This document shows positions 1 to 64,000 of a DNA stretch of 64,000 nucleotides, one piece after another; position 1 is the stretch's first letter, and the number at the start of each line of letters is the position of its first letter. The stretch comes from Spirosoma endbachense. GTDB taxonomy: Bacteria; Bacteroidota; Bacteroidia; Cytophagales; Spirosomataceae. Under the pieces are notes generated by a model. That model saw nothing but the letters and a program-made list of their open reading frames with translations, ran no database searches and was not told where the DNA came from. The DNA lies in NCBI RefSeq assembly GCF_010233585.1, contig NZ_CP045997.1:10005826-10069825 (forward strand). The letters are read 5' to 3'. Position numbers and translations under genes: made by a program.

Positions 1-2
1 TG

Positions 3-485
3 ATTACGCCCAGTAGCACCGTTGTATTAGGAACAATTGTGCAATTAGATCTGAAATCGATTTTCGATAAAGTCATTACGCCGGTCCCAGTCCCACCGAC
101 TCCAAATCCAAATCCTCAACCTGTGATTCCTATCGGTGGAGGGGGTAGACCACCCGTGTTTGCCGAAGAATTTAAACGGCTGAATTGGCATTTTGAGCAG
201 TATTCTGCTGCTAAACAGGAAATCCTAACTGGTGATCCGAAGAAAAAAGCCTGGATTCGCGTAGCTATTGGCTGGGTTCCTTATGCCGGTTTTCCACTTG
301 CATCGCTGATCGATGCTTATGTCTTCAATACCAGCGAACGAGTTCAGGTGCTGGATGAAGCCTTCCGACGCGATTACAAATGCCCGAACCCGGCTTGCCA
401 GCAATTTTTAGGGTATATCCCTTTCAACGATTTGCTCCATCAGAGACAGTGCCGGTACTGTAAATGCCTCTGGGTCGACACTTGA
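3..485 (+). CDS. C-terminal part of a zinc-ribbon protein (5' end outside window)
   Basis: The reading frame is open from position 3, the first in-frame base of the window, so the gene starts upstream; the GTG at 39 lies inside coding-like sequence and is probably not the start. The visible part has a Pro-rich linker, a Gly patch, an alpha-helical middle with a short hydrophobic stretch (GWVPYAGFPLASLIDAY), and a C-terminal zinc-ribbon-like pair of knuckles, CPNPAC and CRYC, ending CKCLWVDT. The same CxNPAC knuckle occurs in the FHA protein three genes on, which suggests a common family of zinc-ribbon adaptors in this island. The function is unknown. The stop codon lies inside an AT-rich hairpin (480-510), so this gene probably ends its own transcript. 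Confidence 0.6.
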   Translation: MTPSSTVVLGTIVQLDLKSIFDKVITPVPVPPTPNPNPQPVIPIGGGGRPPVFAEEFKRLNWHFEQYSAAKQEILTGDPKKKAWIRVAIGWVPYAGFPLASLIDAYVFNTSERVQVLDEAFRRDYKCPNPACQQFLGYIPFNDLLHQRQCRYCKCLWVDT

Positions 486-510
486 AAAAAAATAAAACTT
501 TTTTTCAAGT
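480..510 (+). terminator. AT-rich hairpin over the stop of the first gene
   Basis: A 12-bp perfect stem (480-491 pairs with 499-510) with a 7-nt loop covers the TGA stop; the right arm supplies a run of seven T. This looks like an intrinsic terminator between the first gene and the run that starts at 595. Confidence 0.6.
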
Positions 511-594
511 ATCCACTGACATCGCCATACCCTCTTGGATAAAGATATAGAACCCGCTTCAAAAGCGATCCAAACTAGTCAATCATACTAAACC

Positions 595-2058
595 ATGTCA
601 ACAATGAACCCGACTTCTGAATCATTTGATCAGCCTACGCAAGTAGGAACGACCGGCGGAAAAAAACTGACCCGCAAACAAAAATCCCTCATTTATGCCG
701 GTTTAGGGGGAGTTGCTGCTTTAGGTGGTGGCAGTGCACTTGCCTGGGGCATGAGTAAGGATGGCGAAGCCAACGAGAATCATCCAAAAACAGAACCAAA
801 ACCGGCTTCTGACGCTCATGCCAGCGTAGAAGAACCAAAAAAAACTACGGAAACCCCGGCCGACAGCACCCACGTAACAAATCAGCATGGGTCGGCTAAA
901 CCCTCTACTGACCCCACTCATTCAACTACCCAAACAAACGAAACTACTAATACCAACGACCCCATGGTTGCTACACACGTTACCGATGAAATGTCATTTG
1001 ATGACGCTTTTAAAACCGCTCGCCAGGAAGTTGGTGCCGGTGGTTATTTCGAGTGGAATGGCAACCTCTACAATACCTACTACAAAGAAGAATGGGACGC
1101 CCTGTCTGCGAAAGATCGGGAGGAGTATGTTGCCACCGTTTATGGCGACGGTACTAACACCGATCATCACGCATCATATTCTTCCACAGCCAGTTACGAA
1201 GCGAACAAGCCCGAGGTAAAAGTTGGTGAATACAACGGCCATATTGTTGGATTGGGCGACGCCGATCATGACGGTGATGCAGAAGCAGTTGTCATTGACG
1301 GAACGGTTGGATTTGTTGATAAGAATAACGACGGAATTCTGGAAACCCGCGTTGAACTTGACCCCACAACGCATCAGGTGACGGCTCAGAGCCCGATGGC
1401 AACTACCTACGAAGCGCCGAAAATGAGTGACCTGAATGCGTCAGCCTCCGGATCTTCGACAACTGTCAGTACGGCAAATGGTCAGGTTGAAGTGCATCGG
1501 GTTGAATACCAGGGTCATGACCTTATCCTGGGTGATACAAACCACGATGGTGATGCGGAAGTACTCATCATGGATGAAACGAATGGATTCGTTGACGCCG
1601 ACAATGATGGTATCATGGAAACCCGCGTTGAACTCGACCCTACAACGCATCAGGTGACCGGAAAAAGTGCGATGACTGAAGTGTATCATGCGCCCTCGAT
1701 GACTGCGTTCGATGCTCGTCAAAATCAAAATACGGCTACTGCCACCGAAACAAAGCCCGATGTGGAGGTCATAAAAACATCGGTCGACGGGCATGAGGTC
1801 GCTTTGAGTGATACCAATCATGATGGTTATGTCGATGTTATGGTTATGGACAATGGGATCGGTGCCGTCGATAAAGATGGTGACCATCAGTTTGAAACAG
1901 CCGTACGGGTCGATATGAATACTGGCGAGGTTGTGGCTGTTGCTCCGCTGGAACATGTACATGATGCACCAACAATGGATAGCATTAATACAGGCGAGCA
2001 TGCCGATGTGGCCCACGATTATGATAACAATGCCGACGTCAGTGAGTGGGTTGCCTAA
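595..2058 (+). CDS. Single-span membrane protein with three Asp-rich (calcium-type) repeats
   Basis: 487 residues. A short cytoplasmic N-terminus is followed by one membrane span at about 31-53, a Thr/Pro/His-rich linker (55-130), a small domain at about 133-185 (motif GAGGYFEWNGNLYNTYYKEE), and three repeats of about 75 residues at 208-281, 298-373 and 391-466. Each repeat carries DADHDGDAE or DTNHDGD-type and VDKNNDG-type motifs, the D-x-[DN]-x-DG pattern of calcium loops in FG-GAP, dockerin or EF-hand-like proteins. The bulk of the protein is therefore predicted outside the cytoplasmic membrane. It is the first gene of the run with FHA, PP2C, caspase and sigma genes, so a sensing or scaffolding role is an inference. 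No enzyme motif was seen. Confidence 0.8.
   Translation: MSTMNPTSESFDQPTQVGTTGGKKLTRKQKSLIYAGLGGVAALGGGSALAWGMSKDGEANENHPKTEPKPASDAHASVEEPKKTTETPADSTHVTNQHGSAKPSTDPTHSTTQTNETTNTNDPMVATHVTDEMSFDDAFKTARQEVGAGGYFEWNGNLYNTYYKEEWDALSAKDREEYVATVYGDGTNTDHHASYSSTASYEANKPEVKVGEYNGHIVGLGDADHDGDAEAVVIDGTVGFVDKNNDGILETRVELDPTTHQVTAQSPMATTYEAPKMSDLNASASGSSTTVSTANGQVEVHRVEYQGHDLILGDTNHDGDAEVLIMDETNGFVDADNDGIMETRVELDPTTHQVTGKSAMTEVYHAPSMTAFDARQNQNTATATETKPDVEVIKTSVDGHEVALSDTNHDGYVDVMVMDNGIGAVDKDGDHQFETAVRVDMNTGEVVAVAPLEHVHDAPTMDSINTGEHADVAHDYDNNADVSEWVA
1216..1992 (+). repeat. Three in-gene repeats encoding Dx[DN]xDG modules
   Basis: Repeat units at about 1216-1437, 1486-1713 and 1765-1992. Units 1 and 2 are nearly identical at DNA level over the stretch encoding ETRVELDPTTHQVT (about 1339-1380 and 1618-1659, differing at a few third positions), while unit 3 has diverged. 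This suggests recent duplication or gene conversion between the first two units. Confidence 0.75.
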
Positions 2059-2107
2059 ACTGATTTCGCTCTTTCTATTCCATAAAATTTGCCGTTAGTC
2101 AATCGTC

Positions 2108-2800
2108 ATGAACGTTCAGGAACTCAATCTCACTTGCGGAAATCCAGCCTGCCGAGCCCGGCTTACTGTCCGGGTCAAGGTCCCTACCCAGACCAAAGAG
2201 GTAAAATGTCCGAAATGTGGCTATCTCAATCCCTTACCCATGCATTTGTTAGTGCCCGAACAGCCTGAGGGTGTTGATGAGGGAACGTTGATCAAAGAAG
2301 GCGACAGTGAGAAGACATGGATACAGAATCAGGAAGGAGGGAAACCTGCGCTGCCTGAAATCCTGGGGTGGCTGATCGTTCATGACGAAAAAACGGCATC
2401 GCAAACGTTTAATCTGAAAAAAGGACTCAATACAGTGGGTCGGATTTCGCAGAAATCACCTTCAGATCTGATGATTCAGACCGAAGACCGTTATATGAGC
2501 CGTCCTCATTGCACGATAGAAGTGAAGATCAACAAAATGGGGCAGGTCGATTATGTGCTCCAGGACGGCTCCCTGAAAACCGATGGTACCCGGAAAAATA
2601 GCCAGAACGGAACGTTTCTTAACGGTCAGGAGCCTGCTCTTCATCCTTCGGAACAAATCTACCTGAAAGACGGTGACACCATTCAACTTGGTGAAACCAA
2701 GGTTGTTCTGAAAACCTTTCAGATGTCTGAATCGCTGCAAAAGGCCCATCGTCAGGTAGAAGGCAGCGACTTTACCCGTACCATTCTATCGTTTACCTAA
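2108..2800 (+). CDS. Zinc-ribbon plus FHA domain protein
   Basis: 230 residues, predicted cytoplasmic. The N-terminal zinc ribbon has knuckles CGNPAC (Cys10, Cys15) and CPKC (Cys34, Cys37). After an acidic linker comes a forkhead-associated domain at about 88-205 with the canonical phosphothreonine-binding residues: Gly111-Arg112, Ser131-x-x-His134, and NGTFLNG (Asn167 to Gly173). FHA domains bind phospho-Thr peptides, so this is a likely reader of the kinases encoded at 6564-10181 and a client of the PP2C that follows after 15 nt. The CxNPAC knuckle is shared with the first gene of the window. The start ATG at 2108 is the only good one; no clear ribosome binding site is visible, as is usual in Bacteroidota. 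Confidence 0.9.
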   Translation: MNVQELNLTCGNPACRARLTVRVKVPTQTKEVKCPKCGYLNPLPMHLLVPEQPEGVDEGTLIKEGDSEKTWIQNQEGGKPALPEILGWLIVHDEKTASQTFNLKKGLNTVGRISQKSPSDLMIQTEDRYMSRPHCTIEVKINKMGQVDYVLQDGSLKTDGTRKNSQNGTFLNGQEPALHPSEQIYLKDGDTIQLGETKVVLKTFQMSESLQKAHRQVEGSDFTRTILSFT

Positions 2801-2815
2801 AATCGGCCCACTCCT

Positions 2816-4426
2816 ATGAACGTGTTCATTCAACAACCTTTAGGGTATTCATACCAGGGGGGACGTAGTAATAACGAAGACAACATTTTCCCCGTTGCTG
2901 GTGAGGCAACCGTGGGCCAGCGATGGTTTATGGTCTGTGATGGGGTAGGCGGTGCAGCCCGTGGCGAAATAGCAAGCCACATAGCCGTGGAAGGATTTAA
3001 CGACTATTTTGTCCAGAATCAGACAGAGGTTGCTACCTCAGATTATCTTCAGCTGGCTCTCGACTCGGTGCAGGCTCAGTTTGACGACTACCTGACGCGT
3101 CATCCGGAAGCGCATGGAATGGCAACGACGCTTACGTTATTGTTTTTTCACGAAGCCGGTGCTACCGTGGCCCACATTGGCGACAGCCGAGTCTATCATT
3201 TGCGGGATGGGAACGTAATCTGGCGGACGGAAGACCATTCGCTGGTCAATCAATTGATGAAAGCTGGTGTTATCACGCGCGAAGAAGCCCGTGAACATCC
3301 CCAGCGAAATGTCATCGAACGGGCGATTCAGGGAGGTAGTAAAGCCGTTAAGCCCGATGTTCAGATCCTGAACGATATTCGGCCCGGTGATTATTTCTTC
3401 CTGTGCACAGACGGTGTACTCGAACGCGTTAGCGATGAGCTTCTGGAAAACGTTTTGGGGAGTAAGGAGTCGAACGAGCAAAAGAAGCAAACCCTGATCG
3501 ATTGCTGTATCGGCAAAACCAAAGATAATTTCTCGGCCTATCTGGTTCAGATTGACGCCATTCGTGGCGATGTACCCGAAGCGTACCGGGTATCTGCGCC
3601 GATCTATGCTCGTCCGCAGGCTCTGCCCGATGAAACAATCGCAGTGGTGGCCGTCGATTCAAAACGTACCGTACCAGCCCAGGAGAATGTGTTGTTCCAA
3701 ACGACGCCAATACCAAAGGTCGATCCCATAAAAAAACAGCCTTTACTTGACGATCGCGAAAACGATAAACCCCGCCCCGACATCAATTCGATCGTTCTTT
3801 TGTTGACGATTGCCCTTTTTGCGGCCGTTCTGACCGTAGGCGGAATCTATGTTTACAATTGGTGGAAACAGCCTGCTGAGGCTGGCAAAGCGGAACAAGT
3901 GGCTGCCGATCACGGAAAAGTCAATAACAGACCTCGAACGGATGGTAAACTACCACCAAATTCAACAAAGAAAACAACCCCTATTCCCGATGCGGCTACT
4001 GTGGAGGGTATAACTCAGACCATTGGCGGAGAAGATGGTAAAATTGAGATCACCAGAAATCTGTATAAGAAGCAAACCGAATCGGGCTGGATATTAGTGA
4101 ATGAAAAAGGGCGGCAGAAAGGCGATAAGGTATACGAAGTCATTCGTGAGCCGAGTGAAGAGCGCATTGCAGTCATGCAAAACAACAAGTGGGGCTATAT
4201 CAACCTGAAAGGCCAGACGGCTATTGCGTGTAAATTCGATATGGCCGACGATTTTGAGGATGGGAAAGCGCACGTTGTTCGGAATGGCAAAGAATATGAT
4301 ATAGATAAAAAGGGCGAACCGGTTAAGGAAACGCCATCGCGGGCCGAATCGGAGAACCATAGCAAACCGTTCGACGGAACTCCAGCGCTGCCACCAGCCA
4401 CTAAAGGAGATGAGCCTGGTCGGTAA
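2816..4426 (+). CDS. PP2C-type Ser/Thr phosphatase with membrane span and WG repeat
   Basis: 536 residues. The N-terminal PP2C domain (about 5-250) keeps its metal-binding residues: RSNNEDN (Glu21-Asp22), CDGVGG (Asp42), GDSRVY (about 122-127), CTDGV (Asp199) and KDNFS (Asp237). A basic/acidic linker leads to one membrane span at about 325-350. The segment beyond is Pro/Lys-rich and ends in a WG beta-hairpin repeat (NKWGYINLKGQ, about 455-500). The catalytic domain should be cytoplasmic and the WG region extracytoplasmic. It is the obvious antagonist of the two Ser/Thr kinases encoded convergently. Kinase 8262-10181 also carries a WG repeat, but on the other side of its membrane span. Confidence 0.92.
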   Translation: MNVFIQQPLGYSYQGGRSNNEDNIFPVAGEATVGQRWFMVCDGVGGAARGEIASHIAVEGFNDYFVQNQTEVATSDYLQLALDSVQAQFDDYLTRHPEAHGMATTLTLLFFHEAGATVAHIGDSRVYHLRDGNVIWRTEDHSLVNQLMKAGVITREEAREHPQRNVIERAIQGGSKAVKPDVQILNDIRPGDYFFLCTDGVLERVSDELLENVLGSKESNEQKKQTLIDCCIGKTKDNFSAYLVQIDAIRGDVPEAYRVSAPIYARPQALPDETIAVVAVDSKRTVPAQENVLFQTTPIPKVDPIKKQPLLDDRENDKPRPDINSIVLLLTIALFAAVLTVGGIYVYNWWKQPAEAGKAEQVAADHGKVNNRPRTDGKLPPNSTKKTTPIPDAATVEGITQTIGGEDGKIEITRNLYKKQTESGWILVNEKGRQKGDKVYEVIREPSEERIAVMQNNKWGYINLKGQTAIACKFDMADDFEDGKAHVVRNGKEYDIDKKGEPVKETPSRAESENHSKPFDGTPALPPATKGDEPGR

Positions 4427-4494
4427 AGCCTTGTTATACGTAGTGAATTTCAGTTGGATGTTGTGCCAATCTTTAGAACAAGCCCCATACTGCC

Positions 4495-5250
4495 ATGAAA
4501 TGGTTTCTTTTAAGTGCTTTGATTTGGGTTGCGACGATCGAGGTAGTTGCTCAGCAAACCTACGCCGTGGTTGTGGGCGTGTCAGATTACGTAGGTACCC
4601 GTAATGATTTGCATTTTGCCGACGACGATGCCTGGCTGGTAACCCGATTTTTGCGCAGCCCGAAAGGAGGAAGTATTCCACCCAATCACATCATTACCTT
4701 AACCAACGGTCAGGCTACACACGCCAACGTACTCCAGGCACTCCGGATTTTTGAGATGGCTAGGCCCAGTGATCGCATCCTATTTCATTTTTCCGGCCAT
4801 GGACTTGATGGTACTTTTTTTACCGCAGACGATCAGGAATTACTACACCAGGAGTTGAAAGCAGCTTTCCGGCGTTCGGCGGCCAAAACGAAAATTGTCT
4901 GGGCCGATGCCTGCCATTCAGGAAGCATAAGACAATCGTCCAGTGTTCGTCCCATAAATAGCCAGAAGAATTACAGCCAGTTCAACGACCCGTCACTCAA
5001 TATCATTGTTATGGCTTCGTCGCGATCCAGCCAGAATTCAATGGAACAACCCTTTTTGGGGCAAGGTGCTTTTACCTACTTTCTGGTGAAGGGAGCCCAG
5101 GGCGATGCCGACCAGAATCATGATGGAATAGTCACCATTGCTGAACATTATCAGTACGTTCGGGATCGGGTCCAGCAGGTAACCCATAACGCGCAGATAC
5201 CAATAATAACGGGCAAATTTTCTAACACGTTGCCGATCACAATTTTATAA
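4495..5250 (+). CDS. Caspase-like (clan CD, C14) peptidase, exported
   Basis: 251 residues. An N-terminal signal peptide or anchor (about 1-19, ending VVAQQ) precedes a caspase/metacaspase p20-like fold: beta strand YAVVVGVSDY, acidic DDDAWLVTRFL, then the catalytic His102 in HFSGHG and catalytic Cys140 in ADACHSG. The C-terminus holds a calcium-loop-like DADQNHDGIVT motif. Known bacterial members (orthocaspases and C14-type peptidases) cleave after basic or acidic residues and are tied to stress or death programmes; the substrate here is unknown. It sits directly before the ECF sigma gene (7-nt gap), suggesting one transcript. Processing of an envelope target such as the Ca-repeat protein is possible but unproven. 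Confidence 0.88.
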   Translation: MKWFLLSALIWVATIEVVAQQTYAVVVGVSDYVGTRNDLHFADDDAWLVTRFLRSPKGGSIPPNHIITLTNGQATHANVLQALRIFEMARPSDRILFHFSGHGLDGTFFTADDQELLHQELKAAFRRSAAKTKIVWADACHSGSIRQSSSVRPINSQKNYSQFNDPSLNIIVMASSRSSQNSMEQPFLGQGAFTYFLVKGAQGDADQNHDGIVTIAEHYQYVRDRVQQVTHNAQIPIITGKFSNTLPITIL

Positions 5251-5257
5251 TTGATGT

Positions 5258-5872
5258 ATGTATATTGAGGGAAAATCAGTCTATTCAGCGAATATGCTTC
5301 TTCCTCACAATCCGTGCACTGCTTTTTCGACCGATGAATTGCTCTATGCTGGTTTAAAGAACAACGATGACCGGGCTTACGCTTGCCTTTATGCACAGAC
5401 ATTTCGCTCTTTTGCGCATTATGTACAAACAAACCGGGGGAGCATGGAACAGGCACAGGATGCTTTTCAGCAGGGAATTGCCGAGTTCTATGTGGCCGTA
5501 AAATCGGGTCGTTATCAATTATCACCAACGGCCCGCCTGAAAAACGTGCTGTTTGAATTTTGTAAGCGTAAGTGGATTAACGAAGTGCAAAGTGCGCACC
5601 ATCGTCGCACACAAGTGGTAGAGGTTTTCGTTGATCAGAAAGAGGATGATGTATCGGATGAGTTGATAACATTTTCAGAGAACGTCGGTAAAGTGAACCA
5701 GTTGCTGAAACGGATGGGTGAGAATTGCCAGCGTGTCATTGACCTGTTTTATCTTCAGGGGAAGCCACTGGCCGAAATTGCTCAGATCATGAACTACACC
5801 CCCCAAACCGCCCGGACAAAACGGTATGAATGTACCGAACAGCTGAAGCGAATGTTTTGGGGAAAAGGCTAA
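5258..5872 (+). CDS. ECF-type RNA polymerase sigma factor
   Basis: 204 residues with the sigma-70 region 2 fold (about 25-95, ELLYAGLKNNDDRAYACLY) and region 4 helix-turn-helix (about 145-200, EIAQIMNYTPQTARTKRYE). Length is typical for ECF sigma factors. An alternative start is the ATG at 5294, which removes 12 residues that do not match the family; I cannot decide between them by sequence. The gene follows the caspase gene by 7 nt and is followed by a strong hairpin and then an anti-sigma-like gene. It is likely to direct transcription of an unknown regulon, possibly including its own run. Confidence 0.88.
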   Translation: MYIEGKSVYSANMLLPHNPCTAFSTDELLYAGLKNNDDRAYACLYAQTFRSFAHYVQTNRGSMEQAQDAFQQGIAEFYVAVKSGRYQLSPTARLKNVLFEFCKRKWINEVQSAHHRRTQVVEVFVDQKEDDVSDELITFSENVGKVNQLLKRMGENCQRVIDLFYLQGKPLAEIAQIMNYTPQTARTKRYECTEQLKRMFWGKG

Positions 5873-5881
5873 ATCAGTCAT

Positions 5882-5922
5882 TAGGCATTCGCTTTCGGTC
5901 AACGAATGAAAGCGAATGCCTA
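5882..5922 (+). promoter_or_regulatory. Perfect 15-bp hairpin between sigma and anti-sigma-like genes
   Basis: Arms 5882-5896 and 5908-5922 are perfectly complementary with an 11-nt loop. No T-run follows, so it is not a classic intrinsic terminator. It may attenuate or stabilise the message between the two genes. An ATG at 5906 falls inside the loop/arm, which argues for the next in-frame ATG (5948) as the start of the downstream gene. Confidence 0.6.
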
Positions 5923-5947
5923 TAATCACATACTAAATTTCGAACTC

Positions 5948-6442
5948 ATGGCTTTAACTGAAGCAGAATTCGACCGAATTGAAGCGTTTCTGGATGGAAG
6001 TCTTCCTCCCGACGAACGTCAGCAAATGGAAGCCGAAATGGCTCAGGATAGTGACCTGCAACGGGCCGTTGAAGAGCATCGGGTCATTTGGGAAGGGCTA
6101 CAGGTTCCGGTTGCCGTAGAGTATTTTCAGGAAATGCATGGTCAGCTTGACCAACAGGGCCTGCTACAAATTGATGATATTTGGGTTGAAGCCGATCAGC
6201 CGGATGATGCCGCAACCGACCATCCAGCTCATCATTCACACGATGATGAACCCGAAGTGTTTGTGGCCGACGATCCGAAAACGGATTTGGGGAGCACCAG
6301 CCATCATATTGACGTAGCAGTCAATGAAAATGCGGATACTCATTTGTCCCCAGAGCAGGACGAAACCCATGATGGATGGAATAATCCGAACGATTTCGAG
6401 CCTCCACATACGCATTTTGACGGCCATGATGATTATGTTTAG
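5948..6442 (+). CDS. Anti-sigma-like soluble protein with His/Asp-rich tail
   Basis: 164 residues from ATG 5948 (178 from ATG 5906, which lies in a hairpin). The first ~55 residues (EFDRIEAFLDGSLPPDERQQ... then AEMAQDSDLQ) match the short helical segment found at the start of many Bacteroidota anti-sigma factors encoded next to ECF sigmas. Unlike those it has no membrane span: the rest is a Glu/Asp/His-rich tail with clusters such as HPAHHSHDDE and PPHTHFDGHDD. A cytoplasmic sigma-binding protein whose tail binds metal ions is a reasonable inference. It closes the plus-strand run and meets the kinase run at a bidirectional terminator. Confidence 0.6.
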   Translation: MALTEAEFDRIEAFLDGSLPPDERQQMEAEMAQDSDLQRAVEEHRVIWEGLQVPVAVEYFQEMHGQLDQQGLLQIDDIWVEADQPDDAATDHPAHHSHDDEPEVFVADDPKTDLGSTSHHIDVAVNENADTHLSPEQDETHDGWNNPNDFEPPHTHFDGHDDYV

Positions 6443-6454
6443 AACGTAAATAGA

Positions 6455-6504
6455 CCCTAAAAAACCAGCCCGCAAACTTAAGTTTGCGGGCTGGTTTTTT
6501 AGGG
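6455..6504. terminator. 50-bp perfect palindrome, bidirectional terminator
   Basis: The 50 bases from 6455 to 6504 are a perfect inverted repeat (24-bp arms around TA), with A6 on the left arm and T6 on the right arm. Located between convergent genes ending at 6442 (+) and 6564 (-), it has a GC-rich core and T-runs in both directions, as expected for a bidirectional intrinsic terminator. Confidence 0.9.
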
Positions 6505-6563
6505 TAGCCTGAATACAGAATCAGAAAGGTTGAATTTCAGTAAGCTGTTTTGACTTTGTATAC

Positions 6564-7757
6564 TCAACTAAATAGTGCCAGAAACCAGTCAAAGCCGGAC
6601 TTGACGAGTGGTTGTAGTTTCCAGCCTTCAGGAAGCATCAAATCAATGATCATCAGAATGTGAAAATGATAGGCGAAAAAGAGGTAAAAGATCCCTTTTG
6701 CCGCGAAAACGATAACTTCCTTTAAGACATTAGCTAAACCTTCAAATAGACTCCCAATAACTCCAAGGTAATCGACTGATGGGGTTGTATTCGTCGGAAT
6801 TACCTTTTTGGGCGCTGCTTCTTCCTGCTTTACCTGATCTTCGTTCGGTTTTTCGTCTTCCTCTACCCACACAACAATGTCTTCTTCCCCAGGAAGATCA
6901 TACTCCCCGGCATATTGGATGGAAGGCCAAACCGCGAGCAGATCTTCTGCCTTTTGAACCCGTTGGTTAATATCTTTAACCAGACACCGCCGGATCAGGC
7001 TTTGATACGGTTCGGCCACTGTCGACAAACGGGCCGGTAGCTCGGCATTGGCAATCTGTTTCATAAGCTCAATCTCCGAATCAGACTCCTGGCTGTCGAG
7101 CCTGAAGGGTCGTTCGCCGGTATGCAGCTCATAAAGAACCACCCCATAAGCCCACAAATCGACGTTTGTGCGCATTTTGCCATTGGTCAGTTGCTCTGGC
7201 GACATATAGCTCAATGAACCGCCAACCTTACTATTGGAAAACGAAAGATCGGCATTCGCCACATTCCGTCCCAGACCGAAGTCTGCAATTTTAGGTACAA
7301 GTTTTCCCGCTTCTACATCGACCAATACATTCGCTGGTTTCAGGTCGCGGTGAATCGTCTGGTACGAATGCAGATGCTGTAAACCTTTTAGAATTCCAGT
7401 GGATAAGTCATTTATTTCAGAAGAGGTTAGCGGGCGCTGGTGGATAAGCTGAGCCAGATTTCCGGCTTCATAGTAGGGCATTATCCCATAGTCGAACCAC
7501 CCGGCAGAGGGTAGATTAAACCGGTAATTGCTCTGATAACGTATCAAATGCGGATGAGGAGGTAACTGATTGATCCGTTTGACTTCTTCTTCCAGCGAAA
7601 GACTTGGCTGGCTCAGGTCCACTTTCGAACATTTGATAGCCACAGGTTCGCTGGTCTCCGTATCGAAGGCGCGATAAACCGTGCCGAACCCACCCTGACC
7701 GATCAGGTCGCGGGTTGTATCGTAGCGATAGCGCTCTAAAAATTGGTCGAGTGTCAT
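6564..7757 (-). CDS. Ser/Thr protein kinase with C-terminal membrane span
   Basis: 397 residues from ATG 7757; the longer TTG start at 7766 is less likely, and the second kinase begins with a similar MTxxxFxxRY sequence. Complete Hanks-type kinase domain (about 15-275): glycine loop GQGGFGTV, Lys42 in VAIK, IHRDLKPANV (catalytic Asp138), ADFGLG (Asp159), MSPEQL in place of APE, and VDLWAYG. An acidic linker follows, then a hydrophobic segment at about 348-375. No extracellular sensor domain is present, so signal input may come from a partner, for example the small membrane protein encoded just upstream (7824-8222). It shares the run with a second kinase and faces the phosphatase/FHA run. Confidence 0.92.
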   Translation of the reverse strand: MTLDQFLERYRYDTTRDLIGQGGFGTVYRAFDTETSEPVAIKCSKVDLSQPSLSLEEEVKRINQLPPHPHLIRYQSNYRFNLPSAGWFDYGIMPYYEAGNLAQLIHQRPLTSSEINDLSTGILKGLQHLHSYQTIHRDLKPANVLVDVEAGKLVPKIADFGLGRNVANADLSFSNSKVGGSLSYMSPEQLTNGKMRTNVDLWAYGVVLYELHTGERPFRLDSQESDSEIELMKQIANAELPARLSTVAEPYQSLIRRCLVKDINQRVQKAEDLLAVWPSIQYAGEYDLPGEEDIVVWVEEDEKPNEDQVKQEEAAPKKVIPTNTTPSVDYLGVIGSLFEGLANVLKEVIVFAAKGIFYLFFAYHFHILMIIDLMLPEGWKLQPLVKSGFDWFLALFS

Positions 7758-7823
7758 GGCTTCCAAAAGGGTTTGCGATCGTTTAGGTTATGCTGCCAGT
7801 AGTTCATTGACTTAGACAGCTAT

Positions 7824-8222
7824 TCAGGAAATCCGCCGGAAGGTTGCATCGCCCCAGGCCAGTTTGGGGTAGAAAATAAAGGGTAGAAACAACAGTCCAA
7901 TTGTAAAGGCTTCGCTTTTGCCAAATCGTTTGCCCAATAGATTGAGCACCCAAATCAGGACTACGATGTTCACGAACGGAATGATCAGCAGAAACACCCA
8001 CCACCAGGGTTTATCGACAATGCGAAGTAGGGTTAAGGTGTTGTAAATGGGGACGATAGAGGCCCAGCCAGGTTCTCCGGCTTTCTCGAACGTTTTCCAG
8101 AGCGCCGTGATTAGCACCCCGGTGATCACCAGCCATCCGGCAACGATCATCAACGTACCTGTTTGGGCTACAGTTCTCGATGTATTATCGTAGTAATATT
8201 GTAAAAGAATGATCGCATTCAT
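7824..8222 (-). CDS. DUF5684-type small membrane protein
   Basis: 132 residues with three to four hydrophobic spans (about 20-42, 70-92, 103-120). The pattern GEPGWASIVPIYN...LL followed by KPWWWVFLLIIPFVNI is characteristic of DUF5684, a membrane family of unknown function. Here it is encoded between two membrane Ser/Thr kinases (40-66 nt gaps), which suggests a membrane partner or sensor for one of them; that is inference only. Confidence 0.75.
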   Translation of the reverse strand: MNAIILLQYYYDNTSRTVAQTGTLMIVAGWLVITGVLITALWKTFEKAGEPGWASIVPIYNTLTLLRIVDKPWWWVFLLIIPFVNIVVLIWVLNLLGKRFGKSEAFTIGLLFLPFIFYPKLAWGDATFRRIS

Positions 8223-8261
8223 GATCGTAATTATTGACGGAAAATGATTGACTAACAGGAT

Positions 8262-10181
8262 TTATTGGAGACGAAACGAGCGGACAATGTGCAGTAAATC
8301 CGCTTCGTGCATGGACTGTTTGGACTTTAGTGTCCAGGCGAAAATCTGGTAATATTTTTCCGGTGACTTATAAAATCCGTTTATGCAGAACAGCGTCATC
8401 GCGTTCCCGTTATTGACATAATCGACGTCGCGCGTAATAAGCTGCAATCCATCTTCCGTATAATCAACATCAGATAAACTGCGAGTCTGAAATCCCTTCC
8501 TGTCTTTCGTTGTGACCTTTCTGTACTGATCCAGATTATAGATGCCAGCCGCTTCGACATCTGAAATTTTTTCAGTAAAGGCAACCATATACAATTCCTG
8601 CACCGGATTGGAAAACTGAAGTTCAGCTCCATTCCGGAGGTTCGTAACCGCATTCATCGAACGCGGAACATCGACATAGAAATCACTGCCGCTAACTAAT
8701 CGGGTTGCCAGCAAATGGCTGAAAACCGAATTTTCGGCAGTAGGAGATGAGCTATTCTCTTCGAACGTAATGGTATTCTGACTTGTGTAGCCCGAACTGT
8801 CGTAGCTTGGGGCAAATACCCCGTTCGCTACTAAACTCAGCAGGAGCATCCCGAAAAGAATTAACCAGATACCGACGGCAACAAAAATATAGACCTGACG
8901 CAGGGTTGTTGAAGGCGGTTGCGGAGGAGTGTCATCCAGAATAGGTTTGGGCTTCGGGACTGGCTGTGGTATGGGCGTAGGTGTCGGGGGAATAGGTGTT
9001 GGACGAGGTTCCGGACGAACGAAGGGTGCTTCGGATAGCGAATGAAAGGTGTTACCCGTAAGCTGTATTTTAGATGCCTGACCCTGTTTTCGAATCAGCG
9101 CCTGCTGTCCCTGAACATCGGTGATCGAGGTGTATTCGATCGGCACTATTAAATTTCCCGCGGTGTTGATCAGCCCCCATAAATGATCTTGCCTGACAGC
9201 GGCATACCCTTCGCTAAATGATCGTTGCTCATCGTAGGCTGGTGGTTCAATGGGCGGAAGCACGTCGACTGGCTCATCGGGTAAATGATCCGATGGTGAA
9301 AAGATCTGTAGTAAAGCAGTGGCCGTGTGAACCCGCTGGTCAACATCGCGGATCAGGCATTGCCGGATCATGGTCTGATACGGATCGGGAATTTCGCTAA
9401 ACTGCGAGGGAAGTTCAACGTTGTTGATCCGCTGAATAATTTGAGAGCGATCGGTTTCCGACCCGGCCCCGCTATCGCCGATGAACGGTCGCTGCCCAGT
9501 CATCAGTTCATATAGAATTACGCCAAAAGCCCATAAATCGACGTTAAATCGCATTCGGTTATTGGCTAACTGCTCCGGTGCCATGTAATAAACAGAGCCA
9601 CCAATTGTCGAATTCAGGAAAGCGGTTGAAGTAGCTACCAGGTCTTCACCCCGGACCACTTTGCTCAGGCCAAAATCTGTAATCAGCGGCACATATTTTC
9701 CGTAAGGTGTTCGGGTAATCAGAATGTTCTGGGGTTTCAGGTCGCGGTGGGCCATGTGGTAATGGTGCAGATGCGCCAGTCCACTCAAAATGCCACCAAT
9801 AATTGAGTCCTTTTCGTCCTGCGTAAGACTCGTTTTACGGAGCAATTCGGCCAGATTGCCTTCTTTGTAAAATTTCAGAACCGCCATATCAACTACGCCA
9901 AATACAGTCGTAAACCGTTCGCAGAATTCATACCGGGCAATGTTACTGTGGCGTGGTAGCTGATTGGCTATTTCCACTTCCCGCTGAAGGGAAAGGTCCC
10001 GCTGGTCGGCCCGAACGGGCGAAACTTTAATTGCCACCCATTGATTTTCAACCGTGTCCCAGCCTTTAAAAACGGCTCCGAAGCCGCCTTCGCCTAGGCG
10101 GCCGAAATCTTCATCGCGCTCGGGTGAATTGAGCTTACTGGGTTCGTAATGGTAGCGTTTACGGAATTCTTCGTAAGTCAT
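8262..10181 (-). CDS. Ser/Thr protein kinase with WG repeat, Pro-rich linker, membrane span and outer domain
   Basis: 639 residues. Kinase domain (about 25-295) has all key residues: GEGGFGAVF, Lys52 in VAIK, AHRDLKPQN (Asp147), TDFGLS (Asp169), MAPEQL. Next come a WG beta-hairpin repeat (LWGLINTAGNLIVPIEY, about 322-370), a Pro-rich linker (388-425), a membrane span (430-452) and an outer domain of ~185 residues (460-639) with no recognised family. The outer domain is the likely sensor. The WG repeat is cytoplasmic here, whereas the same module in the PP2C phosphatase is predicted outside. First gene of the minus-strand run; its promoter should lie in 10182-10520. Confidence 0.92.
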   Translation of the reverse strand: MTYEEFRKRYHYEPSKLNSPERDEDFGRLGEGGFGAVFKGWDTVENQWVAIKVSPVRADQRDLSLQREVEIANQLPRHSNIARYEFCERFTTVFGVVDMAVLKFYKEGNLAELLRKTSLTQDEKDSIIGGILSGLAHLHHYHMAHRDLKPQNILITRTPYGKYVPLITDFGLSKVVRGEDLVATSTAFLNSTIGGSVYYMAPEQLANNRMRFNVDLWAFGVILYELMTGQRPFIGDSGAGSETDRSQIIQRINNVELPSQFSEIPDPYQTMIRQCLIRDVDQRVHTATALLQIFSPSDHLPDEPVDVLPPIEPPAYDEQRSFSEGYAAVRQDHLWGLINTAGNLIVPIEYTSITDVQGQQALIRKQGQASKIQLTGNTFHSLSEAPFVRPEPRPTPIPPTPTPIPQPVPKPKPILDDTPPQPPSTTLRQVYIFVAVGIWLILFGMLLLSLVANGVFAPSYDSSGYTSQNTITFEENSSSPTAENSVFSHLLATRLVSGSDFYVDVPRSMNAVTNLRNGAELQFSNPVQELYMVAFTEKISDVEAAGIYNLDQYRKVTTKDRKGFQTRSLSDVDYTEDGLQLITRDVDYVNNGNAMTLFCINGFYKSPEKYYQIFAWTLKSKQSMHEADLLHIVRSFRLQ

Positions 10182-10520
10182 GGGATTAGAAATTTTGACG
10201 AGATCGCAGCGAACAGCACTGAATTCCTGTCAGCCTATTTCTTTATCCGAATGACTGGCAAAGAGTCAGTGGTTAAATGCAAAAAAAAGTAAGGTGTACG
10301 GAAACACAGCTAATCAGGCAGAGTAAATCTACAGCAAAAAACAGTACCTCCATGGGGAAAGAAGCAATCGTATTGACGATTTTGCATAATAGTCAAACAC
10401 AATAGTTAAGGGTAACTATTTTTCGGAAAAATTGACGGTAACGATCAGATAAATAGGTGATTACGGCGGATTTTCTGTCGCCTGAACTGCCTGATCAAAG
10501 AGAGGTAGTTTAACTAAGTG
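10182..10520. other. Gene-free stretch upstream of the kinase run
   Basis: 339 bases, AT-richer than the flanks, with no convincing reading frame. It must hold the promoter of the kinase run and the transcription end of the amidase-like gene, but I see no clear -33/-7 pair or strong hairpin. A weak TGACT/AGTCA inverted pair lies near 10252-10268. Confidence 0.5.
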
Positions 10521-11399
10521 CTAGTCTTCACTATGGGCCGCTGCTGTTACCAGCCCTGAGCTTGTGCGAAGGCGCGCTACCCGAATGCCCGATAGCTGTT
10601 TGTGCCACAGCAGATAATCGCTGAGTGGGTAGGAGGTAATGACCACGGCTCCCTGGTCGGAAGAGGCATGCAACAGATGAATCCGGCCATCGGGATGTTT
10701 TACCGCCAGCCCAACGTGCTTCATGTCAAGGCCAGGCCGGGCGGCTGTAAGCATAATAATATCACCTTCGCGAAGTTGTGCTTCTGCCTGCCGAATATTC
10801 TTTTTGGGGATAAAATAAAAAGGTTTCTGACTAATAGTAGCCTCAGCCTGGGCGACTTGTTTTAAAATGGCGGGATCGGTCAGCCGAGGATATTTATAGG
10901 TAGCGGTTGTCATGTAAGATACCGATTTGGCAACCGATATATTACCAGGTAATTCCCGGGTCACATCCGTTAGCAGCCCTTTACGTTCATTATCCTGAAG
11001 CCAGTCCGAAAAGTAGTGTAAACGACTGGCATACCCATCAATACGACCATCGCGATAGCGGAGCTTGGTCAGAAACTTACGGAACGATTGATCCAGTAAA
11101 ACCGGGTTCGATCGGTCAGCCAGATCGTGCCAGGCCAGTGTCATCGCTACTACTGTTTCGAGATAGGTAGTGCAATCGAATTCCCGAAAATTAACGACTA
11201 ACTGTTCCGTTGGGCTTATATCGAGCGTGTGCGGAATGTAGGGACGTCCCAGAAACTGCCTGCCAATGTTAACCGCCGTTTCTGAAGGTGTTTTACCCCC
11301 CAGGATGGTTATCGCTTTCAAATCATTGGGGACGGGCTCCTGCGCCAACAAAACTGTCGAAGTAAAAAGCAGGAAAAATGCTGTAAACAGTTTTAGCAT
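10521..11399 (-). CDS. DUF1460 amidase-like cell-wall protein, exported
   Basis: 292 residues from ATG 11399 (a GTG at 11414 would add five). Signal peptide MLKLFTAFFLLFTSTVLLAQ. The body matches DUF1460, a family with an NlpC/P60-like papain fold annotated as N-acetylmuramoyl-L-alanine amidase-like: the catalytic Cys lies in REFDCTTYLETVVA, and the His is probably in DMKHVGLAVKH. YFSDWLQDNERKG and SYMTTATYKYPRL are further family blocks. It probably trims muropeptides in the periplasm. Transcribed away from the kinase run and downstream of the amylase gene (about 60 nt gap). Confidence 0.85.
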   Translation of the reverse strand: MLKLFTAFFLLFTSTVLLAQEPVPNDLKAITILGGKTPSETAVNIGRQFLGRPYIPHTLDISPTEQLVVNFREFDCTTYLETVVAMTLAWHDLADRSNPVLLDQSFRKFLTKLRYRDGRIDGYASRLHYFSDWLQDNERKGLLTDVTRELPGNISVAKSVSYMTTATYKYPRLTDPAILKQVAQAEATISQKPFYFIPKKNIRQAEAQLREGDIIMLTAARPGLDMKHVGLAVKHPDGRIHLLHASSDQGAVVITSYPLSDYLLWHKQLSGIRVARLRTSSGLVTAAAHSED

Positions 11400-11462
11400 A
11401 TGCTGATGGCTCACCTGATAATAGTATTGACGAAGTTTAGGCCGTAAAGTATCGTGAGGACA

Positions 11463-13193
11463 TTACTTAATTTCCAGAATCCTGACACTGCGAGGGGGGA
11501 GGAGCAAGGGAACACCTTCCAGACCGACCGTTTCAAGCTCGTTGTTAGTCAGAAAAATATCAGTCATCTGGTAAGTACGGGCTGGGTCGAGGCCCATGAC
11601 ACCAAACGCGTGATGCGGAATATGAACGGTTGTTTCGTAGGTCGTATGATTCGAAAAATTACAGACAATCAGTAGCTTTTGTCGATCCGTATAGCGCAGG
11701 TAGCTAAAGAGCTGATGAGCGTCGTAGCCTGCACTCTGGCCGTTATCATTGGCATATTGCAAATCATAGAAGTAACCATTTTGGATCGCGTCTGAACCAT
11801 TGACCAGGTGATTCAATTGCTGATAGAAGGACCGGAGCCGCTGCTGCTCATCGGACAAGCCACCGCCATCATAGCGTCCCTGATTGATCCAGCCCTGCCA
11901 GTCGGCCAATCCCCAGTAGTCAAAAATAGTTGTGCGGCCATCGTCGCCACTAAATCCTTCGACACCCTCAGCCCGAACGCCCACCTCCTGCCCAAAATAC
12001 AATAGGTAAGGACCATTGTGCATGGTTGCAGACAGGGTCATACCCGGTATGGCTGCCCAGGGATCATTCGTGAAGAATCGGGAAGCAATGCGCTGCTCAT
12101 CATGCGTTTCCAGAAACCGAAGCATGTGTTGGGCATATTCGCCCGACTGTTGCTGCCAGACGCGGGTGAGTTCATAGCAGGAACCTTGACCTTCCATCAA
12201 TGCCCGGACGGCATCGTATAAGCCCACTTTGTCGTACAGATAATCGAAACCACCTTCGAAAATAAACGACCGATACAGGCCTGGATCGTAAATCTCGGCA
12301 ATGAAAATCAGGCGTGGATACTGTTGCTTAACGCGACTGATCGCCCACTTCCAGAACTCAACAGGTACCAGATGGGCCATATCGCAACGAAACCCATCGA
12401 TACCCTTTTTCGCCCAGAATAATAATACATCCAGCATCTGGCTCCAGGTTGCCGGAACCGGGCTAAAATGCAGACTACCATCGAAGATGTTGAACCCATA
12501 ATTGAGTTTAACCGTCTCATACCAGTCGTTCCGATCGGGGGTGGCTGTAATTGACCCACTGCCCGTTACTTTGGCTGGAAACTCATGTAACGTGGGGCTT
12601 TCCGCTAAACCATCGCTATTCAGGTTACTGACCGGAGCGACGAATGTCTCGCCAGGGAGGTAGTAAAAGTTGTTATTATGGGCGAATCGTTCCGACGTAT
12701 CGTCCTTTTCGCCCAGATCGACCACGCCTGCAGGTCTGGCATCTGAATGATACTGACGGGCTACATGATTCGGAACAAAATCGATAATCACTTTCAACCC
12801 ATGAACGTGACTCCGCTCGACCAGAGCTTCGAACTCCGCCATCCGGTCAGGAACGCTAACGGCAAGGTCAGGATCAACGTCATAGTAGTCTTTAATGGCG
12901 TATGGAGAACCGGCACGACCTTTTACTACGGCTGGGTCATCGGGGCGAATACCATAGGCCGAATAGTCGGTTTGCGTAGCGTGCTCAACGATACCCGTAT
13001 ACCAGACATGCGATGCGCTCAACCGTTTGATGGACCGTAGCGCTTCGTCATTAATATCATTGAAGGTACCAACGCCGTTTTCCTCGCGGGTACCATTCTG
13101 TCTGTTGGTGATATTCTGATTGCCAAATAAGCGCGTAAAAATCTGGTAAATAATCAACTTGTCCATTACTGGAACAACAGAGGTCGTATTCAT
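11463..13193 (-). CDS. Cytoplasmic GH13 alpha-amylase-family enzyme
   Basis: 576 residues and no signal peptide. The four GH13 conserved regions are present: VIIDFVPNHV (region I, about 135-144), GIDGFRCDMAH (II, nucleophile Asp271), FIAEIYD (III, acid/base Glu300) and ETHDEQR (IV, His364-Asp365). A C-terminal beta domain with TTVHIPHHAFG follows. It likely hydrolyses maltodextrins or related alpha-glucans inside the cell. An in-frame ATG at 13166 (MDKLIIYQIFTRLFG) may be the true start because the catalytic fold begins there. Divergent from an exported GH13, and 4 kb from beta-phosphoglucomutase, which suggests an alpha-glucan use locus. Confidence 0.9.
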   Translation of the reverse strand: MNTTSVVPVMDKLIIYQIFTRLFGNQNITNRQNGTREENGVGTFNDINDEALRSIKRLSASHVWYTGIVEHATQTDYSAYGIRPDDPAVVKGRAGSPYAIKDYYDVDPDLAVSVPDRMAEFEALVERSHVHGLKVIIDFVPNHVARQYHSDARPAGVVDLGEKDDTSERFAHNNNFYYLPGETFVAPVSNLNSDGLAESPTLHEFPAKVTGSGSITATPDRNDWYETVKLNYGFNIFDGSLHFSPVPATWSQMLDVLLFWAKKGIDGFRCDMAHLVPVEFWKWAISRVKQQYPRLIFIAEIYDPGLYRSFIFEGGFDYLYDKVGLYDAVRALMEGQGSCYELTRVWQQQSGEYAQHMLRFLETHDEQRIASRFFTNDPWAAIPGMTLSATMHNGPYLLYFGQEVGVRAEGVEGFSGDDGRTTIFDYWGLADWQGWINQGRYDGGGLSDEQQRLRSFYQQLNHLVNGSDAIQNGYFYDLQYANDNGQSAGYDAHQLFSYLRYTDRQKLLIVCNFSNHTTYETTVHIPHHAFGVMGLDPARTYQMTDIFLTNNELETVGLEGVPLLLPPRSVRILEIK

Positions 13194-13239
13194 AAGCGCC
13201 GGGTCCGTGTACGTTACGGGTGTAGCTGAGTTTGGAATA

Positions 13240-13282
13240 CAAAATTATGGCCTTTTTCGGCGAAAAACTTGGGTTATTTTTG
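13240..13282. promoter_or_regulatory. Candidate divergent promoters of the two amylase genes
   Basis: On the plus strand TATTTTTG at 13275-13282 fits the Bacteroidota -7 consensus TAnnTTTG, with TTTT 17 nt upstream in the -33 position. On the minus strand TAATTTTG (complement of 13240-13247) also fits -7; its -33 is not clear. The elements sit 30-40 nt apart, so the two promoters would nearly abut. Confidence 0.4.
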
Positions 13283-13347
13283 CGTTCTTGTTGCATTATT
13301 CTTCGATCATGTCGATTGAAACGGCATTTTAAACAGATCTCCGAACT

Positions 13348-15216
13348 ATGAGAAGATTTACTGTCCTGCTACTTCTGCTGGTTAATAGCGGTCTGGCCGT
13401 TGCGCAAAATGCCAAAATTCAACGCGTGAATCCCACGAACTGGTGGGTGGGCATGAAAAACCCGAATCTGCAACTGTTGGTTTATGGACCCAATGCCGGA
13501 ACGCTAACCTATACGGTTACTTACCCTGGCGTAAAGCTGGTGAAGGCGCATACCGTCGAAAATTCAAATTATGCCTTTCTGGACCTCACTATTGCACCAA
13601 CCGCGAAACCCGGCACGCTCCAGCTCGTGGGCAAACGTGGGGGACAAACTCTGACGCAACCCTTTGAGCTCAAGGCCCGCGACAAATCGCCGAAAGGGCA
13701 GGGCGTAACGGCCGCCGATTTTATCTACCTGATCATGCCTGACCGGTTTGCCAACGGTGATCCCTCAAATGATAAGTTTGCGGATATGGCTGACCCAAAT
13801 GTTGACCGGGGGAATCCGTTTTACCGGCATGGGGGCGATCTGGCCGGAGCCGGACAGCACCTCGATTATTTGAAAGATCTGGGTGTTACCGCCATCTGGT
13901 TTACACCGCTTCTGGAAAATGATCAGCCGCTCACGAACGAAGGGGGAGCCATGCGTTCGGCCTATCACGGCTATGGTTTTACCGACCATTATGCCATCGA
14001 TCGGCGCATGGGCGGAAATGAAGCCTACAAGGCGTATGTTAAAAAAGCCCACTCGGCTGGATTGAAAGTTGTTCAGGATGCCGTGTATAATCACGTGGGC
14101 ATTAACCACTGGATTTTGAAAGATTTACCCATGAAAAGCTGGCTTCATCAGTGGCCAACGTATACCAATACGTCGTATAAATACCAGCCGATTACGGACC
14201 CCCACGGAGCCGAAAGCGATCGTCGGGTTACACTCGACGGCTGGTTTGTTCCATTCCTGCCTGATTTGAATCAAAGTAACCCGTTCGTTGCCAATTTCCT
14301 GATCCAGCACGCACTTTGGTCGGTCGAAAATTTTGGCGTTGATGCCTGGCGTGTTGATACCTATATGTATAACGATCAGCCATTTATGAATCGGTGCAAT
14401 CAGGCCCTGCTTGATGAATATCCTGCGATTCACATTTTTGGCGAATCGTGGGTTAATAACGTCGTCGATCAGGCTTACTACACCCGCAACAAAATTGATT
14501 TTCCGTTTAAGTCGAACCAGCCCGGGGGCCTCGACTTTGTGCTGTATGCATCCATGCTGGAAGCCCTGAAACAGAAATTTAGCTGGGATGATGGCGTCAA
14601 CCGATTCTACCAGGCTCTGGCTCAGGATGCAGTCTATCAGGACCCGAATAAGCTGGTAACGTTTTTGGATAATCACGATACCGACCGCTATCTGTCGGTC
14701 ATTGGCGACGATTTTGAGAAGTATAAAATTGGCCTGACCTGGTTGCTGACTACACGGGGTATTCCGTCCATGTACTATGGCACCGAAATCCTGATGAAAA
14801 ACGTCAAAGATCCATCAGATGCCGAAGTAAGGCGGGATTTTCCGGGTGGTTTCTCTGGCGATAAAGAGAATAAATTTGAAACGGCCGGACGCAGTAATCG
14901 CGAAAATGAAGCCTATCAGTTCGTTCGTAAACTGGCCACATATCGGCGAGATAATCCTGTTCTTCACACAGGCAAACTGATGCAGTTTCTGCCGCAGGAA
15001 GGCATCTATGTATACTTTCGCTACAATGGGAGTAAAACAGTCATGGTTGCCACCAATACGAGTGGTAAAGAAATTTCGCTCGATACGGGCCGATTTGCTG
15101 AACGAACAAGCGGATTTTCGTCGGCGCGTAACATCCTGACTGATCAGACGATAGCCGATCTTAAAGCCATCAAACTATCCGCTAAAACAGCGTTGGTACT
15201 GGAACTGATAAAGTAA
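13348..15216 (+). CDS. Exported GH13 neopullulanase/cyclomaltodextrinase-like enzyme (SusA-like)
   Basis: 622 residues. Signal peptide MRRFTVLLLLLVNSGLAVAQ, then an N-terminal Ig-like domain of the cyclomaltodextrinase N type (about 22-112), the catalytic barrel and a C-terminal beta domain. GH13 signatures: DAVYNHVG (about 244-251), GVDAWRVDTY (nucleophile Asp337), IFGESWV (Glu366) and DNHDTDRY (His443-Asp444). The domain order matches periplasmic neopullulanases such as SusA of the Bacteroides starch system. It should degrade imported maltodextrins in the periplasm, feeding the cytoplasmic GH13 encoded divergently. No SusC/SusD pair lies next to it in this window. Confidence 0.92.
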   Translation: MRRFTVLLLLLVNSGLAVAQNAKIQRVNPTNWWVGMKNPNLQLLVYGPNAGTLTYTVTYPGVKLVKAHTVENSNYAFLDLTIAPTAKPGTLQLVGKRGGQTLTQPFELKARDKSPKGQGVTAADFIYLIMPDRFANGDPSNDKFADMADPNVDRGNPFYRHGGDLAGAGQHLDYLKDLGVTAIWFTPLLENDQPLTNEGGAMRSAYHGYGFTDHYAIDRRMGGNEAYKAYVKKAHSAGLKVVQDAVYNHVGINHWILKDLPMKSWLHQWPTYTNTSYKYQPITDPHGAESDRRVTLDGWFVPFLPDLNQSNPFVANFLIQHALWSVENFGVDAWRVDTYMYNDQPFMNRCNQALLDEYPAIHIFGESWVNNVVDQAYYTRNKIDFPFKSNQPGGLDFVLYASMLEALKQKFSWDDGVNRFYQALAQDAVYQDPNKLVTFLDNHDTDRYLSVIGDDFEKYKIGLTWLLTTRGIPSMYYGTEILMKNVKDPSDAEVRRDFPGGFSGDKENKFETAGRSNRENEAYQFVRKLATYRRDNPVLHTGKLMQFLPQEGIYVYFRYNGSKTVMVATNTSGKEISLDTGRFAERTSGFSSARNILTDQTIADLKAIKLSAKTALVLELIK

Positions 15217-15339
15217 ATGGCATAGAACCTGACTTGAAGCTGTAATGGTGAGCAAAGAGAAAACGGCCGATCATAAATAGACCAGCATTTTCCAACGTTC
15301 CGGGACAAAAAGGGGTCTTGCCAGAAACTCCTTTCCTGT

Positions 15340-15750
15340 ATGAAACCATTTATTCTACTTTGTACGCTTCTTGCTTTTCTGACTGGCTGTCAGAAAGATA
15401 CTGCCGATCCTTCTGGCGATGGTGTATTAGCGGGCAGTTTTCGCCTGGAAGTTGATCCTGTACGGTGTGCTCTGCCAACGACCCAACGGGTTACTATTCA
15501 TCCGGTAAGTGACGATACCTACCGGTTTGAATATGACCGATTTGGTTCTGGATCGTATAAACTTGCAGGCGTTGTGGCGAAAAAGACCAGCTCAACGTCG
15601 TTTGAATTATTCGTGGATGACCAGCTTGTTGGTCAATATGCTTTTGAGGAGTTACGCACGATAAACGGAAGTAGAAAAACGTGGGTTTTGTCGATCCATT
15701 ACCATGTCGATCAGACAGAAAATCTGGCGTTTATGGGCGTAAAAGAATGA
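15340..15750 (+). CDS. Small predicted lipoprotein, unknown function
   Basis: 136 residues with a lipoprotein signal peptide, MKPFILLCTLLAFLTGC, whose lipobox LTGC places Cys17 at the cleavage site. The rest is predicted beta-rich (SFRLEVDPVRCALPT, RVTIHPVSDDTYRFEYDRFG). I do not recognise the family. It lies 123 nt after the exported amylase on the same strand and is followed by a hairpin, so co-transcription is possible but not evident. Confidence 0.7.
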   Translation: MKPFILLCTLLAFLTGCQKDTADPSGDGVLAGSFRLEVDPVRCALPTTQRVTIHPVSDDTYRFEYDRFGSGSYKLAGVVAKKTSSTSFELFVDDQLVGQYAFEELRTINGSRKTWVLSIHYHVDQTENLAFMGVKE

Positions 15751-15757
15751 AGAAAGG

Positions 15758-15804
15758 AGTAGACAGTAAGCAGTAGACACACTGCTTACTGCTTACTGTC
15801 TACT
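15758..15804. terminator. Long hairpin between convergent genes
   Basis: A 16-bp perfect stem (15758-15773 with 15789-15804) with CTGCTTACTG-type words. It overlaps the stop codon of the convergent creD-like gene (15800-15802), so it may end transcription from both sides. Related words occur in hairpins at 42306-42332 and 50207-50279. Confidence 0.6.
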
Positions 15805-17188
15805 GAAGGCTGCCTGCCGAGGGTTGGGCAGGCTCATAAGCCCGATACCAGTCGATGTGCCGGGTCAGATACATGGTAACGCCCAGTATCAATAGCAGAC
15901 CCGAACTTCCCAGTAAAAGGGAATAGTCTTCCAACTGGAGTAACGAATAAAAAAAACCATAAAGCAGCGTCAGAATGGCACTAAACAGGATTGTCAGCCG
16001 ATCGTTCTGAAACACATAGCGTACGTAAAACGTAATTAAAGCCAGAATGATAAATCCGCCAATAAGGTAAGCCCAGTCGAACGAAACATGCTCGGAAATG
16101 GATAGCAGCAACAAATAGAACAGGCAGATCGCGAAACCGACCAATAAATACTGAACCGGGTGAATACGCCGACGATCCAGAATCTCAATAAAGAAAAAGG
16201 AAATGAACGTTAGAATGACAAACAGAATGCCATATTTGGCAGAGCGCATTGTTTTCTGATATTCATCGACTGGTACTAACAACTTGACCCCAAACAACGG
16301 CAATGCATCACCCGGATTGACAACAGAGCGTTCCAGAAAATTCCCTATACCTTGTTGCGGAAAGTTCCGGTTAAACTCCAGTACTTTCCAGGATGCCTGA
16401 AAACCCTGTGCAGTCATCGTTCGTTTGTCTGGCAGGTATGAACCCGTGAAACTTGGTGTTGACCAGGGCGACCGCAGGTTTACCCGTGTTTCTTTGCCAA
16501 ATGGCAGAAAACTTAACTGGGTGCTTCCGTTCAGGTTAAGTTTTGATTCAAAGCGGTAAACATCTGCATCGAGTTTGATCGGAATACTGACACCCGAAGG
16601 TAATAGATCACTACTCGGAATACCCGGTTCAGCCGCCAGTCTCTGGCCATTGATCGTAAAGTTGATCGAATCACGAATTCCTTTCATGTCGCTGATTCCA
16701 AGTGATAGAAAGGCCTTATCCCATTGAACACTACCCGGTTGTAAATCTAAAGAAGCCAGCGATGGCTTTCTGAAACTCCCACGAATGATTAACTGCGTAT
16801 TGTAAAGCATCACGACAAAGATTCCCCGATTCCGTTTCTCTGGCTTTATATCCCCATCGAACTGCAAATCGTCGGGCAAAAAATGCAGATAAGCGATCTG
16901 CCTTTCAACCTGCCCTTTGTCAGTTGTTTTAACGACTTCGTACGGAACTGACAAGATGGGTCCGCCAATTACCTGCTCACCGCCCCATTTGCTACTCACT
17001 TCGGCTACGGCTGCGTTGCGCGTCATTTCCCGTTCAATGATTAGCGACTGTAGCATACCTGTCGGGATGAGTAATACCAACACAAGAAAACCAATAACGG
17101 CCAACTTGAGCATGGTCGACGTTCGTACCCAATGATTGACTCGGTCAACATAGGAAAGGGGCTGTTCGGGCGTTGATAACTGATCCAT
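15800..17188 (-). CDS. creD: CreD-family inner membrane protein
   Basis: 462 residues. One N-terminal span (about 29-50, VIGFLVLVLLIPTGMLQSLI), the family block REMTRNAAVAEVSSKWGG, a large periplasmic beta-rich domain (PEKRNRGIFVVMLYNTQL), then about five C-terminal spans and a GFAICLFYLLLLSISEHV block typical of CreD. In enterobacteria CreD belongs to the CreBC regulon and affects envelope integrity and colicin tolerance; in Bacteroidota creD is often paired with a small DNA-binding regulator, which is not seen here. A palindrome just upstream (17206-17224) probably binds a repressor encoded elsewhere. Confidence 0.9.
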   Translation of the reverse strand: MDQLSTPEQPLSYVDRVNHWVRTSTMLKLAVIGFLVLVLLIPTGMLQSLIIEREMTRNAAVAEVSSKWGGEQVIGGPILSVPYEVVKTTDKGQVERQIAYLHFLPDDLQFDGDIKPEKRNRGIFVVMLYNTQLIIRGSFRKPSLASLDLQPGSVQWDKAFLSLGISDMKGIRDSINFTINGQRLAAEPGIPSSDLLPSGVSIPIKLDADVYRFESKLNLNGSTQLSFLPFGKETRVNLRSPWSTPSFTGSYLPDKRTMTAQGFQASWKVLEFNRNFPQQGIGNFLERSVVNPGDALPLFGVKLLVPVDEYQKTMRSAKYGILFVILTFISFFFIEILDRRRIHPVQYLLVGFAICLFYLLLLSISEHVSFDWAYLIGGFIILALITFYVRYVFQNDRLTILFSAILTLLYGFFYSLLQLEDYSLLLGSSGLLLILGVTMYLTRHIDWYRAYEPAQPSAGSLQ

Positions 17189-17205
17189 TGTTTGGTTGTT
17201 AAAAG

Positions 17206-17224
17206 TACTTTGTATTACAAAGTA
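17206..17224 (-). promoter_or_regulatory. Palindromic operator upstream of creD
   Basis: Perfect 9-bp inverted repeat, TACTTTGTA and TACAAAGTA, around one base, starting 18 nt before the creD start. TACTTTG resembles the -7 element, so a bound regulator would block the promoter. Confidence 0.6.
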
Positions 17225-17329
17225 AATTAAAGAAAAATCAATTTTCCAACTTTTAGGAAAAATTTTCGGGCCAGCCTGAAAAGAAGATAAGTCTATGAGA
17301 ATCTGGTTGATCTCGGCTCTAACTCAGAT

Positions 17330-17376
17330 AACTGATCAGTTGACCAGCCCCGGCTGGTTAAATCTGCCTACATTTG
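17330..17376 (+). promoter_or_regulatory. Palindromes and -7 element upstream of beta-phosphoglucomutase
   Basis: A 12-bp perfect palindrome (17330-17341) is followed at once by a 7-bp inverted repeat (17343-17349 with 17352-17358) and by TACATTTG at 17369-17376, which fits the -7 consensus TAnnTTTG. The start codon is at 17402. No clear -33 element. These could be operator sites for a sugar-responsive regulator. Confidence 0.35.
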
Positions 17377-17401
17377 CGCTCATCCCATTGATTACAACCG
17401 A

Positions 17402-18061
17402 ATGAGCTCTATTAAGGCGTTTATTTTTGATCTCGACGGCGTCATTGTCGACACTGCCATTTATCATTACCAGGCCTGGCGTCGGCTGGCCAACGAACTT
17501 GGGTTCGACATTTCCGAAGAATTCAACGAGCAATTAAAAGGAGTAAGCCGGATGGAGTCCCTGGATATCATTCTGGCTCACGGAGGGCTAACGTTGCCAG
17601 ACGAAAAAAAGGCAGAACTTGCCGCGCAGAAAAACCAATGGTATCTCGAACTGGTCAGTCGTATGACATCCGAGGATATTCTGCCGGGCGTAGCTAATTT
17701 CTTTTCGCAGGTTAGAAAGGCTAATCTGCTAACGGCCCTTGGGTCAGTCAGTAAAAATGCTCCGCTGATTCTCGAACGCATTGGCATGACCGAGGCTTTT
17801 TATGCCATCATCGACGGCACTAAAATCACGAAAGGCAAACCTGATCCGGAAGTATTTACGAAAGGTGCCGCCGAACTTGAGGTCGCTCCTGCCGAGTGTG
17901 TTGTATTCGAAGACGCCGTTGCGGGTGTTGAGGCCGGTAAGCGGGGCGGAATGTTTGTGGTTGGCCTTGGCTCTCCGGAGGTTCTGACACAGGCCGATTT
18001 CGTCGCTCCTTCACTAAATGCATTGACGGTAGACGAGGTATTGGAACGGTTTTCGAAATAA
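17402..18061 (+). CDS. pgmB: Beta-phosphoglucomutase (HAD family)
   Basis: 219 residues, the usual length. HAD motif I FIFDLDGVIVDT has the nucleophile Asp10 and acid Asp12; motif II GSVSKNAP; motif III with KITKGKPDPEVF; motif IV VVFEDAVAGVEAG. The cap domain has YHYQAWRRLANE and GVSRMESL, hallmarks of beta-phosphoglucomutase rather than general phosphatases. It converts beta-glucose 1-phosphate to glucose 6-phosphate, the step after maltose, trehalose or kojibiose phosphorylase. No GH65 phosphorylase is in the window, but two GH13 enzymes are close by, so it likely serves the same alpha-glucan pathway. Confidence 0.88.
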   Translation: MSSIKAFIFDLDGVIVDTAIYHYQAWRRLANELGFDISEEFNEQLKGVSRMESLDIILAHGGLTLPDEKKAELAAQKNQWYLELVSRMTSEDILPGVANFFSQVRKANLLTALGSVSKNAPLILERIGMTEAFYAIIDGTKITKGKPDPEVFTKGAAELEVAPAECVVFEDAVAGVEAGKRGGMFVVGLGSPEVLTQADFVAPSLNALTVDEVLERFSK

Positions 18062-18084
18062 GGAATTCTGAATGCGGTAAGCTG

Positions 18085-20616
18085 CTAAAACGCCAGCCAG
18101 CCAGATACCTTGATCGCAAATGGAGTCACTGGAATGCCTGTACGGGTAAGATTATCTCGATAAGTGAGCCGGTGAATCGCATCGACGCGAAGCACTTTAA
18201 AAATATTGTCGATGCCATAGCCAACCTCAACATACGGCGTACGCGTTAGTGAACTGAACCCCTCAACGGTGCGTCCCTGGGCATCGGTGCTGGGTATCAT
18301 GGCCAGATTAGCCGACGAAACGCTGCCCACCAATACTTTAGCCGTTACAAGTTCACGCCATTTAAGCCGTCGCAGGAGCGGCAATCGATTAAAGAGCAGG
18401 CCACCGAAGTTGTGTTCAAACTGGGCCGTGGCCCAACGGTCAGACACAAATTCAAAGTAATTCATCAGGTTATAGGCGTTCCCGACATAAAACGAAGACT
18501 CATTGCCCAGTGGCGTGTAGAGCAGGGGATAAGGCACGGTTGAGGGAATTATTCCTGCGCCAATGGTATAATAGGTCCGTCCCAGAATGCCCATGCGGAA
18601 CGAATGTTTCATGGTAAGCGCAAGCCTGTGATAGGTGAAATCTCCCCCCAGTACGTCGCGGATACCGAGCGTATACCGCAAGGTGAAAATGGGCTTGCGG
18701 ACAGCGCCCGTGCTAAGTCTGACGTTGTCGTTTTGCAGGATCACTTCATCGGGGGCAAAACGTGTCTCGGAAATCAACTCGGTAACCCGGTAGCTGTCCC
18801 GAACCGTTTGATCATGATCATTGGCCTGAGGCTGGAACGCAAAAGGAAACAGGGGTTCGAATGTGCGGTTACGCATGGCCAGTGTCTGCGTGAATCCACG
18901 GCCCATTTCACGCCGGAAATAAACGAGATTTTCTTCCTGAAAATAAGGCCGCCTGATTGTTCCAAAACGGGAGTAGGCGGCAAATAATGAGTTATTGCCA
19001 ATATTTTCGGATGATACACCAACGCGTTCCAGATCATAGGTTCGCCGAACACCAAAGACGGTCCAGGGCTTGCGGCTGATGATATATTCGATATTGGCGC
19101 TGTATTTAAAAGCCTGATCAAGCGTACCATAGGCCAGATAACCACTCACAAGCCATTTTCGGCTGAAACCCGTATTGGTTCGCATACCGATCCGAATCCG
19201 ATTGCCTTCAACGTTATTACTGGCGTAGGAATACAGAATTGGACCCAGATCAATATGTAGTTTATCGATCGGTTTATAGCCCAGAACGCCGAGCTTAATA
19301 ATTTCACCGGCTACTTTTATAAACGGCACATTACGCACTGAATCAACAACGCGCATGGCCCGCCACTCGTTGGGCGAAAGCGAATCAGGTCGAACGCTCT
19401 TCCAGAATAACGCATCGGCTTCTTTATAATCGTCGGCCAGTTCGATCGATGGATCATAAAAGCTAACCTCTTTAGGGTCGTTTTCGATAACATTACGGGC
19501 CGTTGCAAAGAAGCGGATCAAGGCACCAGGAGCCCGTGGAGTGGGTTGTTCAGTATCGATCGTAACCTGGGTTTGGGTGGGAAACCGAATGCCTGATGAG
19601 ATCGATTCCCAATTTTGCTCGATATGGAGTTCATCGACAAAGTTGATGTTAGCCCGCTTATCGACCCGTGCATCGATCTGAACCAGAGCCAGCTTGAGTG
19701 TGTCGATCCAGACGGTTCCCGTAAAGGCCAGATCGCTGACACGCTTGGGCGTAAATTCGATTTCGTAACACACGCCGTCATTGAGTGCTACTGTGTCTTT
19801 TAATCGAAACGTATAGACCGTTTCCCACTGTGCACCAACGGGTGATGGAATATCTTTTCGGAGCACATAGAGCGAATTGCGGTAGAAATTATATTGCTGA
19901 AACGAAGCACCAGTCAGCTGGGCAATCAGGCCACCATCGCTAACGCCCACGCCCGTGACGTGTGATTTGAGAACCTTTTCTTTGACTTTCTCGGGGTTAG
20001 TACGCGCAAAAAAGTTGGAGAATGTTTCGGATATAAAGACCGGAACGGCAGGCTGGCCATTTTCATCCGTGATGGCGGGAAGTTTGCCGAGAAGCCGACT
20101 GATTGGCCCCGGCTTTTTATTCTTTTTACGCTTCTGGCCAAAATTGTTGATATACCCCTCAATTTTCGTATAACTATCGTACTGATAGGCCGATAATTGT
20201 GCCGGATTGAATTGGTCCCGTCGGCGCACCGTCTCGCGAATGACCCGGTAGGCTGGGTCGCCCCCCTTGGCATAAACCCGTACCTCCTGCAATTTTGTGG
20301 CGCTGGAAACTAATTGAGCATCAATCGTCTGGCTGGCAATGGATATCAGGCGATAAGACCGGGTCTGATAGCCAAGGCTAAGGACCTGGATAGAATCGGC
20401 AAGTTGTTTGGTTTGCAGTTTATAGCGGCCTTCGGCATCGGAGGTTGTGCCATTGGTTAATCCCTTTACGGCAATACTGGCAAATGGAATCCCCTCGCCA
20501 GTGGCTGCATCAGTCACACGACCACTGATTGTATAGATAGTTTGGGCCGTCGTCAGCAACGGCCATCCGACAAGCAGAAGGCTAAATGCAACGAAAGTCC
20601 GTAATAAAGAAGTCAT
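18085..20616 (-). CDS. DUF5686 outer-membrane protein with carboxypeptidase-like N-terminal domain
   Basis: 843 residues from ATG 20616; a TTG at 20667 would add 17 residues before an intact signal peptide (MTSLLRTFVAFSLLLVGWPLLTTAQ), so the ATG is preferred. The mature protein starts with a CarboxypepD_reg-like domain (YTISGRVTDAATGEGIPFAS, about 28-105) as in TonB receptors, followed by the long DUF5686 region predicted to form an outer-membrane beta barrel, ending in Phe as barrel proteins do (VSGWLAF). No TonB plug is present. The function of DUF5686 proteins is not known; they are common in Bacteroidota. Ends 24 nt from the convergent pgmB stop. Confidence 0.85.
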   Translation of the reverse strand: MTSLLRTFVAFSLLLVGWPLLTTAQTIYTISGRVTDAATGEGIPFASIAVKGLTNGTTSDAEGRYKLQTKQLADSIQVLSLGYQTRSYRLISIASQTIDAQLVSSATKLQEVRVYAKGGDPAYRVIRETVRRRDQFNPAQLSAYQYDSYTKIEGYINNFGQKRKKNKKPGPISRLLGKLPAITDENGQPAVPVFISETFSNFFARTNPEKVKEKVLKSHVTGVGVSDGGLIAQLTGASFQQYNFYRNSLYVLRKDIPSPVGAQWETVYTFRLKDTVALNDGVCYEIEFTPKRVSDLAFTGTVWIDTLKLALVQIDARVDKRANINFVDELHIEQNWESISSGIRFPTQTQVTIDTEQPTPRAPGALIRFFATARNVIENDPKEVSFYDPSIELADDYKEADALFWKSVRPDSLSPNEWRAMRVVDSVRNVPFIKVAGEIIKLGVLGYKPIDKLHIDLGPILYSYASNNVEGNRIRIGMRTNTGFSRKWLVSGYLAYGTLDQAFKYSANIEYIISRKPWTVFGVRRTYDLERVGVSSENIGNNSLFAAYSRFGTIRRPYFQEENLVYFRREMGRGFTQTLAMRNRTFEPLFPFAFQPQANDHDQTVRDSYRVTELISETRFAPDEVILQNDNVRLSTGAVRKPIFTLRYTLGIRDVLGGDFTYHRLALTMKHSFRMGILGRTYYTIGAGIIPSTVPYPLLYTPLGNESSFYVGNAYNLMNYFEFVSDRWATAQFEHNFGGLLFNRLPLLRRLKWRELVTAKVLVGSVSSANLAMIPSTDAQGRTVEGFSSLTRTPYVEVGYGIDNIFKVLRVDAIHRLTYRDNLTRTGIPVTPFAIKVSGWLAF

Positions 20617-20880
20617 TGAACAGTGGTGTAGGGATCGATCATATTCTCTTAACCGAAAATTAGTCAACAGGGTTTACTAAGTAGAAAAATTTTATATGAA
20701 ATTGTAAAATCAGACAATAAACGGTAAACGACTCGCCAGAAAGTGCCCTAAAACAGCCAAGAAATACGCTTACTAGTTGGTACGCCAATTCGTGGGGCTT
20801 CGTTGCACTTTATCGGTTTGTAGACGATAGAATGTCGTGAAGCGGTATGAATTGGTGTGTTATGGACAGGTAATCCTGAG

Positions 20881-20905
20881 GCTAAGCACTAGTTGATGGC
20901 TTAGC
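20881..20905 (-). terminator. Short hairpin after the DUF4405 gene
   Basis: A 7-bp stem (20881-20887 with 20899-20905) with an 11-nt loop lies directly after the stop codon of the minus-strand gene at 20906. No strong T-run, so it is a weak candidate. Confidence 0.35.
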
Positions 20906-21643
20906 TTAGTTAGCCAGTGTTACTTTTTCAGTCCTGACGTTTGCCGAATAGCTGGTTTGAATAGCTGCAATCTGCCAGCCAGTATCGTTCCGCTTCAGGA
21001 CGTGCGTATAGAAGAGTTTTTCGGGTTTTACAGAATTGGTCAGTGTGCCATAAACCACAATTATGTTATCGTCAATTGACTCGGCCCTATCAACAGTAGT
21101 TTGTAAGGAATCGGTCGGTTTCGGCTTACTGCTTTGATCCAATCCACTGACAATTTCGCCTGCTTCTGTCCGAGTGGGGGCCTTTTTGGCGAGAACTTTG
21201 GCCAATGCAGCTGTATCTCCAGTACTATAAGCCTGAGTAAAAGCGACTTCGGTACTACGGGCAATTGAGTCGATTGCGGCCTGGGACAATGGTCCTCCCG
21301 ACTTCGGTTTGTCGCCCCGGAACAAATTTTTACCGGCATTCGCTAATTTATCGAAGACGGGGAAATCGGCACTGATACCTACCGCAAAAACAGATGCAAT
21401 AACGGCGGGGATGACAAACTCGCGTCGGATACCACCCGTCCGACGATCTTTCGTATATCCGGTGATAGATGACCAGTTATTGACAATATGAAATACCGCT
21501 GCCGTAACGAATAAAATCCCGAACCAGGCATGTGTATGTTCTACTGGATGGGTGCCCTGACCAAAATAAATTAAAAGACCCGTTGTCGCTAAAACAAAGA
21601 ATACGACAGCTACCGACAGGCTAACTAAGTTCTTGGATTTCAT
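20906..21643 (-). CDS. DUF4405 membrane protein with C-terminal periplasmic domain
   Basis: 245 residues. The N-terminus has spans at about 7-27 and 38-58, with a short loop HPVEHTHAWFGILF; the HThAWfG block with a second His in FHIVNNW is typical of DUF4405, a family related to cytochrome-b561-like four-helix proteins. A third span lies near 78-95. The remaining ~130 residues (AIDSIARSTEVAFTQAY, VYGTLTNSVKPEKLFYTH, GWQIAAIQTSY) look like an NTF2/SnoaL-type small domain. Heme or redox function is possible from the His pattern but not shown. It stands alone between two minus-strand envelope genes. Confidence 0.7.
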   Translation of the reverse strand: MKSKNLVSLSVAVVFFVLATTGLLIYFGQGTHPVEHTHAWFGILFVTAAVFHIVNNWSSITGYTKDRRTGGIRREFVIPAVIASVFAVGISADFPVFDKLANAGKNLFRGDKPKSGGPLSQAAIDSIARSTEVAFTQAYSTGDTAALAKVLAKKAPTRTEAGEIVSGLDQSSKPKPTDSLQTTVDRAESIDDNIIVVYGTLTNSVKPEKLFYTHVLKRNDTGWQIAAIQTSYSANVRTEKVTLAN

Positions 21644-21890
21644 AGTGAGGGGAATGCTTGACTGGTAAAGGTAATACTAAGTGGGCAGCCCTCAGCATGT
21701 AGTAAGCTACCGAAACTGAGCTGACCAAAACAAGGAATCCCTCCAGCAATGCCAGGGGGATTACCACCAACCTATTCTAATTAAGAGCTAAAAACTAAAC
21801 GTGAGTAGACCGTGGTCGCCAGCGACCGGAAAGAAATTTTCTGTCGGTGGCTGGTAGCTCTATGCTAAGAACTGCCAGTTGAAGACTGAT

Positions 21891-24719
21891 CTATGACCGG
21901 GGACGGCCACCGCGACCACCACCACTACCACTCGCTGGAGTAGACTGTTGCGGCTGGTTTCCGCCATTGTTGTTGTTATCGTCACCGCCTTCGCCATTTT
22001 TTATGTCATCATTATTGATCGACTTCCGGCTTTTGCGGGGTGCATCAAAGCTCATTTTGCCGAGCTTGTAGCTGAATGTTAAGCGAACACCGGCGTTGTA
22101 GAAATTCGTTACAGAATTTTGCGTCAGGATGGGCGACGACAATTCTGAACTCATCGTGAATGGGTGATTCAGGAAGTTTTCTGCTGCCAGGCCCAGACTT
22201 GACTTTTTATCATTGAACTCTTTACGAATGCCCAGATTGTAGAAGTACATGCTGGTTTGATAGCCCTGCAACTGAATTTGCTTACCCCGCATTCCGCCAA
22301 AAGCCTGGAATGCCCAGCCGTTTGCGAGCGACATACTGGCGTTAACCCGTCCAGAAATTACCCAGCCTGAGTTAGAGGCCGCATAAATTGGGTTAACGTT
22401 ATTGTTTGTCAGGTTTACGTGGTACAGATCGATACCACCACCGAGTTGCAGTTTTGAAAACAATGTTCCGTTACCAAAGAGGTTCAGGCCGTAGGCATCC
22501 TGATGACCAACGTTCTGATAACTCGTACGGATCACCTGCTGGAGAACCGGGTTGGTTGGATCACCAAACGATTGCTGCGATACATCCCGAACTGCCGTGA
22601 TTTCATTATTGGTACGCCGGGCAAACAACGCTGCGTTCAGATATAATCCCTTAATATTGGCACTCGTACTGAACTCAACGTTATCGGTTAATTCTGGCGA
22701 CAGGTATGGGTTCCCAATCGTAATGTTCGTTGGGTTTGACGCATTAACGTTAGGGTTCAGGAACTGGATACCTGGCCGCTGAATCCGGCGGTTATAGGCC
22801 AGTTTGATGATTTTTCCGCCACTCAGACTTTTAGAAATATTGATGCTGGGAACGATATTTCCGTAATTGGGAATTGAGGTCGATGGATTCGCGGCTTCAT
22901 TGCTGAATTTGGCGTTGATGAACGTATACTCGTACCGGGCACCGGCTTTAATCGTGAATTTGCTCTTGGTTGTCAGAGTATAGGACAGGTAAGAGGCAGC
23001 AATATTCTGATCGTAGAAGAGCGTATTGCCTACACGGCTGGGATCAATTTGATAATCACCTTCGGCACCGTTAGCCAGATAGTACTGATACTGACTGTTG
23101 GCCTGACGGAGAATACCTTTAGCACCAAATTCGAGTAACTGATTTTTCTGGATAGGCGTTTGATAATCGATCTGGAGCGTTGATTCCTGATTGTAGCTGT
23201 TGTTATCGTTTTTCTGCCGGGCGGAGATCGTTTCAAAATCAGTACCGCTCAGAATGTCGGCCACAAAATTGTTCGTACGGTTATTACGGCTATAAAGGGC
23301 CAGAATGCTGAATTCCTGCTGCGGCTTGTAGGTCTTTGTATAGGTAATATTCGCATCGACTGTACCCGAGAGGTCGGTTGTTTGGACGTTGCGGTCATTG
23401 ACAACCGGGAAGTAGCCAGTTGGCTGAAACGTCTGAGTCAGCAAATTATATTGATTGGCCGAACCATTCCGGGCTCCATAGCGCAGGCTGGCCGTTAGCG
23501 ATGTATTCTTGTCAATGTCATAATCCCAGCCCAACTGAAAATTACCAAACAACCGACTCGACAATGTGTTGGCTGATTGCAGCGTACGGGTGGTACCCGT
23601 GCTTGAAATCGTGCTTTGATCGTTCATAAATGAACCACGGATGTTGTATTCCGCCCGACCAAAACCACTGAGGCTAAAACCCATTTTACCCGTCCGCAAA
23701 TTACCGTTCAGGCCCAGGTTACTTCCCCGGTTTCCACCACCGCCGTTAACGTTCAGGGTTGCACCCTGCAGGTTGTCTTTCTTGGTGACGATATTGATAA
23801 TACCCGCCGAACCTTCAGCATCATATTTGGCTGAGGGACTGGTAATTACTTCAACCGTTTTGATCATGTCGGCCGGAATCTGTTTCAGTGCATCGGCCAC
23901 ACTGCTGGCTACGATCGTAGAAGGCTTATTGTTAATCAGCACCGTTACGTTGCTGCTACCCCGTAAACTGACGTTACCGTCCATGTCGACCGCAAGCATC
24001 GGCACTTTACGCATAATGTCGGTAGCATCACCTCCTTTAGCTGTAATGTCCTTATCGGCATTGTAAACGAGCCGGTCTACTTTTTCCTCAATCATGGCTG
24101 CCTGCCCGACCACATTTACCTCTTTAAGTGTCCGAACATCGGCCGAAATTTTTATTGTACCGAGATTGATATCGCTACCACGCTCGATGGTAATGACGTT
24201 AGAGCGTTTGTCTTTATAGCCAATAAAGGTGTACAGGAGTCGATATTTTCCTGGAGCAAGTTTCGGAAGCACAAATTTACCAGATGCGTCGGCTGTCGTT
24301 CCATCGATTGGTTTGTTGGTTGCTATGTTGAGCAGGGCAACTGTTGCAAATTCGACCGGTTTGTTGCTCGAAGAATCGACCAGAACACCAGAAAGTTTGC
24401 CATTACCGCGCGGAAGAGGCTCGGATTCGGAACCGGTTATGCCTGGTCTTGGCCGTTGATCAATAGGGGCTGCCACATCTTCCTTGGTAGGGCTGGCAGG
24501 CATGGTGAATGTGTCGGGTGGTGTATTTATGGGTGTGCCTGTCGTACTACCAGGTGTTGTGCTGGCGGGAGCTGCAAATGGATCTGGTACTGTGTTGGCA
24601 GGGGGAGGGCTTGTTGGTGAAGTGGGCGTTCCACTGGCTGGTGTTCCAGGTGGAGTCGATACCTGGGCAACAGCGGCAGTTGAACTGATAATAAGTATAG
24701 CTAGTAATATCGTTTTCAT
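21891..24719 (-). CDS. TonB-dependent receptor (outer-membrane beta-barrel family)
   Basis: 942 residues. Signal peptide (about 1-18, ending AAVAQ), a long Pro/Thr/Ser-rich spacer (20-105), a carboxypeptidase-like regulatory domain (GKLSGVLVDSSSNKPVEFA, about 107-190), a TonB plug with IMRKVPMLAVDMDGNVSLRG and VEVITSPSAKYDAEGSAG, then the barrel. The C-terminus has a basic segment followed by an Asn/Gly/Pro/Gln-rich tail ending GGGRGGRPRS, which is not usual for barrels that end in an aromatic residue. This belongs to the OMP_b-brl_3 branch of receptors without a SusD partner. Substrate unknown; none of the neighbours identifies it. Confidence 0.9.
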   Translation of the reverse strand: MKTILLAILIISSTAAVAQVSTPPGTPASGTPTSPTSPPPANTVPDPFAAPASTTPGSTTGTPINTPPDTFTMPASPTKEDVAAPIDQRPRPGITGSESEPLPRGNGKLSGVLVDSSSNKPVEFATVALLNIATNKPIDGTTADASGKFVLPKLAPGKYRLLYTFIGYKDKRSNVITIERGSDINLGTIKISADVRTLKEVNVVGQAAMIEEKVDRLVYNADKDITAKGGDATDIMRKVPMLAVDMDGNVSLRGSSNVTVLINNKPSTIVASSVADALKQIPADMIKTVEVITSPSAKYDAEGSAGIINIVTKKDNLQGATLNVNGGGGNRGSNLGLNGNLRTGKMGFSLSGFGRAEYNIRGSFMNDQSTISSTGTTRTLQSANTLSSRLFGNFQLGWDYDIDKNTSLTASLRYGARNGSANQYNLLTQTFQPTGYFPVVNDRNVQTTDLSGTVDANITYTKTYKPQQEFSILALYSRNNRTNNFVADILSGTDFETISARQKNDNNSYNQESTLQIDYQTPIQKNQLLEFGAKGILRQANSQYQYYLANGAEGDYQIDPSRVGNTLFYDQNIAASYLSYTLTTKSKFTIKAGARYEYTFINAKFSNEAANPSTSIPNYGNIVPSINISKSLSGGKIIKLAYNRRIQRPGIQFLNPNVNASNPTNITIGNPYLSPELTDNVEFSTSANIKGLYLNAALFARRTNNEITAVRDVSQQSFGDPTNPVLQQVIRTSYQNVGHQDAYGLNLFGNGTLFSKLQLGGGIDLYHVNLTNNNVNPIYAASNSGWVISGRVNASMSLANGWAFQAFGGMRGKQIQLQGYQTSMYFYNLGIRKEFNDKKSSLGLAAENFLNHPFTMSSELSSPILTQNSVTNFYNAGVRLTFSYKLGKMSFDAPRKSRKSINNDDIKNGEGGDDNNNNGGNQPQQSTPASGSGGGRGGRPRS

Positions 24720-24899
24720 GACATTCGGGATTGACGGTTCAAAGGTGCGCCGATGAATCTGCGGGATGAAATCAATTTGGCCGAATGCCGATTTTTGAGT
24801 GCCGAAGCCGGGGATTGAGGGGTGGAAGGGATTAGCTTTACGATGAGTAATTAGGCTTAGATTCGAACACTACTCCACTCCACTAACCCCTGATTACAA

Positions 24900-25817
24900 T
24901 CAATTCGGTTCCTTTACGGCACTCAAAAAACTCTTCGGCACAGGTGCATCGAAACGCATGGCTTCGCCTGTAATTGGGTGTTCAAACGCTAGTACTTCGG
25001 CATGTAGACCTAACCGGCCAATGGGGTCAGATGTTGCGCCATATTTGGAATCGCCAACAATTGGGTGGCCAATGTCCTGCATGTGAACGCGAATCTGATT
25101 TTTCCGACCCGTTTCTAATTCAAGTTCCAATAAGGCAAAGTATTGATTGGCTTTCACAACCGTATAATTGGTGACCGACAACTGGCCATTCTCAGGATTC
25201 TGGCTCGAATAAACGATCAGCGCCTTGCTTTCGCGCAGATAGGACGTAATTGTCGCTTTGGGCGGTTCTGGTAAACCTTCAACCAGCGCCACGTATGTTC
25301 GTTCTTTGGTTGTTGCGTTCCAGGACTCCTGCATTAACCGTTGAATTTTTTCACTCTTGGCAAACATCATTACCCCCGACGTTTCGCGGTCGAGCCGGTG
25401 AATGATGAATATTCGGTTTTTAGGATTCTCTTTCTTGATATAATCACTCAGCATACTGTAAGCCGTCCGATCCCGTTCCTTGTTGGTAGCCATCGAGAGA
25501 AGGCCGGCCTGTTTGTTGATCACAATCAGATGAGGATCTTCATAGAGAATGGTGATTCCCCGGTATTGAGTGGTTTGGGAAGCCCGGTTGGCGGCTACGG
25601 TCACTAGTTGGCCGACCCGCAAGGGGTGGTTGAACTGCGTATATACCTTACCGTCAATCAGGATTTGCTTATTGCTGAGTAAGGATTTAATATTATTTCG
25701 GTTTTTGTGGGGCAGTTTCTCCATCAGGAATGCCATCAGCAGAGCGGGTTGCTCGACGGTGAGGTTGACATTCGTACGCTGGCCGCGTTGTCGGCGGGGT
25801 TGGTTGGTATTATCCAT
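24900..25817 (-). CDS. RluA-family RNA pseudouridine synthase
   Basis: 305 residues. N-terminal S4-like RNA-binding domain (about 20-80, LLMAFLMEKLPHKNRNNIKS then VRVGQLV-like VGQLVTV), then the catalytic domain with the RluA signature IIHRLDRETSGVMMFAK (catalytic Asp143) and the blocks GRKNQIRVHMQDIGHPI and GDSKYG. It isomerises uridine to pseudouridine in rRNA or tRNA; the exact target site cannot be told from sequence. A decayed partial copy of its N-terminal coding region lies 3 kb away at 28926-29022. Confidence 0.92.
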   Translation of the reverse strand: MDNTNQPRRQRGQRTNVNLTVEQPALLMAFLMEKLPHKNRNNIKSLLSNKQILIDGKVYTQFNHPLRVGQLVTVAANRASQTTQYRGITILYEDPHLIVINKQAGLLSMATNKERDRTAYSMLSDYIKKENPKNRIFIIHRLDRETSGVMMFAKSEKIQRLMQESWNATTKERTYVALVEGLPEPPKATITSYLRESKALIVYSSQNPENGQLSVTNYTVVKANQYFALLELELETGRKNQIRVHMQDIGHPIVGDSKYGATSDPIGRLGLHAEVLAFEHPITGEAMRFDAPVPKSFLSAVKEPN

Positions 25818-26078
25818 TGGACAAAGATACGGCTTCGTCGCCTTATCATACAGTTGATCTTGTTTTTGTCTTAATGAATGCTTTAGGAAACGTTAGTAAC
25901 AGAACCCGATCAAACAGGCCAATGCCGCTAGCCAAAGGAAAATCTTCTGTGAATTAAATGACTAAATTTTAAAATAATAGTAGGAATTATGTTTTAATGG
26001 TAAACTTAATTAATTTCGTTCTGCGTTTTGGTGTATAAACTTAGCTAATATTTTAATACATATATTTTACCTTATATC

Positions 26079-27218
26079 ATGAAGATAGGCCAATCTAGAT
26101 TTGCAGATGGCAATTGGGAAATGATTTCTGAAACTCCAGATTTTTTGCCCGAAAAGGCTGACTTAGTGTTGGCCTTTGGCGATCGCAAATTGCTGGAAGC
26201 TGTAAAACCTTATGAGTATCTGCGTCTGCTCTATCCCAAAGCGCAAATTATTATCAATTCTACATCAGGAGAAATAATTTCCGATAAAGTTCATGATAAT
26301 ACGGTAGTCGTCACTGCCATCGAATTAGAAAAAACAACCGTTCGAACGGTTCAGATCGATATTGCTGATCATAAAGAAAGTTATCGGGCAGGTGAGCAAA
26401 TCGCCCAATCGCTGGATGACGGTGATTTAGCGGCTATTATCCTTATTTCCGATGGCGGAGTCGTTAATGGAAGTGATTTGATTGAGGCCTGCAACCGGAG
26501 TCTAAACCGGCCTGTACCCGTAATTGGTGGCCTTGCTGGCGATGGAGCTCGTTTTGAACGCACTCTGGTAGGGGCGAACCAGAACCCGGATTCCGGAAAA
26601 GTAGTAGGAATCGGCCTGTATGGTGCCGATTTGAAAGTAGGGCATGGGTCAATGGGTGGTTGGGATGTGTTTGGGCCCGAACGGGAAGTAACGAAGTCCT
26701 CATACAACGAACTATACCAGATAGACGACCGGATAGCCCTCGATTTATACAAGGATTATCTGGGGAAATATGCCGACGGCCTGCCCGGAACAGCGCTGCT
26801 TTTTCCGCTATCGATCCGGATAACCCCCGACTCTCAACCCCTCGTGCGGACAATTCTGTCGATTAACGAAAAAACAAAAAGCATGATTTTCGCTGGTGAT
26901 ATTCCGGAAGGATCTCGTGTTCGTTTTATGCGCGCCAATCTGGATCGCTTGATTGAAGCCTCTGCTACAGCGGCTCAGGCGTCTCTCCAACAATTGGGCA
27001 AAAGCCCCGAACTGGCCTTGCTGATCAGTTGTGTTGGCCGGAAACTGGTTCTGGGACAGCGTACTGAAGAGGAAGTAGAAGTGGCCCGTGATATTTTTGG
27101 CCATCAACCTGTTATGACAGGGTTTTATTCCTACGGCGAAATAGCACCGGCAGGACCGGCTACTCCGGGTGAATTACACAACCAGACCATGACCATAACG
27201 ATTCTATCCGAACAATAA
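26079..27218 (+). CDS. FIST domain sensory protein
   Basis: 379 residues, no signal peptide or membrane span. It matches the FIST N-terminal (about 20-215; LVLAFGDRKLLE, INSTSGEI, ISDGGVVNGSDL, PVIGGLAGDGARF) and FIST C-terminal (about 220-360; ALDLYKDYLG, LALLISCVGRKLVLGQRTEE, MTGFYSYGEIAPAG) domains. FIST proteins are thought to bind small ligands such as amino acids and are commonly linked to histidine kinases. The next gene, 3 nt later on the same strand, is a hybrid histidine kinase, which fits: this is probably the cytoplasmic input protein of that kinase. Confidence 0.92.
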   Translation: MKIGQSRFADGNWEMISETPDFLPEKADLVLAFGDRKLLEAVKPYEYLRLLYPKAQIIINSTSGEIISDKVHDNTVVVTAIELEKTTVRTVQIDIADHKESYRAGEQIAQSLDDGDLAAIILISDGGVVNGSDLIEACNRSLNRPVPVIGGLAGDGARFERTLVGANQNPDSGKVVGIGLYGADLKVGHGSMGGWDVFGPEREVTKSSYNELYQIDDRIALDLYKDYLGKYADGLPGTALLFPLSIRITPDSQPLVRTILSINEKTKSMIFAGDIPEGSRVRFMRANLDRLIEASATAAQASLQQLGKSPELALLISCVGRKLVLGQRTEEEVEVARDIFGHQPVMTGFYSYGEIAPAGPATPGELHNQTMTITILSEQ

Positions 27219-27221
27219 GCT

Positions 27222-28751
27222 ATGGAGGTGAATTCGCTGCACAAGATATTAAAGCGCCAGATTAACAGGCACTTAACGCCAGATTGCTTAGAGCATGACC
27301 GTTTTCAGCAATTTATTCAGGCTGTCAATGAGTCGTATCTTAATTTTGATCGGGACAAAGAATTACTCGAACATTCGGCATCACTGAATGAGCGGGAGTA
27401 TACAGATATAAACGAGAAATTAAAAGAAGAGGTAAGTCAGCGTCGTCAGTCGGTTGACAAATTGATTGAGTCGATTCATTTGATCGAAGTTCCTGAAGGC
27501 GAGCCTATTGCTGATTTCGATACGAACAATCTGGTTGGTCTGGTTGGGTTTCTGCAACGCCAGATCGAATACCGGAAAACGATTGAAGACGAGTTGCGGA
27601 GCGCAAAAGAAGTTGCCGAAAATGCCACGCAGGCCAAGTCGGATTTCCTGTCGATGATGAGCCACGAAATTCGGACACCTCTCAATGGAATTGTTGGCAT
27701 GACCTACCTGATGATGCAGGAAGAAGTGCCGCCTGCATTGACCGAGAATCTTAAAACGCTCCAGTTTTCAATTGAGCACTTACAGGCACTGATCAACGAT
27801 ATTCTGGATTTTAGTAAAATTGAAGCCGGAAAAGTTGAGCTGGAAGAAGTAAACTTCGATCTTAAACACCTGGTTTCGAATATTAAACGGGCTCAGCAGG
27901 CCAAAGCCCAGGAAAATGGCAATCGAATTCGATTAATGATCGACGACGATATTCCTGATACGCTCATTGGTGATTCACTGCGGATCGGGCAGGTATTAAC
28001 GAACCTCGTATCCAATGCTATCAAGTTTACGCATAAAGGTACGATTACAATCGAACTGTCGCTGGAGCACCGAACCGAAGAACATGCTTCGATCTATGTT
28101 TCCGTTCAGGATACGGGTATTGGCATTGCTCCGGATAAACAGGAGGCAATCTTTACGATGTTTACGCAGGCCAACTCGGCTACAACCCGCAAGTTTGGCG
28201 GAACGGGGCTGGGGCTGGTCATCACTAAAAAACTACTGGAGCTTCACGGTAGCCCCATTCATATCGAGAGCGAAGAAGGAAAGGGAGCAACGTTTTCGTT
28301 TACCCTGAATTTGCCAATTAGTCAGAGTGCGGCTCCGTTGGTATCAACACCCGATGCCGTTGACAATAAAACGCTGAGGGGATTAAAGATTTTATTGGTT
28401 GAAGATTATCCCGTCAATGTGAAGGTTGCCCTTAAGTTCCTGACTATGTGGGGTATTGAGGTTGATACCGCCGAGAATGGACTACTCGCCGTTAATAAAT
28501 GCCATGATAATCGCTTTGATCTGGTATTGATGGATTTGCAGATGCCAGTTATGGACGGTTATACCGCAGCCCAGGAAATCAGGAAAATAAACGGCGAGTT
28601 ACCAATCATTGCGCTGACCGCATCGGCTACGTTTAGTAATAAAGACCGGGCTGTAGAAGTCGGTATGGTCGATTATGTGACGAAACCGTTTAATCCAAAG
28701 GATTTGTTTTCTAAAATTGCCAAATACAGCCAGCGCCAGATTAGTGTATAG
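27222..28751 (+). CDS. Hybrid histidine kinase with receiver domain
   Basis: 509 residues, soluble. An N-terminal helical region (1-135) with a coiled-coil just before the HisKA domain (KSDFLSMMSHEIRTPLNG, phospho-acceptor His148), HATPase with NLVSNAIKFTHKG, DTGIGIAP and GGTGLGLVI, and a C-terminal receiver domain (LLVEDYPVNVKVA, phospho-acceptor Asp438 in MDLQMPVMDG, Lys in YVTKPFNP). No output domain and no membrane span, so signal most likely comes through the FIST protein encoded 3 nt upstream. Phosphotransfer to an unlinked regulator would be needed for output. Confidence 0.93.
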   Translation: MEVNSLHKILKRQINRHLTPDCLEHDRFQQFIQAVNESYLNFDRDKELLEHSASLNEREYTDINEKLKEEVSQRRQSVDKLIESIHLIEVPEGEPIADFDTNNLVGLVGFLQRQIEYRKTIEDELRSAKEVAENATQAKSDFLSMMSHEIRTPLNGIVGMTYLMMQEEVPPALTENLKTLQFSIEHLQALINDILDFSKIEAGKVELEEVNFDLKHLVSNIKRAQQAKAQENGNRIRLMIDDDIPDTLIGDSLRIGQVLTNLVSNAIKFTHKGTITIELSLEHRTEEHASIYVSVQDTGIGIAPDKQEAIFTMFTQANSATTRKFGGTGLGLVITKKLLELHGSPIHIESEEGKGATFSFTLNLPISQSAAPLVSTPDAVDNKTLRGLKILLVEDYPVNVKVALKFLTMWGIEVDTAENGLLAVNKCHDNRFDLVLMDLQMPVMDGYTAAQEIRKINGELPIIALTASATFSNKDRAVEVGMVDYVTKPFNPKDLFSKIAKYSQRQISV

Positions 28752-28809
28752 ATATTGAAGCTGCCTGACTTAACACGTAGCCGTAAATAAACCTCAATTG
28801 TTTCCCAAG

Positions 28810-28858
28810 ACCAGAAAGCCGACTTTGGAGAAAATAGCTCTCCAGTCGGCTTTCTGGT
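28810..28858 (+). terminator. Hairpin terminator after the hybrid kinase
   Basis: A 15-bp perfect stem (28810-28824 with 28844-28858), continued inward by GGAGA/TCTCC with a 2-nt bulge, 58 nt after the kinase stop. Strong stem but no obvious T-run, as often in this genome. Confidence 0.7.
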
Positions 28859-28925
28859 ATGAGGATATATGGTCAATCGTTAGAATTTACCGGTCGTATT
28901 TTTCCATCGAGAGGGGCCAGCCTGC

Positions 28926-29022
28926 TTGGTGGGTCAGCGTATATACCTTACCGTTACTAAGAATTTGATGTTATTCCAGTTTTGTGGGGTAGTTTCTCCA
29001 TCAGGAATGCCATCAACAGAGC
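28926..29022 (-). pseudogene. Decayed fragment of an RluA-type pseudouridine synthase gene
   Basis: The segment closely matches the start region of the RluA gene at about 25628-25746: both share GCGTATATACCTTACCGT and, after a 20-nt deletion in the copy, a long stretch with TTTCTCCATCAGGAATGCC. In the minus-strand reading it still spells LLMAFLMEKLPHK and then hits a frameshift and stop. It is an isolated piece without the catalytic domain, so it is non-functional. It is either a relic of a second, lost paralogue or a partial duplication. Confidence 0.8.
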
Positions 29023-29274
29023 AGATACTTTATTGCATGTCGCTGATATTGTCATTGGCTCAGTATATGACTTTTCGCCTGTCAGTTTCGGAGAAAAATC
29101 TTATATACATCTCATTATCAATAATTTAAGCTGGTTGTCCGGATTGGTAATCGATGCGTAAGAGTAAGTATTATAGAAATTCTTTGTGATCGAAAATTAT
29201 AAAAATGGATATAAGTTTATATACTATTATTATTTGGCATGAAATTAGCGTCAGGCAATAATGTCTCCTTTTAT

Positions 29275-29282
29275 TAACTTTG
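29275..29282 (+). promoter_or_regulatory. -7 element upstream of the first adhesin gene
   Basis: TAACTTTG fits the Bacteroidota -7 consensus and lies 61 nt before the start codon. No good -33 TTTG was found at the usual distance. Confidence 0.35.
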
Positions 29283-29343
29283 GAACGTATGGGCTATTGC
29301 TTAGCGATCACTTCATGGATTTATAAAAATGGCCATTTAATGT

Positions 29344-31284
29344 ATGCTAAATACTTGTATTTCATTGTTTTATAAAATATGGGGCTACCTGTTTATGGGA
29401 TTGTACCTCGTGCTGTTACTTGGAAATCAAAGAGCGGTTGGGCAGTGTACCTATTTGTCAAATACTGATTTTGAGGATACACAGATAGCAGGCTCAACGT
29501 TTCAGATATTTAACCAAAGCACTGGAATCATATCGCCCTGGAAAACAACAGCTTCTGATGGTGCACAGGAAGTGCGACGTAGTGGTTTCAATGGTATTCC
29601 TTCTTATGCAGGAAACCAGTTTATTGAATTAAACGCAAATATTGCTGCTACTACCTATCAAAACTTTACGGCACCCGGTGGCACTACGTTTACGTTAAAT
29701 TTCGCTCACCGCGGACGGAATGGAACTGATGTGATGAATGTGTCAATCGGTTCGCCAAGTCCAACGAGCATCGCCAGCGGAACTGCGTTAACGGGAACAA
29801 CCTACCTTAATCTGGGTAATTTCTCCGACGGAAATACGGCATGGGGTTATTATACGGTATCGTTTACGTTGCCAACTGGTGTAGCAGGTGATGCGTTTTC
29901 AATCCGCTTCACGTCTGTATCTGCAACCGGAGGAAACACATCGTTCGGTAACTTTCTGGATGCAATATCCATCGCTGATTTAGCGCCTGCACTGTCGGGT
30001 AGCCGGTCGGTAACGCTTACCTGTCCAACAACTACAACGAACCTGAACAGCTTTACAGCAACGAACCAGCCAGGTGGTACAATACGAACCTGGCATACGG
30101 GTGCTGTAGCAACTAACGCTAATAAAATTGCCGACGTTACAGCTGTTGGACCAGGCACTTATTATGCAGCGTTCTACAATTCTATAAAACTTTGCTATGG
30201 AGGAACAACAGCCGTAACGGTTAACGGACCGACAGGGGTGCCAACTGCCCCGACAGTTGTTCTAACACAACCCGTTTGCCTATTGCCAACAGGAACCATT
30301 ACAGTTGCAGCTCCTCTGGGTGCCAACCTTACCTATAGCATTGATGGAACCAACTACGTTTCACTGCCGATATTTGCAGGATTAGCTTCGGGTACATATG
30401 CTGTAAGGGTCAGAAATGGCACAAGTAGCCTTTGCACGTCAAGCTCAACCTCCGCTACGATCAATGCTCCGCTGCTATCACCGGCGGCTCCTACAGCCAG
30501 TGTAACCGTTCAACCAAGTTGCACGCTGGCCACCGGTACTATTACCATTACTGCTCCCACCGGCTTAGGGCTGACCTACAGCCTGGACGGATCGACCTAT
30601 ACCAATACTACGGGGGGCTTTACCGGCTTAAGTCCAGGCATTTATTCAGAGACGGTAAAGAATATCGCTGGTTGTATTTCACCGGCTACCTCTCTGACTG
30701 TCAACGCACAACCGCCTACCCCAACAGTAACGTTGAGCTCGGCTACGATATGTGCCGGTTCATCAACTACACTAACTGTTGGCGGTTGTGACGGAGGGAT
30801 AATAAAGTGGGGATCAGGCGATAATACGATATCACTGCTTGTCACTCCGGTAGTAACAACAGTTTATTCGGCGACGTGTACTGCCGTGAGCGGATGTACC
30901 GCTACAAGCTCTACGACTATTACCGTACGGCCAACTCCTACTTATAACGAACAGCCAACCATCAATCCGGCCACATGCTTAGGTGCCGCAGCCAATAGTG
31001 ATGCCCATATAACCCTGGTGAAATTAGAAAATACCGAACGGGCTGACATTGTGGCGGGTGGTACGTATACCGGAGGACCAACCTACATGGCTGCCAGTAA
31101 TCAATTGGTATCTGGCGGAACAAGTAGCTTCAGTAATCTACCCAATCCTACTACTCATCAGCCCTATACGATCAGGTTGTTCGGCGCAGCGGGGACTTGC
31201 TTTATTGACGTTTTGGCCACACTCGATCCGGCTGATTGCCAGTGTTCGGGTACTGCCTGTCCTCAGGTATCTATGAACTATTGA
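29344..31284 (+). CDS. Large secreted adhesin-like protein with SprB/Ig-type repeats
   Basis: 646 residues. Signal peptide with a long n-region (cleavage near AVGQ, about 36), an N-terminal ~170-residue domain (NTDFEDTQIAG, FTLNFAHRGRNG) resembling lectin-like secreted domains, then repeats: two SprB-like units (LTYSIDGTNY, LTYSLDGSTY) and an Ig/PKD-like unit (TICAGSSTTLTVGGC). It ends in a ~115-residue module (PATCLGAAANSDAHITLVKL, NTERADIVAG, YTIRLFG, DPADCQCSG) shared with the next gene. No type IX sorting domain was recognised. The codons are Thr/Ser/Gly/Ala-rich and the DNA is AT-richer than the core genes. Likely surface or extracellular. Confidence 0.75.
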   Translation: MLNTCISLFYKIWGYLFMGLYLVLLLGNQRAVGQCTYLSNTDFEDTQIAGSTFQIFNQSTGIISPWKTTASDGAQEVRRSGFNGIPSYAGNQFIELNANIAATTYQNFTAPGGTTFTLNFAHRGRNGTDVMNVSIGSPSPTSIASGTALTGTTYLNLGNFSDGNTAWGYYTVSFTLPTGVAGDAFSIRFTSVSATGGNTSFGNFLDAISIADLAPALSGSRSVTLTCPTTTTNLNSFTATNQPGGTIRTWHTGAVATNANKIADVTAVGPGTYYAAFYNSIKLCYGGTTAVTVNGPTGVPTAPTVVLTQPVCLLPTGTITVAAPLGANLTYSIDGTNYVSLPIFAGLASGTYAVRVRNGTSSLCTSSSTSATINAPLLSPAAPTASVTVQPSCTLATGTITITAPTGLGLTYSLDGSTYTNTTGGFTGLSPGIYSETVKNIAGCISPATSLTVNAQPPTPTVTLSSATICAGSSTTLTVGGCDGGIIKWGSGDNTISLLVTPVVTTVYSATCTAVSGCTATSSTTITVRPTPTYNEQPTINPATCLGAAANSDAHITLVKLENTERADIVAGGTYTGGPTYMAASNQLVSGGTSSFSNLPNPTTHQPYTIRLFGAAGTCFIDVLATLDPADCQCSGTACPQVSMNY

Positions 31285-31389
31285 AACGCATGAAAAGAGG
31301 AAAGAAAATTTTTAATTGAGCGTACGTTTGAAAGCTGGCTTTGGGTATTAAGTATTTATAAATGAGTGTATTAAATATCTTTTTTGCGA

Positions 31390-33705
31390 ATGAAACATAA
31401 TCTACATACTTATTCCTCGGCCCTAAGGGCGATGAGGTACTTCATAGTGATCGGCCTGGTATTTATTGGCCAGACGATCCGGGCATACGCGCCTGAAAAA
31501 GAACCAGCGCCTAAGGCATTAGGGATCGGTAATCTCGTTTTTCTGGATTTTAACCGAAACGGTATTCAGGATACCGGCGAACCTGGAGTTGCCAATGTTC
31601 GTGTCCGGTTGTATCAGCGGGGCATCGAACGAGCCCAGCTACTGACCGATTCCAATGGTCAATACGATTTTACCAGTGCCAATGTATCGACCGGATTATT
31701 GCCCAATACGGCCTACGAAGTACGAATACTACCGGGTGATTTTCCCACGGATCTAAAATTGACGAAGCCAGTTCAGGGCGGTAACCCGGAACGGGATAGT
31801 GATGCTCAGCTTATTGGCGGGCATGCTGTAATTTTCGTCACAACCAATAATGGCGATATACCCAACGATTCGTATGATATTGGCTTCGTTGCTGGTAATC
31901 CTGATTTATTAGTTAGTAAGCTGGCTGATAGCCAGCAGGTTGTGATGGGAGGAAGTGCTACTTTTACTATTCAGATCAGTAATACCGGAAGTGGAGCGGC
32001 TACGAATGTAGTACTAAGTGACACACTTGATGCGGGATTGGCGTATGTTTCGTCATCGCCTGCTGCAACAACGGTTGCCTTTGGGGAAACCCGGATTCTC
32101 ACCTGGTACCTGGGTACACTCACACCGGGCGCTGTGTCTACTATAACGGTCACAACGACAGTACAGAAAGAAGGGGTGTTATACAATACCACCTATGCGA
32201 CAACGACTGACACTGAAAATAGTCTGGCTAATAATGCGGGTAGTACCTGTGTTACAGTTCCAATCATGCTTTGTGCGGAAAGTCAGTATGTAGCTAATCT
32301 ACCTGCTCAATATGTTGATGTTCAGTGGTATAAAGACGGAGGAACAACGCCTGTAGGAAGCGGAAACAGTTTTACCATTGTCGCTGCCGGAAATTACACA
32401 TTTACATCGACTGATGGTGCCGGTTGTACGGCCAATGGCTGCTGTCCGATTATTGTAGAAGAAGGGATGGTACCATCGCTTACCATTACGCCCGATAGTC
32501 CAGTTATTTGTGCCGGACAAAGTACAAGCTTAGCCGTATCCGGCTGCAGTGCTGGTTCATTACTTTGGAGTGAGAATGCTGCGAGTGCGACTACAGCAAC
32601 TGTTGTCGTAGCACCTGCAACCACGACTGTATACTCGGTAACCTGTACACCAACAGCGTATGGTTCATGCCCCGGCGTGACCTCAACTACAGTGACGGTC
32701 AGTCCATCGGTGACGGCTACGCTAAGCAGTGCAACGATTTGTAATGGCACATCGGCCACGTTGATAGCTACCGGTGGTAGTAGTTACGCCTTCAGTGATG
32801 GCACTGCCAATTCGACGGGTGTTCTGGTGGTTTCTCCGACCGTAAACGATTCAAGGTTGTATTCGGTGACGGTGACCTCTGGATAAGGTTGTTCGGCGGT
32901 GGCCAGTGGTACAGTAACGGTCAACCCATCAGCAACGGCCACTATAACGGCAAGTAGTGCTTCGGTTTGCCAGGGCGAAAGCATTACGCTTACTGCCAGC
33001 GGAGGCAATAGTTATATATGGTCAACTGGTGAAACGACGGCAATTATTTCGGTGACGGCAACGGCTGCTTATTCTGTAACCGCCATCAGCGCGCAGGGTT
33101 GTACAGGTGTCGACAGTACGACCATTACGATAAATCAGGCGCCCCAACTAACAATTAATTCCGTAACCGTATGTGCCGGGAATACAACGGCATTAACAGT
33201 TGGCGGTTGTATTGGGGGATCATTAGCGTGGGACACTGGTGATACTACAGCCTCTCTTACAATAGCCCCATTAGTAACAACCGCTTATTCGGCAACATGC
33301 ACACTACCAACTGGTTGTACGTCTAGTGTGTCGACAACGGTCACTGTGAATGAGGCTCCCACCTATACTATGGCTCCAGTGGTTATTCCCGCTACGTGTT
33401 TAGGGGCGGTCGTCAACAATGATGCACATATCGACCTGACATCGATTCAGAATACAGAGCGGGTTGATATTTCAGCAGGGAGCACTTATACAGGTCCTGC
33501 TTACGGTGCTGGTAGTAACAAACCTGTTAGTGGCGGAGTCGTTAGCTTTATTAATTTGCCTAACCCATCGGGTCCTCAGGCTTATACAATTCGACTCTAT
33601 ACGGCGGGTGGTTCCTGCTTCTCGGATGTAACCGTGTTGCTGAACTCAGCTGATTGTCAGTGCTCAATCAAGTGTGCGCCTATAGTGATTACCAAAATCA
33701 GGTAA
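31390..33705 (+). pseudogene. SdrD-B/DUF11/Ig-repeat adhesin gene interrupted by one in-frame TAA
   Basis: One continuous frame runs from ATG 31390 to the stop at 33703-33705, broken only by TAA at 32884-32886. Both sides belong to a single Ig-like unit (SRLYSVTVTSG then GCSAVASGTVTVNP), so a single-base change explains it. Order: signal peptide (RYFIVIGLVFIGQTIRAYA), SdrD B-like domain (LVFLDFNRNGIQDTGEPG), DUF11 domain (SKLADSQQVVMGG), about four Ig/PKD-like units (VICAGQSTSL, TICNGTSATL, SVCQGESITL, TVCAGNTTAL), and the C-terminal module found also in the previous gene. Readthrough, a very recent pseudogene or a sequencing error are all possible; without readthrough the 499-residue product lacks the C-terminal module. 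Confidence 0.8.
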
Positions 33706-33720
33706 ACTGAATTAGCAAAA

Positions 33721-33755
33721 TCCCCCCCGGCTGTTGCTGCAACAGTCGGGGGGGA
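33721..33755 (+). terminator. GC-rich hairpin after the second adhesin gene
   Basis: A 16-bp stem with one G-T pair (33721-33736 with 33740-33755) and a 3-nt loop, beginning 15 nt after the stop and including C7/G7 runs. Confidence 0.85.
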
Positions 33756-33966
33756 CTATGTCTAACTAGCAGAATTTTAGGCTACTGCGTGCTACGCTTT
33801 TGTGCGAAAGGCTTATAGAAATATAGCTCCATCCTTGAGTGGTTTGTCCAGAGCATTCATCCTGTCTGCTAGTACTGATGTTCGGTAACGCTTAACAAAC
33901 CAGAAAATGAAATAGAGCTCGGTTCTAGGCGAATAAGTCGGCGTTAGCCTATTTTGACCGGGCTAT

Positions 33967-34536
33967 TTACGGACGTCTAATTAACGGAATTTGCAAATTG
34001 TCTGGCCTGTTCTCAAGTTTGTCGAAGCCACGCCCATCTACGTGTTTGGCACCCCAAAACAACATGCCATTCAGTACGTAAATCAAGTCGTATTCGGCGT
34101 AGGTTTGTCCCTCCACAAGGCCAAAAGGAGCAAATGCTTTTCCCATAACGCTCTGCAAACTATTAACTTCCCATTTGTTGAAACCCTGGCTGGCAACCTG
34201 GTTCATAGCATCAGCAAACCCCTGATGCAGGGGCGTAACTTCGTAGCCCTCGTCGGCAATAAAATCTACTTTTTGGGCACCTGCGGCAATCGGATGCTCA
34301 CCTAGCCAGGCAATATGGCCTTTAATGACAATTTTTACCAGCGGCACCTTACCATAAGGATCGGCTGAATTAATCACGTCCAGCTCAAATTTGTCGCCTG
34401 CCGAGTACGTAAAGGCCCGTGTCAGATAGAAGGGCTTCATGCGTCCATCGGCATTTTTGCTAATGCTTGGGCGCAACTCGGAAGCGATGCTTACCCAATT
34501 GCCCACAATCGATTCTTTAATCTGCTCTACTGTCAT
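33967..34536 (-). CDS. Unrecognised ~190-residue soluble protein
   Basis: 189 residues from ATG 34536 (an ATG at 34566 adds ten basic residues). No signal peptide, no membrane span. It looks like a single beta-rich domain: MTVEQIKESIVGNWVSIASE, RAFTYSAGDKFELDVI, VKIVIKGHIAWLGEHPI, DFIADEGYEVTPLHQGFAD. A lipocalin-like or APCDD1-like fold crossed my mind from the GNW...RPS and beta pattern, but I cannot support it firmly. It is divergent from an HxlR regulator, which commonly controls its divergent neighbour, so it is probably the regulated target. Confidence 0.65.
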   Translation of the reverse strand: MTVEQIKESIVGNWVSIASELRPSISKNADGRMKPFYLTRAFTYSAGDKFELDVINSADPYGKVPLVKIVIKGHIAWLGEHPIAAGAQKVDFIADEGYEVTPLHQGFADAMNQVASQGFNKWEVNSLQSVMGKAFAPFGLVEGQTYAEYDLIYVLNGMLFWGAKHVDGRGFDKLENRPDNLQIPLIRRP

Positions 34537-34624
34537 TGTTTTACATTTTTGCTGTTGCCGAGACATTCGTCGTTATTCCCAAGGCCAGCAATAAGGTGGT
34601 GGCGTTACGAACTTAGATGCCTTT

Positions 34625-34653
34625 TTTGAGAGGATGCAAAGTTGTTATCTTTG
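34625..34653 (+). promoter_or_regulatory. Bacteroidota-type promoter of the HxlR gene
   Basis: TTTG at 34625-34628 (-33) and TATCTTTG at 34646-34653 (-7, fitting TAnnTTTG) are separated by 17 nt. The start codon is 55 nt further on. This is the clearest promoter in the window. Confidence 0.65.
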
Positions 34654-34707
34654 TCTATTAAGTACCAGTAGTCAATTTTAAACATCATAGTACATTATTT
34701 TAGACTA

Positions 34708-35067
34708 ATGGCAAATACGAGAAAAAATAAGGATTTCAATCCTAATAATTGCCCGGTAACGCACTGCTTAAATAGAATTGGCGGGAAGTGGAAGATTATG
34801 ATAATCTATGCGATCAGTAAAAAATGCAACCGCTTTAGTATGCTACAGCGGGCCATGCCTGACATTAGCAAGCAAATGCTGGTCAATCAACTGAGAGAAC
34901 TGGAAGAGGATAAAATTATTGAGCGAATTATTTATGCCGAAATCCCACCGCGGGTAGAATATAAGATCACTGAATACGGCCAATCACTGATGCCCGTTAT
35001 TTATGTGATGCAGGAGTGGGGTTTGAACGATTTGAAAAAATCAGTGAAGAGAAATACAGGGTATTGA
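34708..35067 (+). CDS. HxlR-family transcriptional regulator
   Basis: 119 residues, the usual length. The winged-helix HxlR/DUF24 signature is clear: CPVTHCLNRIGGKWK near the start, RFSMLQRAMPDISKQMLVNQ (recognition helix) and LRELEEDKIIER, PPRVEYKITEYGQSL (wing and dimer helix). Cys near the N-terminus could act as redox sensor as in HypR/QorR-type members, which is inference. It likely regulates itself and the divergent unknown gene 33967-34536. Confidence 0.92.
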   Translation: MANTRKNKDFNPNNCPVTHCLNRIGGKWKIMIIYAISKKCNRFSMLQRAMPDISKQMLVNQLRELEEDKIIERIIYAEIPPRVEYKITEYGQSLMPVIYVMQEWGLNDLKKSVKRNTGY

Positions 35068-35196
35068 TTTATATTACTTTATCTAAAAAAGAAACATAGT
35101 AAATGCGCCCGAAACACAATCGGCATCGGGTCGATGTACTTACTGCTCAATAATGAACTTGGTTGGCTTTAGGGACCATACTTGGTTGGCTGAGGG

Positions 35197-35976
35197 TTAT
35201 TTACCCAGCCACTCTTTAAATTCCGTCATTCGATCACCACTGACAAACACTTCGTGTTTTGATTTCGGACTAAGGTCAAGCTTGAGTTTGCCAGCCGAAA
35301 ATGTATGAATCGTCTGAATTGCAGGCAGTGACACCAGAAACTGGCGACTGATCCGGAAAAACTGGCGTGGGTTGAGGACCTGGGTGAGCCTGTCCAGGCT
35401 ATAATCAACAGGAAGGTTCAGGCCATCTTTGGTGACCAGAAATACGATTTTCTCTTCGAGATAAAAATAAGCAATGTCGGATGTGCTAATACTTCGGATT
35501 TTATTCCCAACCGTAATCATAAACCGATCTTTATAATCGGTATGCTTCGATTTGCCAATTAAATTGAGCAGCGTATCCATATCCGGAGCGGGGGGACTGG
35601 CCTGACCAAACTGTTTTTTCAGCGCCTTGAATTTCTCGATGGCGGCTACCAATTCGTCGTAATTGATTGGCTTGAGCAGATAATCGATACTGTTTACCTT
35701 GAAAGCCTGAATCATGTATTCGTCGTAGGCGGTCGTGAAAATGACCGGCGTGGTCAGATCCGCCTGCTCAAAAATCCGAAAACCAAGATCATCTTCCAGG
35801 TGAATGTCCATAAACACCAGGTCAATGGCGGCCCGGTCAGATTGCTCCAGCCATACCACAGTTTCGGCTACCGATGGTAGTCGGGTCAATACATTGATCG
35901 TCGGATCGTATTTGTGAAGAAGACTTTCCAGCCGTTTAGCCGTCAGGTTTTCGTCTTCAATGATAACAACGTTCAT
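35197..35976 (-). CDS. LytTR-type response regulator
   Basis: 259 residues. Receiver domain (about 1-120) with VVIIEDE, phospho-acceptor Asp57 in VFMDIHLED, and LLKPINYDELV; then the LytTR DNA-binding domain (about 155-258; FMITVGNKIRSISTSDIAYF, RISRQFLVSLPAI, GDRMTEFKEWLGK). It binds DNA as part of a two-component pair with the sensor kinase encoded just upstream on the same strand (about 85 nt gap). Targets are unknown. Confidence 0.94.
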   Translation of the reverse strand: MNVVIIEDENLTAKRLESLLHKYDPTINVLTRLPSVAETVVWLEQSDRAAIDLVFMDIHLEDDLGFRIFEQADLTTPVIFTTAYDEYMIQAFKVNSIDYLLKPINYDELVAAIEKFKALKKQFGQASPPAPDMDTLLNLIGKSKHTDYKDRFMITVGNKIRSISTSDIAYFYLEEKIVFLVTKDGLNLPVDYSLDRLTQVLNPRQFFRISRQFLVSLPAIQTIHTFSAGKLKLDLSPKSKHEVFVSGDRMTEFKEWLGK

Positions 35977-36060
35977 TTCTTGATGAATAAGTAATAAGCA
36001 ACGTAGTGAATAAATAGCCAGCCATAAATCGTATTGGCTAAATTTCTAATTCACTAACCG

Positions 36061-37209
36061 CTAGGTTAAAAGTGGAATCTTCACAATGAAAGTACCTTCA
36101 TTCTCGCCAACCCAAACAGGCTGCTCGGTGAGTAGCGCATATCGGGTAATGATATTCTGCAAACCTACACCAGTTGAGGTTTCAGATTGTGGGCGGGGTT
36201 GAAGATTATTTTGAATAAGCAGGCAATCGCCTTCAAGCTGAATATGTACGTGTAGTGGCTCCCTGGTGGACATACGGTTGTGCTTCACTGCGTTTTCAAC
36301 CAGCAATTGTAGGGTTAGTGGGGCAATACTATAACGGGTCTGATCGGATTCGGGCACGTTAATAACAACGTCGAACTTGTTTTCAAAGCGAATATTCAGT
36401 AAAAACCGATAAGCCTGAATGAACTCCAGTTCGGTTTTGAGAAGCACTCGTTCGTTGTCTTTTTGCTCCAGAATATAGCGATACGCTCTTGACAACTGAT
36501 CGATGAATTTTTCGGACAATTCGGCATCAGCGTGAACTAAAGACGATAAAATACTTAGGCTATTGAACAGAAAGTGTGGGTTGACCTGACTTTTAAGAGC
36601 CGCGAACTGTGCCTGAATATTCTCTTTTTCCAGCCGTTCGGCCCGGACCTGCACATCCTCCAGCCGACTGTAGGCCCTACGGTTTGCTGCCAGGTAAAAT
36701 GCTGATAACATGGCCATTACGGTCATGCCGTTGTTGACTCGCCGGCGTTGGTCGCTTCGTTTACGGCGTTCTTCCGATACGGCCGGGGTAGGTTGGGTGC
36801 GCTGAGGGCGAGCTTCCTGTTCGCGAATGATCCCAAAACCACGCTGTAACGTATCGTCGACACTATGCCAGAGCATGTAAAAACCAAAGTTAAAAACAAC
36901 GGCCAGTGCACTGGCAATGGCCAGTGTTGCCAATTGAGTCGGTATTCTGAATTCAATCAGAAAACCTTCTCCGAAACGGTTAAAGAGCCATTTTTGCAGC
37001 CACTCCGTTACGTTGATCCACGCATAGAAGAATAGAACGCTCATTATGGTTTCCAATATCCAGAATGGAATATTGCGTAGAATGAGAGCCCAGCTAAACG
37101 TCGATACATTGATATACAGTCGAATAGGCCAATAAATGACAAATACGCTAATTGCGAGTTGCCATTTTTGTCGATTCGTCAGACGGTAGGTCATGGTGGA
37201 TTCAGTCAT
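36061..37209 (-). CDS. LytS/YehU-type sensor histidine kinase
   Basis: 382 residues (an alternative ATG at 37194 removes five). Four membrane spans in the N-terminal half (about 17-35, 42-64, 95-115, 160-176), then a short coiled-coil and a His_kinase domain with QVNPHFLFNSLSIL (phospho-acceptor His212) and an HATPase with LVENAVKHN and GVGLQNI. No recognised extracellular sensor domain. It precedes the LytTR regulator and is its natural partner. Such pairs usually govern cell-surface or metabolic functions in Bacteroidota. Confidence 0.93.
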   Translation of the reverse strand: MTESTMTYRLTNRQKWQLAISVFVIYWPIRLYINVSTFSWALILRNIPFWILETIMSVLFFYAWINVTEWLQKWLFNRFGEGFLIEFRIPTQLATLAIASALAVVFNFGFYMLWHSVDDTLQRGFGIIREQEARPQRTQPTPAVSEERRKRSDQRRRVNNGMTVMAMLSAFYLAANRRAYSRLEDVQVRAERLEKENIQAQFAALKSQVNPHFLFNSLSILSSLVHADAELSEKFIDQLSRAYRYILEQKDNERVLLKTELEFIQAYRFLLNIRFENKFDVVINVPESDQTRYSIAPLTLQLLVENAVKHNRMSTREPLHVHIQLEGDCLLIQNNLQPRPQSETSTGVGLQNIITRYALLTEQPVWVGENEGTFIVKIPLLT

Positions 37210-37294
37210 TATACAAAGCTAATGATAGGTATTCCCCGACAAAAAAGAAACCGGCGGAATGCCAGTTTCAGGAATCTGAATGACGCCATTCAGT

Positions 37295-37648
37295 TTATGA
37301 GCGGAAGGCAACTAATTTATGGGCAGGCTGGGATTCAATGACGAATGATTTGACGACCGTGTCATTGCCAACCGAAATGGCCAGTTCATAAGTGCCTTCA
37401 TTGAGTTGAGCAATGTCGAATTTTTGATAAAGCCCATTCTGGAGCCCTACTTTATCCGTATAGATTATATGCCCATTTTCGTCACGCATGGTAATCGTTG
37501 CTGTTGTTTCCTCGCGACCGACAATAAGTTTAAGCTTTTGGTCAGTTGTAATGCTCACGCTTGTTTCGGGGGCATTGCCAGGTTGTGTTTGGGCGAATGA
37601 TACAGTTCCAGCCAGGAGGCCTAGTATCAGGATGAATACATTTTTCAT
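37295..37648 (-). CDS. Small exported protein, unknown
   Basis: 117 residues from ATG 37648 (the TTG at 37672 is not needed). Signal peptide MKNVFILILGLLAGTVSFAQ. The mature part is a small beta-sandwich-like domain (KLKLIVGREETTATITMRDE, NEGTYELAISVGND, VVKSFVIESQPA) resembling the DUF3244 or type-IX-tail-like beta domains found at the ends of many secreted Bacteroidota proteins, but standing alone. Function unknown. It lies 86 nt upstream of the sensor kinase gene on the same strand and may be co-transcribed with it. Confidence 0.65.
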   Translation of the reverse strand: MKNVFILILGLLAGTVSFAQTQPGNAPETSVSITTDQKLKLIVGREETTATITMRDENGHIIYTDKVGLQNGLYQKFDIAQLNEGTYELAISVGNDTVVKSFVIESQPAHKLVAFRS

Positions 37649-37897
37649 TTTTTTGCTGTTTCGTTTGAACAATGCAAAGGTGTAACACCCAGCTTTTTGC
37701 TGAAACTAAACCTATCGGAGTGCCGGTATTTTGTGTACGAGTCTGGTTTTCAGTGCGCTGAATGCCGTCGGGGTGAGTTCTATAGAACCTGGTTATTATT
37801 GGAAGATTATTATTTATTGGTGATGGCTGGAAAAATCAAAGCCCGATGGGACTCTTCCAGGTCAAACACTTACTTTTACCGCAAAACACTTTTGTTC

Positions 37898-38731
37898 ATG
37901 AATCGTCTAATTCTGGGAGTAATATTGTTGTTGATCGGTTGCGGTCCTTCATCGAAAAAAAATGAAACAACCCAGGCTGGCACACTCGCCCCAACCTTCA
38001 AGCTGCCCTATCAACTGACAGCTCCCGATGAGAACTATACAATGCCCAAAAAACTGGAAGAAATATCGGGGCTAACCTATTACAAGGATGACCAGTTGCT
38101 CTGTGTACAGGATGAAGAAGCGGTTGTATACGTCTATGATACCAAAAAGAAGGATGTCGTAAAGGATTTTGGCTTTGGCGGTTATGGTGATTTCGAAGGC
38201 ATTGAATACGTAAACGGAGAGATCTACGTCCTGGAAAGCAACGGGAATCTATTTCGGTTTAAACCCGAATCGACTCAGATTGGTCGTACTAAAACCGATC
38301 TACCCAAAAAGACGGAAGTTGAAGGGCTGGGGTATGATCCGAAAACGAAACGGTTGCTGATTGCGGTTAAAAATGGCGGCCCTTCGAGCGATAAAACCGT
38401 TTATTCCTTCGATTTGCTGAATAAGGCCGTTTTTAAAGACATGAGCTTGAATGATGATCAACTCAATGGAGCCGGAATTGATCCCAAAACCTACAAGCCT
38501 TCAGGAATAGCCGTGCACCCGATTACGGGTGAATGGTACATTCTGACATCGGCGGGTAAACGCCTGATCATTACCAGTCGGCAGGCTAAAATTATTTACT
38601 CCGAGCCTCTTGACCCTAAACAATTCCGCCAGCCCGAAGGCATCTGCTTCGCGCCCAACGGCGACCTGTTTATTGCCAGTGAAGGCGACGGAAAGAAAGG
38701 CTATATTCTGAAGTTCAATTATAAAAAGTAA
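37898..38731 (+). CDS. SdiA-regulated-type beta-propeller lipoprotein
   Basis: 277 residues from ATG 37898. A frame continues upstream to 37697, but a lipoprotein signal peptide starts at this ATG: MNRLILGVILLLIGC, lipobox LIGC. The mature part is a six-bladed propeller of the SdiA-regulated type, with blocks LEEISGLTYYKDDQLLCVQD, DFEGIEYVNGEIYVLESNG, EVEGLGYDPKTKRLLIAVK, KPSGIAVHPITGEWYILTS and QPEGICFAPNGDLFIASEG. Found widely in Bacteroidota; no enzymatic role is known. Convergent with the GntR gene. Confidence 0.8.
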   Translation: MNRLILGVILLLIGCGPSSKKNETTQAGTLAPTFKLPYQLTAPDENYTMPKKLEEISGLTYYKDDQLLCVQDEEAVVYVYDTKKKDVVKDFGFGGYGDFEGIEYVNGEIYVLESNGNLFRFKPESTQIGRTKTDLPKKTEVEGLGYDPKTKRLLIAVKNGGPSSDKTVYSFDLLNKAVFKDMSLNDDQLNGAGIDPKTYKPSGIAVHPITGEWYILTSAGKRLIITSRQAKIIYSEPLDPKQFRQPEGICFAPNGDLFIASEGDGKKGYILKFNYKK

Positions 38732-38789
38732 TCACAACAGTGGGTTGGCAAAGGATACGAAGACCGCGCCAGCCTTCTGTTGGCTATCC

Positions 38790-39818
38790 TTATAACGAGC
38801 CTCTTCGAATAAGTTTAAAGGGATTTTTTACCTTTTCAGGACGATGGTCAAGCATGAGTTGGGCGGCTGTTCGACCCATCTGCTCGTGATCGGTTGAAAC
38901 GACAGTGATACCATCGGCCAGGACTTCTTTGAGGGGCGTTTCGTTAAATGACAGAATGCCAACATCGCGGCCTAGCATGAGATTCTGGCGTTTTGCCTGC
39001 CGGACTAGCTCAGCAAGATCGCTGTCTTCCAGTACGATATAAGCAGTTTCAGGCTCAATGATATGATTGACCGTAGTGGCTAAAATCGCAAAATCCTTAC
39101 GATGATGCACGGCATAATTTCTGAATCCCCGGACAATCTCGGGTGGGTAGCGCACATCTTTGGGGAATACCAATAAGAGCTTCCGGTATTTTTCGAGCAG
39201 GTCGGCACCCGATTCCAGCGCTTCGTATAAATCCCGGTCAAACTGCTGAAAGACTGCGATGTGATTGCCTTTCAGATCGGGCAAGTCCTTGTCTAATAAC
39301 ACCAGCTTATCGGATGGAATTTCAGCCAGTAACGTCTGCACATTGGCTGGCTGGGTGGATGCTGTAGCAGCCTGCTCGTAGAAATGGGGCATCACAACAT
39401 AATAATTGTACTCCCCCTGGCTCTCCCGGATCAACTGGGCAAACTGGGCAGCATCGTGGTGGTGTAATCGTAAATCAACCACAGCACCAGCCCCTAATTC
39501 GTCGAGCAGGGCGTAATAAATAATTTTCTTATAGGCGCTGAGCTTATTCATGATCAGCAGCACCCGTAACTGATCGGGGCCTTCACGCCGGATAAAATAC
39601 CCTTTTCCCCGAACGGCCTGAATTACACCCTCTTTTTTTAGAACCTTATACGCTTTTTCGACAGTATCCCGCGCCAGATAGAACTCCTCGCTCAGTTCGT
39701 TAATGGACGGTAATTGTTCATCGCGATGTAAGGCTCCCGTTTCAATCCCGTGCAGGACAGCATCAACAATCTGCCGATATTTGGGAATGCTGGAGCGTTC
39801 ATTAATGGTCAATTGCAT
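38790..39818 (-). CDS. GntR-family regulator with LacI-type ligand domain
   Basis: 342 residues. GntR winged helix-turn-helix (1-75; SIPKYRQIVDAVLHGIETG, LPSINELSEEFYLARDTVEK, GVIQAVRGKGYFI) joined to a periplasmic-binding-protein-like sensor domain (about 85-340; KLVLLDKDLPD, VRYPPEIVRGFRNYA, DVGILSFNETPLKEVLADGI, MGRTAAQLMLDH). This architecture is common in Bacteroidota for regulators that sense sugars. No sugar operon lies next to it, so its target is not evident; it is divergent (about 290 nt) from the LD-carboxypeptidase gene. Confidence 0.9.
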   Translation of the reverse strand: MQLTINERSSIPKYRQIVDAVLHGIETGALHRDEQLPSINELSEEFYLARDTVEKAYKVLKKEGVIQAVRGKGYFIRREGPDQLRVLLIMNKLSAYKKIIYYALLDELGAGAVVDLRLHHHDAAQFAQLIRESQGEYNYYVVMPHFYEQAATASTQPANVQTLLAEIPSDKLVLLDKDLPDLKGNHIAVFQQFDRDLYEALESGADLLEKYRKLLLVFPKDVRYPPEIVRGFRNYAVHHRKDFAILATTVNHIIEPETAYIVLEDSDLAELVRQAKRQNLMLGRDVGILSFNETPLKEVLADGITVVSTDHEQMGRTAAQLMLDHRPEKVKNPFKLIRRGSL

Positions 39819-40109
39819 AAAGCAAAAACGGGATTTTGGCCGTAAAGTAGGTGATTTTTAAGTAATAAAACCTATTTGTCAGAAAAGCTATTCGGTTACT
39901 GGTGGCAATTAAGATGATCGGATAAATAGATAACACACGATAAACAATAGAAGTCTACAAGTTACTTTATAATCGATTAACTGAGTAGTTTCGCTTAAAC
40001 GCTGTGCCACGAATGGCAAGGCTATTAAACAAACTGCTGTAACGTAGCAAAAACGTCTGTACTTTCATTGGATTAACATAAACCGACCTCTCGCATTAAC
40101 GACTTGCCA
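39819..40109. other. Gene-free divergent intergenic stretch
   Basis: 291 bases between the GntR regulator and the LD-carboxypeptidase, AT-rich, no reading frame worth calling. It must hold two divergent promoters; I see no convincing -33/-7 pair or long palindrome. Confidence 0.5.
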
Positions 40110-41132
40110 ATGCCAACCCGCCGTTCACTGCTCAAAACCACCGTACTCGCCCCGTTTCTTTCCGTAACGGATGTTCAACCAACCACGATCAAACCGGCGC
40201 GACTTAAACCGGGCGATACCGTCGGGCTGATTTGTCCGGCAGCACCCGCCTACAGTCGCGAGACGGTACAAATAACCATCGAATCGTTGCAGGCATTGGG
40301 GTTGCAGACCAAAGTTTCGTCTCATTTTTATGACCGATACGGTTATCTGGCTGGTCGGGATGCCGACCGGGCGGCCGACCTTAATGCCATGTTTGCCGAC
40401 CCATCGGTGAAAATGATTATGGCCATGCATGGTGGTTGGGGATGCGCCCGCCTGTTGCCACTGATCGATTATGAGCTAATCCGGCAGAATCCCAAAATTC
40501 TGATCGGCTATAGTGACATTACGGCTCTTTTATTGGCGATATACACGAAAACGGGACTGGCTACCATGCATGGCCCTGTTGGTGCAGTTACGTGGAATGC
40601 GTTCACCGTTGATTGGTTGCGGCAGGTACTCATGGATGGGCAAGTAGTCACTTTTCAGAATCCGACAAAAAAGGATGATAACCTGACCCAGACTAAAGAC
40701 CGCATCATGACACTTCGTTCAGGAATCGCTCAGGGGCAACTCGTCGGCGGAAACCTGACCGTGTTATCACATCTGATCGGGTCAGCGTATATACCCGACT
40801 GGAAAGGTAAAATTCTGTTTGTAGAAGATACGCACGAAGATATTTACAGTATAGACCGGATGCTAACTCACTTAAAACTGGCCGGTGTTTTGTCGCAGCT
40901 TGCGGGATTTGTCTTTGGCAAGTGTTCTTCCTGCGAGCCGGGTAGTGGCGGCTATGGTTCACTGACGTTTGAAGACGTGTTGACCGATCATATTATTCCG
41001 TTGAATGTACCTGCTTTTTCCGGGTCGATGATTGGCCATATCACCGATAAGTTTACGGTGCCCCTCGGCATCAATGCAGAAATAGATGCTGCTAAAGGTA
41101 CCATTCGATTATTGGAGCGCGCAGTTATATAA
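40110..41132 (+). CDS. Muramoyltetrapeptide LD-carboxypeptidase (S66), Tat-type signal
   Basis: 340 residues from ATG 40110 (a TTG at 40104 adds two). The N-terminus MPTRRSLLKTTVLAPFL is a twin-arginine-like signal, so the enzyme is probably exported folded. S66 family blocks: LKPGDTVGLICPAAPAY, MAMHGGWGCARLLPLID, GYSDITALLLA (nucleophile Ser135), MHGPVG, VEDTHEDIYSIDRML (Glu239) and MIGHITDKFTVPLG (His310), a complete Ser-Glu-His triad. It cleaves the terminal D-Ala from muropeptides during cell-wall recycling; MccF-type immunity proteins share the fold, but the context does not point there. A 52-nt gap separates it from the following permease gene. Confidence 0.9.
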   Translation: MPTRRSLLKTTVLAPFLSVTDVQPTTIKPARLKPGDTVGLICPAAPAYSRETVQITIESLQALGLQTKVSSHFYDRYGYLAGRDADRAADLNAMFADPSVKMIMAMHGGWGCARLLPLIDYELIRQNPKILIGYSDITALLLAIYTKTGLATMHGPVGAVTWNAFTVDWLRQVLMDGQVVTFQNPTKKDDNLTQTKDRIMTLRSGIAQGQLVGGNLTVLSHLIGSAYIPDWKGKILFVEDTHEDIYSIDRMLTHLKLAGVLSQLAGFVFGKCSSCEPGSGGYGSLTFEDVLTDHIIPLNVPAFSGSMIGHITDKFTVPLGINAEIDAAKGTIRLLERAVI

Positions 41133-41184
41133 AGCCAATCGTGCTTAATTTTAGTTTACTCGTAAAGTTAACCATTCACGATAC

Positions 41185-42306
41185 ATGGGCTCTGACCTCT
41201 CGCGTCCTCATTACCACCAGTTCTCACACTCATTACTGTCGCTTGCCATCCTGACTGCGGGTATTTATCTGGGGCAGGATATTCTGGTTCCGCTTGCTAT
41301 GGCAGGACTTCTGGCCGTTTTGTTGCGTCCTGTCGAAGATCGACTTATCCGGTTAGGCATGCATAAAGTCATTGCCATTAGTCTGGCCCTCTTGCTGGCA
41401 GTTATTGTTATGTCAGGAGTGACCGTGGTATTGTCCATGCAGATTGCCGATTTTACCGACGACATTCCTAAGTTTCGTCAGAATATCAATGATGTGTATC
41501 ACGATGTTCAGCGGTGGATTCGACGCGAATACAACGTCAGTTATCGGCAACAGAATAATTACATGCAAAAAGCGCAGGCACAAACCCTGAATAGTTTGCA
41601 AAGCCCTGATGCATTGGGCGTTATTGCCGGGCCACTTGGTACATTAACGCTGGTTCCGATCTACGTTTTTCTGTTGCTCTATTACCGAACAATGCTACTG
41701 CATTTTGTGGTTGTTCTTTTCCCCGAAAAACACACCCTACGTGTGCGGGAAGTACTGGGCGAAATTAAGGGAGTCATCCAAAGCTATATGGTTGGATTGC
41801 TGATCGAAACGGTTGTCGTTGCCGTGCTCAATTCGGTCGGATTACTGCTGTTGGGTGTTCAATACGCTGTCTTACTGGGAATTATGGCCGCCATCCTGAA
41901 CCTGGTTCCTTATATTGGCGGATTGGTAGCAACCGCCCTGACGGTATTGATAACGTTTAGCAACCAGCCCGAATTAACGATTCTGTTGGGTGTGGTTGGC
42001 GTGTTTCTCTTTGTTCAGTTTATTGATAACAACGTACTTGTGCCGTTGATTGTGGCCTCTAAAGTGCGGGTTAATGCACTCGTGTCAATCGTTGGTGTAC
42101 TGATTGGTGGCGCAGTGGCGGGTGTTTCAGGAATGTTTCTGTCTATTCCGGCAATCGCGATCATGAAAGTTATTTTCGACCGGGTCGATAGCTTGCGGGC
42201 CTGGGGAGTTCTTTTGGGCGATCAGACGCCGGAAGAAGCGGGTAGTAACCTGTTCCGGTTACCCAAACGCAGGCGAAAAGTAGCCATTGACGAAACCAGT
42301 TCTTAG
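41185..42306 (+). CDS. AI-2E family transporter
   Basis: 373 residues with seven to eight membrane spans: two N-terminal (about 10-60), one at 68-88, a soluble loop (DFTDDIPKFRQNINDVYHD, IRREYNVSYRQ), and five in the C-terminal half. Family blocks LVPYIGGLVATALTVLI, FVQFIDNNVLVPLIVASKVRVN and GVSGMFLSIPAIAIMKVIFDRV are clear. Members move ions or small metabolites; the name from E. coli TqsA should not be read as evidence of autoinducer transport. Same strand as the carboxypeptidase and probably co-transcribed. Confidence 0.92.
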   Translation: MGSDLSRPHYHQFSHSLLSLAILTAGIYLGQDILVPLAMAGLLAVLLRPVEDRLIRLGMHKVIAISLALLLAVIVMSGVTVVLSMQIADFTDDIPKFRQNINDVYHDVQRWIRREYNVSYRQQNNYMQKAQAQTLNSLQSPDALGVIAGPLGTLTLVPIYVFLLLYYRTMLLHFVVVLFPEKHTLRVREVLGEIKGVIQSYMVGLLIETVVVAVLNSVGLLLLGVQYAVLLGIMAAILNLVPYIGGLVATALTVLITFSNQPELTILLGVVGVFLFVQFIDNNVLVPLIVASKVRVNALVSIVGVLIGGAVAGVSGMFLSIPAIAIMKVIFDRVDSLRAWGVLLGDQTPEEAGSNLFRLPKRRRKVAIDETSS

Positions 42307-42332
42307 TAGGCAGGTCTTGGCACACTGCCTAC
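42306..42332. terminator. Hairpin between convergent permease and nitrilase-like genes
   Basis: An 8-bp stem (42306-42313 with 42325-42332) with an 11-nt loop, overlapping the permease stop and lying 16 nt from the convergent stop. Words resemble those of the hairpins at 15758 and 50207. Confidence 0.5.
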
Positions 42333-42348
42333 CGAAAACTGAACGAAT

Positions 42349-43356
42349 TTAGCTGTATAGTTTTTTTATAACCTCCTGCTGGGTTCGGATAAAATGTTGT
42401 CGTTCGGCAGGCTGACTTAAGAGTGTATCGGGCGGATAGATGTTATGCTTCGCGTAGCTTTCTGCGAAAAGTTCAAATCGCTGACGGGCCAGTAAGTTAG
42501 CCGCTGCCGGACGTTGACGAAATTCCCGTAAGGCCGCCAGGTCAATGTCGGCGTTGGCGACCATGCTCTCACCATAGCCCGCTTCGGCCAGTACAAGTCC
42601 TTTGGGGTCCACAATTTTAGAACCGGCGTCTGTCGTACCCATTGGAAGCGGACTGTCGGCTATACCGGCCGAATTGGCGGATACAACATAGGACATATTT
42701 TCAATGGCCCGCGCCATCTTGGCCACTTTTCGTTGAGTAAGCAATGGGCTTCCAATTTCCGACGTGGAATGCAACAGAACTTCAGCCCCTCTGATGGCTA
42801 AACAGCGAGCGACTTCTGGATATAAAATATCTTCTGAGGCAAGGCAGGCCAGGTTTCCAATATTGGTTTTAACTACAGGAAACAGCGAATCGTAGCCGTA
42901 GGCATCCAGGTACAACTCCCAAACATCATGTGGAGTGGGCGACAACATCGAGTTCAGTCGACGATATCGTAGCAATACATCACCGTTGGGACCGATAATA
43001 AAGCTGGTTTGGAAATAAAGCTCCGGGAAAAAAGGGTCTTGTTCGTAAGCGTTCCCCGAAAAGTAAATCTGCTGACGCTGAACCATTGCACTGATGGCTT
43101 CGTAAATACGTCCATCAATCTCCAGTGCCGCTTTTTCGCGCCACTGATGAGTGGTTTCGGTTATCGGGAAACCCGTCAGAAAATATTCGGGAACAACAAC
43201 CAGCAGTGTGTCGCGGCCAATGAAATTAATGGAAGCGGCTAGTTGTTTTTCAAGACGTTCAATGGTCTGAAGCATGACCGCTTCGGCTTCGTCGCGGGTC
43301 TGGTAGGCATTAATAGTCTGGCAAGTTAGCTGAAGGGCGAGGGCTTTGTAAGACAT
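42349..43356 (-). CDS. Nitrilase-superfamily protein with altered catalytic residues
   Basis: 335 residues from ATG 43356. A frame runs further upstream to 43632 but would overlap the divergent bshB1 and carries no family sequence. The nitrilase fold is clear: VVVPEYFLTGFPI (catalytic Glu57), FIIGPNGDVLLRYRRLN, then IGNLACLASEDILYPEVAR and RGAEVLLHSTSE. Aligned with the usual IG...ICxDxxxPExxR signature, the catalytic Cys position holds Ser174, with a Cys three residues earlier (Cys171), and the catalytic Lys of YRK is Arg133. The usual Glu-Lys-Cys triad is thus Glu-Arg-Ser. Either a non-canonical or a non-catalytic member. Divergent from bshB1. Confidence 0.85.
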   Translation of the reverse strand: MSYKALALQLTCQTINAYQTRDEAEAVMLQTIERLEKQLAASINFIGRDTLLVVVPEYFLTGFPITETTHQWREKAALEIDGRIYEAISAMVQRQQIYFSGNAYEQDPFFPELYFQTSFIIGPNGDVLLRYRRLNSMLSPTPHDVWELYLDAYGYDSLFPVVKTNIGNLACLASEDILYPEVARCLAIRGAEVLLHSTSEIGSPLLTQRKVAKMARAIENMSYVVSANSAGIADSPLPMGTTDAGSKIVDPKGLVLAEAGYGESMVANADIDLAALREFRQRPAAANLLARQRFELFAESYAKHNIYPPDTLLSQPAERQHFIRTQQEVIKKLYS

Positions 43357-43453
43357 AAATGAGTTTGAACGGAAAGGGGTTAGTTGGCTTTTGGGCCTTC
43401 TTGGGCTAAAAATAGCCTTTTTCACTGGAAAAATGATTGCCTGCTGTTTTGGG

Positions 43454-43482
43454 TTGGCGCGAACAAATTTTACCTTACTTTG
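43454..43482 (+). promoter_or_regulatory. Candidate promoter of bshB1
   Basis: TTG at 43454-43456 and TACTTTG at 43476-43482, 19 nt apart, resemble the -33/-7 pair of Bacteroidota; the start codon is 63 nt further on. The -7 has one base fewer than the consensus. Confidence 0.4.
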
Positions 43483-43545
43483 ATTGTCAATGTAGCTGGC
43501 TATTGATCCTGTCAGTAAAAAGCCAGAATAATTAAATACAAGTTC

Positions 43546-44265
43546 ATGAAAGTAGATGTATTGGCCATTGCGGCTCATCCTGACGATATCGAAATGACTT
43601 GCGGGGGTACTATCCTGTCGCTGGTGGCACAAGGTAAAACGGTTGCTGGTGTCGATCTGACCCGTGGCGAACTTGGCACCAGAGGAACGCCCGAAATTCG
43701 GTTGAAGGAATCGGAGGAGGGAGCTCGAATTATGAATTTAGTCGCCCGCGAGAATATGGGTTTCCGCGATGCCTTTTTTCGGAACGATGAAGCGCATCAG
43801 ATGGCTCTGATTCCAATCATTCGTCATTATCAACCCGATATTATCCTCACAAATACCATCGACGATCGCCATCCTGATCATGGCCGGGCCGCTCAACTGG
43901 TGGTCGATGCCTGTTTTTATGCTGGTTTACGGCAAATTAAAACCGTTGGAAAAGATGGGCAACCACAGCAGGCACACCGGCCTTCGTTTATTTACCACTT
44001 TATTCAGGACCGTTCGCTTAAGCCCGATTTTGTGGTCGATGTAAGCCCTTACTGGGAAGGGAAGCTTGCGGCCATTCGGGCTTATAAAAGTCAATTTTTT
44101 GACCCAACCAGTAGCGAACCTCAGAGTTACATTTCGGGTGAAGCGTTCATGAAATTTCTCGAATCCCGCACGCGCGAACATGGGCACATGATTGGCGTCG
44201 AATTTGGCGAGGGCTTCATCAGTAAGCGAATGCTGGGTGTGAAGGATCTATTTCAGTTAATCTAG
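43546..44265 (+). CDS. bshB1: Bacillithiol biosynthesis deacetylase BshB1
   Basis: 239 residues of the PIG-L/LmbE family. Zinc site AAHPDDIEM (His11, Asp14) and HPDHGRAAQLV. Specific BshB1 blocks: GVDLTRGELGTRGTPEIRLK, TIDDRHPDHG, and HGHMIGVEFGEGF near the C-terminus. It deacetylates GlcNAc-malate to GlcN-malate in bacillithiol synthesis, the low-molecular-weight thiol of many Bacteroidota. The other bsh genes are not in the window. Divergent from the nitrilase-like gene and convergent with the TPR kinase gene (10-nt gap). Confidence 0.93.
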   Translation: MKVDVLAIAAHPDDIEMTCGGTILSLVAQGKTVAGVDLTRGELGTRGTPEIRLKESEEGARIMNLVARENMGFRDAFFRNDEAHQMALIPIIRHYQPDIILTNTIDDRHPDHGRAAQLVVDACFYAGLRQIKTVGKDGQPQQAHRPSFIYHFIQDRSLKPDFVVDVSPYWEGKLAAIRAYKSQFFDPTSSEPQSYISGEAFMKFLESRTREHGHMIGVEFGEGFISKRMLGVKDLFQLI

Positions 44266-44275
44266 GAGTATGCGA

Positions 44276-46180
44276 TCAGGAAGGCAAAGCCTGCTGGGAA
44301 AGAACGGTACGCATGTTGCTCATATACAGTTTGGGAATGTTGATGCGGAACAACGTACCATTATCCTGGATCACTTCCAGATGAGCCTCTAACTGATCAC
44401 AGAGCGAAACAATTAACTGCTTGCCAAAGGAGGATTTGTTACTGCGCTTTTTCCAGGAGGTCATGTCCAGGCCAGGGCCATTGTCCTGTACTTCCAGGGT
44501 AAGCCCATTGCCATTGAACAGACTAATGCGGAGCATGGGTTCTTTGTTGGTCGAATAGGCATGCTTGAATGCGTTCGTTAGCAACTCATTGGCAATCAGG
44601 CCAAGCGGCATGGCTATGTCAACATCCAGCGTTTTGTACTCGATGTTGAGATAAAGATCGAAATTGGACAGATTGTAGCCATAAGCGCCCATGAGCCCTC
44701 TGGCCAGATCAGTCATATATTCGTCCATATTGACTGTAGTAACCTGATCGCTCTGGTAAAGGCGCTGGTGAATGAGCGACATTGCTTCTACCCGTTGCTG
44801 ACCAGCTAGCATCGCCTGAATCGCTTTTTCATCTTCCAGTCGAACCGACTGTAGTTTGAGTAAACTTGTTACAATGGCAAAGTTGTTTTTTACCCGGTGA
44901 TGCAGTTCCTGCATCATCAGCGTCAACTGATCTGACTGCTGACCGATTTTTAATTTTTGCTGAAACAGCAATGCATTTGCTTTCTGTTTTTGCAGATTGA
45001 TGCGCCAGAGAATGAGCGCAATAAGCAGCAGTATGAGCAGGCTAATTAGTAGAATATATTGCCTAACCTGTTGCTGATAAGCCAGTTGGGCCGCTTCCAG
45101 GTCGCGCTGTCGCTCCTGCTCATCAAACGTTATACTTTGAAGAGACTGTAATTTTTCGGCACCATAAAGCTTATCCCTCGTTATCGCTGCCAGTTTATAG
45201 TACCGGAGTGCTTCGGTCGTATTCCTGGTTTCGTAGACCTCTGCGAGGATACTGCTGGCCATTAAAATTCCTCGTATGAATGATCCTTTCTCGCTCTCAA
45301 GAAGACTTTTTTTTGCGTAAAAAACGCAGGAATCGGGCTGATTTATTTTCTGATACAGCTTGGCAATGGCCGTATTCGCGAACGCGATATTGCGAAGATT
45401 ATACTCCTTTTGCGCTATCGCCTGACTCTGCCGATAATAATGCATCGCCAGGCTTGGATTGCCTCGTTTGGCCTGAATATTACCCAGAATTCGCAGAGCA
45501 TAGGGCATGTTATTGACCAGATTTAGCCGAAGCATTTTTTGATAGCCTTGCCGTTCATAATACCAGGCTGAATCGAGTTTATTCATCTGCTCATAAGTAC
45601 TGCCAATATTCGATTGGGTAATGGCCAGGCCTGGTTCGTGATGAATAGCCGTATGTTTTTGACGGGCGAGATGATAATACTTGAGCGCGTTGGGAAAATC
45701 TTTCAGATCCAGGTAAATGTTCCCAACGATGTTCATGCTGCGGGCAATTTCATAGACATCACCACTACCTTCAGCGATTTGGATGGCCTTGAATTCTACT
45801 CGTAGTGCATTGGGCAGATTTCCGACTTCGCGCATAACGAAGCCAATACTTCCTAAAGCGTTAGCCTCACCTTTTAAATAATTGATCTGCCGGGCCAGAT
45901 GAAGTGCTTTCTGGCCATACCAAAACGCTGAATCAGGCTTTGACAGGCGATATTGTAAACACAATTCAGATAATACCAACACGCGACTCGTATCCTGATT
46001 GGCTAAAACAAGTTCATGTTTTAAACTATCAGTTAGTTTTGGTTGCGCACTAAGTAAGTATATAGGAGTAGTAGATATAAGGAAGATTACTACTAAATGA
46101 ATCGGGGTATTAAGCTTCGCTATGATGAACCAGAAGGCACGTTGAATGCTATATAAAAGTGCCCATATTCTTAAATTCAT
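44276..46180 (-). CDS. TPR-repeat sensor histidine kinase (HisKA_2 type)
   Basis: 634 residues from ATG 46180; ATG 46246 and TTG 46258 upstream are alternatives. An N-terminal hydrophobic signal (about 23-46, ending LSAQP) exports a region of six to seven TPR repeats (about 50-345, e.g. ALGSIGFVMREVGNLPNALR and YYHLARQKHTAIHHEPGLAI). A membrane span (about 372-392) and a coiled-coil lead to a cytoplasmic kinase of the HisKA_2/HWE-like class with LHHRVKNNF (phospho-acceptor near residue 428), HATPase NELLTNAFKHA and DNGPGLD. No response regulator is adjacent. Likely senses an extracytoplasmic cue through the TPR domain. Confidence 0.92.
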   Translation of the reverse strand: MNLRIWALLYSIQRAFWFIIAKLNTPIHLVVIFLISTTPIYLLSAQPKLTDSLKHELVLANQDTSRVLVLSELCLQYRLSKPDSAFWYGQKALHLARQINYLKGEANALGSIGFVMREVGNLPNALRVEFKAIQIAEGSGDVYEIARSMNIVGNIYLDLKDFPNALKYYHLARQKHTAIHHEPGLAITQSNIGSTYEQMNKLDSAWYYERQGYQKMLRLNLVNNMPYALRILGNIQAKRGNPSLAMHYYRQSQAIAQKEYNLRNIAFANTAIAKLYQKINQPDSCVFYAKKSLLESEKGSFIRGILMASSILAEVYETRNTTEALRYYKLAAITRDKLYGAEKLQSLQSITFDEQERQRDLEAAQLAYQQQVRQYILLISLLILLLIALILWRINLQKQKANALLFQQKLKIGQQSDQLTLMMQELHHRVKNNFAIVTSLLKLQSVRLEDEKAIQAMLAGQQRVEAMSLIHQRLYQSDQVTTVNMDEYMTDLARGLMGAYGYNLSNFDLYLNIEYKTLDVDIAMPLGLIANELLTNAFKHAYSTNKEPMLRISLFNGNGLTLEVQDNGPGLDMTSWKKRSNKSSFGKQLIVSLCDQLEAHLEVIQDNGTLFRINIPKLYMSNMRTVLSQQALPS

Positions 46181-46397
46181 CTGTTTATCCCGAAATAATT
46201 GCCAAAGAGGACTTACTAAATCTGTTGGCCGTTCTGTTTTTCCCATCACCACGCCCAATTGTGGCTACACAGCCCGAAAGTACCAAATTAAATCGAGCAC
46301 TCGATAGATCAGTACTAATCGTGAACGCAGGTTAATTATTGAGCGGTAAGATATGTAAATGATTCTTCTGATTGGGTAAATTAATCGAGTTGAAAGG

Positions 46398-47399
46398 CTA
46401 TAAACTGAGTTGCTGACGAACAGCATTGAGCCATAACGATCTGCCCTCACAATTCCAGTGTGTGTCACCTTTCAGATAAGGTATCTGTCTTGCCTCTTTG
46501 TAAGGTGTATAAATGTTCACTGTTTTTACCCGCAGTTTCGGACTGTTCTGGACCCGCTCGATCAGATGGTTATAAGCACCACGGTTAGGCTCCAGTATTG
46601 TGGCTTTATTAGGAATAATTGATAGATAAACGTCGTCGAAGCCTAACCGGCGATACCGGTCAGCTATCGAGTTAAGACTATCCACCAGGGTATTCACTTC
46701 AGTATCGGGCAGCTTGGCGAATGATGATAGCTTCTTACGGGTAGTATCGGTGTCGAAATCCAGAAAAATATTCTTGTGATCCCGTGACAGGCTTACGCCC
46801 GTACTTGCCCGGTTAAACCAATTAAGGGTTAGTGCTGCTTTTACTTCTTTGAGCCAGAATGCCCAGTCATGACTGAATAACGTTGACGCCAATCGCTCTT
46901 CAATATCGCTCCGGTGATAATCCTCTTTTAATCGACGACGCCAGGATACCATGGCAGATGGAGCCTGATTGGTGTCTTTTTCTACGACCAGTTCATTCAC
47001 CGGCTGAGCAAAGTGTTCGCGGAAGTGCCGTTCCACTGTTTCCAGAAGCAGCACATTGCGTTTGGTCGGGTTGAGTTGGGCACGTTGCGAAAACCCCCAT
47101 TTAACCCGCTGGTAGTGGCTTACCCGGAAATCGTCCCGGCTAATTCGCTGCTCTTCCGAGAAACTGTCACCGATGATATACAGGTGAGTAGATGAGGTAT
47201 CGCTCGCCCGGTTCGACGGTGGGCAAACGGGTTGGTGATCTTTGAATTGCGGCAATGCTGAGATTCTGTATAGATCTCCATAGCGGTAATCATCAACGAT
47301 TACGCCTACGTTATATAACCAGTGCGAGACGGTAGATGAAAGACCACCAGCCCAAAGGACCAGGGCAATTACCAGAACGATATATCGGAGAAAACGCAT
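46398..47399 (-). CDS. SGNH-hydrolase-fold membrane-anchored protein (AlgX/DHHW-like)
   Basis: 333 residues. N-terminal anchor (about 5-24), then an SGNH-like fold: block I YIIGDSFS with Ser79 and, near the C-terminus, GDTHWNCEGRSLW with Asp312-x-His314, the Asp/His pair seen in AlgX, AlgJ and DHHW proteins that O-acetylate surface polysaccharides. The middle has no recognised motif. An acyltransferase-3 protein is encoded in the same locus (52927-54093), so a role in polysaccharide O-acetylation fits. Weakly similar overall; the fold call rests on the two motifs and spacing. Confidence 0.65.
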   Translation of the reverse strand: MRFLRYIVLVIALVLWAGGLSSTVSHWLYNVGVIVDDYRYGDLYRISALPQFKDHQPVCPPSNRASDTSSTHLYIIGDSFSEEQRISRDDFRVSHYQRVKWGFSQRAQLNPTKRNVLLLETVERHFREHFAQPVNELVVEKDTNQAPSAMVSWRRRLKEDYHRSDIEERLASTLFSHDWAFWLKEVKAALTLNWFNRASTGVSLSRDHKNIFLDFDTDTTRKKLSSFAKLPDTEVNTLVDSLNSIADRYRRLGFDDVYLSIIPNKATILEPNRGAYNHLIERVQNSPKLRVKTVNIYTPYKEARQIPYLKGDTHWNCEGRSLWLNAVRQQLSL

Positions 47400-47470
47400 A
47401 GTGATGATTGGCAGTGAATCGGACGTAAGGCTAAGGGAAGTTTCAACCCTCCCGGCTTTGCGCCCGGCTT

Positions 47471-50197
47471 TTACCGAAGTCGAATACTAAATAACTGAAC
47501 GGCCTGTTTGGCCCCGCTTAAAATGTATAATTCGTTTGTTCGTTCGTCAAATTGTAGGGCTATCGGAAAATCACTCGGAATTGGCCGGTCGCCAATAATT
47601 CGACCATTCAGGTCGTAAAGTGCCGTAAATCCACCCGATTTAACACTAATCAATTCAATACCAGCTCCAAGTCGATGGTATCGGACATTATTACGGCCAG
47701 ACTGCAAGGCCCGCACGTCAAATCGGCGCTGCCCCTGCTGATCAAGGATAGTAACTTCGGTATCAGTTGTCCGTAAAAGGAGCCAGTTTGTCTGGGCTTC
47801 GTCGGGGAAAAGCCGGAAATCACCGTTGCGTACTGGTCTGTAGAGCTGAGTTTTGCTGGCAATCAGGCCATTAGCATTTAACGTCAATAGCTGCCCCTCC
47901 TCGGTAATGGTCTGAATGGTCGACTGGCCAAGTGGTAACAGGGCCGGTCCTGCAAACCGTGTTTCCTTCTCATCCTCAGTTGACCGCTCAATCCGGGCCG
48001 GATAGTGAGTGAGCTGTGTCCCGTTTTCGTGCCATCGGTTAAGCGTTCCGTCGGGTTGCATGGCCAGAACCTCCATACCGGCTCTCGTAGCAATGACCTG
48101 AAAAGGCAGTAGGAGGGGGCCTTTTCTGGGAGCCGTCATGATGCGAATGAACGCTTTTCGCTGGCGATCAAGCGCATAAATTTGACCGTCCTGATGAGCG
48201 ACCAGCGCGACCCAGTTCCGTTGCATGCTACCGCGTGGCCGGGTGAGATACGTAGGGTCGATACCCGCCGGAAGCCGGATCGTATTTAAATGAACTGATC
48301 TTTTTCGGGGGTCGGCTATATAAAGCGTCCGGTCCGTCATAAACAGGTATTGCAGATTGCCATTGTCCAGAAAATCAACGGCAAGCGTATTGCTTCTGAT
48401 AGGTCCATCCGTTGTATCCTGAACGATCTTGTCGCCTTCAGGAGTCACTAATACAAACTGTCCGGCATTATTCTGAGCATAAAACTGGGCCGAACCATCA
48501 CTCAGGCTACCCGTTACAACCGGTGCCGAAATCAGCGGGGCATTAAATTCTACTTTTTTCTGCAACAGTAGCCGGTTCAGAACAGCCTTGCTCGCCCGAC
48601 GGGTTGTGCGGCCCAGCACCAGCGTAGACAGTATTTTTTCGTTCCCATAGCTGGCCTGATAAGCTATATTCTCGAGGTTAGCAAACCCCGATCTTTGTTC
48701 TGCCTTTGCTGGATCGTCGAGCAGATTTTGCCAGGCAAGCGGCCAGGTTGATGTTAACAAAGTCTGAGATCGATCAGAGTTGACGCGGTTCAGGCGAACA
48801 AATGCCGTGAAATTAGCCGGACGAAGTGTATTTCTTACCAGATCGACCTGACGCTCATCCGTTGACCAGACGGCTTTCCGTTGAATTTGCTGGAGGTATT
48901 CCTGCATGGCGTCTTCAGCGTTAGCAACAATCAGTGACGAGCCATGTTGGGTGATCCAGCTCCGTTGGAAACCGGTAAATAGACTACTAAATAACGAGGC
49001 CGGTAACTCCGGCACGTCGAGCAGCAATGTTTTATGGCCTAAAAAGGTCTTGAGAGGGGCAGGTGATTTGGCCCCTGCGAGGTAGGCGGCTTGCTGGTAG
49101 GCACTTGACAGTTCCTTGATGTTAGTCGCATTGAGTACCATTACCTGCTGGCGGGCACCGGATGGTGACTCCATCCGGCATAGGAGTATATCGGAACCCA
49201 GCGATCGATAAAGCGTTTCGGTAGCGGGCTCAATCTGATCAAACCGTTCTCGCAGGAAGTCGCTGGATGCTGAATTGAGCAGGTTGCTTAGCGACCGACC
49301 AAAACGAGGGGCGTCGCTGATGCCAATGTGGTAGAGCGTGGCTGTTGTTTGTGGAATCAGATCCGAGCTTTGGATACGGCGAGGTGTCTGGCCCGAAAAT
49401 AGTGAAGCTACGTCCTGCCGGTCGCCAATTTCATCGGCTGCATAACCTATCAGATGCGATTGCGAGGCCGAGGGTCGAAACTGTAAATTCAGTTCTTCGG
49501 GTAAGAAAAGGCGGACCAGCGAACGGGCATTACCAAACAGCGATTGGAGCACTTCCGGGCGCATCGATAAGCCCGCCCAATGGTCGGCATCTACCTGAAA
49601 CTCCGGTTCTGCCCGTGGCAATCGGAGGGATTGGTGCATCCGTTTGGCCACATTTTCGATCAGAATACCGGATGAACTGCCAACCAGAAATCCATTGGTG
49701 AGAATAAAAGAACCAACGGGTTCATTGGCCCGTGAGACCAGATCCAGAATTTTTTCGCCTTCGAACGTGTGGCGTAGAATGCGGTAATGGCGAGGATCAG
49801 GATTGGTCAGGCGGTTTAAAAATGCCTGATCGACATCCGTCGTAGGAATGTAAAAGATAAAATCGAGCGTCGTTCTGGAAATCGAGTGGAGCGAGTAGCG
49901 GATTTTTTTTCCTTTCGCAAACTGAATGGCTGTTGCTGAATCGGTAGCCGCGTAAAGGAACCGGTTAAGGCGTTGCCGTGCCTCATCAAAAATGGGCAGC
50001 TGTTGTAAGGCAATCTGATTTCTTAACGCCTGCGCCGATATCGTATCCTGCAAGCGGTCGCTGGCTAATACAAGCAACTGGCCTGACGGCATCATTGACC
50101 ACACTGTGCGGCTCGATGGGTAGATCTGCCGATAACCCAGCCACCCGCCGATGGCCAGCAATAGTGCTCCAATGCCAATCCAGACGCTTCGTTTCAT
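47471..50197 (-). CDS. Large membrane-anchored protein of unknown function
   Basis: 908 residues. One N-terminal span (about 5-22, VWIGIGALLLAIGGWLGY), the rest extracytoplasmic. The N-terminal half (25-540) is mixed alpha/beta with repeated FxxRFxQIEPATETLYRSL-type segments; the C-terminal half (about 560-908) is all-beta with propeller-like repeats (DGQIYALDRQRKAFIR, LAMQPDGTLNRWHENG, LLTLNANGLIASK, LYDLNGRIIGDR). I do not recognise the N-terminal half. It sits between the SGNH protein and the UGM-like flavoprotein of the glycan locus, but no sequence feature ties it to glycans. Confidence 0.75.
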   Translation of the reverse strand: MKRSVWIGIGALLLAIGGWLGYRQIYPSSRTVWSMMPSGQLLVLASDRLQDTISAQALRNQIALQQLPIFDEARQRLNRFLYAATDSATAIQFAKGKKIRYSLHSISRTTLDFIFYIPTTDVDQAFLNRLTNPDPRHYRILRHTFEGEKILDLVSRANEPVGSFILTNGFLVGSSSGILIENVAKRMHQSLRLPRAEPEFQVDADHWAGLSMRPEVLQSLFGNARSLVRLFLPEELNLQFRPSASQSHLIGYAADEIGDRQDVASLFSGQTPRRIQSSDLIPQTTATLYHIGISDAPRFGRSLSNLLNSASSDFLRERFDQIEPATETLYRSLGSDILLCRMESPSGARQQVMVLNATNIKELSSAYQQAAYLAGAKSPAPLKTFLGHKTLLLDVPELPASLFSSLFTGFQRSWITQHGSSLIVANAEDAMQEYLQQIQRKAVWSTDERQVDLVRNTLRPANFTAFVRLNRVNSDRSQTLLTSTWPLAWQNLLDDPAKAEQRSGFANLENIAYQASYGNEKILSTLVLGRTTRRASKAVLNRLLLQKKVEFNAPLISAPVVTGSLSDGSAQFYAQNNAGQFVLVTPEGDKIVQDTTDGPIRSNTLAVDFLDNGNLQYLFMTDRTLYIADPRKRSVHLNTIRLPAGIDPTYLTRPRGSMQRNWVALVAHQDGQIYALDRQRKAFIRIMTAPRKGPLLLPFQVIATRAGMEVLAMQPDGTLNRWHENGTQLTHYPARIERSTEDEKETRFAGPALLPLGQSTIQTITEEGQLLTLNANGLIASKTQLYRPVRNGDFRLFPDEAQTNWLLLRTTDTEVTILDQQGQRRFDVRALQSGRNNVRYHRLGAGIELISVKSGGFTALYDLNGRIIGDRPIPSDFPIALQFDERTNELYILSGAKQAVQLFSIRLR

Positions 50198-50206
50198 TAA
50201 TAAGTC

Positions 50207-50279
50207 AATAAGTTGGTAAGTCAGCCGATAAGTTAGTAAGTGCAGACTGCTTACTGACTGGCTGACTTACCAACTTATT
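50207..50279 (-). terminator. Long hairpin downstream of the UGM-like gene
   Basis: A 20-bp perfect outer stem (50207-50226 with 50260-50279) encloses a second 6-bp stem (50235-50240 with 50250-50255). It lies right after the stop of the minus-strand gene at 50289 and 9 nt before the start of the next one. Built of AAGTAAGT/ACTGACTT-type words like the hairpin at 15758. Confidence 0.65.
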
Positions 50280-50288
50280 CACCGGTTA

Positions 50289-51680
50289 CTATTTACCCCA
50301 CATTGCGTTTGCTGTTTCGGGGAAAGGCATCGTTACTTCAGGCACATTAGCCGCCACACGATTGGCCCATTCAACACCCTGCATCAGGGAATGATCCTGA
50401 TTACTGACTTCGTATTTCCAGGCGCCGAATCGACCCCTTGAATAGATCCCGAATGGCTCCAGTTTTGGCAAAACAGCTTTCAGAATGCCATCCCGTTCAA
50501 CGGACGGTGTCGGATAGCCATAATCAAACGCCATGTGGAATGTCGAAATCACATCGTCGGCCGATTCAATGAGCTGATCTTCCAGTAAGGCCCGAATCGT
50601 ATCGTTGACCAGGGTCTCACGGTTAACGGGTTTGGCCGCCGATTCACTGGTTTCAGTCATCAACGACCAGTTCTGGGTGATGTCTGGAACGTTGTTGGGG
50701 CTATAATTTGAAAACACCGTTACGCGGTAGTAGGGGCTGTTGTATTCAGGAAAATACATCCAGCACATTGTTTTCAGGCTTTCTTTTGGCTTCCCTTTCA
50801 AACCAATGCCCACTACGTTGGTCGACGAATGCTTGAGACCCTGGGCCGTTTGTATGGTATCAGAATCCAGCCCTTCAACCCGTTGTGTAAAGAGATCAAG
50901 GGGCATCGTATTCAGCAGGTATTCGTACTGAATTTCTTCTCCGCTGGCCAGAATGATTTTTTTCTCGGGTCCAATAACTTTTTCGACCGTTGTGTTCAGT
51001 TTCACGTATTCACGGCCCAGGAGATCACCGACAGCTTCCCAAATGCCACCTGTTCCACCGTGTTTCGGAAATTTGAACGTACTGTTCGGCCCCCACGAAA
51101 AATCATCCTGATTGAAAATGATATTTTTCGTGACGCGTTGCAAATCCGTTACAGCTACCCGTTCGCCTACCCAAACCGCGTTCATGTCTTCCGGCGGATA
51201 CGCCCAGACTTTGAAGTTATAGGGAAACATGAATGTTTCGGCCAGACCGGACCCAAAGGTTGCCAGAATCCATTCACGGAAATTGGCCGGCTTTTGGTTG
51301 GTTGGAAACTTATAATTGTGAATAATGCCTTCGAGGCATTTCCACATGGTTTCGGGAGAAAGGTATTTAATATTATTCTGGAACGGATACGGAACGAAGC
51401 GATTTTCGATCCAGACCCAGGATTCCCGCTGATGACTCAGCCAGCCATCTTCGCCCAGTGCCTTCAGCATCAGATCATCGAAGTATTTGTAGTGAGAAAA
51501 CTGTACGTGACCACCTACGTCCCACGTAAACCCTTTCTCATCGACAAAACTTTTCGACAACCCGCCAATCCGGTTCTCTTTTTCTAAAATGATGAAGTCG
51601 GTAATACCTAACTCTTTCAGGCGATAGGCAGCTCCGAGACCCGTTGGCCCTGAGCCAATAATGACATATTTATAGTTCAT
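50289..51680 (-). CDS. FAD-dependent UDP-galactopyranose-mutase-like / amine-oxidase-fold protein
   Basis: 463 residues. N-terminal dinucleotide-binding motif VIIGSGPTGLGAAYRLKELG with the acidic end ILEKENRIGG, then DVGGHVQFSHYKYFDDLM, MFPYNFKVWAYPPEDMN (UGM-like substrate block), GTGGIWEAV and a C-terminal FAD contact near YSRGRFGAWKYEVSNQDHS. The family contains UDP-galactopyranose mutases and related proteins common in polysaccharide loci; exact substrate cannot be given. Encoded 81 nt after a GT2 gene on the same strand, which supports a role in sugar-nucleotide or glycan metabolism. Confidence 0.85.
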   Translation of the reverse strand: MNYKYVIIGSGPTGLGAAYRLKELGITDFIILEKENRIGGLSKSFVDEKGFTWDVGGHVQFSHYKYFDDLMLKALGEDGWLSHQRESWVWIENRFVPYPFQNNIKYLSPETMWKCLEGIIHNYKFPTNQKPANFREWILATFGSGLAETFMFPYNFKVWAYPPEDMNAVWVGERVAVTDLQRVTKNIIFNQDDFSWGPNSTFKFPKHGGTGGIWEAVGDLLGREYVKLNTTVEKVIGPEKKIILASGEEIQYEYLLNTMPLDLFTQRVEGLDSDTIQTAQGLKHSSTNVVGIGLKGKPKESLKTMCWMYFPEYNSPYYRVTVFSNYSPNNVPDITQNWSLMTETSESAAKPVNRETLVNDTIRALLEDQLIESADDVISTFHMAFDYGYPTPSVERDGILKAVLPKLEPFGIYSRGRFGAWKYEVSNQDHSLMQGVEWANRVAANVPEVTMPFPETANAMWGK

Positions 51681-51761
51681 AAGTTGAATCGGAAGTGTGA
51701 TCTATGTTGCAGACTGTATGGTATCGAATCATTTATGCTCCATCATAGATCCTATATCAAT

Positions 51762-52523
51762 CTAGGCGGCAACTGGTTCTGGCTTTTTGAGTGCTTTGAC
51801 TTTTCCACCCAGTTCAAGGCGGAATTTAGCCAGTTCTTTGAAGCTCTGAATACAGACCTTCAATAGCTTCCATTTCAGGATGGATACCGTGCCGGTTTGG
51901 CGTTCTTTGTGCGTGATCGGAATATCAAACGTGTTGAATCCTGCTTTTTTTGCCATCACAGCCAGAAAAATATTCGGGGCAAATGGCGTTGGTGTTGGTA
52001 GCTGAGCCAGCAGTTTTTTCAGGAAATTACCCCGAATGAGACGGAACGGAATATTGCTGTCCATGATATAGGTTCCGTAGATGAACGCTATACTTAGCCG
52101 CAAAATACGGGTAATAATCAACCGGGCAAATGCATCGAACCGTTCTTCGCGATACCCCAGAATAAATGGTGATTCACTGCGTTTCGCCCAGAGTTTTACG
52201 AAATCGTCGGTAACGAACTGGTCATCACTGTCCGTCTGAAATATGTATTCAGAATCCAGCGCAACAGCTTGCCGGTAGCCATTCACAACGGCGTTGCCGT
52301 GGCCTCCATTCGGCTGATGAACAACCATTAATTTAGGGTACTTACTCTTGATCTGATCCAGAATTGCGCCGGTATTATCACGCGAGCCATCGTTAATAAC
52401 GATTAACCTGGTGTTTTCGGTTGGAAACTGACGGGTCAGTAAATCAGTCCATTGCTTGACAACGACCTCAATCACTTCTTCTTCGTTGTAAGCGGGCATT
52501 ACAATTGACAGCAGTATGCTCAT
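51762..52523 (-). CDS. Family 2 glycosyltransferase (DPM1-like)
   Basis: 253 residues. GT-A fold: SIVMPAYNEEEVIEVVV, RLIVINDGSRDNTGAILD, HQPNGGHGNAVVNGYRQAV and the metal-binding TDSDDQF. The IPITHKERQTGTVSILKWK block near the end is typical of dolichol/undecaprenyl-phosphate transferases, but C-terminal membrane spans are absent. It probably moves a sugar from a nucleotide donor to a lipid carrier or glycan. Paired with the UGM-like flavoprotein gene downstream. Confidence 0.9.
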   Translation of the reverse strand: MSILLSIVMPAYNEEEVIEVVVKQWTDLLTRQFPTENTRLIVINDGSRDNTGAILDQIKSKYPKLMVVHQPNGGHGNAVVNGYRQAVALDSEYIFQTDSDDQFVTDDFVKLWAKRSESPFILGYREERFDAFARLIITRILRLSIAFIYGTYIMDSNIPFRLIRGNFLKKLLAQLPTPTPFAPNIFLAVMAKKAGFNTFDIPITHKERQTGTVSILKWKLLKVCIQSFKELAKFRLELGGKVKALKKPEPVAA

Positions 52524-52926
52524 GCAGCGTATCTATGGAGTTCGTAATAGGTGGGCCGTTTGGGCCGGTCCACCAAAACGCCGAGCAAATAGGTAGCCGC
52601 GACGCAAATGGTGTACAGATCTAAAACCGCGCAAATATAGGCAATTGTTGTGGGTGGTTCTTTAAACTGAATAGGACTTTATTGAGCGGGAAGGATTAAT
52701 TCGTATCGATTCATAATTATTAACACAAGTACAGTCACAAAGCAGCTCAGCAGAGTCGATAGGACTACTATGGTTGCTATCGATTTATTTTAACGGTAGC
52801 ATAAATTGGATAGTCTGTTGACTACTGATTACACGGGCAGTTATTCGCCGATTCGCCGGGTGCATCCAACTCTTTGGCAATGCTTTCATTAAATTGCTCC
52901 TGAGGTGCATAGGGACAGGCAAATGA
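52524..52926. other. Gene-free stretch within the glycan locus
   Basis: 403 bases without a convincing reading frame, AT-richer than the flanks. On the minus strand TATATTTG (complement of 52632-52639) fits the -7 consensus and could drive the GT2/UGM-like pair from about 100 nt upstream; no clear -33. Otherwise nothing recognised. It separates the glycan locus into two transcription units. Confidence 0.45.
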
Positions 52927-54093
52927 TCAATACGAAAACCGATCCTTCAAATTATTGATCGGTCTCTCAACCAAATACCACGACAGGGTTGCGATCAGGA
53001 GCGTTAGTGATAGGTAGAAGCAAAACGGGAAAAAATAAGAGCTATTTAAAAACGGTAAAATGTCCGTAATACGTCGCCAGGCTCGCATGGTGAAGTGAGT
53101 TGGCCGAGTATGATAGACGTTAAACACGAAGTTATGGTATAGATAAAGCCCATAACTGATTTTACCCATGTACTGACTCACCGGATTTTCGAGCAGCCAC
53201 TTCATTGGTCCGCCGAAGCCCAGCACCGCCCGACCAATCAGGAAAAAGCCAATGAGTGAGGCCGCCAGTCGTTCCCATACGTCGGACATGATATTATGGT
53301 GTCCGCTCCATCCCTGTGGGTCAGGAATGGCTGGTAAGATTTTCGTATAAATGACCACCGTTGCAAACAACAGAATACTAATCCAGATCCAGGCCGAATT
53401 CTGAAAGACCTGCTGGAATCGCTCACGCTGATAAAGCCACCAGAAGGCCATAATTGTACCCAATCCGAACGAATCCAGACAGGAAGGCATAGTTACATAG
53501 CCAATAAACCACGGTAGCCGAGCCCGATAGAGCACGTAACGCATGGCAACTGCCCCTACAATCATAAGCGCAGCTGTTAACGGAACCCATCGGCGCGGGA
53601 CGAAAAAAAGCAGCAGGGGGAAAAACAAATAGAACTGCTCCTCCACCGCCAATGACCACAGGTGATCGACAGTGCCCATCCATACCGAATAATAGGCCAT
53701 ATACAGGTTCGTTGCATACAGAGCCAACCAGCCAAACGTCTGGCGAACGGGTGGCTCATTGACCGCATAGAGCACGAACAGGACCAGGTAGTAAATTGGG
53801 AAAATGCGTATTGTTCGGCGGATGTAAAAGATTTTGAGGTATTTACCTAAACCGCCGTTCGGTTTATCTTTCAGTTTATCCTTGCTCGACAGTAGAATAC
53901 GTGTAATCAGGAAACCACTCAACACAAAGAAAATAGTGACGCCCAAAGCGCCGAGCGGCAACTCGATGCGCCCGGCCATCCAGTGGTCGAACAGTACCAG
54001 TGCGACAGCCAGAAACCGCACACCATCTAATTGTCGAAGGTGATTTAGAGCCGGTCGGGCAGCAGTAGCGGTCATTGGCGCATTTGTTTGCAT
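52927..54093 (-). CDS. Acyltransferase 3 (OafA/YrhL-like) membrane protein
   Basis: 388 residues with about ten membrane spans. Family blocks: LRQLDGVRFLAVALVLFDHW (catalytic-type His in the first span), LGVTIFFVLSGFLITRILL, RRTIRIFPIYYLVLFV, SLAVEEQFYLFFPLLLFF and MGKISYGLYLYHNF. Such proteins O-acylate (usually acetylate) lipopolysaccharide, capsule or other surface glycans. In the same locus as an SGNH protein, a pairing also known from other O-acetylation systems. Its start has a short Thr/Ala-rich extension; ATG 54093 is used. Confidence 0.93.
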   Translation of the reverse strand: MQTNAPMTATAARPALNHLRQLDGVRFLAVALVLFDHWMAGRIELPLGALGVTIFFVLSGFLITRILLSSKDKLKDKPNGGLGKYLKIFYIRRTIRIFPIYYLVLFVLYAVNEPPVRQTFGWLALYATNLYMAYYSVWMGTVDHLWSLAVEEQFYLFFPLLLFFVPRRWVPLTAALMIVGAVAMRYVLYRARLPWFIGYVTMPSCLDSFGLGTIMAFWWLYQRERFQQVFQNSAWIWISILLFATVVIYTKILPAIPDPQGWSGHHNIMSDVWERLAASLIGFFLIGRAVLGFGGPMKWLLENPVSQYMGKISYGLYLYHNFVFNVYHTRPTHFTMRAWRRITDILPFLNSSYFFPFCFYLSLTLLIATLSWYLVERPINNLKDRFSY

Positions 54094-54160
54094 GACTTTG
54101 GTAATTGGGTAAATGTGGTCATTGGGTGACTGGAGCTAGAGCAGTGCTCTATTGGTCCAG

Positions 54161-55963
54161 TTACCAGTTCTTCTTAATATCCTTCGGCTGACCGGCTGAT
54201 GTGATAAGCTGATTGGTTGGATACACCTTACACTGATTGCCGGTCGAAATGGTTACGACAAATAATTGATAAGTACCGGCTTCCAGCGCACTCTGCCAGA
54301 CATCGGCTTTAAATCCGGGCGAAAAGAGATTACCGGGCAAAAAACGCGCCTTAAGTAGCGACCGTTGATTCTGCCAGGCCGGGAATAAATACGATCGATT
54401 GGGCGACCGAATCAGCAGATAACTGCCAGCATCGCGTCCGAATGTCTGATCTGATGGTAAACCTGTTGCTTCGGTGGTACTTGTCTGAACAGCGTACCCA
54501 TACGGAGCTTTGGTGATCGTTAACGGTATAACCGGCGATTGCGCGGAGTCAAATAGAGTTTTCAGAACTGAATCATAAAACGCTGGTGCTGGATCGCTAT
54601 AGTGCAGAGTAACCGGGTCGAGTGCCCGAACTGGGCGATTCGTGGTATAAGTCCAGTTAAACTGGTTCGTCGTTTGCCAGTGCCGAAACCAGATTGAATC
54701 ATCCAGAAACGTAAGGTAGGCAAACCAGTTAAACAGAAAACTCCCTACTAAGCCACTCAATACCACCCAACTCTCGGCTCGCTGATTTATGGCAACGGCG
54801 ATATAGACGTATAAAAGCGCCAGTAACGTTAATGAATAAATTTTATAACGGCTTGTAATGATCAGGTCAAGTCCAAAGCCGGTTCGGGTCCAGGCAACTA
54901 CGGCTGCTGTTCCTAATACGAAAAGCGCACTTCCCCAAAAAAACAGTGCACTGGCTGGTATCCCGGCACCAGAAATAGCTGGTCGGGAACTGAACAGTCC
55001 TCGGATCGTCCGGCTGATTGCCAGGCGATGGGTCAACAATTGCCAACCCATAATTCCGACTATTGACATGACCATTAAAGCTCCCAGCAATATACTGGCG
55101 TTCAGGGCAGATTTAACGGGTAATGCTTCGGCAGCAGCACCGATGAAGGCCAGCCAGCCCTTAATTAAATCGACGGCTGAGCCGCGTAATGGAGGATTGC
55201 CTTCCGGTTTCTCATAATCGGCGAAATACAGGCCAAGTACAAGCAAGGCACTGAAAATCCAGATGGCTACCGGTAAGAATGCTCGTTTCTTTGTATAATT
55301 TCTGGATTTAAAGGTCGCTGGATCGCTGGTGCGTAGTAACAGCAAAATCAACCCAATGGGCCAGACCAGTAAACCATTGCCACTAGTGAGTGTAGCCAGA
55401 ATGGCCGAGGTTATAGCCCATCCCCAACGGTTGCCGTATGTAATTCCATAAAATGCCAGCACAACCCAAAGTACGACGGAGAAATTCTGCAAGGCAGCCA
55501 TTCCCCAGAACATATTTTCCCAGTGAGAGAGGTTGAAAATCAGTAAGGCAACTGGAATGGCATACAGAATGGAGCGACTTTCGCGACGCAGAACGCCGAT
55601 AAATACGACCAGTAAGCCTACTAAACTCAAATTTCCAATGGCCATCAGATGCCGGAAATTCAGCTTCCCGAATACCTGAAAGTCGAGAAGGGCCACGAAG
55701 CGGTCAAAGACAATCCGATGCTCGTTATGCTGCCGAAAAAGCTGGTATAGCTTACCCGAAACCGTTGTTTCCTGATCGAAATAATACAGGAACGCCCGGA
55801 GGGCGTGGTCGTCCCATTTGGGTACGTTAACGGCATAATAACTCCAGACAGCCAGGAATAAAATAACCGGAATTGCCACGCCCATACTACCCAATAACCA
55901 GCCGGTCGACCGTGGTGGGGCCGATGTCAGACGGGTTTCAGGGTTGTATTGTAAGGTTGGCAA
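54161..55963 (-). CDS. Polytopic membrane protein with extracytoplasmic C-terminal domain
   Basis: 600 residues from TTG 55963, or 574 from ATG 55885, which lies right before the first span (MGVAIPVILFLAVWSYY). About eleven spans (to about residue 425), with loop motif VPKWDDHALRAFLYYFDQE after span 1, where GT-C glycosyltransferases carry an acidic motif, then an outer domain of ~170 residues (PLTITKAPYGYAVQTS, RSPNRSYLFPAW). I do not recognise the family; a GT-C-like or O-antigen processing role fits the locus but is unproven. Follows the transketolase C-half gene by 77 nt. Confidence 0.75.
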   Translation of the reverse strand: MPTLQYNPETRLTSAPPRSTGWLLGSMGVAIPVILFLAVWSYYAVNVPKWDDHALRAFLYYFDQETTVSGKLYQLFRQHNEHRIVFDRFVALLDFQVFGKLNFRHLMAIGNLSLVGLLVVFIGVLRRESRSILYAIPVALLIFNLSHWENMFWGMAALQNFSVVLWVVLAFYGITYGNRWGWAITSAILATLTSGNGLLVWPIGLILLLLRTSDPATFKSRNYTKKRAFLPVAIWIFSALLVLGLYFADYEKPEGNPPLRGSAVDLIKGWLAFIGAAAEALPVKSALNASILLGALMVMSIVGIMGWQLLTHRLAISRTIRGLFSSRPAISGAGIPASALFFWGSALFVLGTAAVVAWTRTGFGLDLIITSRYKIYSLTLLALLYVYIAVAINQRAESWVVLSGLVGSFLFNWFAYLTFLDDSIWFRHWQTTNQFNWTYTTNRPVRALDPVTLHYSDPAPAFYDSVLKTLFDSAQSPVIPLTITKAPYGYAVQTSTTEATGLPSDQTFGRDAGSYLLIRSPNRSYLFPAWQNQRSLLKARFLPGNLFSPGFKADVWQSALEAGTYQLFVVTISTGNQCKVYPTNQLITSAGQPKDIKKNW

Positions 55964-56040
55964 CGGGATTTTGATTTTAGGCGTACTTCATTCGGTTCGT
56001 TCTAAGATGCAGCATTGTAAACAGACTACTGTAAATTAGT

Positions 56041-56949
56041 TTAATTCGTAAACGAAGCCAACTGCCGGGCAATATTGGCTGGATCAAGGCCCGACAATTG
56101 CTGATGGTATTTTTGATCCCCATAAAGTCCGTTCGGATAGCCCTGGGCCGACAGACTTACAAAATGGCTTGGTGCTGCTCCGTCGGTCAGTAATTTAACC
56201 GAAAGCTGTTGGGCCAGTCCGCCAATGGACACATGTTCTTCAACGACCAGCAATGGTTTCCCGGCCCAGCGATGCGCAAGGCTTGAAGGCAGATCGAGCG
56301 GTAGGTTGGTTGCCGTATAGACATCAAACTGACCCACCAGCAACTCATCCTGTAAGGCTGTCAGCACATTGGCAGCAACCGGGCCCAGCGCAACCACATT
56401 TCCGATGGATGCTTTGCTATGAACGATGTGTTTGAAGGTGCCAAGTTTTTCGGCTCCGTCAGGGGTTTTAGGACCTGCACCCAGACGCAGATAGGCCGGT
56501 CGGCTTTCCGCAATAATCTGGTCAAGCATCGGAGCGACCTCGTCAGCGAAGGCTGGAATGTATGTATTTACGTTCTGTAGACTGCTCAGACACGCCAGAT
56601 CTTCTATCGCGTGGTGGGTGCTGCCCATAATGCCATAGCCATAACCGCCCCCATTCCCGACAATAAAAACGGGCATGTTGTGCAGGCAAACATCGTTGCG
56701 AAATTGCTCCAGACACCGATAAACGGCAAATGGGGCAATACTATAACAAAACACTTTATAGCCTTTGTAAGCCATTCCGGCTGCCACACCGATCATATTT
56801 TGCTCAGCCACACCTGCGTTGATGAAACGGGGGCCTAAGGCTTCTACAACGTTTTCGAGGGCATTATATCCCAAATCACCGGTAATAAAAACCACTTTTT
56901 CGTCGTCACGTGCAATACGCTCGACAGCGGCTGAGAATTCGTTTCGCAT
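56041..56949 (-). CDS. Transketolase-like C-terminal subunit (Pyr and C domains)
   Basis: 302 residues: the pyrimidine-binding and C-terminal domains of a split transketolase. NAGVAEQNMIGVAAGMAYKG contains the catalytic Glu49 that contacts the thiamine-diphosphate aminopyrimidine; the block GGGYGYGIMGSTHHAIEDLA follows as in transketolase/DXS family pyr domains. It needs the partner half encoded at 59451-60269 to make an active enzyme. The start codon overlaps the preceding lipoprotein stop by one base (TAATG), suggesting translational coupling. Confidence 0.9.
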   Translation of the reverse strand: MRNEFSAAVERIARDDEKVVFITGDLGYNALENVVEALGPRFINAGVAEQNMIGVAAGMAYKGYKVFCYSIAPFAVYRCLEQFRNDVCLHNMPVFIVGNGGGYGYGIMGSTHHAIEDLACLSSLQNVNTYIPAFADEVAPMLDQIIAESRPAYLRLGAGPKTPDGAEKLGTFKHIVHSKASIGNVVALGPVAANVLTALQDELLVGQFDVYTATNLPLDLPSSLAHRWAGKPLLVVEEHVSIGGLAQQLSVKLLTDGAAPSHFVSLSAQGYPNGLYGDQKYHQQLSGLDPANIARQLASFTN

Positions 56950-57356
56950 TACAAGCGTCTTGTTAAAATGGTGTCTTTTTTTACGGTTAAATATTGAGCC
57001 GTTTCTAAAAAAGCGCCATTGGTTAAATATCCAAATTGATAAGAATAGCTTTTTCCATTCTTACCCAAAGCTGTCATTTGATATGATCCATCAATACCCA
57101 AAATTTTGTTCTCAAACAAAGTCCCTTTTGCTGTTTTCATGTTAGCAATAGTGCCGATTTGACCGGAATCGATTCGGGTATTTTGGTATTTACCATTTAT
57201 CTGAGTGCTCTGTACTACAAAGACTTTGACAGAAATAAGATCGGTTCCTGTTTGATTTTCAATGTATATATCGATAGAGTCTCGACCAGAATAATCGCTT
57301 GGCGAAATACAGCTACCGACAACTATTGCCAGAAAAGCACAGATAATCGTTTTCAT
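56949..57356 (-). CDS. Small lipoprotein inside the glycan operon
   Basis: 135 residues from ATG 57356 (a frame reaches 57533 but overlaps the previous gene). Lipoprotein signal MKTIICAFLAIVVGSC, lipobox VGSC. The mature part is beta-rich (SIDIYIENQTGTDLISVKVF, GKSYSYQFGYLTNGAFLET), with no recognised family. It is embedded tightly: 7 nt after the epimerase-GT fusion and overlapping the transketolase half by one base. An odd presence between two cytoplasmic sugar-pathway genes. Confidence 0.7.
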   Translation of the reverse strand: MKTIICAFLAIVVGSCISPSDYSGRDSIDIYIENQTGTDLISVKVFVVQSTQINGKYQNTRIDSGQIGTIANMKTAKGTLFENKILGIDGSYQMTALGKNGKSYSYQFGYLTNGAFLETAQYLTVKKDTILTRRL

Positions 57357-57363
57357 AAACGCT

Positions 57364-59364
57364 TTACTTACTTTTCCGTTGCTCAACCAGCGTGCTGATT
57401 TCAGCGGCTGTTTTGTAGACCCGCTGGCCCTTACGAACCATTGTGCGAATAAACTTCGGCCGTTTTTTCGTTTCCTCAAAAATCTTGCTGATGTATTCAC
57501 CCAGAAACGAAATGCCAAGCAGATTGATCCCACCGAAGAACATCACCAGAATGATAACGGTCGATATGCCCGCCGGGGTTTCAGGGAAAAATACGAATTT
57601 AGCCAATATCTGCCACAGAATACCCAGAACAGACAGGCCCGTTAGCACAAATCCCGCGTAGGTCATTAACTCAAGTGGAGCAAAACTGAACGAGAAAATG
57701 GCTTTTTTTGCCCACCAGATGTTCTTCGTCCAGTTGTTGGTCGATACGCCAAACATGCGTTCGGGCCGAACGTAATCAACCCCGGTTTGTTTGAAGCCTA
57801 CCCAGGCCCGCAATCCGCGCAGAAACTGTTCGGTTTCGGGCAGATTGACCAGTTCACGAACTACCTTCCGATCGATCATCGAAAAGTCGCCCGCATCAAC
57901 CGGAATATTGATATAGGCCGTTTTCCGAAACAGCCGGTAAAACTGCTTGTAGAAGAAATGAACGTGAGGAGCCATTTCGCGCTGCACCCGAACGCCATAA
58001 ACCACGTCGAAGCCCTGCTGCCATTTTTCGTAAAACTTCGGAATGACTTCGGGCGGGTCCTGTAAATCACCATCCATGAGCACCACCGAGTCGCCGGTAG
58101 CAATTTCCATTCCACTCAGGAAGGCCGATTGCGACCCGAAATTACGCGAGTGCTTAATGGCAATTACGTTCGGATCTTTGGCGCAAATTACGTCCAGTAC
58201 TTCGTCGGTATTGTCGGGTGAATTATCGTTGACGAAAATAATTTCGTAGCGCACCTTCATTTCATTGAAGGTTTTAACCAGCCGTTCATACATAAACGGA
58301 ATGGCCTGCGCGTCTTTATAACAGGCAATAATTGGTGAGATGACCGGATTGAGCGTTGGTGTGTTGAACGCTGGAATTACGCGACTTTCGTAGTCATGTG
58401 AAATCTGCCAGTCGGCAGTTTGACGCAGACCGTCGCTGAGCGTAGTGGATGCTTTCCAGCCAAGATCAGCCTCAGCCGCTGTTGGATCGCCATACCAGTC
58501 GGCAAGGTCCCAGTTGCGGTTGTTCATACTACCCCAAACCGGTTCCAGCTTAAGGCCAAAGGTTTGCCGGGCCTCATCGACCAGCTCCCGCATGGTCGTT
58601 TTCTGACCCGTAGCGATGTTATACGACCGGCCGCTTATTGCCTTATTGACCCGTAATGCAGCTTGCACAAAGGCGTCGACGCAGTCATCTACATACACGA
58701 AATCGCGGCTAATATCAGGCGAAACCAGCGGGGGTAATTTGCTCTGACGAGCTTCTTCGATCAGTCGCGGAATGAGCCGATCGGGCTCTTCCCAGCCACC
58801 ATAAATCGAGTAAAGCCGTAAGTTAAGGGTGTTAAGGTTGTGTACTTTGGCGTAATAGTCGAGCGTATAAGCCGCCGATACTTTCGAAACGGCATAATGG
58901 CTGTTAGGTTCTACAGGATCGGTTTCTTTGGGGGCTGTGCAGTTGAACCCATACTCTGAACTGCTTCCGGCATGAATGTAAACCATGTCGGTCGAGCAGT
59001 TTTCCAGAATGTTTACTGTACCCAGTACATTGGTTTCGTACGTCAGCCCTACATTTTTCTGTTTACTGTAAGCACCATAAGCCGCCAGATTAAAGATCGT
59101 TTTGGGTTTGATTTTCCCAAAGACGTCCTGTACGGAGGTATTTGACAGAATGTCGCAGTGGACAATATTTTCGGCCGGGACATCGAGCAGTTTTAGCCTC
59201 CAGGCTTTTGTTGCGTCGTGCGTAAGAGCGAAAACATCTTTACGTACGCGAAATAACTGTTCAAACAGATTCGCGCCAATGAAGCCACTGGCTCCGAAAA
59301 CAACGATAGGGCCCTGCAGTCGGGCGATTTTTTCTGGTAGCAAAATGGGGGCAGACTGATTCAT
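57364..59364 (-). CDS. Fused NAD-dependent epimerase/dehydratase and family 2 glycosyltransferase
   Basis: 666 residues in two parts. The N-terminal half (about 15-325) is an extended SDR: nucleotide loop GASGFIG (Gly24, 27, 30), FNLAAYGAYS, catalytic set with Ser in HAGSSSEYG, Tyr157 and Lys161 (YAVSK), and DFVYVDDCVDAFV. The C-terminal half (about 340-625) is a DPM1/GtrB-like GT2: SPIIACYKD, IIFVNDNSPDNTDEVLD, HSRNFGSQSAF, the DxD-type MDGDLQDPPE (Asp431-Gly-Asp433), and two membrane spans (563-590, 600-625). It likely makes a nucleotide sugar and transfers it to undecaprenyl phosphate. Both halves appear complete, so this is a true fusion. Confidence 0.9.
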   Translation of the reverse strand: MNQSAPILLPEKIARLQGPIVVFGASGFIGANLFEQLFRVRKDVFALTHDATKAWRLKLLDVPAENIVHCDILSNTSVQDVFGKIKPKTIFNLAAYGAYSKQKNVGLTYETNVLGTVNILENCSTDMVYIHAGSSSEYGFNCTAPKETDPVEPNSHYAVSKVSAAYTLDYYAKVHNLNTLNLRLYSIYGGWEEPDRLIPRLIEEARQSKLPPLVSPDISRDFVYVDDCVDAFVQAALRVNKAISGRSYNIATGQKTTMRELVDEARQTFGLKLEPVWGSMNNRNWDLADWYGDPTAAEADLGWKASTTLSDGLRQTADWQISHDYESRVIPAFNTPTLNPVISPIIACYKDAQAIPFMYERLVKTFNEMKVRYEIIFVNDNSPDNTDEVLDVICAKDPNVIAIKHSRNFGSQSAFLSGMEIATGDSVVLMDGDLQDPPEVIPKFYEKWQQGFDVVYGVRVQREMAPHVHFFYKQFYRLFRKTAYINIPVDAGDFSMIDRKVVRELVNLPETEQFLRGLRAWVGFKQTGVDYVRPERMFGVSTNNWTKNIWWAKKAIFSFSFAPLELMTYAGFVLTGLSVLGILWQILAKFVFFPETPAGISTVIILVMFFGGINLLGISFLGEYISKIFEETKKRPKFIRTMVRKGQRVYKTAAEISTLVEQRKSK

Positions 59365-59450
59365 TCAGGCCGCAATATTACGGCAAAAGGGTGGATGTGT
59401 CGTATTGAAACGCAGTTTTATAGCCAACGGCAACGGAATCGGCAACTACT

Positions 59451-60269
59451 TTAGGCTACCTGAACGGACAAATACCGCTCAGTAACTTCTGCATGAGCCT
59501 GTTCATACTGAGCAGGCGTCATGGGTAGGTAATGCCATTCGAGCCGGTTTTCCATGTAAGATACGCCTTTGCCTTTCACGGTTTTGGCGATCACAACTTT
59601 GGGTTTACCATTTGAAACAGCGGTCAGTTGGTCGAGGGTTGTCAGGATTGCCTGCACATCATGGCCATCTACTTCAACTGTGTCAAATCCCATGGCAGCC
59701 CAGGTACGGATATCGGCAGTATCCCCCAGAACATTGGCCGTTTGATCGAATCCCTGCAAACCGTTTTTATCGATCAGCACCACCAGATTATCCAGGCCGC
59801 GCTGAACGGCGAAATGGGCGGCTTCCCAGGTTGTCCCTTCGTTGGTTTCACCATCAGACATCAGCACATATACCCGCGAATCTTCACCGAGTAACTTACC
59901 CGCCTGAGCAATGCCCGACCCTATGGGCAAACCGTGACCTAGCGAGCCTGTTGCGAACGGAATTCCATCGTGTTTATTGGGAGCTGGGTGAGCGGGCAGC
60001 GTTGTCCCGTTTTTGTAATAAGTTGCCAGTACATCGTCGGAAATCTCGCCGAGGTGATTCAGACAGGCATAAAGCGAGGCTGCTGCATGACCTTTCGAGA
60101 GTAGAAACGAGTCCTGCTGGCGTTTGCGCATGATCAGTGCGGCTATCATCAGGTCTACGCAACTCAATGAACAGCCAATATGACCTGCGTGAGCCTGGTT
60201 GTAAAGACTCAGAATTTTTAGCCGGAGCTGGCCCTGAAGCGTTTGAAAGTCGGTGGCTTCTGTTGTCAA
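59451..60269 (-). CDS. Transketolase-like N-terminal subunit (thiamine-diphosphate domain)
   Basis: 272 residues: the thiamine-diphosphate-binding domain of a split transketolase. HAGHIGCSLSCVDLMIAAL, LLSKGHAAASLYACL, GSLGHGLPIGSGIA and the cofactor motif SDGETNEGTTWEAA followed by LIDKNG are clear. Translation appears to begin at TTG 60269, because no ATG lies between the upstream gene's end and the conserved domain. Its partner half is encoded at 56041-56949, separated by the epimerase-GT fusion and a lipoprotein. Such split pairs in glycan loci often act on specialised sugars rather than in central metabolism. Confidence 0.9.
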   Translation of the reverse strand: MTTEATDFQTLQGQLRLKILSLYNQAHAGHIGCSLSCVDLMIAALIMRKRQQDSFLLSKGHAAASLYACLNHLGEISDDVLATYYKNGTTLPAHPAPNKHDGIPFATGSLGHGLPIGSGIAQAGKLLGEDSRVYVLMSDGETNEGTTWEAAHFAVQRGLDNLVVLIDKNGLQGFDQTANVLGDTADIRTWAAMGFDTVEVDGHDVQAILTTLDQLTAVSNGKPKVVIAKTVKGKGVSYMENRLEWHYLPMTPAQYEQAHAEVTERYLSVQVA

Positions 60270-60298
60270 TGTCGTAGTCGGTTGATTCAGGTATTTGC

Positions 60299-62092
60299 CT
60301 ACTCGCCGTAGCGATAGGTAGAGCCTTTGAAGTCAAAAATAGTAATTTTTTCGCCAGAACGCCCCTTAACTAATACTATACGGTCACGATCGTTGGGATC
60401 GATGCGCTGGATATAAGCGGCATCCTGAGGTAAATAAACGTTTACCAATTGGGCATCTAACAAGGCTACGGGCGAGTACGTTCGATCCATTTTCTCGGAA
60501 AAAATCTGCCGTTTTTTATTCGGATACAGAATCGTATCGCCTGGCGTATACAACTCTTTCAGTTTTTGAGCCGATGACCAATAGGGATTAGGAATGCGGG
60601 CTTTGTCAAAATACGTGTATTTCGGCGCTTCGTCGGCGTAAATATCGACCAGGAGCTGAACAATATTTCCTGTCTGGATGAGCAATGCAATGGCAATTGG
60701 CAGGCTAAACCACCAACGGAGCGTGACCAGCTGGCGCAGGCCCATCGCTATCAGAATACAAACGTAAGGAAACGAAAACCCTGAGTAACGCTGCGTAATG
60801 CCGAACGTATGCCCTGATCGCCAGGCCATAAATAACAGAAACAACGTTGGTACAAAAGCCAGCAGCAGTAAAATCACAACCAGCCGTTTCTGGTCGGCAT
60901 TCGTACGATCTACAACATACCGGCCGATTAAGTACACGAACGGCACAACAGCAGACAGTACCAGCAGGCGAAGCGGTTCGACCGAATAGAATGGGAGGCC
61001 CACCAGAAACAGGAACGCAACCGCTGCATATACCCAGACCGGCGGCTTCGCTACCGTTATGTATCGGTGAATAATAACCGTTGAAACAACCCCTAACCCT
61101 AGCGCCAGCATTGAATTTCGAATGCTGACCAGAACGGCAACCATGCCATTGGTAATGATAAACAGATCGGAAAAAATAGGTACGGCCCGAACGGCGATAT
61201 TCGGAATCGTGGCGGGTAGAATAATTCCGAAGCCGGATTTATACGGATTCGTCAGGGCAATGTTCTTATAGAAACTGGCCTGATAGTTCAGTGTAAAGAA
61301 CGTGTATTTTCCGCCACCATAAATAAACCAAAGCGAAACCAGTCCCAGTCCAATCGCGCTGGTCAGCCCCAATGTTACCCAGGCTCGTGTATTGCGCAGA
61401 TAAAGAAGCGCGTATAGGCCGTGACAGAGAAAGACCGTCACGGTTAAATAATGGGATAGAACCGATGTTACGAATACCAGCCCGTAAGCAAGATAGAGGA
61501 CGGGTAACGATGGCGTTTTGCTGCCAGACGGAGGGCTCGAACGCACCCGCTCCATGATCAGCAGGAACAGATGAGTACCCAGTAACGTCAGGAAAAACGT
61601 CATGGAATAATTACGGGCAATGTGGCTGTAGGCAACAAAGAATGGCTCAATGGCCGCAATACCCGCACTAATAAGCGCCATTGAGTCGGACCGGAAGTGC
61701 CGTCGAACAAAGACAAAGAGAAGCCATACGATCAGGGTGCTGAAAATGACCGAGGGCATTCGCAGGGAAGTATCACTCAACCCAAACACTTCCATCCAGA
61801 GCCAGAGCACACCATAATAGGCCGGGCTATTGCCAATATCGCCCCGGATGTTGGCTTCGATGAAGTCATTGAAAGTCTTCGGTTTCCAGAATTCGGCCGG
61901 AGTGAAATACGTTTTGCTGAAAACGTCCTTCTGATTAAATCCTTCAAGGCAAACGCCCTGGCTAATGAGCAGCGTCGATTTTTCGTCAAAATAAATACCG
62001 TATGTACCGACACGGTATAAACGAAGTGCCAATGCCAGTATAAGCAGGGCACTCAGTAAAACTAGCGTTGTACGCGATGATGGGGTGAACAT
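60299..62092 (-). CDS. PMT/ArnT-type GT-C glycosyltransferase
   Basis: 597 residues with about eleven to twelve spans in the first ~470 residues and an outer C-terminal domain. The first outer loop has the catalytic-type acidic motif YGIYFDEKSTLLIS (as the DE/DEx in GT39 and GT83), and NSPAYYGVLWLWMEVFG follows as in PMT_2 proteins. These enzymes use lipid-linked sugars at the outer face of the cytoplasmic membrane. It precedes the transketolase half by 29 nt, so likely the same transcript. Donor could be the undecaprenyl-linked sugar made by the fusion protein downstream; inference. Confidence 0.85.
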   Translation of the reverse strand: MFTPSSRTTLVLLSALLILALALRLYRVGTYGIYFDEKSTLLISQGVCLEGFNQKDVFSKTYFTPAEFWKPKTFNDFIEANIRGDIGNSPAYYGVLWLWMEVFGLSDTSLRMPSVIFSTLIVWLLFVFVRRHFRSDSMALISAGIAAIEPFFVAYSHIARNYSMTFFLTLLGTHLFLLIMERVRSSPPSGSKTPSLPVLYLAYGLVFVTSVLSHYLTVTVFLCHGLYALLYLRNTRAWVTLGLTSAIGLGLVSLWFIYGGGKYTFFTLNYQASFYKNIALTNPYKSGFGIILPATIPNIAVRAVPIFSDLFIITNGMVAVLVSIRNSMLALGLGVVSTVIIHRYITVAKPPVWVYAAVAFLFLVGLPFYSVEPLRLLVLSAVVPFVYLIGRYVVDRTNADQKRLVVILLLLAFVPTLFLLFMAWRSGHTFGITQRYSGFSFPYVCILIAMGLRQLVTLRWWFSLPIAIALLIQTGNIVQLLVDIYADEAPKYTYFDKARIPNPYWSSAQKLKELYTPGDTILYPNKKRQIFSEKMDRTYSPVALLDAQLVNVYLPQDAAYIQRIDPNDRDRIVLVKGRSGEKITIFDFKGSTYRYGE

Positions 62093-62122
62093 TGCAGCAA
62101 AACTAGCGCAAAATCTCAGTTC

Positions 62123-64000
62123 TCACAGCTTGAGAATAGTGAATTCTACTCGCCGGTTCTGTTTGCGCTTCTCTTCGGTTTCGTTGCTGGCTATTGGTTT
62201 GCTGGGTCCCCAGGCCTTCGTCTGGATGCGGGCCTCCGCAATTCCTTTACCAATCAAGTATTCTTTTACTACCCGAACCCGGTCGGCAGAAAGCTTCATA
62301 TTTGGTTCCCAATCTCCCTGATTGTCAGTATGCCCCTCGATCAGAATTTCCATATTGGGGTATTGAGTCAGCATATCGGCCATCCGGTCCAGTTCACTGT
62401 TGGCGCCCGGTAGTAAGTTGAACTGACTCTGTTCAAACAGCACCTCGCGCATGGTTATTTTCTGACCAGCTTCAATCTTAACCAGTATCAGGTTCCGTTT
62501 GATATCACGGAATCGCTTGTCTTTACTAAGATCAAGGGTTTCGGTAGTTGGGAAATAACCCTCTTTGATGGCTTTAATCGTATAGATCTTCTGCGTGGGC
62601 AGAATCAGTTTGTATTCGCCCGTTTCGGGGTCATAATCGGCTTTTGCCGTCTCTTTGTTTTCGTCGGCCAGACCGGAAATTACTTCCGAAGCTACTGGTT
62701 TTCTGCTCTTTGAGTCCAGCACCTGACCCGATATGATGGCAACCGGGTCTGGCTTGATGGCAGGATACAGTTTGAGCCGAAAAATATCATCTTCGCCCAG
62801 AGACCCCGCCCGTGAACTCAGATAGGCAAAATCGCCGGAAGCGGGAATGGTAAAATAGCCGTCCCATTCAGGTGTGTTGATACCCGACCCCAGATTTTCG
62901 GGTTCGCTCCAATTGCTCCACGTATCATCGAGTCGGCGTGTTACAAAAATATCACCATTGCCATAGCCCGGATGCCCGGCCGACGTAAAATAGAGTGTCC
63001 GGCCATCGACCGCCAGAAAAGGCGAACTTTCGAAGTCGGCTGTGTTCACAACGGGACCCAGCGAGACCGGTTCCGACCAGTTTTTGTCAGCCTGTTGCAG
63101 CGCAACGTACAAGTCGCGGTTTCCACGGGTGTCTTTTCGCTGTACTGCCAGAATGATCGCTTTCCCGTCGGGAGAGACGCAGAACTCCAACTGATTTTTT
63201 TCGTGCAGATTATAGTTGTTGGCAATTTTACATTCGACGGGCTGCGACCATCCTTGCCGGGTTTTTGTCGATCTGGAGATACCGAACGACAAGCCTCCGT
63301 CAGGGCGGTATACATTGATGAGATAGGCCGTACGACCATCGGGCGAGAGACCGCTGATGGCATTATCGCCGGTGTTATTGATGGGAGCACCAATATTTAC
63401 CGCTTCACTCCAACCGGGAGGATTTCCCGAAGCGCCTGATTCCAGCGTGGAGAACCACACGTCCTGCCGGTCGGAACCGCCCATATTGGCTTTGTTGAAA
63501 TTCCGGGTAAAATAGAGCGTTCGGCCATCAGGTGCAATTACGGGGGCAACTTCCTGCCCTGGCGAATTGACCGTTTTGCCCAGATTTTCCTTTACTATTT
63601 CCTTGGGGATGTCTTTCGAAACATTTATGCCAACCGCAATTGGTTTTGTATCTTCTGAGATACCGATGGCATCGATCTGGTTTATGCCCGGTACGGAAGA
63701 ACCATTGAGTACAACCTTTATCTGATCGCCCACAACTGCCGAATCTTTCAGCATAATCCGGAGTAATGGATCCTGTCGGGGAGCTGGATTGCTATTTTTA
63801 TAGACCTGATGTTCTTTCTTTTGGCCGTCAATGATCAGTACCTGCACAATAGCGCCTGGATTCACATTTTCGCCAATAACGATTTGCCGAATCGTACTTG
63901 GCTTCTCAAAGGCAACCTGAATCCACTCATCGGCAGTGCCATCGGCGCCCTTGGGCGCCCAAGCGGAGGGGCTTTCACCAAGCTGGGGTAGTTTATTGGG
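62123..64000 (-). CDS. PD40-repeat/OmpA peptidoglycan-binding protein (5' end outside window)
   Basis: The frame stays open to the right edge (64000), so the gene is cut; the GTG at 63865 is internal (VIGENVNPGAIVQV). The visible part starts with a discoidin/F5-8-like beta domain (DEWIQVAFEKPSTIRQIVI), followed by several PD40/WD40-like repeats (PVIAPDGRTLYFTRNFNKAN, LSPDGRTAYLINV, SPFLAVDGRTLYFTSAGHPG), a carboxypeptidase-like domain (ISGQVLDSKSRKPVASEVIS), and a C-terminal OmpA domain (ILIEGHTDNQGDWEPNMKLS, RVRVVKEYLIGKGIAEARIQ, RRVEFTIL). It anchors in the cell wall and probably lies at the outer membrane. Separate from the glycan genes in function; the next gene begins 30 nt downstream of its stop. 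Confidence 0.9.
   Translation of the reverse strand, partial: PNKLPQLGESPSAWAPKGADGTADEWIQVAFEKPSTIRQIVIGENVNPGAIVQVLIIDGQKKEHQVYKNSNPAPRQDPLLRIMLKDSAVVGDQIKVVLNGSSVPGINQIDAIGISEDTKPIAVGINVSKDIPKEIVKENLGKTVNSPGQEVAPVIAPDGRTLYFTRNFNKANMGGSDRQDVWFSTLESGASGNPPGWSEAVNIGAPINNTGDNAISGLSPDGRTAYLINVYRPDGGLSFGISRSTKTRQGWSQPVECKIANNYNLHEKNQLEFCVSPDGKAIILAVQRKDTRGNRDLYVALQQADKNWSEPVSLGPVVNTADFESSPFLAVDGRTLYFTSAGHPGYGNGDIFVTRRLDDTWSNWSEPENLGSGINTPEWDGYFTIPASGDFAYLSSRAGSLGEDDIFRLKLYPAIKPDPVAIISGQVLDSKSRKPVASEVISGLADENKETAKADYDPETGEYKLILPTQKIYTIKAIKEGYFPTTETLDLSKDKRFRDIKRNLILVKIEAGQKITMREVLFEQSQFNLLPGANSELDRMADMLTQYPNMEILIEGHTDNQGDWEPNMKLSADRVRVVKEYLIGKGIAEARIQTKAWGPSKPIASNETEEKRKQNRRVEFTILKL

Follow-up and report, generated by a model that had tools for sequence, protein, structure and literature searches.

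The window, the 64,000-nt stretch of Spirosoma endbachense DNA that was analysed as a whole, contains an island of ten genes in two convergent runs. The forward (+) run enters at the window's left edge with the 3' part of FHA1 (3-485), encoding an FHA domain, a hydrophobic stretch and a C-terminal zinc ribbon recognised by eye. It continues with CaR, a Ca-repeat protein (595-2058; FG-GAP_3 E 0.0012, under the Pfam cut-off), FHA2 (2108-2800; FHA E 3.5e-11), which has an N-terminal Cys4 zinc ribbon whose matches fall under the cut-off, and a PP2C phosphatase (2816-4426; PP2C_2 E 1.1e-14) with a TM segment at about residues 326-344 and C-terminal WG repeats. The last three genes of this run encode a caspase with the caspase/metacaspase fold (4495-5250; Peptidase_C14 E 1.8e-18), an ECF sigma factor (5258-5872; TIGR02937 E 1.8e-15) and an anti-sigma-like protein (5906-6442), the last a weak assignment with both matches under the cut-off (zf-HC2 E 0.007, NF052375 E 0.012). 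Intergenic gaps in the forward run are 7-109 nt. On the reverse (-) strand lie the Ser/Thr kinase K2 (6564-7766; Pkinase E 1.3e-50), with a C-terminal TM segment, a DUF5684 membrane protein (7824-8222; E 2.5e-25) and the Ser/Thr kinase K3 (8262-10181; E 6.6e-48), with WG repeats and a TM segment at about 432-450. Between the two runs, a hairpin with flanking A/T runs (6455-6504, read by eye from the sequence) is likely to be a bidirectional terminator.

Domain matches and gene positions thus confirm the original prediction of nine or more genes in two convergent runs, comprising kinases, PP2C, FHA, caspase and an ECF sigma pair. Its suggestion that further members may lie beyond the gene cut at the left edge was also borne out: a further kinase with Sel1-like repeats, K1 (G000:C1:10003655-10005517, +), heads the forward run, and FHA1 starts behind it at G000:C1:10005528 (complete gene at L009:15529-16311). 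FHA1 is a conserved partner in the island loci compared. When the region upstream of K1 was aligned from five genomes, conserved stretches were seen, yet no promoter motif could be assigned. The genome as a whole has 10 Pkinase matches, 4 of these within this island or a paralogous one described below.

Linkage of these genes was evaluated by three family-level searches that covered the same 150 genomes of the Spirosomataceae, a sample from a larger group. Every one of the 39 close caspase matches lies no more than 2 kb from a PP2C gene and no more than 5 kb from an FHA gene, and the close matches end in a clean break (last 1.2e-40, next 2.3e-23). Close sigma matches lie in islands in 26 of 28 cases, with up to 21 candidates scored per genome. 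Within the family, then, the caspase and sigma genes are not usually elsewhere but travel with PP2C, FHA and mostly kinase genes. The islands are of two paralogous types, A (that of the window) and B, the latter with the same core in another arrangement; at the sequence level, membrane kinases, PP2C, two FHA proteins, CaR and a caspase with a predicted export segment have been kept together in both, which supports the view that the island genes form one conserved module in the family. Contrary to the proposed two-run island, the reverse run does not belong to the core: among six A-type loci (one of which, L042, ends too early to judge) K3 and DUF5684 are present in three, and K2 is at its place in the window's own genome only.

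Most A and B islands include the ECF sigma and anti-sigma-like pair; in G000, G146 and G080, no sigma gene was found in the stretch examined on either side of island B. Similarly, the stretches examined for L051 and L054 contained no kinase gene, and one lies about 13 kb further on L054's plasmid. In two loci from one genus (L099, L105) PP2C and caspase are fused, and a hydrophobic segment is kept between the domains. FHA2 has no BLAST match at 1e-4 in L087 and L092, where ORFs of 202 and 203 aa occupy its place, the one in L092 drawn on the other strand. Outside the 39 are the long caspases of L107 and L108, weaker matches with no other island gene seen, and a weaker caspase of the window's own genome (L131) likewise stands without the module.

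The link between caspase and module is looser outside the family, which counts against the original interpretation. Of the strong caspase loci inspected, 5 of 17 have the module (L113-L116, L121), and the FHA2 module is absent at the other 12 (L117-L120, L122-L128, L132). Loci L113-L116, from other families, keep the module's content in reshuffled gene order. The order-level search gave eight further matches at E <= 1e-50 outside the family (G198, G285, two more in G153, G280 and others). A contig search with the caspase alone gave one locus, in L. terrae, and a plasmid search gave 1 of 72,556 records. L125, which has no FHA2 match, shows weak kinase- and PP2C-like matches; at class level, L148 and L149 have an FHA2 match alone, and L150 combines FHA2, PP2C and kinase genes with those of a T6SS, with no CaR or FHA1 match.

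The caspase has an intact catalytic dyad, as was originally stated: His102 (4798-4800, +) and Cys140 (4912-4914, +), placed by alignment, are both invariant in 17 aligned homologues. Asp138 and Glu184 are invariant in the same alignment and are consistent with a basic P1 pocket; metacaspases and orthocaspases cut after Arg or Lys, often in a Ca-dependent manner. The structural model matches the metacaspase Yca1 (E 5.2e-11, TM 0.63) and also fits a Candida metacaspase solved with calcium. The island protein thus shares its fold and His-Cys dyad with the metacaspases and orthocaspases (C14), but differs from them in having an export-type N-terminus and a single short domain, and in being encoded in a phosphosignalling operon. 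Directly before the catalytic domain, 36 of 37 island caspases have a hydrophobic, export-type N-terminal segment (about residues 1-20 in the window's protein), with a motif fitting a loose lipobox pattern in 8 of the 36. The island caspase is therefore probably exported, and the membrane would separate it from the kinase domains.

CaR is predicted to be bitopic, with a short N-terminal tail, a TM helix at residues 27-44, a disordered linker and a conserved domain at 121-184. It also contains three beta repeats with DxDxDG-type loops; Pfam FG-GAP_3 is found in 5 of 24 CaR members, and a comparison of the AlphaFold model (mean pLDDT 70.6, pTM 0.33) with PDB structures gave no match at E <= 0.001. 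Candidate phosphothreonines are CaR Thr15 in FDQPTQV (637-639, +) and, near the C-terminus of FHA2, Thr225 (2780-2782, +); in an alignment of 23 homologues, at least 90% share Thr225 (22 when counted by eye). A motif scan indicated that FHA2 of type A keeps the Arg/Ser/Arg/Asn residues of the pThr pocket (GR, SRxH, NGT), that FHA1 of type A is changed at two pocket positions (GK, STYGT), and that FHA2 of type B has lost a pocket Arg. The pattern acid-T-[QD] occurs in 39 of 55 CaR tails (shuffle mean 8.3, max 17) and 36 of 58 kinase linkers (mean 17.6, max 28), although the shuffles overstate independence because the counts are drawn from related sequences. In PP2C linkers, used as control, it occurs in 4 of 27 (mean 4.1), and a second pattern in 13 of 27 (mean 7.6, max 15); the tail-motif patterns pool TQ, TD and TV variants.

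These features resemble the threonine-phosphorylation pathway of type VI secretion systems (T6SS). As in the PpkA/PppA/Fha pathway, a membrane Hanks-type Ser/Thr kinase, a PP2C phosphatase and an FHA protein are encoded together. In Agrobacterium, the FHA protein recognises pThr14 of TssL, a bitopic protein in which the peptide DLPpTVVEI belongs to the cytosolic N-terminus (PMC3953482). CaR, likewise bitopic, carries a Thr motif in its cytosolic N-tail and is the likely pThr target of the module. Relatives of the island module also adjoin T6SSiii genes. The FHA and PpkA proteins treated in the consulted parts of PMC5813230 and PMC10433429 belong to T6SSi. With TssC as the only T6SS marker, 16 of the 30 FHA2 loci, none of them type A, have a Bacteroidota TssC gene no further than 31 kb away; the 30 include L067-L069, FHA2 matches without FHA1 or CaR that were left out of the PP2C tree. 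In that tree, T6SS-linked loci form the sister group of A (99/91), and the sister group of B consists mostly of such loci (96/89), but the tree has no outgroup root and so does not prove that the T6SS-linked state is ancestral. This kinship had been missed in the original prediction. Module and T6SS genes are both present on a Runella plasmid (NZ_CP030851), and the caspase is missing at 11 of the 16 T6SS-linked loci (among them L066, which is truncated where its contig ends).

Type A differs from the T6SS pathway in having none of its 6 loci within 35 kb of TssC, so we do not file the island as a member of that pathway, although it may work like it. Further differences are that both its FHA proteins carry zinc ribbons, that CaR, which has no Pfam or fold match to TssL, stands in TssL's place, and that a caspase and an ECF sigma factor are added.

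The comparison of the sigma factor with the kinase-regulated ECF43 group covered region sigma2.2; in EcfK, phosphosites lie elsewhere in the protein as well. Like EcfP/PknT and EcfK/PknS, it is encoded in a kinase cluster, but it has no QTTA/STTA phosphoacceptor in sigma2.2, and its direct neighbour is the anti-sigma-like gene. The motif is QAQD (codons 5450-5461) or HAQD in type A, DAED in aligned B-type proteins and DAKD in L058 and L059; no Ser/Thr replaces the acids in type A. Phospho-activation of the ECF43 type (EcfP/EcfK-like) was rejected on this ground. ECF54, as described in the part of PMC8999054 consulted, also has caspase-superfamily genes close to an ECF sigma factor (CHAT/peptidase genes), but these are CHAT rather than C14, and a PP2C/FHA module is not mentioned there. 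With the BLAST cut-off applied, 22 of 30 loci have the anti-sigma-like gene directly beside the sigma gene and in the same orientation. A TM segment passes the threshold in 1 of the 6 anti-sigma-like proteins of type A (L045) and in 6 of the 16 of type B, and none is predicted in the window genome's protein; family matches are under the cut-off. At least some B-type anti-sigmas thus seem to be membrane-spanning, and their outer TPR-like part could then be a target of the caspase.

We consider it somewhat probable that the island is a membrane threonine-phosphorylation module of the PpkA-PppA-Fha working type without an adjoining T6SS, with CaR as pThr target and the caspase and sigma factor as companions. 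That the island has instead remained in the service of a T6SS, controlling from afar the T6SSiii encoded at another place in the genome, is unlikely. Core relatives adjoin T6SS genes, and the genome's own TssC, at 3.5755 Mb, has no Pkinase match beside it, as might suit remote control; yet this TssC is 6.4 Mb from the island along the contig, and protein searches found no TssC in seven genomes carrying A (G071, G082 and G091, three of the six A genomes) or B (G079, G089, G058, G043). A PF17541 search of 10 genomes left 7 without a match. We give equally little credence to the circuit originally proposed, in which the kinases directly phosphorylate the caspase and/or the sigma factor as a stress or suicide switch. 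The genes are linked in the family and kinase-regulated ECF groups exist (in the parts consulted of PMC8999054 and PMC13147305), but the export segments place the protease across the membrane from the kinase domains, so gating of the peptidase by phospho-Thr is not supported, and phospho-activation of the sigma factor finds no acceptor in sigma2.2. That at least some B-type anti-sigmas seem to sit in the membrane also speaks against it. The analysis yielded no evidence of toxicity and nothing positive for a suicide circuit, and suicide by a cytosolic caspase was rejected as first choice because of the export segments.

An anti-phage or abortive-infection role is very improbable. Caspase-like proteases and kinases do occur in conflict systems (PMC7159879, in the part consulted), and PADLOC reports kinase, PP2C and caspase matches in the island; among the 10 proteins scanned, however, these are generic domains, and no full-length match to a defence protein was obtained beyond them. 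Two old paralogous types spread over the family also fit this role poorly, and export of the caspase would suit work in the envelope better. It is just as hard to credit that the genes are neighbours by descent only, with no shared function: close relatives do inherit gene order, and many caspase homologues outside the family stand alone, but L113-L116 keep the content across families in spite of reshuffling, and the old A/B paralogy and the PP2C-caspase fusions argue in the same direction.

In the threonine-phosphorylation module that we prefer, an envelope signal would lead the kinases to phosphorylate Thr in short acidic motifs, which lie in the linkers of the kinases themselves and in the tails of CaR (cytosolic) and FHA2 (C-terminal). 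Once phosphorylated, these motifs would serve as docking sites for an FHA domain, giving a CaR-kinase-FHA complex that PP2C would reset. Through CaR, the phosphorylation state might reach the Ca-repeat domain on the far side of the membrane, beside the exported protease; the latter, with the fold of Ca-dependent metacaspases, may trim envelope substrates. The step from phosphorylation state to caspase is conjecture. The sigma/anti-sigma pair would set the transcriptional side of the same response. The comparison suggests a weapon-control circuit reused for another envelope response. More tentatively, and as a possibility that we rate as doubtful, a T6SSiii threonine-phosphorylation pathway with CaR as target may have been freed twice, once for each island type, and connected anew with an exported caspase and an ECF sigma factor.

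A search of open-licence literature, covering titles and the starts of abstracts, found nothing on the island or on a T6SSiii phosphorylation pathway. If the tentative history is true, a pathway freed from T6SS now places a protease response that spans the envelope under phosphothreonine control. Throughout the 150 family genomes examined, a clade of short, probably exported caspases always accompanies PP2C and FHA genes, and mostly kinase genes too, and the island offers a tractable system for studying how phosphothreonine signalling and a metacaspase-like protease cooperate. For the T6SSiii of Bacteroidota, the module is also a candidate control layer, one that in the islands would have outlived its machine.

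The gene island foreseen in the original prediction was confirmed as two convergent runs. The plus run within the window carries, in order, CaR (a Ca-repeat membrane protein), FHA2 (the second of two FHA-domain proteins), PP2C, the caspase, the ECF sigma factor and the anti-sigma-like gene, and the minus run holds the Ser/Thr kinase K3, DUF5684 and a further kinase, K2. The gaps of 7-109 nt within the plus run, and a hairpin sitting between the two runs, fit one operon facing another. The window's left edge falls within the FHA1 gene, and the expectation of more members to the left was borne out, since in the flank the plus run opens with K1, a kinase with Sel1-like repeats, followed by FHA1. 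Larkinella terrae shares the gene order of the plus run and also has DUF5684 and K3 on the opposing side, but lacks K2. Elsewhere in the S. endbachense genome, a kinase/PP2C/kinase cluster of a different type (L143:7734-18528; G000:C1:5743733-5754527), with an FHA-like protein recognized by eye, accounts for three of the ten kinase matches in the genome, and a kinase frame of ~1,780 aa (L144; G000:C1:8106000-8125900) has two caspase matches, in ~1,030-aa frames, at a distance of 5-11 kb.

Linkage was evaluated in a sample of 150 Spirosomataceae genomes; 26 of these gave an FHA2 hit at E <= 1e-15. The caspase search returned 39 matches at E <= 1.2e-40, the next lying only at 2.3e-23, and these split into 6 islands of the window's type (type A), 9 other FHA2 islands and 24 of a paralogous type B. 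In the fetched stretches, each of the 39 has PP2C no more than 2 kb away (fused to the caspase in two cases) and an FHA gene no more than 5 kb away, and a kinase is missing from two (L051, L054). Type B islands have the order FHA1-CaR-FHA2-PP2C-caspase-kinase, with sigma and anti-sigma facing the run. Of the 28 sigma matches at E <= 2.4e-28, 6 are in type A and 20 in type B; one lies on an 8.3-kb contig (G119:C70), next to a 712-aa protein that shares 72% identity with one from the B region L099, and one (G080) stands alone. Sigma was absent from the fetched stretch of the B islands in S. endbachense, G146 and G080. The six B loci whose neighbors were read (L081, L095, L096, L098, L099, L101) also have close by an exported TPR protein and/or a lipoprotein-like protein with PKD or repeats, which are candidate surface sensors; at L081:7796-10399 and its kin, the exported TPR protein and the PKD-like and other repeats of the lipoprotein-like protein were seen by eye.

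Outside the family, the set recurs in changed gene orders in other families of the order (L113 and L114, f4; L115, f18; L116, f2). One locus (L121, f9) has caspase, kinase, PP2C and FHA genes and lacks a CaR match, and of two f14 loci, one (L130) has the set minus the caspase and the other (L129) only kinases, PP2C and FHA2. At class level, L147 has FHA1, CaR, FHA2, PP2C and a kinase, L150 has FHA2, PP2C and a kinase, and L148 and L149 have nothing but FHA2. Across the phylum, few genomes have an FHA2 of the island kind: 7 of 345, with 4 of the 7 lying outside the order. The predicted co-occurrence stands within the family, where caspase and sigma travel with PP2C and FHA. At 12 of the 17 strong caspase loci inspected outside it, no FHA2 match adjoins the caspase, so the linkage is characteristic of this family and some relatives.

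CaR is predicted to have a short N-tail, a TM helix at 27-44, a disordered linker and an ordered domain in which eight columns are invariant among 24 aligned members; three beta repeats with acidic loops are predicted in the window's protein. In that protein (window:595-2058), the conserved ordered domain spans residues 121-184, with the consensus FxxAFxxARxEVGPGGxFxWxGxxYNTYxKEEW, and no Pfam match to it was found at cut-offs. The model of the caspase (mean pLDDT 88.5) resembles metacaspases, legumain and MALT1 in fold. A hydrophobic segment at the caspase start, ending shortly before the catalytic domain, is present in 36 of 37 homologues, the exception (L083) scoring 1.55, below threshold; 8 of the 36 have a loosely lipobox-like motif. 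In both PP2C-caspase fusions (L099, L105), this segment lies between the two domains, which fits an inside location for PP2C and an outside one for the caspase.

Acidic-Thr motifs are frequent in CaR N-tails (for example FDQPTQV in type A, FEKTQI and EHTQFF, and in type B TDxY or TDVF), and kinase linkers carry the same kind of motif, such as DEKTQI in the S. endbachense K1 and, in most B kinases, TDV[YF] or a near variant. Locus L147 has NEKTVII at the CaR start and AKTVLI at the FHA2 end, and the nearly invariant residue of the FHA2 tail is Thr225 (at least 90% of 23 aligned). The motif occurs in 39 of 55 CaR tails against 8.3 in shuffled tails, in 36 of 58 kinase linkers against 17.6, and in 4 of 27 control PP2C linkers against 4.1; a second pattern occurs in 27 of 52 FHA2 tails against 6.9, and in 13 of 27 control linkers against 7.6. 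These numbers rank rather than prove, because the sequences are related. A motif scan found an intact pThr pocket in type-A FHA2 and an altered one in type-A FHA1 and type-B FHA2, and type-B FHA1 mostly keeps the Arg. The TQxF-type motifs resemble the ones that the RNF8 FHA domain recognizes.

A route by which kinases might control sigma is found in ECF43 factors, where Thr replaces the sigma2.2 acids (PMC8999054, PMC13147305). This sigma2.2 mechanism, as distinct from the linker phosphosites of EcfK, does not apply here, given the QAQD or HAQD of the A sigmas and the DAED of the aligned B sigmas. Among the anti-sigma-like proteins, a TM segment was found in type A only in L045, and 6 of 16 in type B exceed the TM threshold; reading through the whole L081 protein showed a hydrophobic stretch with a TPR-like part after it.

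A Runella rosea plasmid (NZ_CP030851.1) bears the module together with T6SSiii genes, side by side if the plasmid, marked linear in its record, is circular. It also has transposase and recombinase genes, and its stretches 19441-21665 and 59720-75566 hold a kinase gene followed by a pesticin-like muramidase gene, and some T6SS genes, such as TssK (131 aa), that look short. Searching with its TssC (PF17541) gave matches in 45 of the 150 genomes, and of 30 FHA2 loci, 16 have one no more than 31 kb away. None of the 6 type-A loci is among these 16, and no TssC match was found in three of the six type-A genomes or in four further B genomes. In a 59-row tree of PP2C, the two island types each form one clade (A, 100/98; B, 100/99). 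A is sister to the T6SS-linked L046-L048 (99/91) and B to a group of six (96/89), five of which are T6SS-linked and the sixth of which has TssC on another contig; the tree being unrooted, the direction of change between T6SS-linked and island forms is a matter of inference. Three caspase-domain matches in S. endbachense (G000:C1:3562009-3576832), two in one 667-aa frame, lie 7-14 kb from that genome's only TssC match, and a 960-aa caspase in G143:C50 lies ~7 kb from TssC.

The nearest worked example for the island is that of Agrobacterium, in which Thr14, within the cytosolic portion of TssL, is the residue that PpkA phosphorylates and that Fha then binds (PMC3953482). On grounds of position and motif, CaR is proposed to take the part of TssL, as a counterpart rather than a homologue, and the caspase might be coupled through CaR's outer face, the weakest step. 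The original idea of a shared signaling circuit is partly supported overall. Content kept despite reshuffled order, and two natural PP2C-caspase fusions within one genus, speak for a shared job.
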